The translations under genes and the position numbers were made by a program. The notes under the pieces are model-generated. The model was given only the letters and a program-made list of their open reading frames with translations. It was not told where the DNA came from and did no database searches. From Synechococcus sp. HK01-R (GTDB lineage Bacteria > Cyanobacteriota > Cyanobacteriia > PCC-6307 > Cyanobiaceae), in contig NZ_CP059059.1 of NCBI RefSeq assembly GCF_014217855.1, positions 1,178,001 through 1,242,000 of the forward strand: a DNA stretch of 64,000 bases. Direction: 5' to 3'. This document shows, one piece after another, positions 1 to 64,000 of this stretch; position 1 is the stretch's first letter; each line of letters starts with the position of its first letter.

Positions 1-235
1 CATCCAGGCTGCCGAGCTGGGCCTTGACGATGGCGAGCACCAGGGTGTCGCTGACCAGTTCTCCCCTGTTCATGGCCGCTTCGGCTTCCTTGCCCAGGTC
101 GCTGCCGGCGGCTACCTCGGAACGGAGCAGATCTCCGGTGGAGAGGTGCTTCATGCCGTGGCTTGCGCAGAGGCGTGCTGCCTGGGTTCCCTTGCCGGCG
201 CCGGGGGGGCCGAGGAAGAGGAGGCGGTTCTTCAT
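1..235 (-). CDS. adk: Adenylate kinase, N-terminal part (gene runs off the window)
   Basis: Adenylate kinase interconverts ATP, AMP and ADP in the cytosol. The visible 78 residues begin MKNRLLFLGPPGAGKGTQAA, with the P-loop GPPGAGKGT near residues 9-17, followed by HLSTGDLLR, the family's nucleoside-binding segment. The ATG lies at 233-235 on the minus strand. The gene follows secY by about 100 bases in the same direction, the usual secY-adk order at the end of the ribosomal protein cluster. The C-terminal half is outside the window. Confidence 0.95.
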   Translation of the reverse strand, partial: MKNRLLFLGPPGAGKGTQAARLCASHGMKHLSTGDLLRSEVAAGSDLGKEAEAAMNRGELVSDTLVLAIVKAQLGSLD

Positions 236-337
236 GGCTGTAGTCGTGGGAAGAGGGGGATCAGGGAATCGGGGGTGTATCAGGCAAAAAGCACGTTACC
301 GTGCTCAATGCGTGTTTTTTGCGTATCGAGAACGTGC

Positions 338-1657
338 CTATTGCCGCACAAGTCCTTCGTAGCGCTGGGAGATCACGTAGGTCTGAACTTGCTTGGCGGT
401 GTCAATCGCCACGCCGACCAGAATCAGGAGCGAGGTGGCACCCAGGCCCTGGAAGGTCGTGACTCCTGTGGCTCGCTCCACCGCGGAAGGGATGATCGCC
501 ACCGCACCAAGGAAGAGGCCCCCCAGCAAGGTGAGTCGGTTTTGCACCCCAGAGAGATAGGTCGCCGTGGCACTGCCTGGTCGCACCCCTGGAATCGCCA
601 CGCCTCCCTTTTTGAGATTGGAGGCGATATCGCTTGGATTTACGGTGAGCGAAGCGTAGAAATAGGCAAATCCCAGGATCAATGCGAAGAAGAGCAGGGC
701 ATAGGGCCAGGGATTCGGAGCGCCAGGGCTGAGGGCGCTGGAGGCGCGGATCAGCAGCGGATTCTTGGTGAAATTGGCGATGGTGATCGGCAAGAAGATC
801 AGTGCCGAGGCAAAAATGATGGGCATCACGCCACCGGCATTGAGCTTCAGAGGCAAATAGCTCTGACGACTAGGGAGCAGGGCGGTGCCGCCCACCTGGC
901 GCTTGGCGCTCACAATCGGCAGTCGACGGGCGCCCTCCTGCACGAAAATGATGCCCACGATCGTGACCAGGAACACCAGTACCAGAACAATGATGCCCAG
1001 GACATCATTGCGGTCTCCGGTCTGAGCCTTTTCGATCGTGGCCCCGAGCGCCTGGGGCAGGGTGGCCACGATGTTCAGGAAAATCACAAGCGAGGCGCCC
1101 TGACCGATGCCCCGTTCGGTGATGACCTCACTGATCCACATCACCACCATCGATCCCGTGACCAGTGCCAGGGCGGTCTGAACCACGAACACCGTCTCGC
1201 TGAGACCTTCCACTGCGTACTGGCGCAGGATCATTGCGAAGACGATGCTCTGCAGCAGTCCCCAGCCCAGAGCCACATAGCGGGTGATCTGGGCGATTTT
1301 GCGTCGCCCGGCCTCGCCCTCATTTTTCTGAAGGTCCTCGAGTTGCGGCAGCGCCGCTGTCAGCAGCTGAAGGATGATCGAGGCATTGATGAAAGGCAGG
1401 ATCCCCAGGGCGAAGACGCCCAGGGTGGAGATGCCTCCTCCGGTGAAGATGTCGAGGAAGCCGATCAGCTGGCCGCCTTGCTTCAGGAAGTCCTGGAAGG
1501 CCACCCGGTCGATGCCGGGCATGGGGATGTAAATCCCAAGGCGCACGAGCATCAACAGACCGAGGGTGGTGAGCACTCGACCGCGCAGCTCTTTGTTCTG
1601 CACCAGCTGGGTGATCACCTCTCCGGCGCTGGGATTGCGACCCCGACTGACGAGCAT
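338..1657 (-). CDS. secY: Preprotein translocase subunit SecY
   Basis: SecY forms the protein-conducting channel of the Sec translocon in plasma and thylakoid membranes. The 439-residue product has the family's length and about ten hydrophobic segments. It contains the early motif GIYIPMPGID and a C-terminal loop and helix ending TYVISQRYEGLVRQ. It sits between rplO and adk, the standard bacterial position, and is co-directional with the ribosomal protein genes. The 103-base gap to rplO could hold an internal signal, but I recognise none. Confidence 0.97.
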   Translation of the reverse strand: MLVSRGRNPSAGEVITQLVQNKELRGRVLTTLGLLMLVRLGIYIPMPGIDRVAFQDFLKQGGQLIGFLDIFTGGGISTLGVFALGILPFINASIILQLLTAALPQLEDLQKNEGEAGRRKIAQITRYVALGWGLLQSIVFAMILRQYAVEGLSETVFVVQTALALVTGSMVVMWISEVITERGIGQGASLVIFLNIVATLPQALGATIEKAQTGDRNDVLGIIVLVLVFLVTIVGIIFVQEGARRLPIVSAKRQVGGTALLPSRQSYLPLKLNAGGVMPIIFASALIFLPITIANFTKNPLLIRASSALSPGAPNPWPYALLFFALILGFAYFYASLTVNPSDIASNLKKGGVAIPGVRPGSATATYLSGVQNRLTLLGGLFLGAVAIIPSAVERATGVTTFQGLGATSLLILVGVAIDTAKQVQTYVISQRYEGLVRQ

Positions 1658-1760
1658 GGATGAATGGAAATGAAAGGGCTTGATGCCAAAAAGCCGTCCG
1701 CAGACCAGGGGACTGCGGACGGCTCAGACCTTAGATCTGCACTGGCGGATCCGTGAGGAT

Positions 1761-2213
1761 TCAGTCGAGCAGTTCGCAGCTGCCGCCAGCGGCTTCAATC
1801 TTGGTGCGGGCGGAGGCGGTGAAGGCCGCAGCCTGAACGGTGAGTTTCACCTTCAGCTCACCATTGCCAAGGATCTTGAGCGGATGCTTGGGGCTGGTCA
1901 CAACCCCTTCCTTGACCAGGGAGTCGAGGTTGACGGTGCAGCCGGCCTTGAGCTCATTGAGGGCAGACACGTTCACCACAGTGAAGAACTTTGGGTTCAC
2001 CAGTGGGAAGTGCTTGAGCTTCGGTACCCGGCGGTAAAGGGGCATCTGGCCACCCTCGAAGCCGGGGCGGGTGGGTCGGCCGGAACGTGACTTCTGGCCG
2101 CGCATGCCGAAGCCGCAGCTGGCGCCCTGGCCGGCGGCGATGCCGCGACCCTTGCGCAGTTTGCGGCGTCGGGCGCCGGCGTTGGCCTTGAGGTTGTCGA
2201 GTCGGAGAGTCAT
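1761..2213 (-). CDS. rplO: 50S ribosomal protein L15
   Basis: L15 is a 50S subunit assembly protein. The 150-residue product begins [20 protein letters not shown]. It has the Arg/Gly-rich N-terminal tail ([24 protein letters not shown]) that threads into rRNA, and the globular C-terminal domain. It lies 6 bases downstream of rpsE. In E. coli rpmD (L30) sits between rpsE and rplO; here there is no room for it, as expected for cyanobacteria. Confidence 0.97.
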
Positions 2214-2219
2214 GGGGAA

Positions 2220-2867
2220 TCAGGAGTAGATCTGCTCGAGGGAGATCCCCCGTTCCTTGGCGGTCTCCTTGTGGGTGCGGAGAGCCTCGAGGGCCACCAT
2301 GGCAGCCCGCGCATTGTTGAGGGGAGTCTTGCTGCCCAGGCGCTTGGCAAGCACGTTCTTGATGCCGGCCAGTTCCAGCACGGTGCGGATCGAACCGCCC
2401 GCGATCACACCCGTACCAGGAGCGGCGGGGCGGATCAGCACGCTGGCGGCGCCATCGCGACCATTGGACAGGGTGGGAATGGAGTTGTGGCGGGTCAGAG
2501 GCACCTTCACCAGATGCTTCTTGCCATCGGCCACGCCCTTGCGAACAGCACCGATCACATCGCCGGCCTTGCCGACACCCACGCCGACCTGACCTTTCTC
2601 GTTGCCGACAACGACGATGGCTCGGAAGCTCATCTTCTTACCGCCCTTGACGGTCTTGGACACGCGGCGGATTTGCACCACGCGCTCCTGCCATTCGGAG
2701 TCACGCTCCTGGTTGCGGCGGTCGCCACGGCGTCCACCACCACGGCGATCACCGCGGTCGCGGTCGCCACGGCCCCGGCGCTGCTCCTGCTGCCCTTCGG
2801 CGGCTGCAGGCACATCGGATGCTGCCGGGATGTCGTTCGGGTTGGTCTGGGTGTTGGGTTCGGTCAT
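2220..2867 (-). CDS. rpsE: 30S ribosomal protein S5 with RG-rich N-terminal extension
   Basis: S5 sits on the back of the 30S subunit and affects decoding fidelity. I chose the ATG at 2865-2867 ([12 protein letters not shown]), giving 215 residues, because an upstream in-frame start at 2918 would overlap rplR. The conserved part starts near [18 protein letters not shown] and includes the double-stranded RNA-binding fold and the C-terminal domain. The first 55 or so residues are acidic and Ala-rich, then strongly Arg/Gly/Asp-rich ([20 protein letters not shown]), absent from E. coli S5. Extensions of this kind occur in cyanobacterial S5. Confidence 0.96.
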
Positions 2868-2880
2868 GGTGAGAGCAGGG

Positions 2881-3249
2881 TCAGAATTGCAGGCCCGCTT
2901 CCCGGGCGGCATCGGCAAGGGCTTTCACCCGTCCGTGGTACAGGTTGCCGCCGCGATCGAAGACCACCTGTTGGATCCCCTTAGCGAGGGCGCGTTTGGC
3001 CACCAGTTCGCCAACGGCGACGGAGGCATCGCAGCTTCCAGCGTTGGCTTTGAGACTGGTGCGCAGGTCCTTGTCGACGGTAGAGGCTGAGCAGAGGGTG
3101 CTCTGGGACTCGTCGTCGATGACCTGGGCGTAGATGTGGTTGTTGGAGCGGAAAATCGCCAGCCGGGGACGCTCGGCGGAGCCGCTGATTTGGCGACGCA
3201 GGCGCCGGTGGCGCTTCTGGGTCTGTTGTTTGCGGGAAAGAGTCGACAT
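2881..3249 (-). CDS. rplR: 50S ribosomal protein L18
   Basis: L18 binds 5S rRNA in the 50S central protuberance together with L5. The product is 122 residues. Its basic N-terminus is [18 protein letters not shown], followed by [20 protein letters not shown], and it ends [18 protein letters not shown], the typical L18 C-terminus. It lies between rplF and rpsE in the cluster, with 13 bases to the rpsE start. Confidence 0.97.
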
Positions 3250-3282
3250 GGTGGGAAATGCGGAAGGGGGTCTGGCAGGGGG

Positions 3283-3822
3283 TTACTTCTTGCCCGACTT
3301 GCCGGCCTTGCGCAAGATGCGCTCGCCCGCATATTTGATGCCCTTGCCCTTGTAGGGCTCAGGTGGGCGGATGGCGCGGATCTTGGCGGCTTCATTGCCC
3401 ACCAATTCCTTGTCGGTTCCGGAGACGGTGACGTTGGTGTTGTTCTCCACCGCAAAGGTGATTCCGTCGGGAGGAATCATCTCAACGGGGTGGCTGTAAC
3501 CGGCACTCACCACAAGGTTCTTGCCTTTCACCTGGGCACGGTTGCCCACACCGACGATTTCCAGTTTCTTGCTGAATCCGGTGCTGACACCTTCGACCAT
3601 GTTGGCCACCAGGGTGCGGCAGAGACCGTGACGCTCACGGGAGCGGCGCTTGTCGCTGCTGGGAGCCACCACCAGAGTGTTCTCCACCTGGCTAATGGTC
3701 ACACCCTCAGGGAGGGTGCGCTTCAGTTCGCCCTTCGGGCCCTTCACGGTGACCGCGAGACCATCGAGGCTCACGCTCACCTTGTCGGGGATGGGGATGG
3801 GGGATTTACCGATACGAGACAT
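3283..3822 (-). CDS. rplF: 50S ribosomal protein L6
   Basis: L6 lies near the factor-binding site of the 50S subunit. The 179-residue product begins [17 protein letters not shown] and ends with the conserved C-terminal signature region [21 protein letters not shown]. It contains the two repeated L6 folds. It is co-directional between rpsH and rplR. Confidence 0.97.
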
Positions 3823-3837
3823 GGTTCTGGCTCCGGA

Positions 3838-4239
3838 TCAATAGACGTAGCAGAGCACTTCACCACCGACGCCCTGCTTGCGGGCATCGCGGTCGCTCAT
3901 CACACCCTTGGATGTGGAGATGATCGCCACTCCAAGACCGCCCAACACTTTGGGGAGGCCACGGGTGTTCTTGTAGATGCGCAAGCCCGGCTTGCTCACA
4001 CGCTGCATGGAGCGAATGGTGGGCTGACGGTGCTTGCCGCTGTACTTGAGTTCGAGCACAAGGTGCGTCTGCACGCCTTCGCCTTCTTCGCTGATTTCAG
4101 CGATGAAGCCTTCCTGCTGCAGCACCTTGGCGATGCTGCGGGACATCCGAGAGGCGGGAACTTTGGTGGTCTGATGACGTTTCTCACTCGCATTGCGGAT
4201 GCGGGTGAGCATGTCGGAAATAGGGTCGTGGTTGGCCAT
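3838..4239 (-). CDS. rpsH: 30S ribosomal protein S8
   Basis: S8 is a primary 16S rRNA-binding protein of the 30S platform. I chose the ATG at 4237-4239 ([17 protein letters not shown]), giving 133 residues, because this is the canonical S8 N-terminus and the longer frame runs into rplE. The C-terminus carries the S8 signature [20 protein letters not shown] and ends GGEVLCYVY. There is no rpsN between rplE and rpsH, unlike E. coli. Confidence 0.97.
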
Positions 4240-4258
4240 AGTGGTTTCCGAGGGGGGC

Positions 4259-4798
4259 TCAGTTGCTGCGGAATGGCATTCCCATCTCGCGGAGGAGGGC
4301 CCGGCCCTCTTCATCCGTGCGGGCAGTGGTCACGATGGTGATGTCCATGCCCCTGATGGCGTCGATCTTGTCGAAGGAGATCTCAGGGAAGATGATCTGC
4401 TCCCTCACCCCCAGGGTGTAGTTGCCACGGCCGTCAAAGCTCTTGGGGCTCACACCGCGGAAATCGCGGATGCGGGGCAGAGCCAGATTGATCAGACGCT
4501 CCAGGAAGGCATACATGCGGTCTCCACGAAGGGTGACGGCACAGCCGATTGGCATGCCCTGACGGATCTTGAAGCCGGCGATGGCCTTCTTGGCACGGGT
4601 CACCACAACCTTCTGGCCGGTGATCTGCGCCAGTTCCGTCACGGAGGCCTCAAGGGACTTCGCGTTCTGGGCGGCTTCGCCGAGACCCCGGTTGACGGTG
4701 ACTTTCACCACCTTGGGGACTTCGTGGATGTTGGAGAGACTCAGGTCTTTCAGCAATTTGGGCTGAATGGTCTCCCTGTAGCGCTGTTTGAGTGACAT
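4259..4798 (-). CDS. rplE: 50S ribosomal protein L5
   Basis: L5 binds 5S rRNA and contacts the P-site tRNA. The 179-residue product begins [20 protein letters not shown]. It contains [17 protein letters not shown], the region [18 protein letters not shown] with one early substitution, and [20 protein letters not shown] near the C-terminus. It follows rplX by 49 bases and precedes rpsH by 19 bases. Confidence 0.97.
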
Positions 4799-4847
4799 AG
4801 CTGGGGGATGAGGACTTCTGGGCTTGGTCAGAAGACGGGCCGGGTGA

Positions 4848-5204
4848 TCAATCGATCACTTCGCCGGTTTTCTTGAGGCGGCGCTTCTTGGTGCCGTCTT
4901 TTTCGATCACCACTTCAACGCGGCTGGCGACCTTCTTTTCGGTGGAGTAGAGCATCACGTTGGAGGCATGCAGTGAGGCCTCTTCTGTGACGATCCGACC
5001 GCTTTCACCTTCCTGGGTGGGCTTGACGTGGCGGGTGCGCAGATTGATGCCCTGCACGATCACGCGGTTCTCGTTTGGCAGGGTGCGCAGCACCTCACCG
5101 GTCTTGCCCTTGTCTTTGCCGGTGATCACCTGAACGGTGTCACCTTTGCGCAGACGCATCTTGATCCGCTCGCTCGTGCTGGTTTTGGGAGTTGCGGTTG
5201 CCAT
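4848..5204 (-). CDS. rplX: 50S ribosomal protein L24
   Basis: L24 is one of the two initiators of 50S assembly. The 118-residue product contains the KOW motif [20 protein letters not shown] near residues 20-39 and [18 protein letters not shown], typical of L24. A short N-terminal Thr/Ser-rich extension ([15 protein letters not shown]) precedes the KOW domain. One base separates it from rplN, so the two are probably translationally coupled. Confidence 0.97.
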
Positions 5205-5205
5205 C

Positions 5206-5571
5206 TCAGATCACCTCCGGAGCAAGGGAGACGATTTTGGTGAAGTTGCGCTCGCGCAATTCCCGAGCAACCGGTCCGAAGACGCGAGTGCCCCGCGGAT
5301 TGTTGTCCGCGTTGATGATCACGGCCGCGTTGTCGTCGAAGCGGATCGAGTTACCCGTGTCGCGACGGAGGGTGTGCCTGGTGCGGACCACCACAGCCTT
5401 GACCACATCGGACTTCTTCACGCCCATGTTGGGCATGGCGTCTTTGACAGCGGCCACGATCACATCACCGACATGGGCGTAGCGACGGTTGCTGCCCAGC
5501 ACGCGGATGCACTGGATGCGCTTGGCGCCGCTGTTATCAGCGACGGTCAAATAGGTTTCCTGCTGAATCAT
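5206..5571 (-). CDS. rplN: 50S ribosomal protein L14
   Basis: L14 lies at the subunit interface of the 50S particle. The 121-residue product begins [20 protein letters not shown], an almost invariant N-terminus, and ends [16 protein letters not shown]-like with residues [14 protein letters not shown]. Its start overlaps the rpsQ stop by four bases, indicating coupled translation. Confidence 0.98.
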
Positions 5572-5834
5572 TTCGCGGCCTCCTCAGCCTTGGCGCTGTG
5601 GCTGAGCACTTCGGCGACAGCCCAGCGTTTGTGACGGCTCAGTGGGCGGGTTTCGGTGATCCGAACCCGGTCGCCGACGCGGCAGCTGTTGTCCTCGTCG
5701 TGAGCTTTGTAGCGAGTGGTGCGGCTGACCGTCTTCTGGTAGATGGGATGAGGGAAGCGGTTCTCCACCGCAACCACCACCGTTTTGTCCATCTTGTCGC
5801 TGACGACGGTGCCGACCCTTTCCTTGGTTGCCAT
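5568..5834 (-). CDS. rpsQ: 30S ribosomal protein S17
   Basis: S17 binds 16S rRNA early in 30S assembly. The 88-residue product begins [20 protein letters not shown] and contains the OB-fold strands [23 protein letters not shown] clear Shine-Dalgarno sequence, AAGGAGA, lies about ten bases upstream of the ATG. The end overlaps rplN by four bases. Confidence 0.97.
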
Positions 5835-5854
5835 GTCTGGTTCTCCTTAGGGGG

Positions 5855-6064
5855 TCAGGAAGCGGCGGAGCGCTGACGCTCCGCTTGCACCGTCAGCAGC
5901 TGGGCCAGCTTGATGCGGCTTTGCTTGAAGCGGTGCGTATTGCTCAGCTGCCGGGTGGCTTGCTGAAAGCGCAGATCAAACAGTTCGCGGCGAAGGCCGT
6001 CGATCTGCTCGTTGATGTCTGCGTCGGTGAGCTGGCGCAGCTCGGAAGCATTGGGGCGTGCCAT
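5855..6064 (-). CDS. rpmC: 50S ribosomal protein L29
   Basis: L29 is a small two-helix protein near the polypeptide exit tunnel that helps dock the signal recognition particle and trigger factor. The 69-residue product contains the helical hairpin with [20 protein letters not shown] and [18 protein letters not shown]. It is separated from rplP by 2 bases. Confidence 0.96.
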
Positions 6065-6066
6065 GG

Positions 6067-6543
6067 TCAGGCCTCCACGGTTGCGGTGGACGCTGCCTTG
6101 GCATCGCTGCCAGCGGCGGCTTTCTCCTGGTCGTCCAGGGAGATGAACTTGGTTTTCACGGGCAGCTTGTACTGCGCCAGGCGCATGGCCTCCCGTGCAA
6201 TCTCGGGGGTGATTTCGGCACCGCCCATCTCGAAGAGCACCCGGCCCGGCTTGATCACAGCCACCCAGAATTCTGGGTTGCCCTTACCGGAACCCATACG
6301 GGTTTCAGCGGGGCGCATCGTGATCGGTTTGTCGGGGAAGATCCGGATCCAGATCTTGCCGCCACGTTTGACGTGACGGGTCATGGCACGACGGCTGGCC
6401 TCGATCTGGCGCGAGGTGATCCAGCCACACTCCTGTGCCTGCAGCGCGAACTGACCAAAGGCAATGGTGTTGCCTCGGGTGGCGATGCCGCGCATGCGGC
6501 CGCGCTGCTGCTTACGGAATTTGACGCGTTTTGGACTCAGCAT
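6067..6543 (-). CDS. rplP: 50S ribosomal protein L16
   Basis: L16 organises the A-site tRNA binding region of the 50S subunit. The product is 158 residues, [20 protein letters not shown] at the start and [20 protein letters not shown] in the middle, both hallmarks of L16. The C-terminal 20 or so residues ([18 protein letters not shown]) form an Ala-rich tail beyond the usual end at about 137 residues. Confidence 0.97.
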
Positions 6544-6559
6544 GGTTCAGGCCTCCTGT

Positions 6560-7291
6560 TCAACCCTCGTTAGAGCGGTCTTCGAACTGTTGGGGCCTGC
6601 GACCGGCCCGACGCCGTGGGGTTGCCCCCACAGGCAGTTGCTGCCGGGCCTCGTCGCCCAGCACTTCGCCTTTGAACACCCACACCTTGATGCCCAGCAC
6701 CCCGTAGGTGGTGCTGGCCACTTTGGTGGCGTAATCGATGTCGGCACGAAGGGTGTGCAGTGGCACACGTCCTTCACGCGTCCATTCGGTTCGGGCGATC
6801 TCGGCGCCATTGAGGCGGCCGCTCACCTGGATCTTCAGGCCGAGCACACCAGCCCGCTGGGCCCGTTGAACGGCCATGCGGATGGTGCGTCGGAACGCCA
6901 CGCGCTTCTCGAGTTGCTGGGCGATGTACTCGGCCAGCAGGAAGGCATCAGCGTCGACACGCTCGACTTCAACCACGTTGATCCGCACCTGACGGCTCAG
7001 ATCTCCGACGGTCTTTTGAATGCCACTACGCAGCTCTTCAATGCCGCTGCCCTGGCGGCCGACCAGCACGCCGGGGCGTGCTGTCTTGAGTTCAACCTCA
7101 AGCTGGTCGGCCTTTCGGGCGATCAGCACATCGCTGATGCCGGCAGCGCCGTATTTCTTGTGGATGAACTTGCGGATCCGATCGTCTTCTTGGAGAAGAG
7201 TCGGATAGCTCTTGCTGGAGGCGTACCAGCGGGACCGGTGCTCCTGGGTGATCCCCAGGCGTAAGCCGGTTGGATGGATTTTGTGTCCCAT
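6560..7291 (-). CDS. rpsC: 30S ribosomal protein S3
   Basis: S3 forms part of the mRNA entry pore of the 30S subunit. I chose the ATG at 7289-7291 ([20 protein letters not shown]), giving 243 residues, because it is the canonical start and the longer frame runs into rplV. It contains the type II KH domain ([20 protein letters not shown]) and the C-terminal [14 protein letters not shown] region with a basic tail. It lies between rplV and rplP. Confidence 0.97.
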
Positions 7292-7310
7292 CAGTCGGTG
7301 TGCTCGGGGG

Positions 7311-7676
7311 TCAGGAGTCGGTCTGAGCTGCCACAGCAATGCTGATGTGGCAGGTCTGCTTCTTGATCGCGTAGGCGCGACCTTGGGCGCGGGGCCGATA
7401 CCGCTTCATGGCAGGGCCCATGTCGGCACTGGCCTGGGAGATCACCAGGGAGGAGGGATCAAGGCCCAGGTTGTGCTCGGCATTGGCCACAGCCGACCGA
7501 AGCACCTTGGTGATCGGACCGGTGGAGCGATAGGGCATGAACTCGAGCATGATCAGCGCGTCGCGATAACTGCGGCCGCGGATCTGGTCGAGGACACGGC
7601 GCACCTTGGACACAGAGCCGCGGATGAAGCGACCGTGTGCCCGGGCGGTGGTGGCCGTTGGGGATGACGTGGTCAT
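7311..7676 (-). CDS. rplV: 50S ribosomal protein L22
   Basis: L22 lines the peptide exit tunnel. The 121-residue product contains [20 protein letters not shown] at the N-terminus and, at the end, the conserved beta-hairpin region with [20 protein letters not shown]. The order rpsS-rplV-rpsC is canonical, with 4 bases between rpsS and rplV. Confidence 0.97.
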
Positions 7677-7680
7677 GGTC

Positions 7681-7956
7681 TCAGCGGCCTCCTTTCTTGT
7701 CTTTGATGTGGCCCTTGAAGGTGCGGGTGGGGGCGAATTCGCCCAGCTTGTGACCCACCATCTGCTCGGTCACAAAGACCGGCACGTGGGTTTTGCCGTT
7801 GTGAACGGCAATGGTGTGGCCGATCATCATCGGCAGGATGGTGGAGGCCCGAGACCACGTCTTGATCACCGACTTGTCGTCGGCGGCGTTTTGCTTTTCA
7901 ACCTTGCGCAGCAGGCTGTCAGCAATGAAAGGGCCTTTTTTAAGTGAACGTCCCAT
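7681..7956 (-). CDS. rpsS: 30S ribosomal protein S19
   Basis: S19 sits in the 30S head and forms a complex with S13. The 91-residue product begins [20 protein letters not shown] and contains [20 protein letters not shown] and [20 protein letters not shown], all highly conserved S19 segments. It lies between rplB and rplV. Confidence 0.98.
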
Positions 7957-7991
7957 GGCGGATTAGGCGAACGACAGATCGGTGAACAACA

Positions 7992-8855
7992 TCAGGAGTC
8001 GCGTCCGCCACGGCTCCGCTTGGACGTCTTACGACGCTTGCGGAGGACGAACTTGTTACTCGGCTTGTTCCGCTTGCGGGTCTTGAGACCCAGGGCCGGC
8101 TTACCCCAAGGGGTGACAGGACCGGAGCGGCCGATCGGTGCCCGACCCTCACCACCACCGTGGGGGTGGTCGCAGGGGTTCATGACACTGCCGCGGACCT
8201 GAGGACGACGTCCCAGCCAGCGACGGCGACCTGCCTTGCCCAGGCTGGTGTTGCGGATCTCGGAGTTGCCCACTTCGCCGAGGGTGGCGTAGCACTCACG
8301 GCGGACCAGGCGCACCTCGGTAGAGGGCAATTTGAGGGCGACATAGTCGCCTTCTTTGGCCATCACCTGGGCACTGGCACCAGCGGTTCTCACCATCTGG
8401 CCACCGCGACCGGCATAGAGCTCGACGCAGTGAACACTGGAGCCGAGGGGAATGGCCGAGAGCGGCATTGCGTTGCCGTCCTCGATCGGTGCCTCAGGTC
8501 CTGAGACCACGGTCTGGCCGACCGTCACACCGGCCGGAGCCAGGATGTAGCGCTTCTCGCCATCGGCATAGAAGAGCAGGGCCAGCCGCGCATTGCGGTG
8601 GGGGTCGTAATGGATAGCGGCGACCTTGGCGGGCACGCCGTGCTTGTTGCGGCGGAAATCCACAACGCGATACAGACGCTTGTGGCCGCCACCGCGATGG
8701 CGGCAGGTGATCACACCGCGGTTGTTGCGTCCCTTGCGACGGTGCTTGGCCACCACAAGGGAACGTTCCGGCTTGCGGCCGGTGACCTCACTGAAGTCGG
8801 TGACCACCCGGGTGCGGGTACCGGGGGTGTAGGGGCGGAAAGTACGAATTGCCAT
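7992..8855 (-). CDS. rplB: 50S ribosomal protein L2
   Basis: L2 is needed for subunit association and peptidyl-transferase activity. The 287-residue product begins [20 protein letters not shown]. The conserved C-terminal region [20 protein letters not shown] includes the functionally critical His in PHGGGEG. A basic tail ([20 protein letters not shown]) follows. Length and order match the family. Confidence 0.98.
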
Positions 8856-8870
8856 GACGTTTCAGACCCC

Positions 8871-9173
8871 TCAGGACTCAGGGAAGAGTTGGATGGAGTT
8901 GCCCTCGGCCAGGCGCACCACGGCCTTCTTCACCTGGGCACGCTTGCCGGCGAAGCGACCGACGCGACGGCTGCGCCGCGGCGGGTTCATGGTGCTGATG
9001 CCCGTGACCTTGACATCGAAGAGCTGCTCAACGGCAGCCTTGATGTCGGGCTTGGCTGCGCGGTGATCCACCTCAAAGGTGTACTGGTTGAGTTCCAGTG
9101 CGCGGGTGGCCTTTTCGGTGATCAGCGGGCGGCGGATCACATCGGCCAGACGTCCGGTGAAGCGCTCAGTCAT
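8871..9173 (-). CDS. rplW: 50S ribosomal protein L23
   Basis: L23 lies at the exit tunnel and is the docking site for trigger factor and SRP. The 100-residue product contains [40 protein letters not shown] and [20 protein letters not shown], characteristic of L23. Its start overlaps the end of rplD by eight bases, so translation is probably coupled. Confidence 0.97.
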
Positions 9174-9801
9174 CGCCGTAGACCTCCTGAATCGTTGCGA
9201 GTGCGTCCTCGCCCATCACCAGGGAGTTGGCGTTGAGAAGATCGAAGACGTTGAGTTGATCGGCGGCGATCAGCTTCACCTTCTCCAGGTTGCGCACCGA
9301 GCGGCGCACCACCTCAGAGGGGCTGGAAAGGATGATCAGCACCTTGGCTCCATCGGCAATGCCGAGGCGACCGAGTGCATCAGTGATCTCACGGGTTTTC
9401 GGTGCTTCCAGAGAGCTGCCGAAATCCTTCACCACCGTGAGGTCTTCGATGCGGGCCATCAGCGCGGTGCGCAAGGCCAGGCGACGCTCCTTGCGGTTCA
9501 TCGCAAGGTTGTAGCTGCGGGGCTTCGGTCCGAAGACGATGCCGCCACCGGGACGCAGAGGCGTACGGATTGAACCCTGGCGGGCTCGGCCGGTGCCTTT
9601 TTGCTTGTAGGGCTTGCGACCGCCACCGCGGACTTCCGCCCGGGTGAGGGTGCTGGCGGTGCCCTGACGGCTGTGGGCCTGCTGACGCAGGACGGCACGG
9701 TGCATCAGGTCGAGGGCGGTGGTCTCCTTGGCCACCTTCAGGTCAAGGCTTGCCTTGCCGGCTTCCTTGCCCTGCCAGTCACGAACAACACAGTTGGCCA
9801 T
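9166..9801 (-). CDS. rplD: 50S ribosomal protein L4
   Basis: L4 reaches into the exit tunnel; in E. coli it autoregulates the S10 operon. I chose ATG at 9799-9801 ([20 protein letters not shown], 211 residues) over the GTG one codon upstream, because this ATG overlaps the rplC stop as TGATG. The loop region [20 protein letters not shown] and [20 protein letters not shown] are classical L4 signatures. Confidence 0.97.
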
Positions 9802-10457
9802 CACTTACCTCCGTTGGCGGGCTTGTCACCCACACGCTTGGCGGGCCGGATGTTGAGCAGGGAGCCCGGCTTGCCCGGGACGGAACCCTTCACCACCAGC
9901 AGATTGCGCTCGCTGTCGATCTTCAGAATCGTGAGCCCACGGGTGGTGATTTTTTTGCCGCCATAGCGGCCGGCCATGCGCTTGCCGGGGTAGATGCGGC
10001 CCGGTGTCGTGCCGGCGCCGGTCGAACCCGGTTCGCGGTGGTTCTTGGAACCGTGGGTCATAGGACCGCGGCTGAACCCGTGGCGCTTCTGATAACCGGC
10101 GAAACCGCGACCCATGGTGTCGCCGCTCACGTCCACCTTTTGGCCCGCTTCGAAATCACCAACGGTGATGGCACCACCGAGCTCGAGTCCGGCCACGTCA
10201 TCGACGCGGTACTCGCTCAGGTGGCGCAGCAGATCCTCGCCGGATTTGGCGAGGTGACCCTTAGCGGGCTTATTGATCAGTTTTTCGCGGGTTTCGCCAA
10301 AACCGATCTGCACGGCGGCATAGCCATCCGTGTCATTTGTTTTGAGTTGGGTGATGCGGCAAGGGCCCGCCTCGATCAGGGTGACCGGGACGGCTCTGCC
10401 TTGCTCGTCGAAGAGCTGGGACATACCCAGCTTCTTCCCAAGGATGCCGATGGACAT
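9801..10457 (-). CDS. rplC: 50S ribosomal protein L3
   Basis: L3 initiates 50S assembly and reaches the peptidyl-transferase centre. I chose ATG at 10455-10457 ([20 protein letters not shown]), giving 218 residues, as in other cyanobacterial L3 proteins; an upstream in-frame start would add nine residues. The signature region includes [20 protein letters not shown]. It is the first gene of the cluster here; rpsJ, which heads the E. coli S10 operon, is absent upstream. Confidence 0.97.
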
Positions 10458-10832
10458 GGGGGGTAGAAACGCCAGCGTGGACAACCTCCATCCGAGAAGG
10501 AAGGGGGCCTGGGGGGCGCTGATCGAAGTAACGCAGTCATGGCCGGGAACGCGTCGCCTGAGGGGACGTGATCCGGAATGGGGCTAGCGAGCGAATCAGC
10601 TGGCTGGGACTTGTCCGGAAGTGACCGGTCAGTTTCCCGGCAACATGCCCGAAGGCAGGGGTTGCACTGGCCTGGGGATCCGGCGCAATCGCCGGACCTG
10701 CTCTGTGAACTGGAGGCCCGGCTAGCGGACGGGCACAGAAACACGGAGCAAACAAAAAACTTACACCACGACGGTTCCCCCTCCCCTCAAGCCTCCTCCT
10801 GCTGCCAGACTCCCCCAAGCTGTTCTGGGTTC
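10458..10832. other. Non-coding divergent region between rplC and ndhN
   Basis: This 375-base stretch separates the minus-strand ribosomal cluster from plus-strand ndhN-ldpA, so promoters for both must lie here or inside the genes. I see no ORF with family resemblance and no unambiguous -35/-10 pair. The clearest element is a perfect hairpin, CCGGCG-CAAT-CGCCGG, at 10680-10695, about 220 bases upstream of rplC. It has no following T-run, so it is not an obvious terminator; it could be a leader structure of the ribosomal transcript. Confidence 0.6.
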
Positions 10833-11294
10833 ATGCCGCTGCTGCTCTCTGGACGGGGATTCCGCCGCGAGCTCGAGGCTGAGGGTTGCATGGCTGTTCA
10901 TGCTCCTCTTGAAGGTGGTGCCGAGACGCGTTTGTTGCGTCGTTTGCGGGCAGCCGGTTATCGCACCCACATCACAACGGCGCGTGGCTTGGGTGATCCG
11001 GAGGTCTTCCTCTTCCAAAAGCATGGCGTCCGTCCGCCGCACCTCGGTCATCAGAGCGTTGGGCGCGGTGCCGCTGTCGGTGAGGTGCAGGAGGTCATGC
11101 CTCTGCTCGGTGAGCGCATGCTGGGCGATCAGCCTGTGGTGCTCTGGTTGCTTGAAGGGCAGGTCCTGTCTCGCTCCGAGCTGCTCTCCCTCTGCGCGCT
11201 CTGTCGACGGGAGCCGCGCTTGAAGGTGGTGGTGGAGATGGGTGGTGCCCGAGCTTTGCGTTGGCAGCCCATGACCCGTTTGCTGGGGGCCTGA
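10833..11294 (+). CDS. ndhN: NAD(P)H-quinone oxidoreductase subunit N
   Basis: NdhN is a peripheral-arm subunit specific to cyanobacterial and plastid NDH-1, which drives cyclic electron flow and respiration at the thylakoid. The 153-residue product begins [19 protein letters not shown] and contains [40 protein letters not shown] and [18 protein letters not shown] chose the ATG at 10833 because homology begins there; an in-frame start further upstream has no family support. ldpA follows after 8 bases, suggesting one operon. Confidence 0.93.
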
Positions 11295-11302
11295 GCCACC
11301 CC

Positions 11303-12349
11303 ATGACCCTCGCTGCTGCGGGCGGCGATGCCGGTGAGCGAGCCCTGGCGCAGGGACGCTGGGTCAAGCTCATCTGCGGGGCCAGCAACACGGATTTGCC
11401 TTCGATCGCTGATCTGTGTGCGCTCTATGCCGTTGCCGGTGTGCACTGCGTGGATGTGGCCGCAGATCCTGCCGTCGTGCTCGCTGCACGGGAGGGTTTG
11501 GCCTGGGCTGAGGATCAGATCGGCAGTCGCCCATGGCTGATGGTGAGTGTCAGCGATGGCAGCGATGCCCATTTCCGTAAAGCCGAATTTGATCCGGGTC
11601 GCTGCCCTCCCGATTGCTCGCGGCCTTGCGAGCGGGTTTGCCCAGCACTGGCGATTGATCAGTTTGTGGGGGTTCTCCCTGACCGCTGTTATGGCTGTGG
11701 TCGCTGTCTGCCCGCCTGTCCTCTAGCCCTGATCACGAGCCGCGATTCGATCATCGGACGCGACGACCTGGCCGCCCTGCTTCGGGAGCTGCGGCCCGAT
11801 GCCCTTGAGATCCACACGGCCCCTGGTCGGATCGCTGCCTTTCAGGCAACTCTGGCGCCCGTGATGCAGGCGGAGGTGCCCTTCAAACGCTTGGCTGTCA
11901 GCTGTGGGCTGGAAGGCCATGGCCTCACGGTCGACGATCTGGCACGGGAGCTTTGGATGCGCCACGCCGTTCTGCGTGCCTGCGGCCAACGCCCTCTATG
12001 GCAGCTGGATGGTCGACCCATGTCGGGGGATGTGGGCAGCGGCACGGCCCGAGCCGCTGTGAAGCTGTGGCAGCAGTTGCTCCCGTTCGCTCCCCCCGGG
12101 CCGCTGCAGCTGGCCGGTGGCACCAATGAGGCCACGATCACCCAGCTGCCTGAGGGGGTTGACTCAGCACCGGCTGGGGTGGCCTTCGGAGGGAAAGCCC
12201 GCACCCTGGTGCAGCCATGGCTCCTGGAGGCGCAGCAGCGAGGGCGGAATTTGCGTGACTGGCCTGAGGGTTGGTCACGAGCACTGGCTAGCGCCCGCGC
12301 GTTGATTCGACCCTGGTTGCAGCGTCACACTGGTCCGGAAGCCTGCTAG
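11303..12349 (+). CDS. ldpA: LdpA-like iron-sulfur protein (circadian clock input)
   Basis: LdpA in Synechococcus elongatus is an iron-sulfur protein that senses redox state and adjusts clock period with light. The 348-residue product starts [19 protein letters not shown]. Two Cys-rich clusters resemble 4Fe-4S sites: [19 protein letters not shown] near residue 100 and [18 protein letters not shown] about 30 residues later. The N-terminal [20 protein letters not shown] resembles the family. The role is inferred from family and from adjacency to ndhN; kaiABC lies in the same window, about 16 kb away. Confidence 0.85.
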
Positions 12350-12390
12350 AAGGCCTTCATGGCTGGGTGAATGGTGGTGGGCCGAGGCGC

Positions 12391-14067
12391 ATGAGCACCG
12401 AGCGGATCACTGACGATCTTGATCGCTTGCTGGCTCTGTTGCCGGCTGAGGTGCAGGTTGCTCTGCAGACGGAATCCTCCCGCGAGCAGTTGCTTGAGGT
12501 GGTGCTCGATCTGGGTCGGGTGCCCGAAGCGCGATATCCGGGCCGCTCACTGCCTCTTGGGGAGCGTTGTTTGCTCAGGGACGATCTACAGGCGACGGTG
12601 GAGCGGCTTGGTCGGTTCGGTGCTGACAACAGGGCTGGGATTGAGCGCACCCTGCACCGCATCAGTGCGATCCGCAACCGTCGCGGCGACGTGGTGGGGC
12701 TCACCTGCAGGGTTGGTCGCGCGGTCTTTGGCACCGTGGCGATGGTGCGGGATCTGCTCGATAGCGGTCAGTCCCTCCTGCTGATGGGGCGTCCTGGTGT
12801 GGGCAAGACCACGGCCCTTCGGGAGATCGCCAGGGTGCTGGCCGATGAGCTGGAGAAGCGGGTGGTGGTCATCGACACCAGCAACGAGATCGCCGGCGAT
12901 GGCGACATCCCGCATCCTGCGATCGGCCGGGCCCGACGCATGCAGGTGGCCCGTCCTGAGCTGCAACACCAGGTGATGATCGAAGCCGTGGAGAACCACA
13001 TGCCCGAGGTCATCGTGATCGATGAGATCGGCACTGAACTGGAAGCGCAGGCGGCCCGCACCATTGCGGAACGGGGGGTGATGCTGGTGGCGACCGCCCA
13101 CGGCAATGCCCTGGCGAACCTGATTAAAAATCCGACCCTCTGTGATCTGGTGGGCGGCATTGAATCGGTCACCCTTGGAGACGAGGAAGCGCGTCGGCGC
13201 CGCAGTCAGAAAACGGTGTTGGAGCGGGCGGCCGAGCCCACCTTCCCCCTGGCCGTTGAGATGCATAGCCGGCATCGCTGGGCGGTGCATGCCGATGTCG
13301 GTCGCACGGTGGATCTCCTGCTGCGGGGGCAGACCCCTCGGCCAGAAGAAAGGGAGCTCTCTTCTGATGGATCCGTGCGCCGATGCGATCCATTGCCTGA
13401 CAAGGGCACCGGCCTTGCGGTGCGGCTTCGGCCACCTCGGGACCTTCGGGAGCCGCCACGGCTCGCCATGGTGCCGACGCCGGATCCCAGTCACGTCTCG
13501 GACCAACGACAGCCTGAACTGGTATCGGAACCAGCCTCAGACGCAGCCCGCGAAGCAGCCCACAAAGCCGCCTCGACGCCGGATGTTCTTCAGGTGATCT
13601 GCTGTGGTCTCACCCCCCGCCTGGTGGAGGAGGCCAGTCGTCGCCATCGCTGGCCCGTGCAGCTTGTGGACGATCTATCCGCGGCTGATGTGGTTCTCAG
13701 TGTTCGGCAAGGCTTGGGCCGTCAACCCGACCTGCGCCGCCAGGCCCGGGAGGCGCGGGTGCCGATTCTGGTGATCAAGGCCGACACCCTGCCTCAGGTG
13801 GAGCGGGCGCTCGAGCGTTTGCTCTCGCGCCGCCTTGCTCCTGAAGCCCCCGCCTTGCCTGATGATCAGGCGGATGCGTTCGCCGCATTGGAGGAGTGTC
13901 GCCTGGCGGTCGAGCAGGTGGTTGTGCCCCAGGGGCGTCCGGTGGAACTCCTCCCTCGTAACGAGGAAGTTCGGCGCATGCAGGCCGATCTCATTGCTCG
14001 TTACCGCCTCCGTAGCGATGTGTTCGGCCAGGCGGATCAACAGCGACTGCGGGTGTTTCCGCCCTGA
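12391..14067 (+). CDS. Ycf45/SpoIIIAA-like AAA ATPase with C-terminal R3H-type region
   Basis: The 558-residue product belongs to the Ycf45 group of cyanobacteria and plastids, whose ATPase domain resembles sporulation protein SpoIIIAA; its function is not settled. The P-loop GRPGVGKT is at residues 133-140 and the Walker B region [10 protein letters not shown] near 205-214. A central Pro/Arg-rich stretch is poorly conserved. The last 60 residues ([20 protein letters not shown] onward) resemble an R3H nucleic-acid-binding domain, although the usual His is not evident. I preferred ATG 12391 (MSTERITDD) over 12367 because GAGG lies just upstream. A single-stranded nucleic acid-binding ATPase is an inference. 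Confidence 0.85.
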
Positions 14068-14185
14068 TGACGGTCCCCTCAGCGTGCTTTTGCGGAGGGA
14101 ATGGATTGACGAAGGTCACTCCGCTGTGGGTAACTATTCAAACGCCGTTCAGAGCTGCCGCGGGTAGCCACTGATTCGGAGTCAA

Positions 14186-14257
14186 TGGGCCGTCGCCAAG
14201 TGGTAAGGCAGCGGGTTTTGGTCCCGCCATTCCTAGGTTCGAATCCTAGCGGCCCAG
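14186..14257 (+). tRNA. tRNA-Gln (anticodon TTG)
   Basis: The 72-base cloverleaf has acceptor stem TGGGCCG/CGGCCCA with discriminator G. The anticodon stem GCGGG/CCCGC encloses the loop TTTTGGT with anticodon TTG. The T-arm contains GGTTCGAATCC. The unusual U1-A72 pair is typical of bacterial tRNA-Gln. CCA is not encoded. It lies between the ycf45-like gene and the HAD gene on the same strand. Confidence 0.96.
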
Positions 14258-14273
14258 TTTTTCCGGTTCGATC

Positions 14274-15047
14274 GTGTCCAACTCCCCGTTGTTGGTCTTC
14301 GATTTCGATGGCGTGATCATCGATGGCATGGAGGAGTACTGGTGGGCTGCCAGGCAAGCCTCCATTCGTCTGATCGGCCCCGCAGCTGAAGCAGCGCTCC
14401 CTGTTGAGTTGCCCGCCCTGTTTCGCTCCAGTCGTCCCTGGGTCCATCACGGTTGGGAGATGGTCCTCCTCGCCGCTGAGCTGATGGATGCGGAGAGTCC
14501 CTTGCGGCGCCTCGGTGCCCCCCAGGACAGTGCTGACTATCTCCGTAGAACCGAGCGGTTGCTCGAGGCCCGAGGCTGGCAGCCCGCTGTGCTTCAGGAG
14601 GCGCTGGAGCAGGTGCGACGGGAGGCTGTCGCCAAGGACAGGACCTCCTGGTTGGCGTTGCATCGCCCGTTCCCTGGTGTGGTTGACCGGCTTCGCCGTT
14701 TTCAGTCGGAGGGTGTGGCTTGGTCTGTGCTCACGACCAAGGGCCGTGCCTTCGCCGCAGAGCTCCTTGACGCTCTCGATCTCCAGCCTGCTTTGCTGCA
14801 TGGCCATGAAGATGGCAGTAAGCCGGAGGTGCTGCTCCAGCTGCGTGCCGTTCGCCGACTGCGAGGGTTCATCGAGGATCGCCGCGCCACCCTCGAAGCT
14901 GTGCATCGCACTCCCGGGCTGGACGATCTTCCCTGCTACCTGGTCAGCTGGGGATACCTGAAGCCCCAGGATCGCCATGGGTTGCCGGATGGAGTTCATT
15001 GGCTTGAGCCGGAGCTGTTTGCGTCCCCCTTGGCGAGCTGGCCCTGA
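14274..15047 (+). CDS. HAD-superfamily hydrolase
   Basis: This is a 257-residue haloacid dehalogenase-type phosphatase. Motif I is VFDFDGVIID with D10 and D12, motif II probably the Thr in SVLTTKGR, motif III the Lys in DGSKPEVLLQL, and motif IV the acidic pair in FIEDRRATLE. All catalytic positions therefore look present. The start is a GTG 16 bases after the tRNA-Gln gene. The substrate cannot be told from sequence; a phosphoglycolate phosphatase-like role is possible but unsupported. Confidence 0.85.
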   Translation: MSNSPLLVFDFDGVIIDGMEEYWWAARQASIRLIGPAAEAALPVELPALFRSSRPWVHHGWEMVLLAAELMDAESPLRRLGAPQDSADYLRRTERLLEARGWQPAVLQEALEQVRREAVAKDRTSWLALHRPFPGVVDRLRRFQSEGVAWSVLTTKGRAFAAELLDALDLQPALLHGHEDGSKPEVLLQLRAVRRLRGFIEDRRATLEAVHRTPGLDDLPCYLVSWGYLKPQDRHGLPDGVHWLEPELFASPLASWP

Positions 15048-15055
15048 TTCGTTAA

Positions 15056-15069
15056 CGTACATCTGTACT
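15056..15069. promoter_or_regulatory. LexA-type SOS box upstream of recA
   Basis: The sequence cGTACATCTGTACt is a near-perfect palindrome with two GTAC half-sites four bases apart. Read on the minus strand, AGTACAGATGTACG fits the published cyanobacterial LexA consensus RGTACNNNDGTWCB at every position. It lies about 130 bases upstream of the recA start, in the promoter region. Binding is inferred from the match; lexA itself is not in the window. Confidence 0.75.
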
Positions 15070-15199
15070 ACATGGGACAGATGGCGTTTGGCAGGGCACT
15101 GAATGGTCTGTCCGGCGTCGGTCGTCCCGGTCGCAGCGCTTTCTGTGCTGTCCCGGCCCGTGGTCGTCAGCGCCCGTCAGCCCCTTACCGTTTCCATCC

Positions 15200-16330
15200 A
15201 TGCCAGTCGACGTGAAATCCTCCCCGACCCCTGGTCCCGACTCTCGCCCCGGCGAGAGAGACAAAGCCCTCAATCTGGTGCTTGGCCAGATTGAACGAAA
15301 TTTCGGCAAGGGTTCGATCATGCGTCTGGGAGATGCCTCCCGGATGCGGGTCGAAACGATCCCCACCGGCGCACTCACCCTCGATCTCGCCCTTGGTGGT
15401 GGCTATCCGAAAGGACGGGTGGTCGAGGTCTACGGGCCGGAAAGCTCGGGTAAGACCACGCTGACCCTCCATGCGATTGCCGAGGTGCAGCGCCGCGGCG
15501 GTGTGGCGGCTTTTGTGGATGCGGAGCACGCTCTGGATCCGGTCTATGCAGCGTCTCTGGGCGTTGATATCGAGAATCTGCTGGTCTCTCAGCCGGATAC
15601 CGGTGAGATGGCCCTAGAGATCGTCGATCAGCTCGTCCGCTCCGCCGCCGTCGATATCGTCGTCGTCGATTCCGTCGCCGCCCTGACGCCTCGGGCGGAG
15701 ATCGAAGGGGAGATGGGCGATCTGGCTGTCGGCAGTCAGGCCAGGCTGATGAGCCAGGCGATGCGCAAGATCACCGGCAACATCGGCAAGTCCGGTTGCA
15801 CGGTGATTTTCCTCAACCAGTTGCGCCTCAAGATCGGTGTCACCTACGGGAACCCTGAAACCACGACCGGTGGTAACGCTCTGAAGTTCTATGCCTCGGT
15901 GCGTTTGGATATTCGTCGTATCCAAACGCTCAAGCGCGGCACCGAGGAGTACGGCATCCGGGCCAAGGTCAAGGTGGCGAAGAACAAGGTTGCTCCTCCC
16001 TTCCGCATCGCCGAGTTCGACATCCTGTTTGGCCGCGGCATCAGCACCCTGGGCTGCCTGCTCGATTTGGCCGAAGAGACCGGCGTGGTGACCCGTAAGG
16101 GTGCTTGGTACAGCTACGAGGGCGACAACATCGGTCAGGGGCGTGACAACACCATCACCTGGCTTGAACAGAACCCTGAGGCGAAGGATGCCATTGAGGT
16201 GCTTGTCCGTCAGAAGCTCACGGAGGGATCTGAGGTGACGGCCAACTCGATGCGCCCTCTTGCTGCTGCAGCCAGGAGTGCTTCGGCTGCTCCTAAGGCT
16301 TCCGCGACGGACGACAGCTCGGCGGCTTGA
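15200..16330 (+). CDS. recA: Recombinase A
   Basis: RecA forms ATP-dependent filaments on single-stranded DNA for strand exchange, and in bacteria with LexA it triggers LexA self-cleavage. The 376-residue product has the Walker A motif GPESSGKT, the conserved [13 protein letters not shown] region and the loop segment [20 protein letters not shown]. The C-terminus is a low-complexity Ala/Ser tail. A LexA-type box lies upstream, suggesting damage-inducible expression. A 9-bp hairpin follows the stop. Confidence 0.98.
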
Positions 16331-16338
16331 TCGATCAG

Positions 16339-16360
16339 CGGGGGAGCGTCAGCTCCCCCG
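16339..16360. terminator. Hairpin between convergent recA and the DUF1815 gene
   Basis: CGGGGGAGC-GTCA-GCTCCCCCG forms a 9-bp GC-rich stem with a 4-base loop, 9 bases after the recA stop and just before the stop of the convergent gene. There is no strong T-run on either side, so a terminator role is inferred from position and stability. Confidence 0.55.
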
Positions 16361-16366
16361 GTCTGC

Positions 16367-16717
16367 TCATCGCTGGGCTGTCTTGACCGTCTCGTGAACG
16401 GACTCTTCAGACGGCTGCTGAAGGAACTGTGTCACCCTCTGCAGCTCCTGGATGGCCTCAGCGCCTTCGAGTTTTACCAGTTCGCGACCATTGCGGGATT
16501 CCACCCAACTGATCCCGAAATCAGAGACCAGAAAACGCACCATGTGCTGGTCTCCCAGTTGGGCCACAAACGAGGCCCCATGGTCATCCCGGCCGTCATC
16601 ACAGACGTAGCAGGTGGCCGTGACTCCACGCTTCTTGAGGCTGGTGGCCAGAGCCTGGAGGCTCATCACCAAGTCCTTGACCACCGATCGATATTGCTGA
16701 GCAAGGCGAGGAAACAT
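16367..16717 (-). CDS. DUF1815 family protein
   Basis: The 116-residue protein belongs to a small family found in cyanobacteria (DUF1815) with no established function. It begins MFPRLAQQYRSVVKDLVMSL and contains LATSLKKRGVTATCYVCDDG, HMVRFLVSDFGISWVESRNG and KLEGAEAIQELQ, matching family length and composition. I chose the ATG at 16715-16717 over an upstream TTG. It is convergent with recA and divergent from serA. It has no signal peptide, so it is probably cytosolic. Confidence 0.85.
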   Translation of the reverse strand: MFPRLAQQYRSVVKDLVMSLQALATSLKKRGVTATCYVCDDGRDDHGASFVAQLGDQHMVRFLVSDFGISWVESRNGRELVKLEGAEAIQELQRVTQFLQQPSEESVHETVKTAQR

Positions 16718-16934
16718 GGCGACCACCAACCTGTCCCAACAATCTTAAATGTTTTCTTCAGGTTTCGCTGAACGCACTGTGTCCTGGGCTGCTGACGAAA
16801 GTCTGTGCGGAGGGTGGGACGAAACCGCTGCTTCGGCGTGATGCTCCTGGGCGAAGCCGTGCAGCGGTCCGCTGGGCAACAAGGGCATCGCGGGTCGCTC
16901 TCTACAGTGGCCCACGGCTCTCTCCTGCCGGTTG

Positions 16935-18521
16935 ATGACGAAAGTTCTGGTTTCCGATCCCATTGATCAGGCAGGGATCGACATCCTTGGTCAGGTGGCC
17001 CAGGTTGATCAGCGCACCGGGCTTAGCGCTGAAGAACTCAAGGCGATTATTGGTGACTACGACGCCCTGATGATCCGCTCAGGCACCCAGGTGACCGCGG
17101 ATGTGATCGCGGCCGCTGATCGTCTACGCATCATTGGCCGGGCCGGCGTTGGTGTTGACAACGTCGATGTGCCGGCCGCCACCCAGCGAGGGGTGCTGGT
17201 GGTGAACTCGCCGGAGGGCAACACCATTGCCGCAGCGGAGCACGCTCTGGCCCTGCTGCTTTCCCTGTCTCGCCACGTACCCCAGGCCCATGCCTCGATG
17301 CGCAATGGCGCTTGGGACCGCAAGAAATACGTTGGCAACGAGCTCTACAAAAAAACGCTCGGTGTCGTCGGTCTGGGCAAGATCGGCTCCCATGTGGCTC
17401 GCGTGGCCAAAGCGATGGGGATGGATGTGATCGCTTACGACCCGTTCATCTCCGCCGACCGCGCCCAGCAGATGCAGGTGCGCCTCACCCAGCTGGATGA
17501 GCTGTTTCGCAGCGCGGACTACATCACCCTGCATATCCCCCGGACTCCGGACACTGAGAACCTCGTCAACGCCGAGCTGCTGCGCAGCATGAAGTCCACC
17601 GCTCGCATCGTGAACTGCGCTCGCGGCGGCATCGTGGATGAGTCGGCCCTGGCCGAAGCGATCGACAACGGAGTGATTGCCGGAGCCGGTTTGGATGTCT
17701 TTGCCAGCGAGCCTCTCGCCGCTGACTCCCCTCTCCGGTCTGTGGAGCGAGGGCTGGTGCTGACGCCTCACCTGGGGGCATCCACCGAGGAGGCCCAGGA
17801 AAACGTGGCGATCGATGTGGCGGAGCAGATCCGTGATGTGCTGCTGGGGCTGCCGGCTCGCAGCGCCGTGAACATTCCCGGTCTGAGTGCCGAAATCATG
17901 GAGCGTCTTAAGCCCCATTTGCAGTTGGCGGAAACGCTGGGCCTGCTGGTCAGCCAGCTCTCAGGAGGGCAGGTTCAGGAGCTGGAGGTGCGGCTTCAAG
18001 GTGAGTTCGCCGAGCATCCTTCTCAACCTCTCGTGGTGGCCGCTTTGAAGGGGCTTCTCTCGAGTGCCCTCGGCGATCGGATCAACTATGTGAATGCGGC
18101 GCTGGAGGCAAAGAGCCGGGGCATTCACGTTCTGGAGGTGAAGGACGATGCCAGCCGCGATTTTGCCGGTGGATCCCTTCAGCTCACCACCCGTGGCGGG
18201 CAGGGTGGCCACAGCGTGACCGGTGCCGTGTTTGCCGATGGTGATCTGAGGGTCACCAGCATTGATGAATTCCCGGTCAATGTGCCTCCGAGCCGTCACA
18301 TGCTCTTCACCAGGCATCGGGATATGCCTGGAATCATTGGCCATCTCGGATCCCTGCTCGGCGAGCACAACGTGAATATCGCCTCCATGCAGGTGGGGCG
18401 CCGGATCGTGCGCGGTGACGCGGTGATGGTGCTCAGCATCGATGATCCGATCCCTCCCAGCCTTCTGGCCACCATTCATGCCATCAATGGCATTCAGGAA
18501 GCCCATCCCGTGACGCTCTGA
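16935..18521 (+). CDS. serA: D-3-phosphoglycerate dehydrogenase
   Basis: SerA catalyses the first step of phosphorylated serine biosynthesis, 3-phosphoglycerate to 3-phosphohydroxypyruvate with NAD+. The 528-residue product is the long form. The N-terminal substrate domain is followed by the Rossmann motif VVGLGKIGSHVARVAKAMGM, the Arg region RIVNCARGGIVDESAL and the catalytic His in LTPHLGASTEEAQ. An intervening domain and a C-terminal ACT domain (DMPGIIGHLGSLLGEHNVNI) complete it. ATG 16935 was chosen over the TTG one codon upstream. prmA follows after 13 bases. Confidence 0.96.
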   Translation: MTKVLVSDPIDQAGIDILGQVAQVDQRTGLSAEELKAIIGDYDALMIRSGTQVTADVIAAADRLRIIGRAGVGVDNVDVPAATQRGVLVVNSPEGNTIAAAEHALALLLSLSRHVPQAHASMRNGAWDRKKYVGNELYKKTLGVVGLGKIGSHVARVAKAMGMDVIAYDPFISADRAQQMQVRLTQLDELFRSADYITLHIPRTPDTENLVNAELLRSMKSTARIVNCARGGIVDESALAEAIDNGVIAGAGLDVFASEPLAADSPLRSVERGLVLTPHLGASTEEAQENVAIDVAEQIRDVLLGLPARSAVNIPGLSAEIMERLKPHLQLAETLGLLVSQLSGGQVQELEVRLQGEFAEHPSQPLVVAALKGLLSSALGDRINYVNAALEAKSRGIHVLEVKDDASRDFAGGSLQLTTRGGQGGHSVTGAVFADGDLRVTSIDEFPVNVPPSRHMLFTRHRDMPGIIGHLGSLLGEHNVNIASMQVGRRIVRGDAVMVLSIDDPIPPSLLATIHAINGIQEAHPVTL

Positions 18522-18534
18522 GCGCAATCAACCC

Positions 18535-19449
18535 ATGACAGGCTCCGCTCCTTTGCGCTGGTGGCGACTTTCGTTGCCACTGGCGCCTGAACTGGAGGAG
18601 TCACTCCTCTGGAAGCTCGACAGTCTCGGTCTGCATCGTCTGTCGGTGGAACATGCGCCGGAAACCCCCGATCGGCGCACTCTTCAGCTTTGGCTGCCGG
18701 CGCCGGAATGGCCCCTGGACGAGCGCGCTGCACTCATCGCTGCCCTAGAGCCTCTGGCTTCCACCTTCGGCCTTGCCCTCCCTCAGCCGAGTTGGGTTGA
18801 GCTCGACGATGAGGACTGGAGTCTCACCTGGAAGCAGCACTGGGAGCCCGATCCTGTGGGCCGTGGCTTGCTGATCCTGCCCGCTTGGCTTGAGGTGCCC
18901 CCGGAGCACGCTGATCGCCTCGTGCTGCGGATGGACCCAGGGAGTGCTTTTGGGACGGGCAGTCATCCCACCACCAGACTCTGCCTAGAAGCGCTGGAGG
19001 AGCAGCCTCCCCTGGGGTTGAGGGTGGCGGATCTCGGTTGTGGCAGCGGCATCCTGGGGCTCGCAGCCCTTGGCTTGGGCGCTGAGGCGGTGTTGGCGGT
19101 GGACACGGACAGCCTGGCTGTCAGGGCCACCAGCGATAACGCCAGCTTGAGCGGAGCGCTGGCTGAACGACTGGAGGTCCGTCAGGGGTCGGTGGAAACC
19201 CTTGAGCAGCTGCTGGAGGGGCAGCCAGCTGACTTGCTGCTTTGCAACATCCTGGCGCCAGTGATCGAAGCCCTGGCTCCCCGTTTTCAGGCCGTTCTGC
19301 GTCCGCAAGGCCGAGCGCTGCTGAGTGGCCTTCTGGTGGATCAGGCGGCACGGTTGACGGCGGTGCTGGACGATCTGGGCTGGCAGGTGACCGCTCAGAC
19401 GGCCCAGGGGCGCTGGGGCTTGCTTGAGATCCGTCGACGCGTTGCCTAA
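18535..19449 (+). CDS. prmA: Ribosomal protein L11 methyltransferase
   Basis: PrmA uses S-adenosylmethionine to methylate L11. The 304-residue product has the typical segment DPGSAFGTGSHPTTRLCLEA followed by the SAM-binding motif VADLGCGSGILGLAALGLGA, and the motif IV-type LLLCNILAPVIEAL with the NxxA pattern of PrmA. It follows serA at a short distance in the same direction, probably one transcript; no functional link between them is known to me. Confidence 0.93.
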   Translation: MTGSAPLRWWRLSLPLAPELEESLLWKLDSLGLHRLSVEHAPETPDRRTLQLWLPAPEWPLDERAALIAALEPLASTFGLALPQPSWVELDDEDWSLTWKQHWEPDPVGRGLLILPAWLEVPPEHADRLVLRMDPGSAFGTGSHPTTRLCLEALEEQPPLGLRVADLGCGSGILGLAALGLGAEAVLAVDTDSLAVRATSDNASLSGALAERLEVRQGSVETLEQLLEGQPADLLLCNILAPVIEALAPRFQAVLRPQGRALLSGLLVDQAARLTAVLDDLGWQVTAQTAQGRWGLLEIRRRVA

Positions 19450-19593
19450 TAAGCCAGCCTTATCTGTTGGTCGCCGTTTGATTGGCCTTGGCGGAAATGC
19501 TTCAAGGAAGCGCCTGTCATTGGCCCAGGCCGATGTAGATAAGTGCGGTCCTGCGGATTCGATCTTTTCGGATCTTGCACACTCCAACCATCC

Positions 19594-19893
19594 ATGGCTT
19601 CCTACAAGGTCACTCTGATCAGCGAGAGCGAAGGTCTGAACAAGACCATCGAGGTGCCCGACGATCAGTACATCCTCGACGCCGCTGAAGAGCAGGGCAT
19701 CGATCTCCCCTATTCCTGCCGTGCAGGCGCTTGCTCCACCTGCGCAGGCAAGATCACCGCTGGCACCGTGGATCAGTCCGACCAGAGCTTCCTGGACGAC
19801 GATCAGATCGAAGCCGGTTTCGTGCTGACCTGCGTGGCCTACCCCACCTCCGACTGCACCATCAAGACCCACGCCGAGGAAGAGCTCTACTGA
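19594..19893 (+). CDS. petF: Plant-type [2Fe-2S] ferredoxin
   Basis: This 99-residue ferredoxin accepts electrons from photosystem I and supplies FNR and other reductases. The four cluster ligands are C42, C47, C50 ([12 protein letters not shown]) and C80 ([13 protein letters not shown]). The acidic C-terminus EEELY is typical of photosynthetic ferredoxins. I chose the ATG at 19594 ([14 protein letters not shown]) because it matches the family start. A terminator hairpin follows 42 bases after the stop. Confidence 0.96.
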
Positions 19894-19935
19894 GTTCGCC
19901 CCTGCAATCGTTCGCCTTCCGAACGACTGTCCATC

Positions 19936-19959
19936 AGCCACCCCAAGGGGTGGCTTTTT
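19936..19959 (+). terminator. Rho-independent terminator after petF
   Basis: AGCCACCCC-AA-GGGGTGGCT followed by TTTT forms a strong 9-bp stem with a T-run on the plus strand, 42 bases after the petF stop. Confidence 0.85.
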
Positions 19960-19999
19960 GCTGGCAGCGTGTCAGCGTTTTCAAAGCCCGGGTCGTTGA

Positions 20000-20371
20000 A
20001 TGACAGAGCTGCTTGAGCACGGCACGGTGCACACGAGCCCGGGGGGGCAATACAGCTTCCGGGTCATTGGCCCCTGCTGCCGTTTGTTTGACCGTGAAGA
20101 GCTTCCCTGGCCCTGCTGTCGCCTCGTCTGGCGCAGCAAGGAGCCCAGCTGGCGTCGGGTCGGCCGCCGCTTTGTGCCCGATCTTGCGGCCCGTCGCTGC
20201 CCCTCTTATGCCGTGGAGCTCTTGCAGCCCGGTTCCCGCCCGACGGCCACCGTCTTGACCCTCTTCTCCGTGCGGTTTAGTTCCGAGCTTCAGGAGTGGT
20301 GGTACAGCCGCCATCCACGGTCCCTCGATCCTGCCAATCTCTACCCGGCTTCAGCGGCGACAGAGGCATAA
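20000..20371 (+). CDS. Conserved-looking hypothetical protein
   Basis: I do not recognise a family. The 123-residue product is basic and rich in Arg, Trp, Cys and Pro, beginning MTELLEHGTVHTSPGGQYSF, with a CC pair in GPCCRLFDREELPWPCCRLV and the segment FSSELQEWWYSRHPRSLDPA. It has no signal peptide or membrane segment. It lies between petF and convergent psbV, with the psbV terminator directly at its stop. Coding is supported by an uninterrupted frame between strong signals on both sides; function is unknown. Confidence 0.6.
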   Translation: MTELLEHGTVHTSPGGQYSFRVIGPCCRLFDREELPWPCCRLVWRSKEPSWRRVGRRFVPDLAARRCPSYAVELLQPGSRPTATVLTLFSVRFSSELQEWWYSRHPRSLDPANLYPASAATEA

Positions 20372-20397
20372 AAAAAACCGCCCCCCTAGGGGCGGTT
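20371..20397 (-). terminator. Rho-independent terminator after psbV
   Basis: On the minus strand AACCGCCCC-TAGG-GGGGCGGTT is followed by a run of T. It lies 37 bases downstream of the psbV stop and has a 9-bp stem with a 4-base loop. The opposite strand lacks a T-run, so the main direction is minus, though the hairpin could also stop the convergent gene. Confidence 0.88.
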
Positions 20398-20433
20398 CAA
20401 CGACATCTCCTGGATGCCAGGTGATCGATCGGA

Positions 20434-20946
20434 TCAGAAGTAGATCTTGCCGCCGCCCCACTGGTTCCCCTGCACCTTCGGGGCCACCAGGATGTAGCCC
20501 GCCATCAGGCGCAGGTCCTCATCGGTCAGGTCGCGCATCTGAACGAAGAGGTCGCTGCTGCGCATGCTGGGATGCACGTCAGCGATGCTGTACTCACCGT
20601 CGTAGGACGTGGGGTCCTTCATGTAGTCCACCAGGGCGTCGACGTTGTCGCGTGCCGGGGTGGCGAGGGCCAGGGTCTCGGGGTCAAGGCCAACGTTGTG
20701 GTTGGTCTTGGTAATGCCACCGGCGTGGCAGGTGCCGCAGCTGGTGTTGAAGACTTTGCGGCCGGACTTGATCTCCTGTTCGCTGAACGTCACCAGATCG
20801 CCGTTGGCATCAGCGGGAACGGTGAGCGTTTCGGCATCCCACTGGGCTGCCAGAACCGGAGAGCTGAAGGCGAGACCGATCAGCACGGGCAGCACGAGCA
20901 GCAGCCGGCTCAGGGACCGTCGCAGGGAATTGAAAAGAGAGGCCAT
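20434..20946 (-). CDS. psbV: Photosystem II cytochrome c-550
   Basis: PsbV is an extrinsic lumenal subunit that stabilises the oxygen-evolving manganese cluster of photosystem II. The 170-residue precursor has a signal peptide (LSRLLLVLPVLIGLAFSSPV, cleavage near AA-QWDAE). The haem site is CGTCH in TSCGTCHAGGITKTNHN, and the second axial His is probably in DVHPSM. The C-terminus QGNQWGGGKIYF is characteristic. I chose the ATG at 20944-20946; the longer frame adds residues that spoil the signal peptide. Confidence 0.95.
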   Translation of the reverse strand: MASLFNSLRRSLSRLLLVLPVLIGLAFSSPVLAAQWDAETLTVPADANGDLVTFSEQEIKSGRKVFNTSCGTCHAGGITKTNHNVGLDPETLALATPARDNVDALVDYMKDPTSYDGEYSIADVHPSMRSSDLFVQMRDLTDEDLRLMAGYILVAPKVQGNQWGGGKIYF

Positions 20947-21057
20947 GGAGGACGCCAGGATCTGACGGGTACACCGCACCAGGTTCTTGTATCACGGGGG
21001 GGAGGCCATCCGCCCGGGTCAGAGCGCAGCTGATCATGAACTGTTGCAGCCGAGCCC

Positions 21058-22005
21058 TCAGTTCGTCGGGTTCACCTCGAGGGTGAGGAAGTCTTTGGCC
21101 AGGGTGGTCTCGGGAAAAATCGCCTGCGCCTCAGCGAGCAGGTCATCCGCGGTGATGGCGTTCCCAGGTGCGTAACGGGGGCTCAGATGGGTGAGCACAA
21201 GCTGCTTCACACCTGCTTCAGCAGCCGTTTGGGCGGCCATCGTGCTGGTGGAGTGCTGCCGCTGGAAGGCCATCTCCGCTTCGCTATGGGCGAAGGTCGC
21301 CTCATGGATGAGCAGGTCGGCGCCGCGGGCGAGCTCCACAGCCGCTTCGCTGAAGACGGTGTCGGTGCAATAAACCACGCTCACTCCGGGGCGATCCGGA
21401 CCGCAGAGGGTGCGCCCGTCGATGCGGCGACCGTCCTCCAGGGTGACGGTCTCGCCCCGTTTGAGGGCCGCGTAGATCGGACCAGGGGGGATCTTCAATG
21501 CCTTGGCTTGATCCACATCGAATCGACCGGCGCGGGGTTTCTGTTCGATCCGATAGGCGTAAGCCGGTACCCGGTGGGTGAGGGGGGTCGCTCGAACCAG
21601 GATGTCGTCATCCTCGAGCACCAAGGTTCCCGCTTCGGCCGCCTCCTTCACACGATGGACCGCGAGTGGATATCCGATCCGGGTGGAGCTGGTGCGCAGC
21701 ACTCCTTGCAGATAGGCCTCCAGGGGATCGGGGCCGTAGAGATCCACCCCAGAGCTGCTGCCGGCTAATCCCAGGCTGGCAAGCAGTCCTGGCAGTCCGA
21801 AGACATGGTCCCCATGCATGTGGGTGACAAACACCCGCCGCAGTTGCGACAGCCTCAGGTCGCTGCGTAGGAACTGGTGCTGCGTGCCCTCGCCGCAGTC
21901 GAACAGCCAGAGCTCTGAGCGCTGGGGGAGCCGCAGGGCGACGGCGGAAACATTGCGGGCCCGGGTGGGAACACCGGAACTTGTCCCGAGGAAGGTGACC
22001 TGCAC
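21058..22005 (-). CDS. rnz: Ribonuclease Z
   Basis: RNase Z cleaves the 3' trailer of tRNA precursors lacking an encoded CCA, which fits the tRNAs in this window. The 315-residue product is the short bacterial form: [20 protein letters not shown] at the start, the zinc motif [15 protein letters not shown], the segment [20 protein letters not shown], and [12 protein letters not shown] near the C-terminus. It runs opposite to the SpoIID-domain gene. Confidence 0.95.
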
Positions 22006-22097
22006 GGTCTGTTGCTCTCAACCTGCTGGTCTCATTCATTAAACCTGGCCCCCCCCTGGATGGCTGCGCCCTTGCGCGGCACACTGGGCTGCCCTGG

Positions 22098-23492
22098 ATG
22101 CCTTTGGTTGTGGTCAGGCTGCAGCCTCTTGTCTCCCTTGGCTTGTCATCGCTCGGGCTTTCCTCAGGCCTGCTGCTCCTGGGGGGCACTCACCAAGCGG
22201 TGGTGGCGGCCAGGGAGCCTGACATTCGCGTGTTGCTGCAGGAGAGCGAGCAGATCTCCCTGCGGGCTGATGCTGATCGTCCCTTTCGGTTAACCGGGCC
22301 GGATCTGGGCCGCATCGACCTGACGCGTTTACAGATCGAGCTCAGTTCTGGAGGGCTCAGCCTGGTGATGGAGGAGGCCGGTGCCCCGGCGGATCGACCG
22401 ATGCGACGACGGCTTCCCACCTCCGCCCAGCTCCGTCTTGAAACGGACGATCCCCGCGGGCTCTGGCTGGGAAAGCGGCGCTATGGGGGCAGCTTGCGGC
22501 TTTTGGTTCACAAGGGCCGGATTGCGGTGGTGAATCACCTGGGGATTGAGGACTATCTCCCCAGTGTTGTGGGCAGTGAAATGCCCCAGGAGTGGCCGAT
22601 GGCAGCCCTGCAGGCGCAGGCTGTTGCCGCTCGCACCTACGCCCTGCGTCAGCGGGGGCGAGCTGGGCTGTTTGATGTGCAGGCGACTGTGGCCAGCCAG
22701 GTGTATCGGGGGTTGGAATCGCAAACACCCCGCACACTGGAGGCGGTGCAAAGCACCCGCTCGCTGGTGTTGGTGCATGCCGGCCAGTTGATCAATGCCG
22801 TTTTTCACAGCAGTTCCGGTGGTGCCACCGAAGCCAGTGGCGAGGTCTGGCGCTCCCAGCTGCCTTATCTGGTGAGTGTTCCCGATCACGATCAGCAGAG
22901 CCCGGTGCATCGCTGGGAGACGCGTTTCGATGCAGACCAGCTCCGCCGTGCGTTTCGAGAGACCGGTGGCGTGGAGCGCCTGGAGGTTCTGGAAAGCAGC
23001 ACGACAGGACGGGTGCGGGCTCTACGGGTGCGTGGCCCGGTAGGGGTGCTTCGGATCAGTGGCAGCGAACTGCGGCAGCGCCTGGGGCTGAAGAGCACGA
23101 TGGTGGAGTTCAACTGGCTGGCTGCTGGGGAGGTGGAGGGGGAACCCTCACCCTCGACACCGCCCTCGCAGTTGTCTTCCCGCTGGGTTGGGTTTCTGGT
23201 GGATCCCGATGGTGATGGGATCTCCGAGCAGCTGTCGCCCCCTCCTCCCCTCCCGCAGCAGCTGCGTCTGCGTCGTCGTCGTCCTCAGCCGGTGCTGGAA
23301 GTTCGCGGTCGTGGCTACGGCCACGGTGTGGGCATGAGTCAGTGGGGGGCTCGGGCGCTGGCGGAGCAGGGGGCTGAATTTCGGCAGATCTTGCAGCACT
23401 ACTACCAAGGTGTGGAGATTCGGCCCTTCCGCCCCAGTGACGATCCGGCGGTGGCACGCCTACCTCAAGTCGAGCCAGCCTGGAGGGGCTGA
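22098..23492 (+). CDS. SpoIID/LytB domain protein
   Basis: In Bacillus SpoIID is a lytic transglycosylase acting on denuded peptidoglycan; cyanobacterial homologues are presumed envelope proteins. The 464-residue product has an N-terminal hydrophobic segment (SLGLSSLGLSSGLLLLGGTH) and the conserved SpoIID core from YRGSLRLL-like residues to YLPSVVGSEMPQEWPMAALQ, AVAARTYALRQ and HSSSGGATEASGEVW. The C-terminal motif GYGHGVGMSQWGARALAEQG is diagnostic. A Pro/Arg-rich insertion (about residues 345-400) separates the last two blocks. Confidence 0.9.
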   Translation: MPLVVVRLQPLVSLGLSSLGLSSGLLLLGGTHQAVVAAREPDIRVLLQESEQISLRADADRPFRLTGPDLGRIDLTRLQIELSSGGLSLVMEEAGAPADRPMRRRLPTSAQLRLETDDPRGLWLGKRRYGGSLRLLVHKGRIAVVNHLGIEDYLPSVVGSEMPQEWPMAALQAQAVAARTYALRQRGRAGLFDVQATVASQVYRGLESQTPRTLEAVQSTRSLVLVHAGQLINAVFHSSSGGATEASGEVWRSQLPYLVSVPDHDQQSPVHRWETRFDADQLRRAFRETGGVERLEVLESSTTGRVRALRVRGPVGVLRISGSELRQRLGLKSTMVEFNWLAAGEVEGEPSPSTPPSQLSSRWVGFLVDPDGDGISEQLSPPPPLPQQLRLRRRRPQPVLEVRGRGYGHGVGMSQWGARALAEQGAEFRQILQHYYQGVEIRPFRPSDDPAVARLPQVEPAWRG

Positions 23493-23515
23493 TCACGTCG
23501 CGCTGCCCCGTGCCC

Positions 23516-24328
23516 ATGGATCCTTTCAGGCTCATCACCCGGTCGGATTCAGCCCTCTTGATGGAGGACTTGGTGGATCACTGGGAGCAGCGGCTGCGGG
23601 AGCGTCTGGCTGAGCCCGCTCCGCAGCCGATGGGGCTGGCCACAGGTCGAACCATGGACCCCTTTTATCGGCTGTTGGTGCAGCGCCTGCGCTCGTGGCC
23701 CCAGAAGGATTTCGAGCGGTTGCGGCAGGGCTGGCTCAGCTTCAACCTTGATGAATACGTCGGTCTGCCTGCTGCTGCAGAGACCAGTTTTGCCGCCACC
23801 ATGCGGCGGCACCTGGGAGAGCCACTGGCACTCCGAAGCGATCAGCTCCGCTTGCCGGATGGGGCGGCGTCGGATCCTGAGGCGGAGGCCGAGCGTTACG
23901 CCAGTGCGCTGCAGATGGCTGGGGGCCTAGGGATTCAGCTGCTCGGTCTCGGCATCAATGGCCATGTGGGGTTCAATGAGCCCCCCTGCAGCGATGCGGT
24001 GCGCTGTCGGGTTGTGCAGCTGAGTGATGCCACCCGTCGCCAGAACGCGGAGGACTTCGCCACTGATCCGCAGGGGGTTCCCCTGCAGGCGATCACCATC
24101 GGGCTGGGCGAGATCCTGGCGGCTGGCGAGGTGCATCTGGTGGTGACCGGTGCGGCCAAGGCCGCCATCCTGCAGAAGGTGCTCTGTGCAGAGCCCACGC
24201 CGGCGGTGCCGGCGAGTTGGTTGCGGCAGCATCCCCGTCTCTGGGTATGGGCTGACGCTGAGGCTTTGGCGCTGGTCAGAGCGACAGCGATGCCTGAAGC
24301 GCCTCAGGAAGTTCCAGGTTTGTACTGA
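23516..24328 (+). CDS. nagB: Glucosamine-6-phosphate deaminase
   Basis: NagB converts glucosamine-6-phosphate to fructose-6-phosphate and ammonia. The 270-residue product contains the phosphosugar isomerase segments [20 protein letters not shown] and [20 protein letters not shown], which hold the conserved catalytic residues, and [21 protein letters not shown] chose ATG 23516 over GTG 23510. The last 53 bases overlap the convergent yebC gene. No other amino-sugar catabolic genes are nearby. A 6-phosphogluconolactonase is less likely given the [11 protein letters not shown] block. Confidence 0.88.
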
Positions 24329-25031
24329 CGCTGCTGACGTCATCAAGGTTGTCCAGGACCTCCAGCAGCTTCAGGCACTGTCTGGCGGTGTCCTCATCGT
24401 CCACAGGAGCAGCGGTGAGGGGATGCCAGCAGTGCTCCCACTCGAGCACGGTCCAGCCCTGATCCCTTAGCCCATCCTGCAGGGCCTCGAGACTTTCGAA
24501 GCCGCCGTGGACCACCGCCCGGTTCTCTCCCTCCAGCTGGTAGCCCTCAGCATCGAGTTCGAGGAGTGCCTCGAGGAGCGTCTCTTCCGACAGCGTGTCT
24601 GCCTGGATGCGTACGTCGCTGCGGTGGTCGAAGAGATAGCTGACGCAGCCCGACTCCCCGAGGTTGCCGCCGTTCTTGCTGAAGGCCAGGCGCAGGTCGG
24701 CGGCGGTGCGGTTGCGGTTGTCTGTGAGCGCCTCCACCAGCACAGCCACACCTCCTGGGGCATAGCCCTCGTAGCGGATGGCTTCCAGCTGGTTCGCCGC
24801 TCCTCCCTGGCCTGATCCCTTGGCGATCGCCCGTTCGATGTTGGCGGCAGGCACTCCTGCGGCCTTGGCCTTGGCGATCGCAGTGCGCAGCTGGAAGTTG
24901 CCAGCTGGATCAGCGCCGCTGCGGGCGGCCACGGTGATTTCGCGACCGATGCGGGTGAAAACGGCACCGCGCTTGGCATCCACCACTGCTTTGGTGCGTT
25001 TGATCTGGGCCCATTTGCTGTGGCCGGCCAT
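24276..25031 (-). CDS. yebC: YebC/PmpR family protein
   Basis: Members have been described both as transcriptional regulators and as factors relieving ribosome stalling. The 251-residue product begins [20 protein letters not shown], the invariant YebC start, and contains [40 protein letters not shown] and [21 protein letters not shown] chose the ATG at 25029-25031 for that reason. The C-terminus overlaps nagB tail-to-tail by 53 bases. truB lies upstream on the same strand. Confidence 0.94.
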
Positions 25032-25088
25032 CGCTTGCCTGTTTGCGTGTCCCCTGGCTGTGCAGGGTACCGAGCCCATGGCGTGAAC

Positions 25089-25964
25089 TCACCCCCGGGC
25101 GTCGAAGACCACCTTGGGGCGAAGGCTTCCCGGTTCCTCGTGCAAACCGAGGCCGATCATGCGGCCCTCGCCATCGAGGACGACCACCGGTCCTGCGCTC
25201 ATCTCGGGTTGGAGGCTGAGGCGCCGCCCACAGCGCCAGTCTTCCACCTCCGACTCGGAGGCGATCCGCTGCGGTCGATCGGCCAGGGGCTGCTGCGGTG
25301 GGATCAGCTCGGCAGTCCACTCCCCATCCGCTAAGTGAACCGCTTGTTCGATTCGAAATCCCATGGCCTGCACCCGACGCAGGCTTGCCAGGCATCCACC
25401 GCAGCCCAGTCGCTCGCCAAGGTCACGGGCGAGGGAGCGGATGTAGGTACCGGCGGAGCAGTGCACCTCCAGCTCCAGAACGCCGCATGCGGAATCCCAA
25501 CGCAACAGTTCAAGACGGTGGATCGTGACCGGCCGGGGCGGCAGATCCATCCACTCACCTCGCCGGGCCCTGGCATGGGCGCGCTCCCCATCGACATGCA
25601 CGGCGGACACCTGAGGCGGGCGCTGATCAATGGCCCCCCTGAAGGTCTCAAGCTGAACGTCTAGCTCAGGGATGCTGAGCTGGGGCCAGGGCTGATCCTC
25701 CAGGAGCTCTCCTTCCAGGTCATCCGTCGTGGTGCGTCGTCCCAGCTGGATCGATCCGCGGTAAGTCTTCTCTCCAGCGAGGTAGGGCAACAGCCGGGTG
25801 GCTTGTCCGACGGCGATTGGTAAGACCCCGGTCACCGCTGGATCGAGGGTGCCGCCATGGCCGACCCGGCGGGTTCCCAGCTGGCGACGCAGGCGGGAAA
25901 CGCAGGCATGGGAGGTGAGTCCCGCCGGCTTGTCAATCACCACAAACCCAAGGGGGCCTTCCAC
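25089..25964 (-). CDS. truB: tRNA pseudouridine-55 synthase
   Basis: TruB makes pseudouridine 55 in the T-loop of tRNAs. The 291-residue product begins MEGPLGFVVIDKPAGLTSHA and carries the catalytic motif GHGGTLDPAVTGVLPIAVGQ with the nucleophilic Asp, the conserved KTYRGSIQLGRRTTTDD region and HCSAGTYIRSLARDLGERLG. It is followed by yebC after about 57 bases. Confidence 0.95.
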   Translation of the reverse strand: MEGPLGFVVIDKPAGLTSHACVSRLRRQLGTRRVGHGGTLDPAVTGVLPIAVGQATRLLPYLAGEKTYRGSIQLGRRTTTDDLEGELLEDQPWPQLSIPELDVQLETFRGAIDQRPPQVSAVHVDGERAHARARRGEWMDLPPRPVTIHRLELLRWDSACGVLELEVHCSAGTYIRSLARDLGERLGCGGCLASLRRVQAMGFRIEQAVHLADGEWTAELIPPQQPLADRPQRIASESEVEDWRCGRRLSLQPEMSAGPVVVLDGEGRMIGLGLHEEPGSLRPKVVFDARG

Positions 25965-26043
25965 GCCAACCTGCTCGACGGCACGTCAATGAATGTGGCA
26001 TCCAGGCCCGGCGTTTAGGTTGCTCCCACCAGATCCATTGCCC

Positions 26044-26826
26044 ATGCAGCCGGTCAGCAGAGCTACCTCGATCGATGTGGCTGCTTTTCTTGCCGACGGC
26101 TTTGATCTACGCCGCCATCTCGCTCGTCAGCTCAACTGCTCGCTGGAGGAGTTGGAAGCCCGTCTGCCCGTTGGTAAGGACGATCTCGCCGCCCTCCATC
26201 CCGGGGCCTTCCAGCCAGAGGATGCAGCCTCTTTTTATGAAGACACCGTCGGCACGGGCCATCTGCTGGAGCTGGCCGCCTGGCACCTGAGCAGCGCCGA
26301 TTACATCGCCGATACCCTCCGGCTCCAGCAGCAGTTTGCCCGCGGTCGGGTGCTGGATTTCGGTGGTGGCATCGGCACCCATGCCCTTGCAGCGGCAGCC
26401 CTGCCGCAGGTTGATCACGTCTGGTTCGTGGATCTCAATCCCCACAACCGGGCGTTTGTTGCAGCCCGTGCGGCCTCCCTTGGACTCGCCGATCGCCTGT
26501 CGGTGCACCGTGCCCTCAGCGACTGCACCGTCCAGGATGGCGCCCCATCGCGATCAGGGCCGCTGCAATTCGACACGGTTGTCTGCCTTGATGTTTTGGA
26601 GCATCTGCCGGATCCTTCCGCTCAATTGCTGGAGTTTCACGGGCTGATGGCGCCCGGCGCCACCGCACTGCTCAATTGGTATTTCTTCAAGGGGCATGAG
26701 GGTGAATATCCCTTCCACTTCGATGATCCAGAGCTGGTGGAGCGTTTCTTCCGCACCCTGCAGTCTCGTTTTATCGAGGTGTTTCACCCTTGGCTGATCA
26801 CAACGAGGGCTTACCGTCCGGCCTGA
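26044..26826 (+). CDS. Class I SAM-dependent methyltransferase
   Basis: The 260-residue product has a SAM-binding Rossmann core: motif I VLDFGGGIGTHALAAAALPQ, the acidic strand VWFVDLNPHNRAF, and motif IV FDTVVCLDVLEHLPDPSAQL. The C-terminal half contains FEHLP-like chemistry of small-molecule or lipid methyltransferases, but the substrate cannot be read from the sequence. The N-terminal 90 residues are helical and may form a lid. ATG 26044 was chosen since it precedes the conserved region closely; an in-frame start at 25993 is less likely. Confidence 0.8.
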   Translation: MQPVSRATSIDVAAFLADGFDLRRHLARQLNCSLEELEARLPVGKDDLAALHPGAFQPEDAASFYEDTVGTGHLLELAAWHLSSADYIADTLRLQQQFARGRVLDFGGGIGTHALAAAALPQVDHVWFVDLNPHNRAFVAARAASLGLADRLSVHRALSDCTVQDGAPSRSGPLQFDTVVCLDVLEHLPDPSAQLLEFHGLMAPGATALLNWYFFKGHEGEYPFHFDDPELVERFFRTLQSRFIEVFHPWLITTRAYRPA

Positions 26827-26845
26827 GTCACTCCAACGATCCACG

Positions 26846-27316
26846 ATGCAACGCCCATCCGGCTCGGGTCAGTGGCTGCTCCGTCTGATCGTGATCAAAA
26901 AAGTTCTGATTGCCTTGCTCCTCTTGCTGGTGAGCATGGCAGCCCTGGCGGGCAGTCGGGAGTTTGATCAGATCTCCCATTTCGCTGAGATCTGGGGAGC
27001 CTCCAACCGTGAGCTGCTTGTGCAAGCGGCCGATCAGGCCCAAATGCTCGGTCCGACACGGTTGGGACGCCTGGCCGTTGTGAGTGGCTTTTACGCCGCC
27101 TTGATCCTGCTGGCTGCATGGGCCACCTGGGTGGGGCGGCATTGGGGCGAATGGCTGCTGGTGGCCGTGTTCGTGATGGCTTTGCCCCTTGAAATCAGGC
27201 ATGTGTTGCATGAGCAAAGCCCCAGAACCGTGCTGGTCCTGGGGCTCACGCTGGTCGGTCTGCTGCTGACGCTGCGTCAGGCAACCGCTGGATTCAGTTG
27301 GCGGCAGCGACGCTGA
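26846..27316 (+). CDS. DUF2127-like integral membrane protein
   Basis: The 156-residue product has an N-terminal basic segment, then hydrophobic spans near residues 18-36 ([20 protein letters not shown]), 79-96 ([14 protein letters not shown]), 103-117 ([15 protein letters not shown]) and 128-142. The pattern of Arg/Trp and LPLEIRHV between spans resembles DUF2127. Function is unknown. Its end overlaps the convergent rpmA by 23 bases. It starts 19 bases after the methyltransferase gene, so the two are probably cotranscribed. Confidence 0.75.
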
Positions 27317-27560
27317 TGCGTTTGCGGTTGCGCAGGCCGCGACGGATGGTCTCGAAGGTCACGATGCCATCGGTGAGGGCGAAGAGGGTGTCGTCCTTGC
27401 CCTGACCCACATTGAGGCCTGGGAGCACGGAGGTGCCGCGCTGACGGATCAGGATCGAGCCAGCCGTGACGGTTTCGCCGCCATAGGCCTTGACTCCAAG
27501 ACGCTTGGAATTGGAGTCGCGGCCGTTACGAGTGGAGCCTGTGCCTTTCTTATGTGCCAT
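27294..27560 (-). CDS. rpmA: 50S ribosomal protein L27
   Basis: L27 reaches the peptidyl-transferase centre with its N-terminus. The 88-residue product begins [20 protein letters not shown], then [20 protein letters not shown] and [20 protein letters not shown], all L27 signatures. The N-terminus lacks the cleavable extension found in Firmicutes. It lies directly downstream of rplU, the usual pair. Confidence 0.97.
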
Positions 27561-27599
27561 GGGGAAGTCGGAATGTGGTTCGGGCGTTGATGGGATCGG

Positions 27600-27950
27600 T
27601 CAGCTGATGGCCTTGCCGCCAACGGAGATGGACTGGACCATCACCCGGGTGAGCTCCTGCCTGTGACCATTCTTGCGACGGGTCTTCTTCTTGGGGCGCA
27701 TCTTGTAAACGATCACCTTGGGGCCGCGGCGATGGTCCATCACCTTGAGCTCCACGGAGGCGCTCTTCACATAGGGCTGGCCAAGGGTTATGCCCTTGGA
27801 ATCCTTCACGAGTAGAACGTTCTCGAGGGTGACGGTGTCGTACACCGCAGCTTGAAGCCGGTCCAGATCGTAATAACGATTGGGCTGCAGCCAGAACTGC
27901 TGGCCGGAAGCCTCGACAATCGCGTAGGTCTCGTTGCTGGGGTCTGCCAT
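27600..27950 (-). CDS. rplU: 50S ribosomal protein L21
   Basis: L21 binds 23S rRNA. I chose the ATG at 27948-27950 (MADPSNETYAIVEASGQQFW), giving 116 residues, because homology starts at YAIVEASGQQFWL; a longer frame extends into the kaiA upstream region. It contains DTVTLENVLLVKDSKGITLG and VIVYKMRPKKKTRRKNGHRQ, the basic L21 signature. It is divergent from kaiA. Confidence 0.96.
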   Translation of the reverse strand: MADPSNETYAIVEASGQQFWLQPNRYYDLDRLQAAVYDTVTLENVLLVKDSKGITLGQPYVKSASVELKVMDHRRGPKVIVYKMRPKKKTRRKNGHRQELTRVMVQSISVGGKAIS

Positions 27951-28013
27951 GGGCTGGAAGTGACGCGGCCAGGCTCGATGTCCAACGGTCCCCATTGCTG
28001 GGAAGGATCGGAC

Positions 28014-28040
28014 TTCGATTGGGCCTGTACCGCAATCGAA
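28014..28040. promoter_or_regulatory. Perfect inverted repeat between rplU and kaiA
   Basis: TTCGATTG and CAATCGAA form an exact 8-base inverted repeat with an 11-base spacer, 19 bases centre to centre, about two helical turns. It lies 72 bases upstream of the kaiA start and 63 bases upstream of the rplU start, in the only non-coding space between the two. It could be an operator for either side, or a hairpin in the rplU leader. No known protein site is identified. Confidence 0.4.
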
Positions 28041-28112
28041 AGACAAACAAAGATACTCGCCCTTCGAAGCGCTCTTCGTCAAGATTCAGCCTATGGATCC
28101 CTGTTCCGCTGG

Positions 28113-29018
28113 ATGACCGGCCCGGCCCTCACCATTGCTCTGCTGCTGAGGACGCCCAAGCTGATTGAGGCCAGCCGCCAGTGGTTGCCGGAGAATCGCT
28201 ACACGCCGGTGGATCTTGGCCTCGATGGCGGAGCCGTCGATGTGGAGTCGGTGCTGGAGAGGCAGCGAGAAGCCGTCGATGCGGTGGTGATCGAGCAGTC
28301 GCTGCTCACCGGGGAGGTGCGCGAATCGCTGCTCCGGGCGGGTTTGCTGTTCCCCGCCGTGGTGGTGGGCGAGGTGATGGGCCACGTGGATTACCACCCG
28401 GAAGAGGTGCATCTGCCGGTCGATCAGCTTGAGCAGCTCGGTTACAACGTTGATGCCGCCATTTCCCGGTTTCTGCGCCAGGGCCAGAAGGATGACCGCC
28501 AGGGTGGTGGTGCCGTTGATGTCGAAGGTGGCGAAGCGGTGGAGGCCAGTGCCTGGCGTCTGTCGAGTCGACTTCAGGAGCGGCTCGGTTACCTGGGTGT
28601 CTTCTACAAGCGGGATCCTTCCCGCTTCCTCAGCCATCTCCCCCCGGATGAACAGGCGGAACTGCTCAAGTCGCTGCAGCGCACCTACCGAGATCTTCTG
28701 CTCAGTTACTTCCGCGATCCGGCGGCAGCGAACCAGGCCCTCGAGAGCTTTGTGAACACGGCCTTTTTCGGTGATCTGCCGATCACCCGCGCCGTGGAGA
28801 TTCATATGAACCTCATTGACGACTTCTGGAAGCAGCTCAGACTTGAAGGGCACAAAAACGATTTCCTTCAGGACTATCGACTGGCCCTGCTGGACGTGAT
28901 GGCGCACCTCTGTGAGATGTATCGACGTTCGATCCCTCCAGATGTGCCCCTTGTTTCCACGGCAGCCCTCCAGCGCAAGGACACAGTTGTTGCCACCGAT
29001 CGGGAGGTGTCGCCATGA
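28113..29018 (+). CDS. kaiA: Circadian clock protein KaiA
   Basis: KaiA stimulates KaiC autophosphorylation by binding its C-terminal tail. The 301-residue product has a degenerate receiver-like N-terminal domain ([20 protein letters not shown] to about residue 135), then the conserved C-terminal domain: [60 protein letters not shown] and [20 protein letters not shown]. The last 15 residues extend past the usual end. Its stop overlaps the kaiB start by four bases (ATGA), so the two are translationally coupled. The start is inferred; no strong Shine-Dalgarno is seen. Confidence 0.93.
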
Positions 29019-29374
29019 GCCCACGCAAGACCTACATCCTCAAGCTCTACGTCGCCGGGAACACGCCCAATTCCATGCGGGCGCTCAAAACCCTGCGCAA
29101 CATCCTTGAGACCGAGTTTCAAGGGGTTTACGCCCTCAAAGTGATTGATGTGCTCAAGAATCCGCAGCTCGCGGAAGAGGACAAGATCCTGGCCACGCCA
29201 ACGCTGTCCAAGATCCTTCCGCCTCCGGTTCGACGGATCATCGGTGACCTCTCCGACCGCGAACGGGTGCTGATCGGTCTAGACCTGCTTTATGACGAAC
29301 TCTCCGACAGCGGGCTGACCTCCACGTTGATGGATGCGTTGGAAGATGCCGACACAGACAGCACAGATTCTTAA
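29015..29374 (+). CDS. kaiB: Circadian clock protein KaiB
   Basis: KaiB binds the KaiC CI ring during the dephosphorylation phase and sequesters KaiA, switching to a thioredoxin-like fold to do so. The 119-residue product contains [40 protein letters not shown] and the conserved [20 protein letters not shown]. The C-terminal tail, ending [13 protein letters not shown], is acidic and longer than in S. elongatus KaiB. It overlaps kaiA by four bases and precedes kaiC by 66. Confidence 0.96.
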
Positions 29375-29440
29375 GCGGGGCTGTGCTGATGCGGGTGAAC
29401 CGCTGAAATCTCCTTAGCGTTCCAACAGAACGTCGGCGTC

Positions 29441-30978
29441 ATGCAGATCTCCAGCTCCAGCAGCTCACCTCAGATGCAGGTGCAGAAGCTCCCGACAGGG
29501 ATCGAGGGCTTCGATGACGTCTGCCAGGGAGGCTTGCCGATCGGGCGCAGCACCCTGATCAGCGGCACCTCCGGCACCGGTAAGACGGTGTTTTCCCTCC
29601 ACTTCCTCCACAACGGCATCGCCCATTTCGACGAGCCGGGGATCTTCGTCACCTTTGAGGAATCGCCCCTCGATATCCTCCGCAACGCGGCCAGCTTCGG
29701 TTGGAATCTTCAGGAGATGGTTGAGCAGGACAAGCTGTTCATCCTCGATGCCTCCCCTGATCCCGATGGGCAGGATGTGGCCGGCAGCTTTGACCTCTCG
29801 GGTCTGATCGAGCGGATTCATTACGCAATCCGCAAGTACAAGGCGAAACGGGTGGCGATCGACTCGATCACCGCGGTGTTCCAGCAATACGACGCCGTGT
29901 TCGTGGTGCGTCGTGAGATCTTCCGCCTGATCGCACGGCTCAAAGAGATTGGTGTCACCACGGTGATGACGACCGAGCGGATCGATGAATACGGTCCAAT
30001 TGCTCGCTACGGGGTGGAGGAATTTGTCTCTGACAACGTGGTGATCCTCCGCAACGTGCTCGAGGGGGAACGGCGTCCCGCACCGTGGAGATCCTCAAAC
30101 TGCGTGGCACGACCCACATGAAGGGAGAGTTCCCCTTCACGATGGGTGCCCACGGCATCAGCATCTTCCCGCTCGGAGCGATGCGACTGACCCAGCGCTC
30201 CTCAAACGTGAGGTTGAGCTCCGGGGTTCCTCGTCTCGATGAGATGTGCGGCGGCGGATTCTTCAAGGATTCGATCATCCTTGCCACCGGTGCGACGGGC
30301 ACCGGTAAGACCCTGCTGGTTTCGAAGTTCATCGAGGACGCATGCAGGAATAAGGAGCGGGCGATTCTGTTCGCCTATGAGGAGTCGCGGGCGCAGTTGC
30401 TGCGTAACGCCACGAGTTGGGGCATTGATTTCGAGCAGATGGAGCAGGACGGGCTGCTCAAGATCATCTGCGCCTATCCCGAATCCACAGGCCTGGAAGA
30501 CCACCTTCAGATCATCAAAACGGAGATCAGTCAGTTCAAGCCCTCACGGATGGCGATCGATTCCCTTTCGGCCCTGGCCCGAGGTGTGAGTCACAACGCC
30601 TTCAGGCAGTTTGTGATCGGCGTGACCGGCTATGCCAAACAGGAGGAAATCGCCGGCTTCTTCACTAACACCTCCGAGGAGTTCATGGGAAGCCATTCGA
30701 TCACCGACTCCCATATCTCCACGATTACCGACACGATCCTGCTGCTGCAGTACGTGGAAATCCGTGGCGAGATGGCTCGTGCCTTGAACGTGTTCAAGAT
30801 GCGCGGTTCTTGGCATGACAAGGGCATCCGCGAGTTTGTGATCACCGGAAACGGACCTCAAATCAAGGATTCCTTCTCCAACTTCGAGCGGATCATCTCC
30901 GGTGTGCCCCATCGGGTCACCACGGACGAACGCAGTGAGCTCTCCAGGATCGTTCGCGGTGTGACATCCGACGACTGA
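29441..30978 (+). pseudogene. kaiC: kaiC interrupted by a one-base deletion (circadian clock ATPase/kinase)
   Basis: KaiC is the hexameric clock ATPase. The CI half starts MQISSSSSSPQMQVQKLPTG and carries Walker A GTSGTGKT and the EE pair in VTFEESPLD. The CII half carries Walker A GATGTGKT, FAYEESRAQ and the phosphorylation segment HSITDSHISTITDT (S431/T432 region). The halves lie in different frames. At about 30077, CGGCGTCCCGCACC replaces the expected CGGCGTCGCCGCACC, so one G is missing. The first frame runs to 30121, giving 226 residues with the foreign tail PAPWRSSNCVARPT. The second frame resumes at RTVEILKLRG. Restoring the base gives about 512 residues. The first stop overlaps an ATG at 30118 as ATGA. 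It may be a sequencing error, an inactive gene, or a split gene. Confidence 0.92.
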
Positions 30979-31016
30979 AGGCGGCCGGCTGAACATTGCC
31001 CTGGACGCTGACACCC

Positions 31017-33116
31017 TCAGGCGCTCAGCTTTTCCTCCAGCTCCTGCTCCTGCAAGCGCTTTTGTCGATCCGACTGCAGTTGCAGTTCAGCCTCATCGCT
31101 CTGGGCTAAAGCCAAATCGAACCAGAAGGTTGTGCCCACCTCCGGTTCGCTCACCATCCGAATCGTGCTGCCGTGCTTCTCGATGATGCCGCGCACGATC
31201 GATAGCCCAAGGCCGGTGCCGACCTCTGAATGCACAGCATTCTCGACGCGATAGAAGCGGTCGAAGATCTTCTGCTGATCAGCGGCGTCGATGCCGCAGC
31301 CGGTGTCGGCCACTTCGATCCTCACCCGCGGAAGGGGGGAGACCAGCTCGCAGTGGGGGGCCGGCTCGTCATTGCGAACAGCCTCGTCCTGATCAACAGC
31401 CTTCACCAGGGCCGCTGAAGTCGAACTCGGCAGTTCAGAGACAAAGCAGCTGTCGGGCCAGGTGTAAGCCCGCAAGGCCAGAGTTCCACCCTTGCGGGAG
31501 AACTTCAGGGCATTGCCGACCAGATTGTCGAGCACCTGCAGGAGCAGATCCCAGTTGCCGAGGATGTCAGGCAATTCCATCGGTAGATCAAGCTCCAGCT
31601 TCACCTCCTTGTCGTCGGCATTCAGTCGGTAATTGCGCAGGGTCTGCTCGAGCGCCGGGCTGAGTGCCATCGGTTCGAACTGAACGGGCCGATTGGATTC
31701 CAGTTTTGAGAGGTCAAGCACGTCGTTGACCAGGCGGGTCAGCCGGTCGGTTTCGGCGTTGGCTACCCCTAGGAACTCGATTTTCTCCTCGTCGGTGAGC
31801 TGATCTCCCATGTCATAGAGCGTCTCCACATAGCTCTTGATGTTGAACAGGGGAGTACGCAGTTCATGGGAGACGTTGCTGATGAATCGACTCTGAGCTG
31901 CATTCAGCTCCACCTCACGGGTGAGGTCTTGAAGGGTCACCGCGATGCCCTTGAGGGATTCGCCACTGGCATCCCGCACCGACTGGAGCACGATGCGCAG
32001 CGTGCGGGCCGGTTCCTCGATGCTTCGGCGTAGATCCTCGCTGTCGCTGATGCCGTTGATCAGTGAATCGAGGGCACTGTGCAGTTCGATCGCCAACAGG
32101 TGAGGCAGTTCATCCAGAAGATCCCGGCCTTCGAGCTTGCGTCCTTCCCATCGGAACAACCGGCGCGCGGTGGGGTTGGCGAGCACGATTCGCCCCTCCG
32201 CATCCAGCAGGATGGCACCGTCGGCCATGGTGGCGATCAGGGAGGCCTGCTTCACCTGAGCAGCGGTGAGTTCTTCGATGTTGGCGGCGTCGTAAGCCTG
32301 TAGTTGGGACGCCATGGCATTGAAGCCATCGAGTAGTTCGCCCAGTTCACCGCCCACGGGCAGGGCAATGCGGGCCTGGAAGTCTCCGGAGGCAATGGAG
32401 CGCACCCCGCGCAGCAGCTCTTTGACCGGTCGGGTGATTGTGAGCGCGTTGAACACGGCGCCAAGGATCACCAGAACCCAGATGGAGATGAACACCGCGA
32501 CCGTGACCTCTCGGGTGAGGGCCGCGCTGGCCAGGGCGGTTTCATTGGGATTCACCCCCAGGGCCAGAACCCCGAGATAGCGACCCTCGCGCAGCAGGGG
32601 CACGAACACATCGGTGACCTGTCCCTGGGGAGTGAGGTGCTGTCTCACCAGTGGGTTTTGGGGGCGATTGCGCAATTCGGCCGGCAGTTCGAGGCGCCTG
32701 CTCAGTCGCAGTTCACTGACGGGATCGTTGCTGCTGCCGCTGATCGGGATGCCCAGGTAGACGATGCCATCCGGATCGGCGAAGAAGATGTAGCGAAGAC
32801 TTTGGCTGGAGCGCCAGAACTGTTCGGCCACGTTGGCCAGTTCCCGATCGCGCCCTTCCGCGACCAGTTCGCTCACATTGCCGGCCAGGAGCAGGCCTAG
32901 ATCGCGGGCGTAACGGGTGTCATTGCGTACCGCATCCCGTTGAATCCCATTCAGGGCAAAAAAAGTAATGCCCGTCATCATCAGGCTCACCACCAGGGTG
33001 GCGATGGCCAAGAGCTTGGTTTGGAGGCTGAACTCCGCCCACCAAAGGCGGATGCTCTGCCACCATCCCGACGCTTGTGGTTCGGTGCCGTTGGCGGCTG
33101 AAGAGCTGCTGGCCAT
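31017..33116 (-). CDS. nblS: Sensor histidine kinase NblS (DspA/Hik33/Ycf26 family)
   Basis: This family controls high-light, nutrient and cold responses and phycobilisome degradation in cyanobacteria. The 699-residue product has TM1 near residues 33-53 (LLAIATLVVSLMMTGITFFA), an extracytoplasmic sensor region, and TM2 near 205-225. A HAMP segment (PVKELLRGVRSIASGDFQAR), a PAS domain (DGAILLDAEGRIVLANPTAR), the H-box FISNVSHELRTPLFNIKSY with His417, and the ATP-binding boxes NLVGNALKF, DTGCGIDAADQQKIFDRFYR and GTGLGLSIVRGI follow. All kinase residues are present. It is convergent with kaiC; linking the two is only positional. Confidence 0.93.
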   Translation of the reverse strand: MASSSSAANGTEPQASGWWQSIRLWWAEFSLQTKLLAIATLVVSLMMTGITFFALNGIQRDAVRNDTRYARDLGLLLAGNVSELVAEGRDRELANVAEQFWRSSQSLRYIFFADPDGIVYLGIPISGSSNDPVSELRLSRRLELPAELRNRPQNPLVRQHLTPQGQVTDVFVPLLREGRYLGVLALGVNPNETALASAALTREVTVAVFISIWVLVILGAVFNALTITRPVKELLRGVRSIASGDFQARIALPVGGELGELLDGFNAMASQLQAYDAANIEELTAAQVKQASLIATMADGAILLDAEGRIVLANPTARRLFRWEGRKLEGRDLLDELPHLLAIELHSALDSLINGISDSEDLRRSIEEPARTLRIVLQSVRDASGESLKGIAVTLQDLTREVELNAAQSRFISNVSHELRTPLFNIKSYVETLYDMGDQLTDEEKIEFLGVANAETDRLTRLVNDVLDLSKLESNRPVQFEPMALSPALEQTLRNYRLNADDKEVKLELDLPMELPDILGNWDLLLQVLDNLVGNALKFSRKGGTLALRAYTWPDSCFVSELPSSTSAALVKAVDQDEAVRNDEPAPHCELVSPLPRVRIEVADTGCGIDAADQQKIFDRFYRVENAVHSEVGTGLGLSIVRGIIEKHGSTIRMVSEPEVGTTFWFDLALAQSDEAELQLQSDRQKRLQEQELEEKLSA

Positions 33117-33140
33117 TCCGCAGGCGCGCGTCGGCTGAGC

Positions 33141-34445
33141 CTAGGACTGACGCACCTGGTGGCCGATGTCCCGTCGGAACTGCATGCCATCGAAGGCGAT
33201 GCGATCCAGAGCGTGGTACGCGGCAGCAAAAGCCGAGTCGAAGTCATCCCCCTGAGCCGTCATCGTCAGCACCCGACCGCCGGCAGTGAGGAGTTGGCCC
33301 TCGGCGCTGCGACTGGTGCCTGCATGGAACAGTTGCTGTGACTCAGTCGGCGTCAGCCTGTCTTCGATGGGATCCCCTTGTCTGGGGGAATCCGGATAGC
33401 CGGCTGCGGCAGCCACCACGCAGACGGAGCAGCGATTGCTGATCTTGAGCTCAGGGGCCAGGTCCAGTCGGCCGAGGGCGCAGGCCTGCAGCACCCTGGC
33501 CAGTTCCGGACCCATGAGTGGCATCAGCGTTTGGCATTCCGGATCGCCAAAGCGGCAGTTGAACTCGATCACCTGGGGACCATCAGCGGTGAGCATCAGC
33601 CCTGCGTAAATCACGCCTCGGTAGTTGATGCCTCGGGCACGCAGGGCCCCGAGGGTGGGCTCCAGCACCAGTCGTCGCACCTCCTCAAGACCAGCAGCAT
33701 CCAGGAGGGGGGCGGGGGCATAGGCGCCCATGCCTCCGGTGTTAGGCCCCTGGTCGCCTTCCAGCAGGCGTTTGTGGTCCTGGGCGGGGGGAAGGATCAA
33801 GAGGCGCTTCCCGTCGCAAAGGGCGAAGACGGACACTTCCGGCCCCTGCAGTCGCTCTTCCAGCACCAGTCGTTCTCCGGCGGATCCGAACCGGCCGTTG
33901 AAGGCATCACGGATGGCCGCGGCGGTGGCTTCCACCGTGTCGGCCACCGTCACACCCTTTCCGGCGGCAAGGCCATCGGCCTTGACCACCAGAGGCCTTT
34001 GCAGGTTGGCCAGCACCTCCATCCCCTCCTCTTCGCTGGCGACGGCCCAGTGCCCTGCGGTGGGGACCCCGGCCTCCTGCATCAGCTGTTTGGCCCAGGC
34101 TTTGCTCGCCTCGAGCTGGGCGCCGGCGCCGCTGGGACCGAACACCGCCAGCCCCGCCTCCCGCAGGCTGTCGGCCAGGCCGGCCGCCAATGGGGCCTCG
34201 GGTCCGATCACCACCAGGTCGATCGCCTCGTTGCGGCAGAGGGTTAGAAGGCCGGAGCTATCGGTCTCTGCGATGGCTTGTTTGCGGCCGAAGGGGCCGC
34301 CGTTCCCCGGACTGACCCACACCGTTTCGATCTCTGGGCAGCGCTCAAGGGCCCAGCAGAGGGCCTGCTCCCTTCCGCCGCTGCCCACCACGAGCACCCG
34401 CTGGAGAGGTGGCAGGGTCTGGGGACGGGAGGGGGAGATGGCCAT
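33141..34445 (-). CDS. purD: Phosphoribosylamine-glycine ligase
   Basis: PurD catalyses the second step of purine synthesis, joining phosphoribosylamine and glycine with ATP. The 434-residue product has VLVVGSGGREQALCWALER near the start, IDLVVIGPEAPLAAGLADSL, the ATP-grasp region PLVVKADGLAAGKGVTVADT and the metal site in VIEFNCRFGDPECQTLMPLM. I chose the ATG at 34443-34445 over an upstream TTG. It lies upstream of nblS on the same strand and is divergent from the hypothetical gene leading into purC. Confidence 0.95.
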   Translation of the reverse strand: MAISPSRPQTLPPLQRVLVVGSGGREQALCWALERCPEIETVWVSPGNGGPFGRKQAIAETDSSGLLTLCRNEAIDLVVIGPEAPLAAGLADSLREAGLAVFGPSGAGAQLEASKAWAKQLMQEAGVPTAGHWAVASEEEGMEVLANLQRPLVVKADGLAAGKGVTVADTVEATAAAIRDAFNGRFGSAGERLVLEERLQGPEVSVFALCDGKRLLILPPAQDHKRLLEGDQGPNTGGMGAYAPAPLLDAAGLEEVRRLVLEPTLGALRARGINYRGVIYAGLMLTADGPQVIEFNCRFGDPECQTLMPLMGPELARVLQACALGRLDLAPELKISNRCSVCVVAAAAGYPDSPRQGDPIEDRLTPTESQQLFHAGTSRSAEGQLLTAGGRVLTMTAQGDDFDSAFAAAYHALDRIAFDGMQFRRDIGHQVRQS

Positions 34446-34547
34446 GGCAAACAAGCAGACGGGAGGAGCCCCTTAGGTTTGAACGGTTTCGCAGGGGCGT
34501 TCGCGCCACAGCGCGAATCCTTTCCATCTTTGTTGACGGCTGTCCCG

Positions 34548-35516
34548 ATGGGGATCTCCTCCCTGCCCCTCACCCTGCTGCTTGCTGCCGCACCACTCCC
34601 GGTGCAGCCTGCGGCCAAGCCCGCTCCCCAGCCGCCTGCAGAGCCGATGTCGGAGCTGGCTTATCAAAGGGCTCTGCTTCAGGGCGGATTACCTGAACTG
34701 ACCATCGCTTGTGTGGATGCGGCACGGTTCGGGCTGGATGGTCGCCTGCAGCAACTCAGGGATCGTCTGATGTTGGTCAGGCCCGCACCGCAACCCTTCC
34801 CGGTGGTGATGGCCAATGCCCAGGCCCTGATCTTTTGCAAGGCGCCTGATAGTGCCCAGACGGTGCTTAATCGCTTCGGCCCTGGGCCCGGCCTGCAGCG
34901 ACGTGAGTGGTTGTTGCTCTCCTGGCGGGCGGCCTCAGCAGCGCTCGATCACGAACGAGCAGCCCTGGCCCTGCGCCGCCTGGCGGCGGGGAATCTCGCC
35001 GCTCTTGATGCTGAACAGCTTGTGGTGGCGCAGCCGGAGGGGGGGGAGCCCCTCACCCGTTCCGCCCTCGATCTTCTGGCTGAATACGAAGCGAGCGCTG
35101 GCCATCTCGACAGGGCCGCGGAGGTGCTTCTTGCCGGAAGGACCCCGGGGGTGGTGGCTGCCCAGCGCTACGGGCAGGTGGCGGTGTGGGTCCAGCGTCT
35201 AGGGCAGGAGCGCACCGACAGCCTGTTGGAGGCAGCCCTCGATCAGGCTGCCGCGGAGCAGGCCTGGTCGCTAGCTGAAGATCTGCTCAGGTTGCAGTTG
35301 CGCCTCAATCTGGAGGCGGGAGGTGATGGCCAGCGCGCCCGGCAGCGGCTGGAGCGCTTAGCCACCAGGGTCGATGACCGTTTCACCCTCTGGGAGTTGC
35401 TCCAGGACGATCCGGATCTGGCGCGGCAGCTCCGCTCTCCCCGTGCTCCAGGAGGGCATGCCGCCCTGGGAGAATCGGGACCGGTTTCACCGTCCGCCTC
35501 GCCCATCCGCCCATGA
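34548..35516 (+). CDS. Conserved cyanobacterial secreted or periplasmic hypothetical protein
   Basis: I do not recognise a named family. The 322-residue product has an N-terminal signal-like segment ([20 protein letters not shown]) and a Pro/Ala-rich stretch, then a mainly alpha-helical region rich in Leu, Ala, Arg and Gln (for example [20 protein letters not shown] and [20 protein letters not shown]). This suggests tetratricopeptide-like helical repeats. It ends overlapping purC by four bases (ATGA), so the two are translationally coupled. Its position next to purine and envelope genes gives no clear function. Confidence 0.75.
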
Positions 35517-36265
35517 GCGTTATACCCGGTCCGCTGCTTTACGAAGGCAAGGCCAAGCGTGTCTTCGCCTCAGACCGGGAGGACGTGGTGCTGGTGGAGT
35601 TCAAGAATGATGCGACCGCATTCAATGCGCTCAAGCGCGAACAGCTTGAGGACAAGGGACGCCTGAACTGCCAGATCTCCGCTCGTCTGTTTGAACTGCT
35701 GGAGCGGGAGGGGATTCCCACCCACTACCTGGGGCTCCTGGATGAAACCTGGATGGCCGTGCAGCGCGTTGAGGTCATCCCCCTGGAGGTGGTGCTGCGC
35801 AACGTGGCCACGGGGTCGCTTTGTAAGCAGACACCGATCCCTGCGGGAACCTCGCTGGAACCGGCTCTGTTGGATGTCTATTACAAGGACGACAGCCTGG
35901 GGGACCCTCTGCTCACTGAGGCCAGGCTTGAGCTGCTGCAGCTGGTCACTCGGGAGCGGCATCGGGAGATGGAGACACTGGCCAGGCGGGTCAACGCAGC
36001 CCTGATTCCTTTCTTCCAGGGGCTTGAGCTGCAGCTGGTGGATTTCAAGCTGGAGCTCGGCTGCAACGGCCAGGGTGAACTGCTGGTGGCCGATGAGATC
36101 AGTCCTGATACCTGCAGGCTCTGGGACCTGCGCACCCAGGATCCGCAGGCAAGGATTCTCGATAAGGACCGCTTCCGCCAGGACCTCGGCGGCGTCATCG
36201 AGGCCTACGGGGAGGTCTGCAAACGGGTCCAAGGGGCCTGCCCGAATCCCCGCAACTACAGGTAA
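35513..36265 (+). CDS. purC: Phosphoribosylaminoimidazole-succinocarboxamide synthase
   Basis: PurC makes SAICAR from CAIR, aspartate and ATP in purine synthesis. The 250-residue product contains [20 protein letters not shown], the conserved [40 protein letters not shown] and [20 protein letters not shown]. It is the bacterial short form. Its start overlaps the preceding gene by four bases, and bamA follows after about 23. Confidence 0.96.
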
Positions 36266-36288
36266 GGTCTGCGGACGTTTGCGGCTGA

Positions 36289-38520
36289 ATGCAGCCGACC
36301 GCTGCTCCTTCCATGGTGAACTTCTCCTCAGGCCGAACCACGGATGCCGTTCGGCGAGGAGCCCTCGGCATTGCCCTGGCCATGCCCCTGATTGCGACTG
36401 TGCCTGCCAGGGCTCAGGGAGATGCCCCAGCACAGCAGCCCGAGGGGGCTGTTGAGGTGCAACAGCCCGATCAGGAGCCGTCTGGTCTTGAGGAGCCTGC
36501 CCAGCCCCGAGTGCTGATCAGTGAGGTGGTGATCGAGGGAATTGCTGGCCACCCGGAACAGGAGCGGCTTGAACTTGCCGCCTACGACGCGATGACCGTG
36601 CGTCCGGGTAGCCGCGTTACCCGCGATCAACTCAAGACCGATCTCGATGCGATCTATGCCACCGGTTGGTTCTCCGATGTGCGCATTGAGCCGATCAACG
36701 GTCCCTTGGGCGTGCAGCTGGTCGTGCAGGTGGTGCCGAATCCTGTGCTGACCAAGGTGGAGCTGGAGCCTGCCGACGACAAGATCAAGCCTGAGGTCAT
36801 TGAGGAGACCTTCAGTTCGGATTACGGGCGCACGTTGAATCTCAACGAACTGCAGCTGCGCATGAAGGAGCTGCAGGGTTGGTATGCCAAGCAGGGCTAC
36901 TCCTTGGCCAGGGTCTCGGGCCCCAGTCGCGTCAGCCCAGAAGGGGTGGTGCAGCTGAAGGTGGTGATCGGCACCGTGGCTGGTGTTGAGGTGCAATTCC
37001 TGAATAAGGAAGGGGAGACCACCAACGACAAGGGCCAGCCAATCAAAGGCAAGACCAAGCCCTGGGTGGTCTCCCGAGAGATCTCGATCAAGCCGGGTGA
37101 GGCCTTTAACCGCAATCAGCTGGAGGGTGACATCAAGCGCCTGTACGGCACCTCTCTCTTCAGTGACGTCAAGGTCACCTTGAAGCCGGTGCCTGCGGAG
37201 CCAGGTCAGGTGACCATCATCCTCGGCATCGTCGAACAGTCCACTGGTTCTCTCTCCGGCGGTCTCGGCTACAGCCAGAGCCAGGGTGTGTTCGGCCAGG
37301 TGCAGCTGCAAGACAGCAACCTGTTTGGACGGGCCTGGAACCTTGCGCTCAATCTCACCTATGGCCAGTACGGCGGCCTGGCGAATTTCACGTTCACCGA
37401 TCCCTGGATTAAGGGCGATAAGTACCGCACATCCTTCCGAACCTCGATCTTCTTGAGCCGGGAAGTGCCCCAGGTGTTCCAGAGCCAGAACAACGGAGGA
37501 ATTGTTGCTGTTGAGGACTACGTCAATAATAATTCGAAGTACGCCTACGAGATCAACTCCAGCAATAATCCTGCCGGTCGAAAGTTTAATAACGTCACGA
37601 ACGCTGATAATCAGTTTCCTGAGTACAGCTGGTTTGATTACGAAGGCGATTCGGTTGCCTTGCAGCGTGTTGGCGGCAATCTGATCTTCGCTCGGCCTCT
37701 GAATGGCGGAGACCCCTATAAGTCAGTTCCCTGGAATGTGCTTGTCGGCCTGAACGTGCAGAACGTCCGTCCGATCAACTTCGCTGGTGATACGAGGCCC
37801 TACGGCGTCCCTAACGAGAACATCAAAAACGATCGGGTTCCCAATGACCAGGTGATCTGTATCGCCTACAGCAACTCGAGTAATTGCGCAACAGAGAACA
37901 ATCTGGCTGGCGTCCGCTTTGCTGCCACCTACAACAAGCTGAATGATCCTCGCAATCCCACATCGGGCAATTTCTTCAGCTTTGGTACCGAACAATTCAT
38001 TTCCGTCGGTGAGAACTCACCCACCTTCAACCGCCTCAGGGCCAGCTACACCCAGTTCTTCCCAGTGAACTGGTTGAAAATCGCTAAGGGTTGCCGTCCA
38101 AAGCCTGGTGAGAAAGCTGATTGCCCGCAGGCCATCGGTGTGCAGCTCAAGGCCGGAACGGTGCTCGGCCAGTTGCCTCCCTACGAAGCCTTCTGCCTCG
38201 GCGGCTCCAACTCGGTGCGTGGTTGGTACGACTGCGATCTGGCCGTGGGTCGCAGCTTTGGTGAGGCCACGCTTGAGTATCGCTTCCCGATTATCAGCAT
38301 CTTTGCTGGTGAACTGTTTGTGGACGCAGGAACCGACTTCGGTTCCCAGGCCAATGTGCCTGGTCAGCCCGGCAATCTGCTCAACAAGGCCGGCTCGGGT
38401 TTCTCCGTCGGTACCGGTGTGATCGTCACCACTCCAGTGGGCCCACTACGTCTAGAGGTGGCCAGTCAAGACTTCACCGGCGACTGGCGTTTCAACCTTG
38501 GTGTGGGCTGGAAGTTCTGA
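36289..38520 (+). CDS. bamA: BamA/Omp85-type outer membrane assembly protein
   Basis: The 743-residue product is an Omp85 protein that folds beta-barrels into the outer membrane; cyanobacterial members are related to plastid Toc75. A signal peptide (ALGIALAMPLIATVPARAQG) is followed by an acidic Pro/Gln-rich linker. POTRA domains follow (VLISEVVIEGIAGHPEQERL; LTKVELEPADDKIKPEVIEE; VVSREISIKPGEAFNRNQLE), then the barrel with GLGYSQSQGVFGQVQLQDSN and the motif CLGGSNSVRGWYDCD. The C-terminus WRFNLGVGWKF ends in Phe, the outer-membrane signature. ATG 36313 is an alternative start. Residues about 404-452 form an Asn-rich loop encoded by AT-richer DNA. Confidence 0.94.
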   Translation: MQPTAAPSMVNFSSGRTTDAVRRGALGIALAMPLIATVPARAQGDAPAQQPEGAVEVQQPDQEPSGLEEPAQPRVLISEVVIEGIAGHPEQERLELAAYDAMTVRPGSRVTRDQLKTDLDAIYATGWFSDVRIEPINGPLGVQLVVQVVPNPVLTKVELEPADDKIKPEVIEETFSSDYGRTLNLNELQLRMKELQGWYAKQGYSLARVSGPSRVSPEGVVQLKVVIGTVAGVEVQFLNKEGETTNDKGQPIKGKTKPWVVSREISIKPGEAFNRNQLEGDIKRLYGTSLFSDVKVTLKPVPAEPGQVTIILGIVEQSTGSLSGGLGYSQSQGVFGQVQLQDSNLFGRAWNLALNLTYGQYGGLANFTFTDPWIKGDKYRTSFRTSIFLSREVPQVFQSQNNGGIVAVEDYVNNNSKYAYEINSSNNPAGRKFNNVTNADNQFPEYSWFDYEGDSVALQRVGGNLIFARPLNGGDPYKSVPWNVLVGLNVQNVRPINFAGDTRPYGVPNENIKNDRVPNDQVICIAYSNSSNCATENNLAGVRFAATYNKLNDPRNPTSGNFFSFGTEQFISVGENSPTFNRLRASYTQFFPVNWLKIAKGCRPKPGEKADCPQAIGVQLKAGTVLGQLPPYEAFCLGGSNSVRGWYDCDLAVGRSFGEATLEYRFPIISIFAGELFVDAGTDFGSQANVPGQPGNLLNKAGSGFSVGTGVIVTTPVGPLRLEVASQDFTGDWRFNLGVGWKF

Positions 38521-39380
38521 TGGGCCGATGGCCGGCTGATTACGACGGGGCCTGGACCCTCGCCGCTTCTGTTGCCCGCTCCGGGGTAGGTCTGCACAGC
38601 GGCGCCATGGTGTCGGTGACCCTGTGCCCTTCCGAACAGGCCGGCATCCAGGTGTCCTGGGAGGAGGACGGTGCATCCGGAGAGCGACTCAGCCTCGCGC
38701 CCTCTCAGGTGCGAGACAGTCAGCTCTGCACGACCCTGGAGTTGGGGACGCGGCGCCTCGCCACGGTTGAGCACCTGCTGGCAGCCCTAGGAGGCACAGG
38801 TCTCACCCATGTGCACCTGCGGGTGAGTGGTGCTGAAATCCCCCTGCTGGACGGATCGGCCCAAGGCTGGGTGGAGGCGATCGCCGAAGCGGGCATCGTT
38901 CCTGCGGCATCACCCCGTTTGGAGCGCCCCAGGTTGGAGCAGCCGATCGTTCGTCATCGGGGGACCAGCGTAATCTCAGCAACCCCTGCAGAGGTTTTTC
39001 AGTTGGTTGGGGTGATCGATTTCCCCCAGGCCGCGATCGGCCGTCAGCAGCTGGCGCTGACCCTCACTCCGGAGCGGTTTGTGGACGAGATCGCGCCGGC
39101 TAGGACCTTCGGCTTCCGTGATCAGGTTGAGCAGCTGCGGGCGGCGGGCTTGATTCAGGGTGGTGCTCTCGACAATGCCCTGGTCTGCGATGGAGATCAC
39201 TGGCTCAATCCCCCCCTGCGCTTCGAGGATGAACCGGTGCGCCATAAGCTCTTGGACCTGATCGGAGATCTGGCCCTAGTGGGTTTCCCTCGGGCTCAGG
39301 TTCTGGTTTACCGGGGCTCCCACGGCCTGCATACCGATCTGGCCGCTGCTCTCGCCAGCCCGTCCTCCTCCCGCTGCTGA
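38520..39380 (+). CDS. lpxC: UDP-3-O-acyl-N-acetylglucosamine deacetylase
   Basis: LpxC is the zinc-dependent committed step of lipid A synthesis. The 286-residue product has [11 protein letters not shown] near the start, the zinc/catalytic region [20 protein letters not shown], the active-site loop [20 protein letters not shown] and the second His region [16 protein letters not shown]. The start overlaps the bamA stop as TGATG, so translation is coupled. Confidence 0.95.
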
Positions 39381-39385
39381 ATCTT

Positions 39386-39853
39386 TTGACCGTCACCCCC
39401 GCCACGGCTGCATCGTCTGAGCCTGTGCTCACCAGTGAGCAGATCATGGGGCTGCTGCCCCATCGCTACCCCTTCGCTCTCGTGGATCGGGTGCTGGAGC
39501 ATGAACCGGGAGTGCGGGCCGTTGCGATCAAGAATGTGACCCTCAATGAGCCTCAGTTTCAGGGTCATTTCCCCGAGCGGCCGCTGATGCCAGGGGTGTT
39601 GATTGTCGAGGCGATGGCCCAGGTGGGTGGCCTGATCGTCACCCAGATGCCCGAGTTGCCCAAGGGGTTGTTTGTCTTTGCTGGGATCGATGGTGTTCGC
39701 TTCCGTCGTCCCGTCGTTCCTGGAGATCAGCTACGCATCAGCTGTGAGCTGCTCAGTCTCAAGCGTCAGCGTTTCGGCAAGGTGAAAGCGGAAGCCACGG
39801 TGGATGGCCAGCTCGTCTGTTCAGGTGAGCTGATGTTCTCCCTCATGGATTGA
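39386..39853 (+). CDS. fabZ: 3-hydroxyacyl-ACP dehydratase FabZ
   Basis: FabZ dehydrates 3-hydroxyacyl-ACP in fatty acid elongation and shares the acyl-ACP pool with LpxA. The 155-residue product contains [20 protein letters not shown] and the active-site block [20 protein letters not shown] with the catalytic His and Glu. No ATG precedes the conserved region, so the start is probably the TTG at 39386. It lies 5 bases after lpxC. Confidence 0.94.
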
Positions 39854-39858
39854 TCGTG

Positions 39859-40710
39859 ATGCCGGAGACCCCTTCCACTTCCTTAATCAGCGAAGATCGC
39901 CCTGTGCAGATCCATCCCCTGGCCGCTGTTGACCCCCGGGCCGAACTGGCCGAGGGCGTGGTGATTGGACCCGGTGCCGTTGTGGGCCCTGAGGTCACGA
40001 TCGGAGCGCGCACCTGGGTCGGCCCCCATGCCGTCTTGGATGGTCGGCTCACCATCGGCGCTGACAACCGGATCTATCCCGGTGCTTGTCTGGGGCAAGA
40101 GCCTCAGGATCTCAAATACCGCGGTGCCCCGACCGAGGTGGTGATCGGTGATCAGAACACGATTCGGGAATGCGTGACGATTAACCGTGCCACCGATGAG
40201 GGTGAGATGACCCGGATCGGTGACAGGAACCTGTTGATGGCCTATTGCCATCTTGGCCACAACTGTCTGCTCGGCAATGACATCGTCATGTCGAACGGCA
40301 TCCAGGTGGCCGGGCATGTGGAGATCGAGGACCGGGCTGTGATCGGCGGCTGTCTTGGCATCCATCAGTTCGTTCACATCGGTGGATTGGCCATGGTTGG
40401 CGGCATGACCCGAGTGGATCGCGATGTGCCTCCTTACTGCTTGGTGGAGGGTCACCCCGGTCGTGTGCGTGGATTGAACCGCGTCGGCCTGCGTCGCCGG
40501 GGCCTCGATCAGCGGCAGGGAGGGGAGGAGCTGCGGCAGCTCCAGGACATCTGGACGCTGATCTATCGCTCTGATCTTGTGATCGCTGAAAGCCTCAAGC
40601 AGGCCCGTGCTCAGGAGCTTCTTCCCGCTGCTGATCACCTCTGCAGCTTCCTGGAAGCGTCGATTCGCCAGGGTCGCCGCGGGCCCATGCCGGCTGCGAT
40701 CGGTCGCTGA
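39859..40710 (+). CDS. lpxA: UDP-N-acetylglucosamine acyltransferase
   Basis: LpxA puts the first 3-hydroxyacyl chain on UDP-GlcNAc. The 283-residue product is a left-handed beta-helix of hexapeptide repeats ([20 protein letters not shown]). The catalytic His is in [17 protein letters not shown], after [14 protein letters not shown]. The C-terminal helical domain begins at [21 protein letters not shown] chose ATG 39859; a GTG lies one codon upstream. It follows fabZ by 5 bases. Confidence 0.95.
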
Positions 40711-41891
40711 TGGTGCGATTGCTCATCAGCACCGGGGAGGTCTCCGGTGATCTGCAGGGAAGCCTGCTGATCGAAGCCCTGCATCGCCAGGCTCAGGCCC
40801 GTGGAATCTCCCTTGAGGTGCTCGCCCTTGGCGGAGAGCGCATGCAGGCGGCGGGCGCTGAGCTGCTGGCGGATACGGCGCCGATGGGGGCCATCGGCCT
40901 CTGGGAGGCCCTGCCGCTGGTCGTACCCACCTTGCGGCTGCAAGCTCGCGTCAATGAAGTTCTGGAAGCGCGCCCACCTGATGCGGTGGTGTTGATCGAT
41001 TACATGGGGGCCAATGTGCGCCTGGGCCTCAACCTGCGTCGGCGGCTTCCGACGGTGCCGATCAACTACTACATCGCCCCTCAGGAATGGGCCTGGCGAC
41101 TTGGAGACGGGGGGACGACCCGACTGCTGCGCTTCACCGACCGGATCCTGGCGATCTTTCCAGCTGAGGCCGAGTTCTATGCCGCCCGAGGTGCCCAGGT
41201 GACCTGGGTCGGCCATCCACTGCTGGATCTTGCTGTCCGTCGTCCGGAACGTCAGCAGGCTCGTCAGGCTTTGGGGCTGTCCGGTGATGATGGGCGTCTG
41301 CTGCTGCTGCTGCCGGCCTCTCGCCCTCAGGAGCTTCGCTACTTGATGCCGGTGCTGGTGGAGGCTGCTGCGCGGCTTCAGGCGATCGATCCAGCCTTGG
41401 ACGTGATGGTGCCGGCGGGGCTGCGCGCCTTTGAGGAGCCCTTGCGCAAGGCCTTGGCAGAGGCTGGTGTCCGAGGTCGGGTGGTGCCCGCTGCTGAGGC
41501 GGATGCCCTGAAGCCGAGCCTCTTTGCTGCGGCTGATCTGGCCCTCGGTAAGTCGGGCACGATCAACCTCGAACTCGCCTTGCAGGATGTTCCCCAGGTG
41601 GTGGGCTATCGGGTGAGTCGTCTCACCGCCCTGGTCGCTCAATACGTGCTTCGCTTTCAGGTGGACCACATCTCACCCGTCAATTTGTTGCTCAAAGAGC
41701 GGCTGGTTCCCGAGCTGCTGCAAGGTGAGTTCACCGCAGAAGCCTTTGTGGAGCAGGCGCTGCCTCTGCTGCAGCCATCGCCGGCCCGGGAGCGCATGCT
41801 CGATGGTTACAAGCGCTTGCGCAACACCCTTGGGGAGCCTGGGGTGACCGACCGGGCGGCGGCGGCGATTCTGGAGCCGCTGTTGAAATGA
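40710..41891 (+). CDS. lpxB: Lipid-A-disaccharide synthase
   Basis: LpxB joins lipid X and UDP-2,3-diacylglucosamine to form the lipid A disaccharide; it is a GT19 glycosyltransferase associated with the inner membrane. The 393-residue product contains [20 protein letters not shown] at the N-terminus, [20 protein letters not shown], the conserved [11 protein letters not shown] and the donor-site region [20 protein letters not shown]. It overlaps lpxA as TGATG. lpxD, also needed, is not in the window. Confidence 0.96.
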
Positions 41892-42568
41892 AGCGGTTGT
41901 CGTGGGCTGTTCAACGGAGAGGGTCCGCCTGGGGCAGGGCGGTGCTTCGGAGTGTTGTTCTGGTCTTTCTGTTGCTGGTGACCATCGGTGGCGCCGGTCG
42001 CCCTGCCCTGGCGGCGCCGGTTCAGGAGGCCGTGTTTGCTGGAGGTTGCTTCTGGTGCCTGGAGCATGATCTCGAACACCTTCCCGGTGTGCTTTCCGCT
42101 GAGAGTGGTTACAGCGGTGGCCATGTGCAGCAACCGACCTACGAGCAGGTGAGTGGTGAGCGGACGGGCCACCAGGAGTCGGTGCGGGTGCGCTTTGATC
42201 CCGGCAAGATCTCCTACGCCACCTTGCTGCGCAGCTACTGGCGCAATGTGGATCCCCTCGATGGGGGTGGGCAGTTTTGCGACCGTGGTGATTCCTATCG
42301 GCCTGTGATCTTCACCCGCGGCAAAGAGCAGGAGGAGCAGGCCCGTCAGAGTGCTGCGTCAGCGGCCCGGGAGCTGAAACAACCGGTTGATCGTCTCAAG
42401 GTTCAGATTCGCCAGGCCGTGCGTTTCTGGCCAGCTGAGGGGTATCACCAGAACTATGCGGAGCGGAATCCGCTGCGTTACCGCTTTTATCGGACCGCCT
42501 GTGGTCGTGACCGACGCCTGGATGCCGTGTGGGGGGCGCGGGCTCGCACCGGCAAGCCGTGGAGTTGA
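41888..42568 (+). CDS. msrA: Secreted peptide-methionine (S)-S-oxide reductase
   Basis: MsrA reduces methionine-S-sulfoxide in proteins. The 226-residue product has a basic then hydrophobic N-terminus ([20 protein letters not shown], signal-like, cleavage near ALAA). The active-site motif is [20 protein letters not shown], then [18 protein letters not shown] and the C-terminal [10 protein letters not shown]. Export suggests repair of periplasmic or outer-membrane proteins, which fits the bamA-lpx context. It overlaps lpxB by four bases. Confidence 0.92.
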
Positions 42569-42705
42569 CAAGGAAATCGGTGGAAAATCTAAAGGCCGCT
42601 GTATCAAAAGGCTCAGCCACTTCTCAGTGAAGGTGCGGGTTTTCCCCCATTCCAATCCCCAGCCACTTTGATTACCATCTGTCAGAGAATTGAGGGAGGA
42701 GATGT

Positions 42706-42918
42706 ATGTATCTGCTGACCATCAAGGACGGTCTTTTGACCCGACACATTGGTCCGTATCCGTCACCGAAGCAGGCATCCGATGATCTCGAGCGGGTGAT
42801 GGCCTCGTTTTCGGAGCGGGCGCGCTGGCAGATCCATGCGCTCGAGTGCCCGACGAGTCTGAGGCTGGTGCACCCATCGCCTCAGGAGGATCGCTCCATG
42901 TCTGCGGCTGCTTCTTGA
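42706..42918 (+). CDS. Small conserved-looking protein, 70 residues
   Basis: I have no family name. The product begins MYLLTIKDGLLTRHIGPYPS and contains KQASDDLERVMASFSERARW and QIHALECPTS, compatible with a compact alpha/beta fold. A strong Shine-Dalgarno sequence (GAGGGAGGAG) lies 4-13 bases upstream of the ATG. Its 3' end overlaps the convergent gene by 37 bases. It is probably an ordinary small picocyanobacterial protein; function unknown. Confidence 0.75.
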   Translation: MYLLTIKDGLLTRHIGPYPSPKQASDDLERVMASFSERARWQIHALECPTSLRLVHPSPQEDRSMSAAAS

Positions 42919-43151
42919 ACAGCCTTGCTGCGGGGATACCCCCGCAGCAGACCGCTTTCGATCATTAAGCCCACTCCAGCGTTGATACAGACCAGGCTGA
43001 GGGTTCCGTACCAAAACCAGGGCCCACCATCCTTGCCGAGGGTCTGGAGAATGCGTCGGGTGAGCGCTTCTCCGAAGAGGCACAGCCCAGCCGGCAGCAG
43101 CAGGATTCCCAGCTGTGCCCTCAAATACCAGCGAAACGGGCGGGAGGCCAT
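42882..43151 (-). CDS. Small membrane protein, 89 residues
   Basis: No family recognised. Two hydrophobic segments, LGILLLPAGLCLFGEAL and GTLSLVCINAGVGLMIESGL, are separated by TRRILQTLGKDGGPWFWY, suggesting a two-span membrane protein. The basic start MASRPFRWYLRAQ fits a cytoplasmic N-terminus. It runs opposite to the small gene at 42706 and overlaps its last bases. pepA is upstream on the same strand. Confidence 0.7.
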   Translation of the reverse strand: MASRPFRWYLRAQLGILLLPAGLCLFGEALTRRILQTLGKDGGPWFWYGTLSLVCINAGVGLMIESGLLRGYPRSKAVQEAAADMERSS

Positions 43152-43178
43152 GAAGTCGTTGTCGGTCTCGCTGGGAAT

Positions 43179-44675
43179 TTAGGCGTTAGCCCCAGCGCCA
43201 CCGCCGCAGATCCAGTTCACCAGGGTGCGCACGCCATACCCCGTGGCACCTGCTGGGTCGAGACCCCGACCTTTGTCGCTCCAGACCGTGCCTGCGATAT
43301 CCATGTGGGCCCAGGGAATCTCCCGGTCAACGAACTCGCGAAGGAACAGGGCCGCTGTGATCGAACCACCCGGACGAGGTCCGGTGTTCTTGAGATCCGC
43401 CAGCAGCGATTTCAGCCCCTCCCGGTAGCTGGACTGCATCGGCATCCGCCAGAGCCCCTCACCGGCCTGCTCGGCCGCTTGCCGCAGGCCATCGGCTAAA
43501 TCGTCGTGGTCGCTCCAGAGGCCGGCGATCTCCTCGCCAAGAGCGATCACACAGGCGCCCGTCAGGGTGGCGAGGTCCACGATGGCATCGGGCTTGAGCT
43601 CGCTGGCGTACACGAGGGCATCGGCGAGGGTCAGGCGCCCCTCCGCATCGGTGTTGTTGATTTCGATCGTGGTGCCGTTGGAGGCGGTCACGATGTCACC
43701 GGGATGCACCGCTGAACCATTGACCATGTTTTCGCAGGAGGCCACCAGCATGTGCACCTCCACCCCCTCGGGGCGCAGTTCGGCGATGGCGCGCATCGCT
43801 CCGATCACGGCGGCGCTGCCGCCCATGTCGTACTTCATCATGTCGATCTGGGCGGCGCCCACCTTGAGGTTGTAACCGCCTGAGTCGAAGGTGAGGCCTT
43901 TGCCCACCAACACCAGTCGCTTGCGGACCGCACCGTTCGGGCGGTAGGTGAGGTGGATGAATTTCGGATCGAGATCTGAGCCCTGGCTGACGGCCAGATA
44001 GGCCCCCATGCCCCGCTTGGCGCAGTCCGCACGTTCAAGCACTTTCAGCTCGAGGCCATGGGCCTGGGCAATGGTCGCGGCACTGTCTGCCAGGGCAGCA
44101 GGGGTGACGCTGTTCGGTGGTGCGGCCACAAGCTCACGGGCGAGTTCGACCCCCGCGCAGATCGCACCGACACGCTCCAGGGCACTGGCGGTGTCCGCCG
44201 GAAGCGTGCCGAGCAGCTCGAATCGCTCTGGCAGGGTGCGGGGGTCTGGTTTGCTGCGGAAGCGAACGTCGCTGTAAAGCGCTAGGCGGATCGCTTCAGC
44301 GACGGATAAGGCCTCGGCTGTTGCCTGGGCCGGTTGCTCGCTCCAGGGCAGTAGAACGCCGACACTGCCGCTTTCTGCTTTGCAGCCCTTGGCGGCGTTG
44401 GCGGCCGCCTGACGCAGGGCCGGGAGTTGTGGACTGGCGGCAGCACCCAGTCCCACGAGGATCAGGCTGCTGATTTCAGGGCGCAGCAGCTGGAGTTTGG
44501 CCAGTTCGCCTCCCTTGCCCTCAAAGCGCTGCCGCTTAAGCCAGGGAGCGATCGCGAGCCCCAGGCGCGTCTCCAGCTCTCCGATCAGACCCTGGGGATC
44601 CTGTTCATGGACGCCGACCACCAGGACGGATCCGCTCCAGGCCGAGAGGTTGGCCGGCGATAGCGAGAACTGCAT
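43179..44675 (-). CDS. pepA: Leucyl aminopeptidase
   Basis: PepA is an M17 metallo-aminopeptidase; it also binds DNA in E. coli. The 498-residue product has the substrate-domain segment VLVGKGLTFDSGGYNLKVGA, metal ligands in KYDMGGSAAVIGAMRA, and the diagnostic signature NTDAEGRLTLADALVYA. It also contains AHMDIAGTVWSDKGRGLDP near the C-terminus. Full length. Confidence 0.95.
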   Translation of the reverse strand: MQFSLSPANLSAWSGSVLVVGVHEQDPQGLIGELETRLGLAIAPWLKRQRFEGKGGELAKLQLLRPEISSLILVGLGAAASPQLPALRQAAANAAKGCKAESGSVGVLLPWSEQPAQATAEALSVAEAIRLALYSDVRFRSKPDPRTLPERFELLGTLPADTASALERVGAICAGVELARELVAAPPNSVTPAALADSAATIAQAHGLELKVLERADCAKRGMGAYLAVSQGSDLDPKFIHLTYRPNGAVRKRLVLVGKGLTFDSGGYNLKVGAAQIDMMKYDMGGSAAVIGAMRAIAELRPEGVEVHMLVASCENMVNGSAVHPGDIVTASNGTTIEINNTDAEGRLTLADALVYASELKPDAIVDLATLTGACVIALGEEIAGLWSDHDDLADGLRQAAEQAGEGLWRMPMQSSYREGLKSLLADLKNTGPRPGGSITAALFLREFVDREIPWAHMDIAGTVWSDKGRGLDPAGATGYGVRTLVNWICGGGAGANA

Positions 44676-44734
44676 GGCGTCAAGACGGTTGTCGCGATGC
44701 TACGGATCCGGCCTGATCTGCTGCTGCAGCAGGG

Positions 44735-45328
44735 TTAGCCATCGGCATTGAACGGTGTGGCCCAGCGTTCACGGGTTTCCTTGTTGAACGGCGGCAGCCA
44801 GGTTTGGATCAGTTGTTGTTCCAGGCGCCTTCGGCTGCGGGTCTCGCGCGGAACATCCCCCCAGAAGCGGATGCTGGTTTGGCCGCGCAGGCCCACGGCG
44901 CTGAGCGCCTCGCTGTAGCTCGCGAGATAGCTCTTGCAGTCGTGCTCGCCCTTCCAGCGGCGATCGGCCGCCACGGTTTCGCCGACATAGAGAAGGATTG
45001 GGGTGCTCAGATCCTCGGGGCGATCCATCACCAAGTAGATCGCCGGTCCCTGATGGGGACTCTCCGGCCAGCGCCAGAAGCTGAGGGGAAGGGGCTGCAG
45101 GGTCAGGGGTGCGAACCGCTCGAGGGGCTCGGTGCTGGCGAACAACTGGGTCTGCTGCACAGAGCCTGGCCCGGCGGGGGCAGCGAAGAGGGGGGCCTGG
45201 TGGCGCTGGATCCGCCTCTGCCAGTCGCGCAGGACCGATGCGCTGAGGGCGAGCTGTGGTTCGTTGGTGACTGTTCCTTCAGGCGGACTCTGGGCGAAGA
45301 GATCACCCTGACGGGGTTCTGGTGGCAT
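44735..45328 (-). CDS. GIY-YIG domain protein
   Basis: The C-terminal half of this 197-residue protein is a GIY-YIG nuclease fold. The GIY-like strand is AIYLVM (96-101) and the YIG-like strand is LLYVGET (112-118). R123 and R124 follow at the expected catalytic Arg spacing. The metal-binding Glu is E170 in RRLEQQLIQTWLPPFN, with N182 in PPFN, so the catalytic set seems intact. The N-terminal 90 residues are Pro/Gln-rich and unfamiliar. The HhH gene lies 3 bases upstream on the same strand. A nuclease role on DNA is inferred from the fold. Confidence 0.72.
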   Translation of the reverse strand: MPPEPRQGDLFAQSPPEGTVTNEPQLALSASVLRDWQRRIQRHQAPLFAAPAGPGSVQQTQLFASTEPLERFAPLTLQPLPLSFWRWPESPHQGPAIYLVMDRPEDLSTPILLYVGETVAADRRWKGEHDCKSYLASYSEALSAVGLRGQTSIRFWGDVPRETRSRRRLEQQLIQTWLPPFNKETRERWATPFNADG

Positions 45329-45331
45329 CGT

Positions 45332-45901
45332 TCAGCAGCCAGGAGGCAGGCTGGGGCCAGGTCGCCGCTCCCCGAAGCGGACCCGGCCAATCAGTTGCTC
45401 CACCACTTCCGGCGGCAGGCAGAGCCGTTCCTGCAGGTCGGCCAGGTTGTCGAAGGGGCGACGGCGGCGTTCTTGGATCAGCCGCTGAAGGCGATCGGCA
45501 GGCCAGAGCAACGCCGCCGTGAGTCGCTCCGGAGCAGCAGCATTGAGATCGAGAGGGGGAGCTGGGGGCTGGGGGGGGGCATCCCCATACCAATGGATGA
45601 CCAGGTGGGGGCGCCAGCGCTCCGCTAGCTCGGGAGGCAGATCGAGCAACTGAATCAGATCCTCAGCCTGGCTGAACTGCACGCCTCCCCGCTGAAGACG
45701 CAGCAGCAGATCCACCATGGCCTCACTGCAGCCAGGCAGTTGTCGCCACTGGGAGGCGCTGGCCCGGTTCACATCCACAACCCAGCTGGGTGGCTCGGGG
45801 GGGGCTGCTGGGGCTGGCCGTGCCGATGGTTCGGCCGGCAACTCACCCATGGCCTGCAACACCTTGCGGGCCAGCGGATCGAGCCAGTGGCCGCGGGTCA
45901 T
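45332..45901 (-). CDS. Helix-hairpin-helix (ComEA-like) protein
   Basis: The 189-residue product has two helix-hairpin-helix units: residues about 42-90 (VDVNRASASQWRQLPGCSEA) and about 117-172 (LDLNAAAPERLTAALLWPAD, then FDNLADLQERLCLPPEVVEQ). The VNRAS...LPG pattern is typical of ComEA-type DNA-binding domains. There is no signal peptide, so unlike ComEA it is probably cytosolic. The GIY-YIG gene starts 3 bases after its stop, indicating a bicistronic unit. Function is unproven. Confidence 0.72.
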   Translation of the reverse strand: MTRGHWLDPLARKVLQAMGELPAEPSARPAPAAPPEPPSWVVDVNRASASQWRQLPGCSEAMVDLLLRLQRGGVQFSQAEDLIQLLDLPPELAERWRPHLVIHWYGDAPPQPPAPPLDLNAAAPERLTAALLWPADRLQRLIQERRRRPFDNLADLQERLCLPPEVVEQLIGRVRFGERRPGPSLPPGC

Positions 45902-45934
45902 CGCTGCTGCCTCCCGGTTGCTTCCCGCAGGACC

Positions 45935-46678
45935 TTACCCAGACTCCCTCGGTCCCTGCCAGCGGGGCGGCCGGGCTGGCAGCTCCACCAGGCCATCGCG
46001 GAAGGCCATCACCACCGCATGGGTGCGGTCTTTCGCCGGTAGTTTGCGCAGCACGCTGCCGACGTGGGATTTCACCGTGTCGATGGACACCACAAGGGCA
46101 TCCGCGATCTCCCGGTTGCTCATGCCCCGGCAGAGCCCCCGCAGCACGTCTTCCTCCCGCAGGCTGAGCTCCGCAAGGGGGCCTTGGTCTGAGCCTTTCC
46201 CCAGTCGACCGTGACGAAGAACGCCGCTGATCATCGGATCGATGTATTGATCGTCGCTGTCGATCGCGTTGAGGGCGGCAAACACGGTGCCTGAACCGAC
46301 GTTTTGGTGGGCGCAGAGCCCATCAGATCCGGCATCAATCGCCTCAAGAATCGTGCGCACGATCGGCCGCTGGATCAGCATCAGGATCTTCAGCTGCGGA
46401 TACGCCACCCTGGCTCGACGCACCAGGCTGACGCCGCTGCCCGCTTCCAGGAGATCCGTGCAGAGCAGGAGGTCTGCCTCGCTGCTGCCGAGGCTTTGCA
46501 GGCATTCCTCCTCGCTGGTGGCTGCTGTGACCAGCGGACCCAGACCTTCAAACAGGCTCACCCAACTGGTGAGCAACATTCGATCGGCGGTGGCGATCGC
46601 CGTTCGGCTGCGTCGGAGCAGGCGATGGCCTTCACGCACGCGATTCTGCAGGGTGGGAATTCTTTGGCTGAAATCCAC
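45935..46678 (-). CDS. LuxR-family response regulator
   Basis: The 247-residue product has an N-terminal receiver-like region (RTAIATADRMLLTSWVSLFE) with a possible phospho-acceptor in LLLCTDLLEAGS, though the domain is diverged. The C-terminal LuxR-type DNA-binding helix-turn-helix is clear: LSLREEDVLRGLCRGMSNRE then IADALVVSIDTVKSHVGSVL. It probably regulates transcription; no partner kinase is adjacent. A DUF1825 gene lies divergently. Confidence 0.85.
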   Translation of the reverse strand: MDFSQRIPTLQNRVREGHRLLRRSRTAIATADRMLLTSWVSLFEGLGPLVTAATSEEECLQSLGSSEADLLLCTDLLEAGSGVSLVRRARVAYPQLKILMLIQRPIVRTILEAIDAGSDGLCAHQNVGSGTVFAALNAIDSDDQYIDPMISGVLRHGRLGKGSDQGPLAELSLREEDVLRGLCRGMSNREIADALVVSIDTVKSHVGSVLRKLPAKDRTHAVVMAFRDGLVELPARPPRWQGPRESG

Positions 46679-46803
46679 GCAAGGCCGCGGCGATGCGCCG
46701 CAGGTGGCATTGCTCCCATGTTCACCCCGTTCAGGGGGCAGGGATCCGCACTGTTAAGAGACGGCGGAATTGTTCAGACTCGCTTTCAGTTGATCAGCGG
46801 GCC

Positions 46804-47130
46804 ATGGCGTTCTTCGACTCCGAGATCGTTCAGGAGGAGGCCAAGCGACTGTTCGGCGACTATCAGCAACTGATGCAGCTCGGCTCCGACTACGGAAAGT
46901 TTGACCGGGAGGGCAAGAAGAAGTTCATCGACACGATGGAGGAGCTGATGGGGCGCTATCGGGTGTTTATGAAGCGCTTCGAGCTCTCGGAAGATTTCCA
47001 GGCCAAGCTCACCGTGGAGCAGCTCCGCACCCAGCTCGGTCAGTTCGGGATCACTCCCGAGCAGATGTTCGAGCAGATGAATCAAACCCTCGAGCGCATG
47101 AAGAGCCAGCTGGATCAGTCGCCCTCCTGA
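46804..47130 (+). CDS. DUF1825 family protein
   Basis: The 108-residue product belongs to a small, largely cyanobacterial family without known function. It begins [20 protein letters not shown] and contains [20 protein letters not shown] and [20 protein letters not shown]. It is predicted helical and cytosolic. I chose the ATG at 46804 because conservation starts there. It is divergent from the LuxR-type regulator and followed by tyrS after 65 bases. Confidence 0.85.
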
Positions 47131-47195
47131 AGGAGCAGCGGGGAAGTGGGCCGGCTGGCCCCGTACGATCCGCACGGATTCAGTGCTCCTCTGCC

Positions 47196-48443
47196 ATGGC
47201 TGATGCCTCTTCTTCCCTGCCGCATTGGCTGGCGCGGGGCATGGCCGATCTCTTTCCGGCCGGAGACCCCTCCGACCCGGATCAAGCTCTGGGCGCCCGG
47301 CTCAAGGCAGCCGACAAGGCCGGCCGGCCCCTGCGCATCAAGCTGGGCATCGACCCCACCGGAAGCGACATCCACCTGGGACACAGCATTTTGTTCCGCA
47401 AGTTGCGGGCTTTCCAGGATGCGGGCCACACGGCGGTGTTGATCATTGGTGACTTCACAGCACGCATCGGCGATCCCACCGGCAAGAGCGCCACGCGGGT
47501 GCAGCTCAGCAAGGAGCAGGTGGAAGCCAACGCCACCACCTACCTGCGTCAGCTCGGCCAAGGGCAGCCCAAGGAGCGGGCCCTGCTGGATTTCGAGACC
47601 CCGGGCCGACTTGAGGTGCGCCGCAACAGTGAGTGGTTGGAGGGCTTGGATCTGCCTCAGGTGATCGGCTTGCTGGGGACTGCCACCGTGGGCCAGATGC
47701 TGGCGAAGGACGACTTTTCCAAGCGCTATGGCAGCGGCACCCCCATCGCGTTGCATGAGTTCCTCTATCCACTGCTGCAGGGCTACGACTCGGTGGCGGT
47801 GGAGGCTGACGTGGAGCTCGGGGGCACGGATCAGAAATTCAATGTGGCGATGGGCCGTGACCTGCAGCGCCATTTCGGCAAAGGCACCCAGTTCGGGTTG
47901 CTGCTGCCGATCTTGGTGGGTCTTGATGGTGTCCAGAAGATGAGCAAGAGCCTGGGCAACACCGTTGGCCTCGAGGACGATCCCCTTTCGATGTATTCCA
48001 AGCTCGAGAAGGTGGGCGATGGGGCGATCGACGACTACGTGACCTTGCTCACCGATCTGGATTTGAACGCTTTGCCGGACAATCCCCGCGAGAAGCAGAA
48101 GGCGATGGCCCTGGCGGTGACCGCCAGCCGCCATGGGATCGAGGCGGCCACGAAGGCTCAGGCCGACGCGGCCACGTTGGTTGGGGGCGCCGGTGATGCG
48201 GCGGCGGAGGTGCCGGAGGCGTCTCTGGCGGAGGTGAACTTCCCTGCTAAGGCCTTTTATCTGCTCAGCGCCGTTGGCATCTGCGCCAGCAGCAGTGAAG
48301 CCCGCCGTCAGATCCAGGGTGGCGGCGTGAAGCTCGATGGCGAGAAGCTCAGCGATCCCAATCAGGAATTTGCAGGCCCCGATCAATTGGCCGGCAAGGT
48401 GCTGCAGCTGGGCAAAAAGACCTTCCGCCGTTTGGTGGGCTGA
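47196..48443 (+). CDS. tyrS: Tyrosyl-tRNA synthetase
   Basis: This class I synthetase charges tRNA-Tyr. The 415-residue product contains the HIGH-like motif HLGHS in [16 protein letters not shown], the tyrosine-site region [16 protein letters not shown] and the KMSKS motif in [15 protein letters not shown]. An S4-like C-terminal domain follows ([20 protein letters not shown]). It overlaps pyrF as TGATG. Confidence 0.96.
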
Positions 48444-49183
48444 TGACGAGCTTGCATCCCGCTGATCGGATCATTGTGGCTCTCGATGGCATGGCGCCCG
48501 AGCAGGCGCTGGCCTTTGCCGCTCAGGTGGAAGGGCTGCGCTGGGTGAAGGTGGGCCTGGAGCTGTTTGTGCAGGCGGGCCCGGAGGTGGTGGCCCAACT
48601 GCGTGAGCAGGGGCTGCGGGTGTTTCTCGACCTCAAATTTCACGACATCCCGGCCACGATGGCCGGGGCTTGCCGGCGGGCAGCGGCGCTGGGGGCGGAG
48701 CTGATCACGGTGCATGCCTGCGCCGGCAGTGAAGCACTCCAGGCGGCCCAGGCCGCGGCGGTGGAAGGAGCAAAAAGCGCTGGCCAACCCGCCCCCACCC
48801 TGCTGGCGGTGACGGTGCTCACCAGCTGGGAGGAGCAAAGGCTGCAACGGGAACTCGCCATTGCCCAAGGCATCGCCGAACGGGTGCCGGCGTTGGCACA
48901 GTTGTCGGCAACCGCCGGCATCGGCGGCTGTGTGTGCTCACCCCTGGAGGCCGAGGTATTGCGGGGGCAGCACCCCGAGCCGTTTGCCTTGGTGACGCCA
49001 GGCATTCGACCCAAAGGAGCCGCAGTGGGCGATCAGGCCCGGGTGATGGGGCCTGCCGAGGCGATTACAGCAGGCGCCAGTCAGCTGGTGATCGGCCGGC
49101 CGATCACCAAGGCTGAGGATCCCAGCGCTGCGTTTGCGGCCTGTTGCGGGGAGCTCATCGGAAGCCCCCAGCCAAGCGAGTGA
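48443..49183 (+). CDS. pyrF: Orotidine-5'-phosphate decarboxylase
   Basis: PyrF makes UMP from OMP, the last step of pyrimidine synthesis. The 246-residue product contains [20 protein letters not shown], the catalytic motif [19 protein letters not shown] with alternating Lys and Asp, and [20 protein letters not shown] near the C-terminus. It overlaps tyrS by one base. It ends 1 base before the small minus-strand ORF at 49184. Confidence 0.96.
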
Positions 49184-49288
49184 TCAGAACTTGACGTTGA
49201 GACCGCCCCAGGCGCGCCAGCTGGTGCCCAGAGCATTCCCGTAGAACACCGGCCCCCCGCGCAAGAACACGACCACCGCGGCGCTCAC
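49184..49288 (-). other. Possible 34-residue ORF or gene remnant after plsY
   Basis: A GTG-started frame overlaps the plsY stop as GTGA and runs 34 codons to TGA. It encodes V-SAAVVVFLRGGPVFYGNALG then TSWRAWGGLNVKF. The Phe-terminated end GGLNVKF resembles an outer-membrane barrel C-terminus, so it may be the remnant of a lost gene. It is too short to be confident; it may also be chance. Confidence 0.25.
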
Positions 49289-49887
49289 GGCTTTTGTCCC
49301 ACCTTCGGTTCAGTGCCGTCGATCAGGCGCTGCAGGTTGCTGCGGTGACGCCAGAGCACCAGCAGCATGGCGATGAGGGCAATCAACACGTAGGGAGGGC
49401 TGCCACCGGGGTAGCTCACCATCAGCAGGGGCAGGCTCACGGCGGCGATCACGCTGGCCAGCGACACGATTCGACTCAGGCTGAACACGGCCATGAACAC
49501 CCCGAAGCAGGCGAGGCCCACCGGCCAGGCCAGCCCCAAAAACATGCCCAGGCCAGTGGCCACGGCCTTGCCGCCTTTGAATCCCAGCCACACGGGCCAG
49601 ATGTGACCGGCCAGGGCCGCCAGACCGGCCAGCACCTCAAGCCAGGCGCTCCAATCGGATCCATGGCCGAGGGCTCGGGCCAGCAGCACAGCCGCTGCTC
49701 CCTTGCCCACATCCACCAGAAACACCACCAGGGCTGGGCCCTTGCCCACGTTGCGCAGCACGTTGGTGGCGCCGGTGGAGCCTGAGCCGATCGTGCGCAG
49801 GTCGATGTCTTTGAGCCAGCGGCCGGCGAGGTAGCCGCTGGGAATGGAGCCGAGCAGATAGCCCAGGAGCAAGGAGAGGAAGCCCAT
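49285..49887 (-). CDS. plsY: Glycerol-3-phosphate acyltransferase PlsY
   Basis: PlsY transfers an acyl group from acyl-phosphate to glycerol-3-phosphate, the first step of phospholipid synthesis, in the inner membrane. The 200-residue product has about five membrane spans. It contains GYLLGSIPSGYLAGRWLKDI, GSGSTGATNVLRNVGKGPAL and the conserved HIWPVWLGFKGGKAVATGLG. It shares one base with the DUF3086 gene upstream. Confidence 0.95.
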   Translation of the reverse strand: MGFLSLLLGYLLGSIPSGYLAGRWLKDIDLRTIGSGSTGATNVLRNVGKGPALVVFLVDVGKGAAAVLLARALGHGSDWSAWLEVLAGLAALAGHIWPVWLGFKGGKAVATGLGMFLGLAWPVGLACFGVFMAVFSLSRIVSLASVIAAVSLPLLMVSYPGGSPPYVLIALIAMLLVLWRHRSNLQRLIDGTEPKVGQKP

Positions 49888-50867
49888 CAGAGCAGGTCGT
49901 CGTCGTCGTAGGTCTCGCCTGGCCCGGCCGCGAAGGCCAGCCAGAGAGGGAACTGAAGCACGGGAATGTCGACCACCCGTTCGGCGGCATCAATCAGGAT
50001 CAGCGGCACCTCGCCCCGCTCCTCCAGGCGGTCAGCTCGCTCCACCAGCGCATCCCCCCGCTCGAACAGCACGATGCCGCTGTTGGGGCCGAAATCCTCC
50101 CGGCCTAGACCCAGCGCATCCTGGAGGCCGCGTCGCCACTCGCCGAGTCGTTCAGGCTGGCCCGCCAGCACCAGGGTCTGGAACTGGTCGCCATAGAGCT
50201 CGCCGATGATGGCGATCAGGGCTGCACTCAGCAACACATTGCGTGGCCGGCTGCCGCGGCTGGGCTGGGCCCCGCGCCCCCCCTGATTGAAGAACCAGTC
50301 CTGCAGCAGGGCTGTGTCGGGGGCTTCCAGGCTGCGGCGCAGTTTCCAGGGATCGGCGTAGAAATCGGGTTGCCCGAGGAAGCGCTCGAGGTTGTTGCGG
50401 ATCAGCGTCTCGTCTGGGCGGAAGGTGTCGGCAACTGCGGCCGGGGCTGGGGCTTCAGTTGCCTCTGTGGTGGCGGCAGCGGCCTGCTGATCGAGGGGAG
50501 AGGGCTGCACCACCACCGGCTGCACGACCAGTTCGAGGTTGTCCACCGACTGAACCAGGCCCTGGAGTGCTCCGCCCAGGTACTCCTGGAAGCCCTTCAC
50601 GCGGCGGGCGATCGCATCGGACTGACCGGCAAAGCTGGTGTTGATCTCTCCCTCGAGCTGCTGTTTGCGCGCACTCAGTGTCTGGATCTCCTCTTCCAGC
50701 TCCGCGCGGCGCGCCTGCAGATCAGAGAGAGCCAGTTGGATCAACTGTTCTTTGGCTGCGGCGTCTGATTCGCCCGTGGATGGCGCTGTCCCAGCGTCCT
50801 GCGCGTCCTGGGGATGCAGGTCGGTGGGATGCAGGTTGGTGGGATTCAGGTCGGTGTCGTCAGGCAT
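49887..50867 (-). CDS. DUF3086 family protein
   Basis: The 326-residue product is a DUF3086-type cyanobacterial protein of unknown function. The N-terminus is low-complexity with near repeats (LNPTNLHPTDLHPQDAQDAG), then a coiled-coil segment about residues 38-75 (LQARRAELEEEIQTLSARKQ), a Pro/Ala-rich linker, and a conserved C-terminal domain with RNNLERFLGQPDFYADPWKL and LLSAALIAIIGELYGDQFQT. It ends in acidic DDDDLL. It is cotranscribed with plsY. Confidence 0.82.
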   Translation of the reverse strand: MPDDTDLNPTNLHPTDLHPQDAQDAGTAPSTGESDAAAKEQLIQLALSDLQARRAELEEEIQTLSARKQQLEGEINTSFAGQSDAIARRVKGFQEYLGGALQGLVQSVDNLELVVQPVVVQPSPLDQQAAAATTEATEAPAPAAVADTFRPDETLIRNNLERFLGQPDFYADPWKLRRSLEAPDTALLQDWFFNQGGRGAQPSRGSRPRNVLLSAALIAIIGELYGDQFQTLVLAGQPERLGEWRRGLQDALGLGREDFGPNSGIVLFERGDALVERADRLEERGEVPLILIDAAERVVDIPVLQFPLWLAFAAGPGETYDDDDLL

Positions 50868-50975
50868 GGCAGACCGGTCCTGGCTCCATTTCAGCGGATC
50901 ACGGCAAGGCCGACTGGTGAGACACGTTCCCGTAGCTTTTCTGTTGCGTCTGCGATACGAGAACGTGCCATTGGT

Positions 50976-51383
50976 TCAAGGCTTGCCTGTCTCCAGGGCG
51001 CCCACCCGCAGCTCCAGCTGGGCGCGCAGCTGTTGCGGATCAAAAAGGATCGGCAGGAAATGAATGCTCTTGACTTCGCGGAAATACAGCAGCCCAGGGA
51101 GCCATGGGGCGAAGAGGCGCCAGGCCTGCCAGTCGCTGTAGGGGAAGCGACGCAGCTCCTGCCCGCCGCGCCACACCACCAGGGTGTCGGGGCAGAACTC
51201 CAGGCGCAGGCTGTAGGTCTGCAGCAGTAGAAACAGGCTGAACAGAGCCACCGGCAGGGTCGGCCAGGGGCTGAGCGGCAGCGGCAACAAAGCCAGGCTG
51301 AACAGCAGCACCAGCAGCGGCAGGCGAGGGTTGGCGCTGAGGCTCACCGCCTCCAGGTTTGGGTTGGGATGGTCTTGATGCAT
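50976..51383 (-). CDS. DUF3119 family membrane protein
   Basis: The 135-residue product begins MHQDHPNPNLEAVSLSANPR and has two adjacent hydrophobic spans (RLPLLVLLFSLALLPLPLSP and TLPVALFSLFLLLQTYSL). It continues with LRLEFCPDTLVVWRGGQELR and FAPWLPGLLYFREVKSIHFL, as in DUF3119. I chose the ATG at 51381-51383. It follows the MlaE-type permease gene by 13 bases; the pairing suggests an envelope function, which is inference only. Confidence 0.82.
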   Translation of the reverse strand: MHQDHPNPNLEAVSLSANPRLPLLVLLFSLALLPLPLSPWPTLPVALFSLFLLLQTYSLRLEFCPDTLVVWRGGQELRRFPYSDWQAWRLFAPWLPGLLYFREVKSIHFLPILFDPQQLRAQLELRVGALETGKP

Positions 51384-51396
51384 CACGGTGGAGGGT

Positions 51397-52143
51397 TTAG
51401 CCGAACAGGAGTTCGGTGAGCAGCACATCCATCAGAGCCACGGTCACCAGAATCATGACCACCGAACCGGTGGTGCTGGTTCCTACCTCCTTCGGGCCTC
51501 CTTCGGTGGTGAGGCCCCAGCCGCACGAGAGCACAGCGATCTGAAGGCCGAACACCAGAGCCTTGATCAGCATGAACGGCAGGTCATCGGGCTGCAGCCA
51601 GGTGCGCACCGAGTTCCAGAACACCGCAGGCGGGATGTTGTAGAAGGCCGTGCTGGTCATCTGGCCTGCCCAGACGGCGACGCCAAAGAAGAGCAGGCAT
51701 TGCACCGGTGCCATGACCACCATGGCGATCAGTCGAGGCACCACCAGGTATTCCACCGGGTCAGTGCGCAGCATCGTGATCGCATCGATCTGTTCGGTCA
51801 CCTTCATGGTGCCCAGCTGGGCGGCGTAGGCCGTGGCGACCTTGCCGGTGAGCAGCGTGGCGGTGAGCAGGGGTGCGATCTCCCGGGCCAGGCCGATCGC
51901 CAGCACGCCACCCACGGTGGAGCCGGCTCCCATTCCACTCAGTTCCGCGGCCACCTGGATGTTGAACACCGAGCCTGCGGCCACTCCGGTGATCAGCACA
52001 ATCAGAAAGGTGCTTGGTCCCGCTTCCAGCAGCTGATCGAAGAGGTCAATGGTGTTGATCTTGCCGCGGGAGGCGGCGGTCACGGCCTGGCCTCCGATCA
52101 GCAGACTGCTGCCGAGACGTCGTAACCAGCGGGGGGCTTGCAT
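51397..52143 (-). CDS. MlaE-family ABC transporter permease
   Basis: MlaE permeases move phospholipids or related lipids between membranes in gram-negative bacteria and chloroplasts (TGD1). The 248-residue product has several spans and the family's central block LSGMGAGSTVGGVLAIGLAR, EIAPLLTATLLTGKVATAYA and EQIDAITMLRTDPVEYLVVP. The start is the ATG at 52141-52143. The partner ATPase and substrate-binding genes are not nearby. Confidence 0.9.
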   Translation of the reverse strand: MQAPRWLRRLGSSLLIGGQAVTAASRGKINTIDLFDQLLEAGPSTFLIVLITGVAAGSVFNIQVAAELSGMGAGSTVGGVLAIGLAREIAPLLTATLLTGKVATAYAAQLGTMKVTEQIDAITMLRTDPVEYLVVPRLIAMVVMAPVQCLLFFGVAVWAGQMTSTAFYNIPPAVFWNSVRTWLQPDDLPFMLIKALVFGLQIAVLSCGWGLTTEGGPKEVGTSTTGSVVMILVTVALMDVLLTELLFG

Positions 52144-52159
52144 CAAAGGTCTCGCCTGA

Positions 52160-53584
52160 TCAGGTGTGCTGAAGATGGGCGCCGCGGTCGGGCCAGCGAC
52201 GCATTACCAACAGGCCGAATGCCACGAGTGTGGCGGGAATCAGACCCATGCACAGACGGATCGCGAGCAGAGCCGTGGCTGGTTGCTCGATGAAACTGAG
52301 GGCCCCGCTGCAGGCTTCGCTCGAGATATAGCCGGTGAGCGAAAGGAGTGCGCCGAAGACCGACATGCTCAGGCCGATGATCAGCTTCTGCCCGAAGACC
52401 ATCCAGGCCGTGTAAAGGCCAGCGGGCCTGGCCGGATCGGCATCAATGGCGTCAGGCAGCAGCGACCAGGGGATCAGATAAGCGGTTGAGGCCCCGAGTC
52501 CTACGAGAAGGATGAGGCCGATCAGCGGGGCGAGCTGGGCAGCATCGGCGCCAGCGGGAAGCACCGGAAAGAGCATCGACAGCAGGCAGGCGGCAATCCA
52601 GAGGCCACCACCCCAGTGCAAGGCCTTGATGCGTCCGCGACGGTTGGACAGCAAGCTCCAGAGCTGGAGGCCCACCAGGGCGCTCAGTTGGAAGGGAAGC
52701 AGGATCCAGGTGGAGAGGCTTGGGGGCACATGGATCACCTGCACCAGCCAGATCAGAGCCACCACCTGCATCAGCTGCAGGGCGAACCAGAGCAGCAGAT
52801 ACAGGCCGAGAACCATCAGAAAGCGTGAATTGGCTCGAATCCGGCGCAGTTGCTGCAGGGGAGGCTCGGCGTGCCCGCCTGGTCGCTGGGCTTTTTTGGC
52901 GTAGGGGGCGAGACCCCAGCAGCAGGCGAGCGTTGCGAGAGCTGCAATCGTTCCGGTAATCCTGCCCATGCGCAGGTAGCCATCGGCGCCGTCGCTCAGC
53001 ACCAACGAGGCAACGATCAGGCCGCTGAGGCCAGCGATGATCGACCCAGTGAATCGGGCGGCGTTGAGTCGGGTGCGGACGGCTGTGTCGCTGGTGAGCT
53101 CGGTGGAGAGGGCCGCATAGGGCAGGTTGACGCTCGTGTAGGCGGTCATCAGCAGGATCGCCATCACCACGTAATAGAGCGTGCGCTGCAGGGTGTCGCC
53201 CTCAGGCACCCACCACATCGCCGCTAGGCTGATCCCCAAGGGCAGGGCGGCGCCAAGCATCCAGGGCAAGCGTGGGCCCCAGCGGCTCTGGGTGTGATCG
53301 CTCATCCAGCCAATCAAGGGATCATTGAGCGCATCCCAAAGCTTGATCACCGTGAGCAGGGAGCCGGCGATGAAGGCAGGCAGTCCTGCGGCGCAAGTGA
53401 AGAAGGGAAAGAGGTAAAAGCCCAGTTGGGTGGCAGCCAGTCCGGTGCCGGCATCGCCGAGTCCGTAGGCCACCATCAGGCGGCGCCGGGAGCCCTCGGA
53501 TGCAACGTTGGAGGTGGTCAAGCGAGGGGGTGTGGCAGGCGGACCGTCATAATGCTGGAGCACACATCCAGTGGCCTCACCCAT
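52160..53584 (-). CDS. GPH-family (MelB-like) MFS transporter
   Basis: The 474-residue product has about twelve membrane spans and the glycoside-pentoside-hexuronide:cation symporter pattern. Early residues AYGLGDAGTGLAATQLGFYL precede the DALNDPLIGWMSDHTQSRWG loop that is typical of MelB relatives. A sugar or related solute is the probable substrate but cannot be specified. The gene starts 29 bases upstream of tRNA-Gly on the other strand and abuts the mlaE gene. Absence of neighbouring sugar genes makes it look isolated. Confidence 0.85.
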   Translation of the reverse strand: MGEATGCVLQHYDGPPATPPRLTTSNVASEGSRRRLMVAYGLGDAGTGLAATQLGFYLFPFFTCAAGLPAFIAGSLLTVIKLWDALNDPLIGWMSDHTQSRWGPRLPWMLGAALPLGISLAAMWWVPEGDTLQRTLYYVVMAILLMTAYTSVNLPYAALSTELTSDTAVRTRLNAARFTGSIIAGLSGLIVASLVLSDGADGYLRMGRITGTIAALATLACCWGLAPYAKKAQRPGGHAEPPLQQLRRIRANSRFLMVLGLYLLLWFALQLMQVVALIWLVQVIHVPPSLSTWILLPFQLSALVGLQLWSLLSNRRGRIKALHWGGGLWIAACLLSMLFPVLPAGADAAQLAPLIGLILLVGLGASTAYLIPWSLLPDAIDADPARPAGLYTAWMVFGQKLIIGLSMSVFGALLSLTGYISSEACSGALSFIEQPATALLAIRLCMGLIPATLVAFGLLVMRRWPDRGAHLQHT

Positions 53585-53612
53585 TCAGGGTAACTGGTTC
53601 GGGTGTATTAGT

Positions 53613-53683
<71 letters not shown>

Positions 53684-53717
53684 TGTCCTTCAGCTCTGAT
53701 GGATCAGATCTGAACCC

Positions 53718-54011
53718 TCAGGTCTGGTTGCCTCCGAGCATGTCCTCGTAGCCCTCATAGGGGTCGTATTCAGCCCAGCCAGGACTGGCCTGATCTAAAA
53801 GGCCATATTCGCCATCGATCATTTGCATGCGGGTGTTCCCATAAGGAACGGTGTTGCAGGTGATGCCTCCACCGGCCACCGGCTGGCAGTCATCGAAGCT
53901 CACTTGGGCCAGGGCGGCTCCAGTGCCGGCGGAACCCCAGAGGATGAGGAGGAGCAGCACTCGTTGGGGGCAGGGGCGTGGCACGGCGGCAGCGCAACGA
54001 TTGCTCGCCAT
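53718..54011 (-). CDS. Small secreted hypothetical protein, 97 residues
   Basis: No family recognised. A signal peptide is clear: basic start MASNRCAAAVPRPCPQR, hydrophobic VLLLLILWGSAGTGAALAQ with a probable AQ cleavage. The mature part is acidic and has paired Cys in FDDCQPVAGGGITCNTVPYG, and tyrosines in YDPYEGYEDM. It is probably periplasmic. It lies between tRNA-Gly and another small gene on the same strand. Confidence 0.7.
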   Translation of the reverse strand: MASNRCAAAVPRPCPQRVLLLLILWGSAGTGAALAQVSFDDCQPVAGGGITCNTVPYGNTRMQMIDGEYGLLDQASPGWAEYDPYEGYEDMLGGNQT

Positions 54012-54028
54012 GGTGGCGGTTTTTTGCC

Positions 54029-54316
54029 TTAGAGACCCTGGCAGTGGCGTTGAACGTCGCGCAGCGTCTCGAAGGCCTTGTCGCCTCGACCGTTCTTGAT
54101 CTGCACCATGAGCACGTCGGCCTGGAGACCCAGCGTCATGCTCTGGCAGCTGTTGCGCTCGGCCCTCGCCGCCTTCCGTTGCAGGGATTCAGCCAGCACC
54201 AGCGCCTGGTGGCAGCTGGCTTCCCTACCGGTCTGCAGGCAGTCCTGCGCCGATGGCAGCAGGTTTGTGGTCAGCCCCGCCAGCACCGCCGTTGGCTGCA
54301 CCAGTCCCAGCCCCAT
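54029..54316 (-). CDS. Small secreted hypothetical protein, about 95 residues
   Basis: No family recognised. From the ATG at 54314-54316 the product begins MGLGLVQPTAVLAGLTTNLL. It contains four Cys in a helical region (SAQDCLQTGREASCHQALVL, RNSCQSMTLGLQADVLMVQI, VQRHC). The signal peptide looks short at this start, so a non-ATG start slightly upstream is possible. The same frame continues on the antisense of the downstream dehydrogenase as a chance open frame. Confidence 0.6.
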   Translation of the reverse strand: MGLGLVQPTAVLAGLTTNLLPSAQDCLQTGREASCHQALVLAESLQRKAARAERNSCQSMTLGLQADVLMVQIKNGRGDKAFETLRDVQRHCQGL

Positions 54317-54403
54317 CAGCAGCCACGGGATTGAAAGGTGCGCTGTTGAACGACAAGGCTGGGTTTTGCCCCTAAACCAGAGAGAGAGCGACTGGCACCA
54401 GCG

Positions 54404-55402
54404 ATGAAAGTGTGGATGGCGAGTGCTCGCCACTACGACATTGAGAGTTTTGTGCGTGCCCTGCAGGCGGGCTCCGACCATGTGTTCGTCTACAGCCGCG
54501 AGCGACTCACCCCGGAGACCGCGGTGCTTGCCGAGGGCTGTGATGCCGTTTGCAGCTTCGTGAATGACGATCTCTGTGACGCCACCCTGGAGCAATTGGC
54601 GCAGTTCGGGGTGCGGGTGATCGCCCTGCGCTGCGCCGGTGCCGACAGTGTTGATCTGGAGGCCGCCCGTCGGCTGGGGCTGCGCGTCGTCAATGTGCCC
54701 TCCTATGCCCCTGAGTCGGTGGCCGAATTCGCCCTGGCTCTGCTGCTCTGCTTGGGGCGTCGTCTGCATCGTTCCTACAACCGGGTCAGGGAGAACAACT
54801 TTGATCTCAGCGGTCTGGTGGGACTGCAGCTCCATGGCAAGACCGCAGGCGTGGTGGGCACGGGCAGGATCGGCGCCGCAACCGCGCTTTTGCTTCGGGC
54901 CTTTGGCATGAAGGTGATGGCCAGCGATCCTGCCCAGCAGGACCCGCGGCTTTCTGACGTGGGAATCCAATACGTGGGTCTTGAGGAGCTGCTCGCCAAC
55001 AGTCAGGTGGTCAGCCTCCACTGTCCGCTCCTCCCAGCCACCCATCATCTGATCAACGCTGAGCGTTTGGCCATGATGCCCCGGGGGGCTCTGCTGGTGA
55101 ATACCAGTCGAGGCGGTCTGCTCGATACCAAGGCGGTGATTGCCGCACTCAAGGCCGGTCAGCTCGGAGGTCTCGCTCTGGATGTGTATGAACAGGAGGG
55201 AGGCCTGTTCTTTGCCGATCACAGCGATGAAGTGATCGGGGATGACACCTTTGAGCGCTTGCTCACCTTCCCCAATGTGCTGGTGAGCGCCCATCAGGCC
55301 TTCCTGACCGATGCGGCCCTGGAAGCGATCGCGACCACCACCCTCAGCAATCTTGATCAGGTGGCCGCAGGCTTGCCGTGTGGGAACGATCTCCTGAGAT
55401 GA
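54404..55402 (+). CDS. D-2-hydroxyacid dehydrogenase (D-lactate dehydrogenase type)
   Basis: The 332-residue product is an NAD-dependent D-2-hydroxyacid dehydrogenase like fermentative LdhA. It begins MKVWMASARHYDIESFVRAL and contains RVIALRCAGADSVDLEAARR, the Rossmann motif VVGTGRIGAATALLLRAFGM, VNTSRGGLLDTKAVIAALK and the catalytic His in NVLVSAHQAFLTDAALEA. The DVYEQEGGLFFADHSDE block is typical of D-lactate dehydrogenase. Pyruvate is the likely substrate, but the family includes others. Confidence 0.88.
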   Translation: MKVWMASARHYDIESFVRALQAGSDHVFVYSRERLTPETAVLAEGCDAVCSFVNDDLCDATLEQLAQFGVRVIALRCAGADSVDLEAARRLGLRVVNVPSYAPESVAEFALALLLCLGRRLHRSYNRVRENNFDLSGLVGLQLHGKTAGVVGTGRIGAATALLLRAFGMKVMASDPAQQDPRLSDVGIQYVGLEELLANSQVVSLHCPLLPATHHLINAERLAMMPRGALLVNTSRGGLLDTKAVIAALKAGQLGGLALDVYEQEGGLFFADHSDEVIGDDTFERLLTFPNVLVSAHQAFLTDAALEAIATTTLSNLDQVAAGLPCGNDLLR

Positions 55403-55426
55403 TGCAGCGGCTTTCTCCTTGACCGG

Positions 55427-55543
55427 ATGTATACCGACTGGACTGCCGTCGCGCTGCTGCTGTTCACCACGGTGCCCCTGGTGGCGGTGGTCGCCACCGC
55501 TGCCTTCTTTATTTGGCAGCAGAAGCGGAAACAGCTGCGCTGA
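55427..55543 (+). CDS. Single-span small membrane protein, 38 residues
   Basis: An ATG at 55427 opens a frame encoding MYTDWTAVALLLFTTVPLVA then VVATAAFFIWQQKRKQLR and TGA. It has one hydrophobic span of about 25 residues with a basic C-terminus, the format of small photosystem or NDH subunits. I do not match it to Psb, Psa, Pet or Ndh small subunits I know. There is no strong Shine-Dalgarno. It is convergent with and overlaps the 55509 gene by 35 bases. Confidence 0.5.
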   Translation: MYTDWTAVALLLFTTVPLVAVVATAAFFIWQQKRKQLR

Positions 55544-55706
55544 ACGCTTCGGTCATCCCCAGTTCACCCGGAGGAAAGCGCAGGGACTCCTGGCCGACCT
55601 CCAGCCCTTGGCCATCGCCATGGCCTAGGCAGTCGAGACAGGTGCGGAACCGCTGATCGGAGACCCGCTGGATGCCGCTCCCCCCGCAACGCGAACAGAT
55701 GGCCAT
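55509..55706 (-). CDS. Small CxxCxGxG zinc-finger-like protein, 65 residues
   Basis: The N-terminus MAICSRCGGSGIQRVSDQRF, followed by RTCLDCLGHGDGQG, holds two CxxC pairs with the CxxCxGxG spacing of DnaJ-type zinc centres. The rest has no recognised domain. It is probably a small cyanobacterial metal-binding protein. Function unknown; the overlap with the convergent small ORF leaves the exact C-terminus certain but its relevance unclear. Confidence 0.65.
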   Translation of the reverse strand: MAICSRCGGSGIQRVSDQRFRTCLDCLGHGDGQGLEVGQESLRFPPGELGMTEAFSAAVSASAAK

Positions 55707-55730
55707 GCCTGATCTGAAAGTGAATTGACT

Positions 55731-56672
55731 TCAGTGTGGAGAGATTCCACCTCCTTGATCCCGAAGCCTTTGTGAAGAATTGGCGCTGAGGCGTGCCTTC
55801 AGCTTCGTCGGGTCGTGATTCACGTCCTGGAGCAGCTCCTTAGCGGAGAGAGCCGAGCCTGGCGCGATCAGGCCCAGGTCAGCGGCCAGCAGTCCGATCA
55901 CCTGATCCGACTGGATGCTGTGGGCCTTCAGCGGCGCAAGCCCTTCGCTGCCATCCCGTTTTGACAGCTTGGCTCCGCTGGCATCGCAAAGCAGCGGCCC
56001 GTGCCGGTAGCGCGGCGGTTCCAACGGCGTGAGGGCGGCGATGACCGCCTCTTGGGCTTCTCGCACTGCAGCAAGGTCAGCCCCGCGCACCACCTCGCTG
56101 ATGCCCAGAGCGAGCTCATCCACGGCGGTGGCCAGGTGATAGGCAATGAAGCCATCAGCACGGCGCAGCACCAGATCCCCGCAGCGCTCCGAGAATGGCT
56201 CGGGAACCCTGAGCCGCCAGGCCGGAAGGCGAGCCTGTTGCCAGCCCCAGTCCAGCCTGCGGTTGCGGCAGGTGCCGGGATACAACGGCTGGGCTGCCAG
56301 TTGGCGTCGACTGCAGCGGCAGGGGTAGAGGTCTCCGCTCCGACGCCAATGGGACAGCACAGAGTTGTAAAGCCCCCGGCGCTGGCTTTGCAGGATCGGA
56401 GGGCCATCCCAGTGCAATCCCAGCCAATGCAGATCTGCACAGGCGCTGTCGATCGCTCCGGCGCGCAGACGCGGCGTATCGAGATCATCGAAGCGCAGCA
56501 GCCAGGTGCCGTTCTCATGGCGTGCCGCTAGCCAGGAGAGCAGGGCGGTGGCCAGGTTGCCGCGGTGCAGCGGTCCAGAAGGGGTGGGTGCGAAACGACC
56601 CCGATAGCCCTGAGTCCGCAGGCGCTGGCCTTCCGAGATCCATTGCTCTAGATGGTCAGGGGTCGGGCGCAT
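55731..56672 (-). CDS. gluQ: Glutamyl-Q tRNA(Asp) synthetase
   Basis: GluQ attaches glutamate to queuosine in tRNA-Asp; it is a truncated GluRS paralogue without an anticodon-binding domain. The 313-residue product has RGRFAPTPSGPLHRGNLATA (HIGH-like), the zinc-type Cys pattern YPCRCSRRQL and YPGTCRNRR, and GAKLSKRDGSEGLAPL (KMSKS-like). I took the ATG at 56670-56672 (MRPTPDHLEQW). An in-frame ATG at 56682-56684 touches the T-run of the HU terminator and is less plausible. Confidence 0.93.
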   Translation of the reverse strand: MRPTPDHLEQWISEGQRLRTQGYRGRFAPTPSGPLHRGNLATALLSWLAARHENGTWLLRFDDLDTPRLRAGAIDSACADLHWLGLHWDGPPILQSQRRGLYNSVLSHWRRSGDLYPCRCSRRQLAAQPLYPGTCRNRRLDWGWQQARLPAWRLRVPEPFSERCGDLVLRRADGFIAYHLATAVDELALGISEVVRGADLAAVREAQEAVIAALTPLEPPRYRHGPLLCDASGAKLSKRDGSEGLAPLKAHSIQSDQVIGLLAADLGLIAPGSALSAKELLQDVNHDPTKLKARLSANSSQRLRDQGGGISPH

Positions 56673-56684
56673 GCCATCGGCCAT

Positions 56685-56711
56685 CAAAAAAGCGGCCCCA
56701 AGGGGCCGCTT
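56685..56711 (-). terminator. Rho-independent terminator after the HU gene
   Basis: On the minus strand AAGCGGCCCC-TT-GGGGCCGCTT is followed by TTTTT, a 10-bp stem 23 bases after the HU stop. It ends right at the first possible start of gluQ, implying that gluQ is expressed by read-through or from a promoter inside the HU region. Confidence 0.9.
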
Positions 56712-56733
56712 CGATCCTGAACGATGGATGGGA

Positions 56734-57009
56734 TCAGCCCTGGACGCGATCCTTGAACATCTTGCCGGCGGTGAAGGCGGGAACGCGCTTGGCGGGAATC
56801 TTGATCTTTTCGCCGGTCTTGGGGTTCAGACCCTGACGGGCGGAACGCTCGCGGGGCTCGAAGGAGCCGAAACCGAGGATGGAGACCTTCTTGCCTTCAA
56901 CAACGGAATCGATGATGGTTTCGATGGCGGCGTCGACCACCAGGGAGACGTCGGTCTTGGTCAGCTCGGTGCGAGCGGCAACGAGGTTGACGAGGTCAGC
57001 TTTGTTCAT
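56734..57009 (-). CDS. Nucleoid protein HU
   Basis: HU is a small basic DNA-bending protein of the nucleoid. The 91-residue product begins MNKADLVNLVAARTELTKTD and contains VSILGFGSFEPRERSARQGL, the DNA-binding arm NPKTGEKIKIPAKRVPAFTA and GKMFKDRVQG. I chose the ATG at 57007-57009, the standard HU start; the much longer open frame upstream has no family support. A terminator follows. Confidence 0.95.
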   Translation of the reverse strand: MNKADLVNLVAARTELTKTDVSLVVDAAIETIIDSVVEGKKVSILGFGSFEPRERSARQGLNPKTGEKIKIPAKRVPAFTAGKMFKDRVQG

Positions 57010-57139
57010 GTGAGGAGGCGTGGGATGCGGAAGCGGGTTGGCGATGCGGAAGGCGACATCCGCATGGGCTTGTCCAAGCGCGACAATCGTATGGAGGCTG
57101 CGCCGGTGCGGCAACCGAAAGACCCCGCGCCGCAACGCT

Positions 57140-57820
57140 TTACGACGGTAGGTCTGCGAAACCTGCCGTTGGGCTTGAGGGCATCCAGCTCTCCCAGGGG
57201 CTGAGTCGCTCGCCGCGCAGGGCGCCAAGCCCAGCGCCAGATGCCAGTGCTGGCCTTTGATCTGGAGGAATCCAATCGCGCAGTCGCTCGAGGCTGCGCT
57301 GCTGACGCGGCCAGTGGAAGCTGCGGCGATGGCGCAATGGGGCCAGCTGACCCACTGCCACAGGGATGAGCAAACGGCCACAGAACAGCAGGTCCCAAGG
57401 GGGTGGAGCATGCAACACGCAGCTGCCGGGAGAGGGGCCAGGCGTCCAGAGCAGGCGCAGGCCTGCCGCGGTGGTGTGCGTGTCTGCGAAAGTCTCGAGC
57501 GGATCGACGCCTGGCAGCAGATAGGCCTCCTGTTCCTGCACCAGCACCGGCCAGCCCAGGTGTTCCTGCAGGCGTCGCACGCGCCCATGGCCCTCTCGAC
57601 TGGTGAGAACGATTCGGGGTGTACGGCCTGCCGCCAGCTCCTGCAGGGCCTTGAGGCTGCTTTCGGTCAGGGGCGGGCAGTCGATCAAGACCGGCTCCGG
57701 ATCGCTGTCAAGCCACCAGGCGGAGCCCCCGCGACAGTCGCGATTGGGGGGAAACAGCCATAGGAAGGGGAGGATCTGCTGCGGCGGACGTCCTGATTCC
57801 AGAACCGAGGGAAGAGGCAT
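57140..57820 (-). CDS. Metallo-beta-lactamase-like protein with lost metal ligands
   Basis: The 226-residue product is recognisable as a beta-lactamase fold by PVLIDCPPLTESSLKALQEL, by LRLLWTPGPSPGSCVLHAPP and by DLLFCGRLLIPVAV. The usual HxHxDH is replaced by LTSREGHGRV (72-81), HTPGHS by WTPGPS (125-130), and the metal-binding Asp after FxG by Arg. The protein is therefore unlikely to be a metal-dependent hydrolase. It begins 6 bases from the start of divergent glgX. Function unknown. Confidence 0.7.
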   Translation of the reverse strand: MPLPSVLESGRPPQQILPFLWLFPPNRDCRGGSAWWLDSDPEPVLIDCPPLTESSLKALQELAAGRTPRIVLTSREGHGRVRRLQEHLGWPVLVQEQEAYLLPGVDPLETFADTHTTAAGLRLLWTPGPSPGSCVLHAPPPWDLLFCGRLLIPVAVGQLAPLRHRRSFHWPRQQRSLERLRDWIPPDQRPALASGAGLGALRGERLSPWESWMPSSPTAGFADLPS

Positions 57821-57826
57821 GGGCTG

Positions 57827-59962
57827 ATGGGAACGGCCGCAAGCATTAGTTTGAGCGCAGTGAGGACCGCGCCCTGCGGTCGGGGATCCTTGAGCACGAT
57901 CCAGCGCGGCAGACCCTGGCCCCTGGGCAGTTCGCTCACGTCTGGAGGGGTGAACTTTTCCCTGGCGGCACCGGCGGCCAACCGGGTGGAGCTGTTGCTG
58001 TTCGCCGATGGCGATGCCCCCCAGCCCGAGCGCATTATTGACCTTGGCCCCGAGCATCGCTCCGGTGATTACTGGCATGTGGAGGTGGAGGGCCTGCGGG
58101 CCGGTGCCTGTTATGGCTACCGGGTGTTCGGTCCGCTGGAGCCGGGTGGCCACGGCTTCCGTCCCGCCAAGGTGGTGCTGGACCCATGCGCGCGGGCGAT
58201 CAGCGGCTGGGGTGTCTATCGCCGGGCTGCGGCGACGGGCGCTCCCCCCAACACCGACTGCTGCTTGAAGGCGGTGGTGTGCGAGCGGGATGCCTTTGAT
58301 TTCAATGCCCATCCCAGGCCACGCCACCCCTGGAATCGCACCGTCATTTACGAGCTGCATGTGGGTGGCTTTACCCGCCGCAGTGACAGCGGCGTCGCCC
58401 CTGAGCGTCGGGGCACGTTGAGAGGGGTGATCGACAAACTTCCTTATCTCAAGGATCTGGGGGTCACAGCGATCGAACTGCTGCCGATCCAGGCCTTTGA
58501 TCCCCAGGACGCTCCGATCGGTCGCGACAACATTTGGGGATACAGCCCCCTGAGCTGGTTCGCTCCTCACCACGGCTACATCGACGGAAACGATCCGCTT
58601 CAAGCTCGACAGCAGGTGCGAGAGCTCGTGGCCGCTTGCCACGATGCCGGCCTCGAGGTGCTCCTGGATGTGGTCTACAACCACACCACGGAGGGCAATC
58701 ACCATGGCCCCACGCTCAGCTGGCGGGGCGTGGGTGATCGTCTCTACTACCACCAGAACGCCAAAGGCGATTACCTCGATGTGAGCGGGTGCGGCAACAG
58801 CATTGCCGCCAATCGCCCCCTGGCTCGGCAGCTGATCCTCGAGTCGATGCGCTGCTGGGCAATCGAGCTGGGGATTGACGGCTTCCGCTTTGATCTCGGT
58901 ATCGCTTTGAGTCGTGGGGAGGGGCTCAAGCCCCTCGACCATCCGCCCCTGTTTGAGGCGATCGAAGCCGATCCGCTCCTCAGTGATCTCAAGTTGGTGA
59001 GCGAACCCTGGGATTGTGGCGGCCTTTATCGGCTCAGCGACTTCCCGGCGGAGCGGATCGGAGCCTGGAACGGACGCTTCCGCGATGACGTTCGCAGCTT
59101 CTGGAAGGGAGATGAAAACAGCACCTGGAAGATCGGTCAGCGAATGCGCGGTAGTCCGGATCTGAACGGTGGTCGGCCCCTGACCCTGGGGCGGTCGGTG
59201 AATTTCATCACCGCCCATGACGGTTTCACCCTGATGGATCTGGTGAGTTTCAACGGCAAGCACAACCTCGCAAATGGGGAGGACAACCGCGATGGCGAAA
59301 ACCACAACAGCAGTTGGAATCACGGGGTGGAAGGCCCAAGCAGCGATCGGGCGGTGACCGCCCTGCGCCGCCGTCAACAGCGCAACCTGCTCACGTCTCT
59401 GCTGCTCAGTCGGGGTGTGCCGATGCTTCTGATGGGCGATGAAGTGGGGCGTAGTCAGGGGGGCAACAACAACACCTGGTGTCAGGACAGCCCCCTGAGC
59501 TGGATGATCTGGGGCGATGACCATTGCGATCGGGATCTGCAGACCTATGTGCGGCGTTTGCTGCGCCTGCGTCAGCAGATGGAGGATTTGATCAACCCAA
59601 GCCAGCCGATCGCTGAATCACCGTTGCCGCGGTCCGGTGATCCTGATCAGCTGTGGCGCCAGTGGCACGGGGTGGAACTGGGCAAGCCCGACTGGGCCAG
59701 CTGGTCCCATTGTCTGGCCGCCAGCCTGCAGCGCGGTACCCGCGGCGCGGTGCTCTGGATTGGCTTCAACAGCTACTTCAAGGCGATGCATTTCGATCTG
59801 CCTGAACCGGCCTCCCCCTGGCATCGCCTCATCGACACCGCCCTGCCAGCAGGAGATGACCTGCCCGAGCGACCGGAGAGCTGGAGTCCCTCCGGGGTGC
59901 CCCTGGAGGCGCGCAGCCTGGTGGTGATGGTGGCCAGGGAGATGCTCAGCCCGCTCAGCTGA
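57827..59962 (+). CDS. glgX: Glycogen debranching enzyme GlgX
   Basis: GlgX is a GH13 isoamylase-type enzyme cleaving alpha-1,6 branches of glycogen. The 711-residue product has an N-terminal carbohydrate-binding region (GRPWPLGSSLTSGGVNFSLA). The catalytic core contains VVYNHTTEGNHHGPTLSWRG, the nucleophile Asp in IDGFRFDLGIAL, the acid Glu in LVSEPWDCGGLY and FITAHDGFTLMDLVSFNGKH. ATG 57827 is the first start, but it nearly abuts the divergent gene. A TTG at 57890 (S-T-I-Q-R-G-R-P-W) would fit the family start equally well. Confidence 0.94.
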   Translation: MGTAASISLSAVRTAPCGRGSLSTIQRGRPWPLGSSLTSGGVNFSLAAPAANRVELLLFADGDAPQPERIIDLGPEHRSGDYWHVEVEGLRAGACYGYRVFGPLEPGGHGFRPAKVVLDPCARAISGWGVYRRAAATGAPPNTDCCLKAVVCERDAFDFNAHPRPRHPWNRTVIYELHVGGFTRRSDSGVAPERRGTLRGVIDKLPYLKDLGVTAIELLPIQAFDPQDAPIGRDNIWGYSPLSWFAPHHGYIDGNDPLQARQQVRELVAACHDAGLEVLLDVVYNHTTEGNHHGPTLSWRGVGDRLYYHQNAKGDYLDVSGCGNSIAANRPLARQLILESMRCWAIELGIDGFRFDLGIALSRGEGLKPLDHPPLFEAIEADPLLSDLKLVSEPWDCGGLYRLSDFPAERIGAWNGRFRDDVRSFWKGDENSTWKIGQRMRGSPDLNGGRPLTLGRSVNFITAHDGFTLMDLVSFNGKHNLANGEDNRDGENHNSSWNHGVEGPSSDRAVTALRRRQQRNLLTSLLLSRGVPMLLMGDEVGRSQGGNNNTWCQDSPLSWMIWGDDHCDRDLQTYVRRLLRLRQQMEDLINPSQPIAESPLPRSGDPDQLWRQWHGVELGKPDWASWSHCLAASLQRGTRGAVLWIGFNSYFKAMHFDLPEPASPWHRLIDTALPAGDDLPERPESWSPSGVPLEARSLVVMVAREMLSPLS

Positions 59963-60119
59963 AGGCGGCGGCGGCCTTGCGTTGGATGCTCAGTTCAAGC
60001 TGCCTGCGCTTGTCTTCCACGAGATGGAAGCTGCTGACCACCGTGCAGGCCTCGATTCCGTCCTGCCGCAGGCAGACCCTGATCGCTCCATCGTCGAGCT
60101 GTTGTGTTTCCAGTGGCAT
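59955..60119 (-). CDS. Small conserved-looking protein, 54 residues
   Basis: No named family. From the ATG at 60117-60119 the product begins MPLETQQLDDGAIRVCLRQD and contains GIEACTVVSSFHLVEDKRRQ before a basic Ala-rich end. An upstream in-frame start would add six residues. It overlaps the end of glgX by eight bases in the convergent direction. The frame is compact and compatible with an ordinary small cyanobacterial gene. Confidence 0.65.
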   Translation of the reverse strand: MPLETQQLDDGAIRVCLRQDGIEACTVVSSFHLVEDKRRQLELSIQRKAAAAFS

Positions 60120-60192
60120 CGCGAACCCTCGGATCATTCAGCCTGCCGCCGTTGGCGGAGCGCAGCCAGTGGTGCGCCCTAAAATCATTCCG

Positions 60193-60684
60193 ATGAATGG
60201 CGGGCTGATGAACGGTTTTCCCCGGTTTGGGGCAGCGCTGCTGGTCACCGTTGCAGCTGTTGGAACTGCCAATGCAGCGATCTCTGGTGACTGTGATTTG
60301 CCATTGGGTCAGACCTGGGCGCCGATGTTGCCTGCTCAGGCTTCCTTGCGGCTCGCCAACCATGGCTTGATTCCCTGCCGGGAGCGAGGTGACGCAGTGA
60401 CCGCCCAGGCTGGTGCGGCCTTGGCCTTTCAGTGCGATCGCTTTCAGATCGATCTGACCGAACAGCACTCTGGCACTGGGGTGTCCGCAGTGGCACTGAA
60501 CCAGTTCATGGATCAGCGCTTTGTGTTTCAGGGCCCCAAGGTGCGGATCAAGAAGCAGTGCGATCCCGGTCGAAGCGTGACACTCACCCGCTTGATCAAG
60601 CTCAGAGGTGAGGGGGTGAGTGTGGACTTCTCTCAGACCTGGCAATGGCGTCCCCAGGAGCAGCCATTTCCTGCGGATCTCTGA
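60193..60684 (+). CDS. Secreted hypothetical protein, 163 residues
   Basis: No family recognised. A signal peptide is likely: MNGGLMNGFPRFGAALLVTV then AAVGTANA-AISGDC. The mature part has several Cys (GDCDLPL, LIPCRERG, FQCDRFQ, KKQCDPG), suggesting disulfides in the periplasm, and beta-rich segments such as SVTLTRLIKLRGEGVSVDF. It starts 73 bases after the small gene start at 60119 on the other strand. Function unknown. Confidence 0.65.
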   Translation: MNGGLMNGFPRFGAALLVTVAAVGTANAAISGDCDLPLGQTWAPMLPAQASLRLANHGLIPCRERGDAVTAQAGAALAFQCDRFQIDLTEQHSGTGVSAVALNQFMDQRFVFQGPKVRIKKQCDPGRSVTLTRLIKLRGEGVSVDFSQTWQWRPQEQPFPADL

Positions 60685-60754
60685 TTCGGTTGCTGTTGCC
60701 ACGCTCTCCAGAGCCGATGGCTGATTGACTGCGCTCAATCCAGGGAGAGTTTGC

Positions 60755-60853
60755 ATGGAACTGCTCGTCATCGCTGCTCTGGCGATTCCTTTGTCGACCC
60801 TGGTGATGCAGGCGCTCTCCAATGAGCATGAGGACGATTACGACTTCCTTTGA
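60755..60853 (+). CDS. Very small single-span protein, 32 residues
   Basis: The frame MELLVIAALAIPLSTLVMQA then LSNEHEDDYDFL is closed by TGA. A good Shine-Dalgarno sequence, CAGGGAGAG, lies five to thirteen bases upstream of the ATG. One hydrophobic span of about 18 residues is followed by an acidic tail. It is probably a small membrane protein. It ends nine bases before tRNA-Arg on the other strand. I know no family for it. Confidence 0.55.
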   Translation: MELLVIAALAIPLSTLVMQALSNEHEDDYDFL

Positions 60854-60861
60854 TGGCTCAA

Positions 60862-60935
60862 CGCCCCCTGTTGGATTCGAACCAACGACCGGCTGCTTAG
60901 AAGGCAGCTGCTCTATCCAGCTGAGCTAAGGGAGC
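60862..60935 (-). tRNA. tRNA-Arg (anticodon TCT)
   Basis: The 74-base cloverleaf on the minus strand has acceptor GCTCCCT/AGGGGGC (with one G-U pair), D-arm TAGCTCAGCTGGATAGAGC, anticodon stem GCTGC/GCAGC around CTTCTAA with anticodon TCT, and T-arm TTGGTTCGAATCCAA. CCA is not encoded. Confidence 0.95.
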
Positions 60936-61002
60936 ATCGGCTCATCTTGGCAGCTTGCATGGACTGCAACGCCTAAGCTGATGAGCTTGCAGTCCATGGC
61001 AG

Positions 61003-61740
61003 ATGGCGCCTAGCCGGCTCAGCGACAGGCAAAAACAGGAGCTGGTGGAGCGCTATCGCGCTGGCGAGAGCAGTGCTCAGCTTGCCGAGGCGTTCGGTTG
61101 CAGCCCCAACACCGTAAGCCGCACGGTTCGGAGCGCGCTCACTCCTGAGGAGTACGAAGCCCTCAAGAAGGGGCGGGGGGGGCGTCCCTTCTTGAAGGTT
61201 TCAACGCCGACGCTGGCTCCACCTGCCGAAGACACGCCAAGTGCTGAAGTCTCAGCAGAGGAGGATCCCGCCAGCCTGGCCCTCGATGATGCCGACGATT
61301 TCGCCGATGATCCCGATCCTGGCGACGACCTCGAGCCAGGGGACCCTGATTCCGGCAGCGAGCCCGAGCAGGAATTCCATACGGTGGCTGTCCTCACCGA
61401 TCAGATCCCCGCGGATCCTGGTCTCCCGGCCGAGTGCCGTCCGATCGGCCCTGGCGTGCTTCCGGAGAGCGTCTACATGCTGGTGGACAAGCTGGTGGAG
61501 CTGGATCCCAGGCCCCTCAGTGATTTCCCCGAGCTCGGCGCGATCGCCAGTGAAGATCAGGAACGGCAGTCTCTGGCCCTGTTCGCCAGTCCCCGTACTG
61601 CCAAGCGGCAGTGCGGTCGCAATCAGCGCGTGATCAAAATTCCCGACAGCCAGGTGTTCGAACGCACCACCTCTTATCTCGTCGCTCGGGGCATCACCAG
61701 GCTTGTGCTGGATGGGTCACTGATCGCTCTCGACGCCTGA
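61003..61740 (+). CDS. Cyanobacterial HTH-domain protein with acidic linker
   Basis: The 245-residue product starts with a homeodomain-like helix-turn-helix (RLSDRQKQELVERYRAGESS, then AQLAEAFGCSPNTVSRTVRS). A long acidic, Pro-rich and probably disordered region follows (about residues 70-125), then a conserved-looking C-terminal half with LVELDPRPLSDFPELGAI and VIKIPDSQVFERTTSYLVAR. It looks like a DNA-binding protein with a separate C-terminal domain. Regulation or DNA maintenance is inferred; no family name known to me. Confidence 0.7.
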   Translation: MAPSRLSDRQKQELVERYRAGESSAQLAEAFGCSPNTVSRTVRSALTPEEYEALKKGRGGRPFLKVSTPTLAPPAEDTPSAEVSAEEDPASLALDDADDFADDPDPGDDLEPGDPDSGSEPEQEFHTVAVLTDQIPADPGLPAECRPIGPGVLPESVYMLVDKLVELDPRPLSDFPELGAIASEDQERQSLALFASPRTAKRQCGRNQRVIKIPDSQVFERTTSYLVARGITRLVLDGSLIALDA

Positions 61741-61749
61741 GTCGTCCGT

Positions 61750-61977
61750 TCAGGGTTCTCTGGGGGGCATCAGCACCGCCGCCAGGCTGCCGCCACTGAG
61801 CACACCGATGACCAGGCTCACGCCTACGAGAAATCCGGAGGGCAATGGCGCCGTGCGGCCGAAGCCAAGATTGAGCGCATGGCGTTCGTTGAGGTTCTGG
61901 GCACCAAGGCAGAGCACCAGCAGCAGGAGTCCGGCACCCCCGAGGCTCAGCAGTAGCAGGCGCAGCCGTAGCAGCAT
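61750..61977 (-). CDS. Small two-span membrane protein (LapA-like)
   Basis: The 75-residue product has two hydrophobic spans, LRLLLLSLGGAGLLLLVLCL and SGFLVGVSLVIGVLSGGSLA, joined by GAQNLNERHALNLGFGRTAP. The N-terminal span, Asn-containing loop and Gly-rich second span resemble LapA-type lipopolysaccharide assembly proteins, though the resemblance is weak. Its start overlaps the stop of rsmI by one base, so it is cotranscribed with it. Confidence 0.6.
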   Translation of the reverse strand: MLLRLRLLLLSLGGAGLLLLVLCLGAQNLNERHALNLGFGRTAPLPSGFLVGVSLVIGVLSGGSLAAVLMPPREP

Positions 61978-62906
61978 CAGTCCCGATCGCTCTGCGCACA
62001 GTCTGATCGCTCGGGGATGGCTGTTGAGCTCGAGTGGCCTGTCGAGCTTGGGGGCTCCTCCTGGTGCAGCAGGGCATAGAGCTCCCGCTTGGAGCGGTCA
62101 CCGCCGCTGGCTAGTTGTTTGGCGGCGGCATTGGCGCTGAGACCGCTTGCAATCAACACCTGCAATTGGTCGCGCCAGTACTGGTCATCATGCGTCTCCT
62201 TGCGTGGCGCGGGCGCGCCTCCCAGCACCAGGGTGAACTCCCCCTGGGGCGCCAGGGCATGAAAGTGCAGACGTGCTGCTTCCACGGTGGGGCCCACCTG
62301 TTGTTCATGGCGTTTGGTCAGTTCCCTTGCCACCTGCAGCGGCCGTTGCGGGCCGCAGAGTTCTTCGAGCTCATCCAGGAGCTGCAACAGGCGATGCGGC
62401 GCTTCGTAGAGAACGCTGGTGCACGGTTGCTCGCTGATCTGCTGCAGCCGCTCCCGTCGTTCCCGCCCCTTGGCGGGCAGAAAACCCTCAAAGCAGAACC
62501 TGGCGCTGGGCAGGCCGCTGCTCACAAGGGCGGTTGTTGCCGCGCAGGGGCCAGGGATGCAAATCACGTCATGCCCGGCGGCGCGCGCGGCGGCGACCAG
62601 CTCCTCGCCCGGGTCGCTGATGCCCGGTAAGCCCGCATCACTGATCACCGCCACGCTTCGGCCCTGCTCCAGTTCTGCCAGCAGCTGGGGCAGGCGCGTG
62701 CGGGTGTTGTGTTGATGAAAGCTGCAGCGGCGGGCTGTCGATCCAAGACTGCTCAGCAGCTGGCCGCTGTGGCGGGTGTCTTCGCAGGCAATGGTGTCAA
62801 CGGCCAGCAGCAGCGCCTTGGCTCGAGGCGAGAGATCCCCGAGATGTCCGATCGGTGTGCCCACCACGTAGAGCACTCCGGCATCCGGTTCAGCCCGCTG
62901 CTTCAC
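61977..62906 (-). CDS. rsmI: 16S rRNA (cytidine-1402-2'-O)-methyltransferase
   Basis: RsmI methylates C1402 in the 30S decoding centre. The 309-residue product contains LYVVGTPIGHLGDLSPRAKA, EDTRHSGQLLSSLG, VAVISDAGLPGISDPGEELV and FEGFLPAKGRERRERLQQIS, all family blocks. The start is a GTG at 62904-62906 (M/V-KQRAEPDAG). It runs opposite to cysQ. Confidence 0.94.
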   Translation of the reverse strand: MKQRAEPDAGVLYVVGTPIGHLGDLSPRAKALLLAVDTIACEDTRHSGQLLSSLGSTARRCSFHQHNTRTRLPQLLAELEQGRSVAVISDAGLPGISDPGEELVAAARAAGHDVICIPGPCAATTALVSSGLPSARFCFEGFLPAKGRERRERLQQISEQPCTSVLYEAPHRLLQLLDELEELCGPQRPLQVARELTKRHEQQVGPTVEAARLHFHALAPQGEFTLVLGGAPAPRKETHDDQYWRDQLQVLIASGLSANAAAKQLASGGDRSKRELYALLHQEEPPSSTGHSSSTAIPERSDCAQSDRD

Positions 62907-62929
62907 AATGGCTCCGCCCAGAGATCTCC

Positions 62930-63847
62930 ATGATGCCGAGCCCCCTGACCTTGCCCGCCGGGATCGATCAGGAGGCCCTGTTGCAGGCCCTGCGTCCCCT
63001 CTGCTGGGGAGCCGCTGACATCCTGCGGGCCTATGCCCGCGGCGAGCAGCCCCCGCATGGTTTTCCCAAGGCGTTGAGTGTTGATGACGGCGGGGAGGGC
63101 CCGGTGTCTGCGGCTGACCTCGCCGTGAACAAGTGGTTGCTGGACGGTCTGTCCGCCGCGTTCCCCGATGCCGATTGGACGCTGCTCAGTGAGGAGACCG
63201 CTAAAGAGCAGCTCACGGAGGGGCAACCTGTGCCGGCCGAATGGCTGTGGATTCTCGATCCCCTGGATGGCACCAAGGATTTTCTGCAGGGCACAGGCGA
63301 ATACGCCGTTCATCTGGCTCTGGTGCGCGACAAGCGGCCGGTCGTTGGTGTTGTATTGCTGCCGGAAGCTGATGAGCTGTGGATCGGCATTGTTGGTGAG
63401 GGTGCCTGGTGTGAAGACCGTCAGGCTGAGCGGTCACCGGTGCGTTTCAGCGACAGAACCGCGGTTTCGGATCTGATCTTGGTGGCCAGCCGCAGCCACC
63501 GCGATGACCGTCTGGTCAGGTTGATTGAGGCCTTCGAGCTCGGCGGTTCCAAAGCCGTGGGCAGCGTTGGCTTCAAGGTGGCCACGATCCTGAGAGGCGA
63601 AACCGATCTCTACATCTCCCTGTCCGGTCGGAGTGCCCCCAAGGACTGGGACATGGCGGCTCCCGAGGCCGTCTTGCTGGCCGCTGGTGGCGCTTTCACG
63701 CACGCCGATGCTCGTGCCCTCGGCTACAACACGGGCGACGTGCGTCAGGCCGGCTGCCTGATCGCCAGCCATGGGAAAGCCCATGCCGCGCTTTGTGAGC
63801 AGGCGACATGGGCGATGGCCTCGATTGATCCTGGCTTTCAGGTCTGA
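62930..63847 (+). CDS. cysQ: 3'(2'),5'-bisphosphate nucleotidase CysQ-like
   Basis: CysQ-type enzymes dephosphorylate PAP produced in sulfate assimilation. The 305-residue product has the inositol-phosphatase metal-binding motifs: EET after WTLLSEE, WILDPLDGTKDFLQGTGEYA and WDMAAPEAVLLAAGGAFTHA. I chose the first of two tandem ATGs (62930), since homology begins soon after. An inositol monophosphatase is possible but the PLDGTKDFLQ block favours CysQ. It converges on pnp. Confidence 0.9.
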   Translation: MMPSPLTLPAGIDQEALLQALRPLCWGAADILRAYARGEQPPHGFPKALSVDDGGEGPVSAADLAVNKWLLDGLSAAFPDADWTLLSEETAKEQLTEGQPVPAEWLWILDPLDGTKDFLQGTGEYAVHLALVRDKRPVVGVVLLPEADELWIGIVGEGAWCEDRQAERSPVRFSDRTAVSDLILVASRSHRDDRLVRLIEAFELGGSKAVGSVGFKVATILRGETDLYISLSGRSAPKDWDMAAPEAVLLAAGGAFTHADARALGYNTGDVRQAGCLIASHGKAHAALCEQATWAMASIDPGFQV

Positions 63848-63870
63848 GGGAAGGCTGAGGTGTGCGCCCC

Positions 63871-64000
63871 TCAGGTCAGTGGCGCAACGGGGGTGGGAGC
63901 GGGTTCAGGCTCGGGCTCTTCCCCGTTCTGAGGAACACCGCGTAGCGTGAGGTTGATGCGGCCGCGATTGTCGATTTCGCGGACGCGCACGGTGACCTCG
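63871..64000 (-). CDS. pnp: Polyribonucleotide nucleotidyltransferase, C-terminal end (runs off the window)
   Basis: The last 42 residues of a protein on the minus strand include [20 protein letters not shown], the end of an S1 RNA-binding domain in the form seen in PNPase, followed by a Pro/Glu-rich tail [16 protein letters not shown]. PNPase degrades RNA phosphorolytically and belongs to the degradosome-type machinery. The rest of the gene is beyond the window. Confidence 0.85.

Follow-up and report, generated by a model that had tools for sequence, protein, structure and literature searches.

What does a small protein with the residues of a GIY-YIG nuclease do in a picocyanobacterium, and does it work together with the protein encoded immediately ahead of it? 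The question arises from a locus of Synechococcus sp. HK01-R, in a window of 64,000 nucleotides (the whole stretch of DNA that was analyzed), where the gene of a tandem-HhH protein (45332..45901, minus strand, 189 aa) lies 5' of a nuclease gene (44735..45328, minus strand, 197 aa). A preliminary description of this DNA had placed the stop of the HhH gene 3 bases ahead of the GIY-YIG gene, and the ORF listing confirmed both frames on the minus strand with this spacing. The nuclease was delimited by its ORF, its fold and a search of its own genome, which returned one match. A longer plus-strand ORF (44804-45628) that overlaps both genes was taken to be mechanical. The flanking genes are a leucyl aminopeptidase of family M17 downstream (43179..44675, minus strand, PF00883 E=3e-122) and a LuxR-type response regulator upstream (45935..46678, minus strand, PF00196 E=2e-16), and probably neither is functionally part of the unit.

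Domain structure and fold of the nuclease

Proteins of the GIY-YIG superfamily have two tyrosine-bearing strands (GIY and YIG) and a catalytic set of Arg, His or Tyr, Glu and Asn. In the window protein the catalytic domain spans approximately residues 94-193 (44750..45049, minus strand) and contains A-I-Y, L-Y-V-G-E-T, R124, H129, E170 and P-F-N182. As a single sequence it matches the Pfam GIY-YIG model weakly (E=0.0057, under the Pfam cut-off), and in an alignment built across the class (A4), 18 of the 35 sequences match this model at E<=0.01, the best at 8.8e-6. These 35 were chosen from 112 distinct nucleases, and in all of them Y98, Y114, G116, R124, H129, E170 and N182 are invariant. By comparison with I-TevI and UvrC, we take these positions to be the catalytic residues. 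The preliminary description had called them apparently intact and had named their conservation beforehand as a point on which it might fall; from Y98 to N182 the set is kept in the 35 sequences.

The predicted model of the nuclease has a mean pLDDT of 75.6, and within the nuclease domain blocks of ten residues range from 71 to 94. Its best structural alignment was to T4 endonuclease II (Z 7.0, 100 residues, rmsd 3.2), other top alignments being the UvrC N-domain (Z 5.9), I-TevI (5.8) and R.Eco29kI (5.2), all at Z values below 8, which can reflect a common arrangement. Eleven VIA-align rows exceeded Z 4 (7.0 to 4.4) and the next one fell to 2.8; seven of the eleven are titled GIY-YIG and the remaining four (T4 endonuclease II, I-TevI, a plant Grx N-domain and 9u75) presumably also belong there. 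Foldseek alone gave no match to the model at E<=0.001, and the PDB sequence search retrieved nothing with the single nuclease and an unconvincing best match (E=0.28) with the nuclease profile. From the residue set and the modeled fold together, we infer that the protein belongs to the GIY-YIG superfamily, and it is predicted to cut DNA.

Clamp-binding-like motifs ahead of the nuclease domain

About 83 residues, mostly variable, precede the core of the nuclease, and two stretches of them (residues 8-24 and 54-65) have pLDDT <50 in the predicted model. Two motifs there have the QxxLF form. The first, QGDLF (residues 7-11; 45296..45310, minus strand), falls in the first flexible stretch and the second, QTQLF (residues 59-63; 45140..45154, minus strand), in or beside the other, N-terminal to the nuclease domain. 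A third and optional motif, QAPLF (residues 44-48; 45185..45199, minus strand), occupies the end of a helix predicted for residues 30-49. The consensus for binding to the beta sliding clamp is given as QL[S/D]LF or QxxLF in the accessible part of the source (PMC12309361). These clamp-binding-like motifs were absent from the account given in the preliminary description.

The motifs were counted in 71 representatives with <75% mutual identity, taken from the 112 distinct nucleases, and compared with 2000 shuffles. Every one of the 71 has one or more Q..L[FL] ahead of the core (13.6 on average and 25 at most in the shuffles), and 65 carry at least two (1.5 on average and 8 at most in the shuffles), although the shuffle counts ignore kinship and their significance is overstated because related sequences are not independent. 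The other six representatives have one motif only, and the second site of the f11 nucleases, from genomes that appear to be S. elongatus-like, is without the Q (ATDLF). As a control, the first 83 residues of 66 further ORFs in the window (a set that excludes both the HhH and the nuclease genes, displaced by the longer overlapping frame) contained two motifs in no case and one motif in seven. Over the class the first motif varies among QLSLF, QLPLF, QISLF, QPSLF, QGSLF and QGDLF, and the Q, L and F mostly stay. QAPLF is frequent in the family of the window; its Q44 is invariant, and the other positions are not kept outside the family. With the QxxLF pattern present and two of the sites in flexible stretches, these motifs are predicted to be hooks for the beta clamp.

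DnaE, the polymerase holding the clamp, and MutS1, a known clamp partner, allow a comparison within the same genomes. DnaE has QxxLF at one site in 16 of 16 genomes examined: in the family it reads QGNLF in six of seven and QRNLF in the seventh, and outside the family four of nine show QGSLF, QADLF, QMNLF or QTNLF forms or repeats, the others having QGNLF. The class sample includes 21 family genomes, of which 17 were read for MutS1; in 15 of these QG[NSD]LF or QKNLF is located in a long N-terminal extension; one exception (L253) has QGSFF and the other (L252) none. Outside the family the N-terminal motif was found in 0 of 13 MutS1 sequences, and Q[LM]x[IL]F appears near the C terminus in 8 of them. 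Since DnaE and MutS1 share the QG[NDS]LF form, the nuclease motif has the form found in clamp partners of the same cells. In DnaE the QG form also occurs outside the family, so this is an agreement and not a joint shift; along these lines, the non-family nucleases often have QL where DnaE has QG, and the two do not shift together. The C-terminal tail of the family MutS1 had no clamp-like motif.

Distribution of the nuclease

The window family, which from its loci named Synechococcus, Prochlorococcus, Cyanobium and Vulcanococcus we take to be the Cyanobiaceae, has the nuclease in 235 of 251 genomes (one of them, G013, matched at E=7e-4 only) and in 167 of the 168 good ones. In the class sample it was present in 129 of 194 genomes, 21 of them from the window family; outside the family the count is 108 of 173, leaving about one third of the cyanobacteria there without it. 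The phylum sample gave matches in 36 of 146 genomes, all in the class of the window, seven of which are weak (E 1e-7 to 7e-5) and to other proteins; as the share of other classes in this sample is unstated, a restriction of the nuclease to cyanobacteria is not proven. In three cyanobacterial genomes without this nuclease family (L242, L243 and L244), a different protein of 450 aa has a GIY-YIG-like domain at its N terminus and, toward the C terminus, a long conserved region. The cyanobacterial nuclease/HhH pair also turned up on a contig labeled as a Rubrivirga MAG (L070), probably through a binning error.

Relatives of the nuclease appear on 31 plasmid records, 18 of them from Nostoc, and three of the five plasmid records listed are annotated as 'GIY-YIG nuclease family protein'. 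Phage records gave no match at 1e-5, on which ground a phage origin was rejected. Similarly, neither the nuclease nor the HhH protein matched a PADLOC model at E<=0.1, and an anti-phage defense system was discarded.

The HhH protein and its association with the nuclease

A single-query search found the HhH protein in 163 of 251 family genomes. Its first HhH domain (residues 42-100; 45602..45778, minus strand) matches HHH_3 (PF12836) at E=4e-8, a model that all 26 members scanned also match, and is ComEA-like: the best alignment of its model was to ComEA (8dss; Z 8.8, 65 residues, rmsd 2.1) and the ComEA profile matched at E=0.0035. PsbU of photosystem II also aligns with this domain (Z 5.8), so this type of HhH recurs in cyanobacteria in unrelated roles. 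The second domain (residues 118-175; 45377..45550, minus strand) is GspK/PolC-like, with PF03934 at E=0.0019, under its cut-off, and model alignments to GspK (6utu, Z 7.2) and PolC (3f2b, Z 5.2). The structure jobs took 34 and 25 of 38 family loci. A conserved N-terminal helix, HWLDPLARKVLQAMG (45845..45889, minus strand), has mostly invariant columns in alignments A2 and A5 and might be an interaction motif. A hydrophobic membrane or signal stretch was not evident by eye, the sequence being read without a predictor.

Just 5' of the nuclease and on the same strand, the HhH gene was found in 65 of 88 distinct family loci, where negative gaps come from over-long start choices. Among the 23 loci without it upstream, three (L073, L084 and L087) have <310 bases of upstream sequence, and in L073 and L084 a truncated HhH precedes the nuclease. 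Some family genomes keep the nuclease without the HhH protein, for example the Prochlorococcus-titled L064 and L075; both are present in L065 and L066. In another locus (L020) a 24-residue remnant of the HhH end lies directly ahead of the nuclease, as if the HhH gene had decayed in place. An apparent natural fusion of nuclease and HhH protein in Synechococcus sp. GFB01 (L085) was rejected for its undetermined residue and garbled junction, and this locus is still counted among the 65 with upstream HhH and the 71 motif representatives.

The picture outside the family is different. Of 20 fetched loci, one had the HhH gene closer than approximately 4 kb to the nuclease, with another ORF between, and six of the 20 genomes have no HhH protein anywhere. 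Clustering of the neighbors in these 20 loci gave, besides the nuclease, only antisense frames and pairs, and no conserved neighbors. Among the 173 non-family genomes, 72 have both proteins, 36 the nuclease only, 41 the HhH protein only and 24 neither (P=0.74), a count from which 16 of 129 non-family HhH matches had been dropped beforehand (E values above about 1e-9, or short fragments belonging to other frames, mostly of 550-600 aa). With such independent occurrence, an obligate two-protein system was rejected outside the family. In two f11 genomes (L121 and L157) both genes share a strand but are separated by about 0.5-0.7 kb, in which different genes lie: in L121 presumably a HicBA-like pair of two small plus-strand ORFs, in L157 what we take to be an acetyltransferase-like ORF. 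The arrangement is as if insertions had split an old pair. Adjacency across cyanobacteria, a test named beforehand, thus stood within the family, where the 3-base gap and the 65 loci uphold the tight two-gene unit of the preliminary description, and failed outside it. Given the separation and independent occurrence there, the HhH protein looks like a helper in one lineage and not a required partner of the nuclease.

A probable clamp-tethered endonuclease

We consider it probable, with some room left for doubt, that the nuclease is a clamp-tethered cyanobacterial repair endonuclease; clamp binding, cutting and a repair role are all predictions here. The QxxLF motifs of the flexible N terminus would tether it to the DNA-loaded beta sliding clamp (DnaN), and the tethered GIY-YIG domain would cut DNA at the replication fork or in its wake. 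The enzyme of picocyanobacteria would usually be made together with the ComEA-like tandem-HhH protein, which probably holds duplex DNA. Motif conservation, the match with DnaE and MutS1, the invariant residues, the fold, the phyletic spread and the gene order all point in this direction. Against the clamp tether, QxxLF is short and another partner could read it; the six single-motif representatives and the f11 second site depart from the pattern; the nuclease is missing from that third of the non-family cyanobacteria; and its plasmid relatives would be unusual for core replication repair. The leading candidates for its role are the cutting of fork structures and, in the family without MutL, the nicking step of a mismatch repair that MutS1 initiates; other roles share the remainder.

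Acting on fork or recombination structures, the nuclease would have an Slx1-like role, trimming flaps or cutting branched DNA where a clamp is loaded at a junction, with no link to mismatches. The proximity of its fold to T4 endonuclease II, the UvrC N-domain and I-TevI, the clamp-like motifs and a neighbor of DNA-binding type in the family are all consistent with such a role, which we put forward tentatively. A sign of branched-DNA specificity was not seen, however, and the accessible text of PMC5101192 counts ruvABC and uvrABCD among the core genes of cyanobacteria, so that such cutters exist already.

MutS1 without MutL

The alternative to fork cutting is a mismatch repair independent of MutL. 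In this case MutS1 would mark the mismatch and the clamp-tethered nuclease would nick the new strand in place of MutL or MutH, with the orientation of the clamp supplying the choice of strand. We consider this bold idea rather doubtful. It draws on the gene content of the family, in which MutL was over the cut-off in 0 of 251 genomes (40 have weak matches of 18 to 29 bits, nearly all over about 35-55 positions), while MutS1 was over the cut-off in 213 and matched to some degree in 168 of the 168 good genomes. GDFFE, the mismatch-reading motif of MutS, is kept in 8 of 8 MutS1 sequences read, seven of them from the family, and the N-terminal extension of the family MutS1 carries the clamp-like motif. 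In the Cyanobiaceae (Prochlorococcus and marine Synechococcus), MutS1 with its N-terminal QG[NSD]LF arm might conceivably hand over to a nuclease with QG[DNS]LF on the same clamp, at odds that we would set low.

The literature holds several observations that bear on it, each taken from the part of the paper that was available. The mutL gene is missing in several P. marinus strains (PMC5101192); the authors of PMC2921402, who noted that MED4 is without MutL, leave it open whether MutS works in a repair system there and ask for studies of it. In PMC4390886, MutS and MutL are called universal, cyanobacteria included, in contrast to the 0 of 251 found here, and a nicking enzyme yet to be identified is proposed to act in the mismatch repair of cyanobacteria. 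The mutation rate of Prochlorococcus HLII is low, 3.50e-10 per site per generation (PMC10837832), but polymerase fidelity alone could account for it. In S. elongatus PCC 7942 the deletion of mutS raised mutation about 10-fold, and mutL, also deleted, is absent from the five strains reported as raised (PMC9985602). This last point comes from the text and not from figure data, and that S. elongatus carries the nuclease would follow from the f11 genomes by inference; its MutL was a control in our MutL search. Finally, plant MSH1 unites MutS with a GIY-YIG domain (PMC12292046, in the portion available).

Several findings weigh on the other side. MutL was over the cut-off in 169 of the 173 non-family genomes of the class, many of which have the nuclease too. 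In 28 of 30 loci (L176-L205), the MutL of cyanobacteria outside the family reads EQH instead of DQHA and retains ACR and CPHGRP, so no nicking gap is evident in those cyanobacteria; the suggestion, from a strict D.HA pattern, that it is without the endonuclease motif was dropped for the same reason. One genome (G380, locus L283; one contig, 99% complete) has MutS1 and neither MutL nor the nuclease, and a clamp-like motif was not found by eye in its MutS1, so the MutS1 pathway may be gone there. A few good family genomes, G119 and G224 among them, have weak MutS1 matches only, which are probably MutS2. The mutS gene is also no neighbor of the nuclease, as the MutS1 of the same genome lies outside the window (G000:C1:738839-741292, L236), at 0.74 Mb versus 1.22 Mb for the pair. 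As for the other MutL-less genomes of the class sample outside the family, two (G270 and G287, both fragmented assemblies) have the nuclease and a third (G336, 62% complete) does not.

Other readings of the pair

A role of the pair in competence or DNA uptake, where the nuclease would process incoming DNA alongside the ComEA-like protein, draws on the alignment of the first HhH domain with ComEA. We judge it improbable: the membrane or signal stretch was not evident in the HhH protein, some family genomes have the nuclease and no HhH, the two occur independently elsewhere, and the clamp-like motifs point to the cytoplasm. A nucleotide-excision nuclease split into two chains, the UvrC analogy that the adjacent GIY-YIG and HhH parts had suggested in the preliminary description, was rejected and is hardly credible, since the same genome has an intact UvrC in one frame of 686 aa (in a search of 20 genomes, UvrC passed the cut-off in 19), ComEA and GspK give the best alignments to the HhH domains, and the pair separates in relatives.

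Comparison with known systems

UvrC, the nuclease of nucleotide excision repair, is built of GIY-YIG, UvrB-binding, RNase H-like and (HhH)2 parts. Our nuclease is like it in the GIY-YIG fold (Z 5.9), in the catalytic set and in having HhH domains encoded by the neighboring gene; it differs in that its 197 aa match GIY-YIG only and leave no room for the other parts, in the other HhH type of the neighbor, in its clamp-like motifs and in the presence of a separate UvrC. The core fold is also alike in T4 endonuclease II and I-TevI (Z 7.0 and 5.8), which belong to phages, whereas here the gene is chromosomal, near-universal in the sampled family genomes and without a match in phage records. ComEA resembles the first domain of the HhH protein (Z 8.8), but the latter has two HhH domains, no evident membrane anchor and an adjoining nuclease. 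The QxxLF motif is common to the nuclease and the clamp-binding DnaE, PolC and MutS, and its first and second sites lie in a flexible stretch; what sets the nuclease apart is that most representatives hold two or three copies in one small protein.

The MutL endonuclease of MutH-less bacteria and NucS/EndoMS are mismatch-pathway nucleases that bind the clamp and differ in fold from the GIY-YIG nuclease. They would be akin to it only if it nicks at mismatches, for which the chances appear modest, and the systems with a MutL endonuclease differ from the window family in that MutL was not found there (0 of 251). NucS serves organisms mostly without MutS and MutL, according to the available section of PMC5290159. 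Plant MSH1, a MutS with a C-terminal GIY-YIG domain, likewise links MutS-type recognition with this nuclease fold (PMC12292046, accessible part); in the cyanobacteria, by contrast, the proteins are separate and may share the clamp as a platform, and a fusion was not seen.

In the literature on GIY-YIG proteins together with cyanobacteria and competence, Prochlorococcus or the sliding clamp, no description of this nuclease was found in the text available. GIY-YIG nucleases and clamp motifs are each known; their joining in such a bacterial protein was not found in the same portions of the literature. The suggestion of a DNA-processing or repair role that has no published name is borne out to this extent, as no name turned up in the paper listings searched, and such a role is possible.

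If the clamp link alone holds, it would give a function class to a protein annotated as 'GIY-YIG nuclease family protein' or hypothetical. For a family without MutL, with a displaced clamp-like motif in MutS1 and a near-universal nuclease carrying a motif of the same kind, one gene and one peptide can be named as candidates. Were the nuclease indeed to nick at mismatches, MutS-MutL and NucS would be joined by a third wiring of mismatch repair and the small set of clamp-guided repair nucleases by a GIY-YIG enzyme, and it would help to explain the low mutation rate of some of the dominant phototrophs of the ocean.
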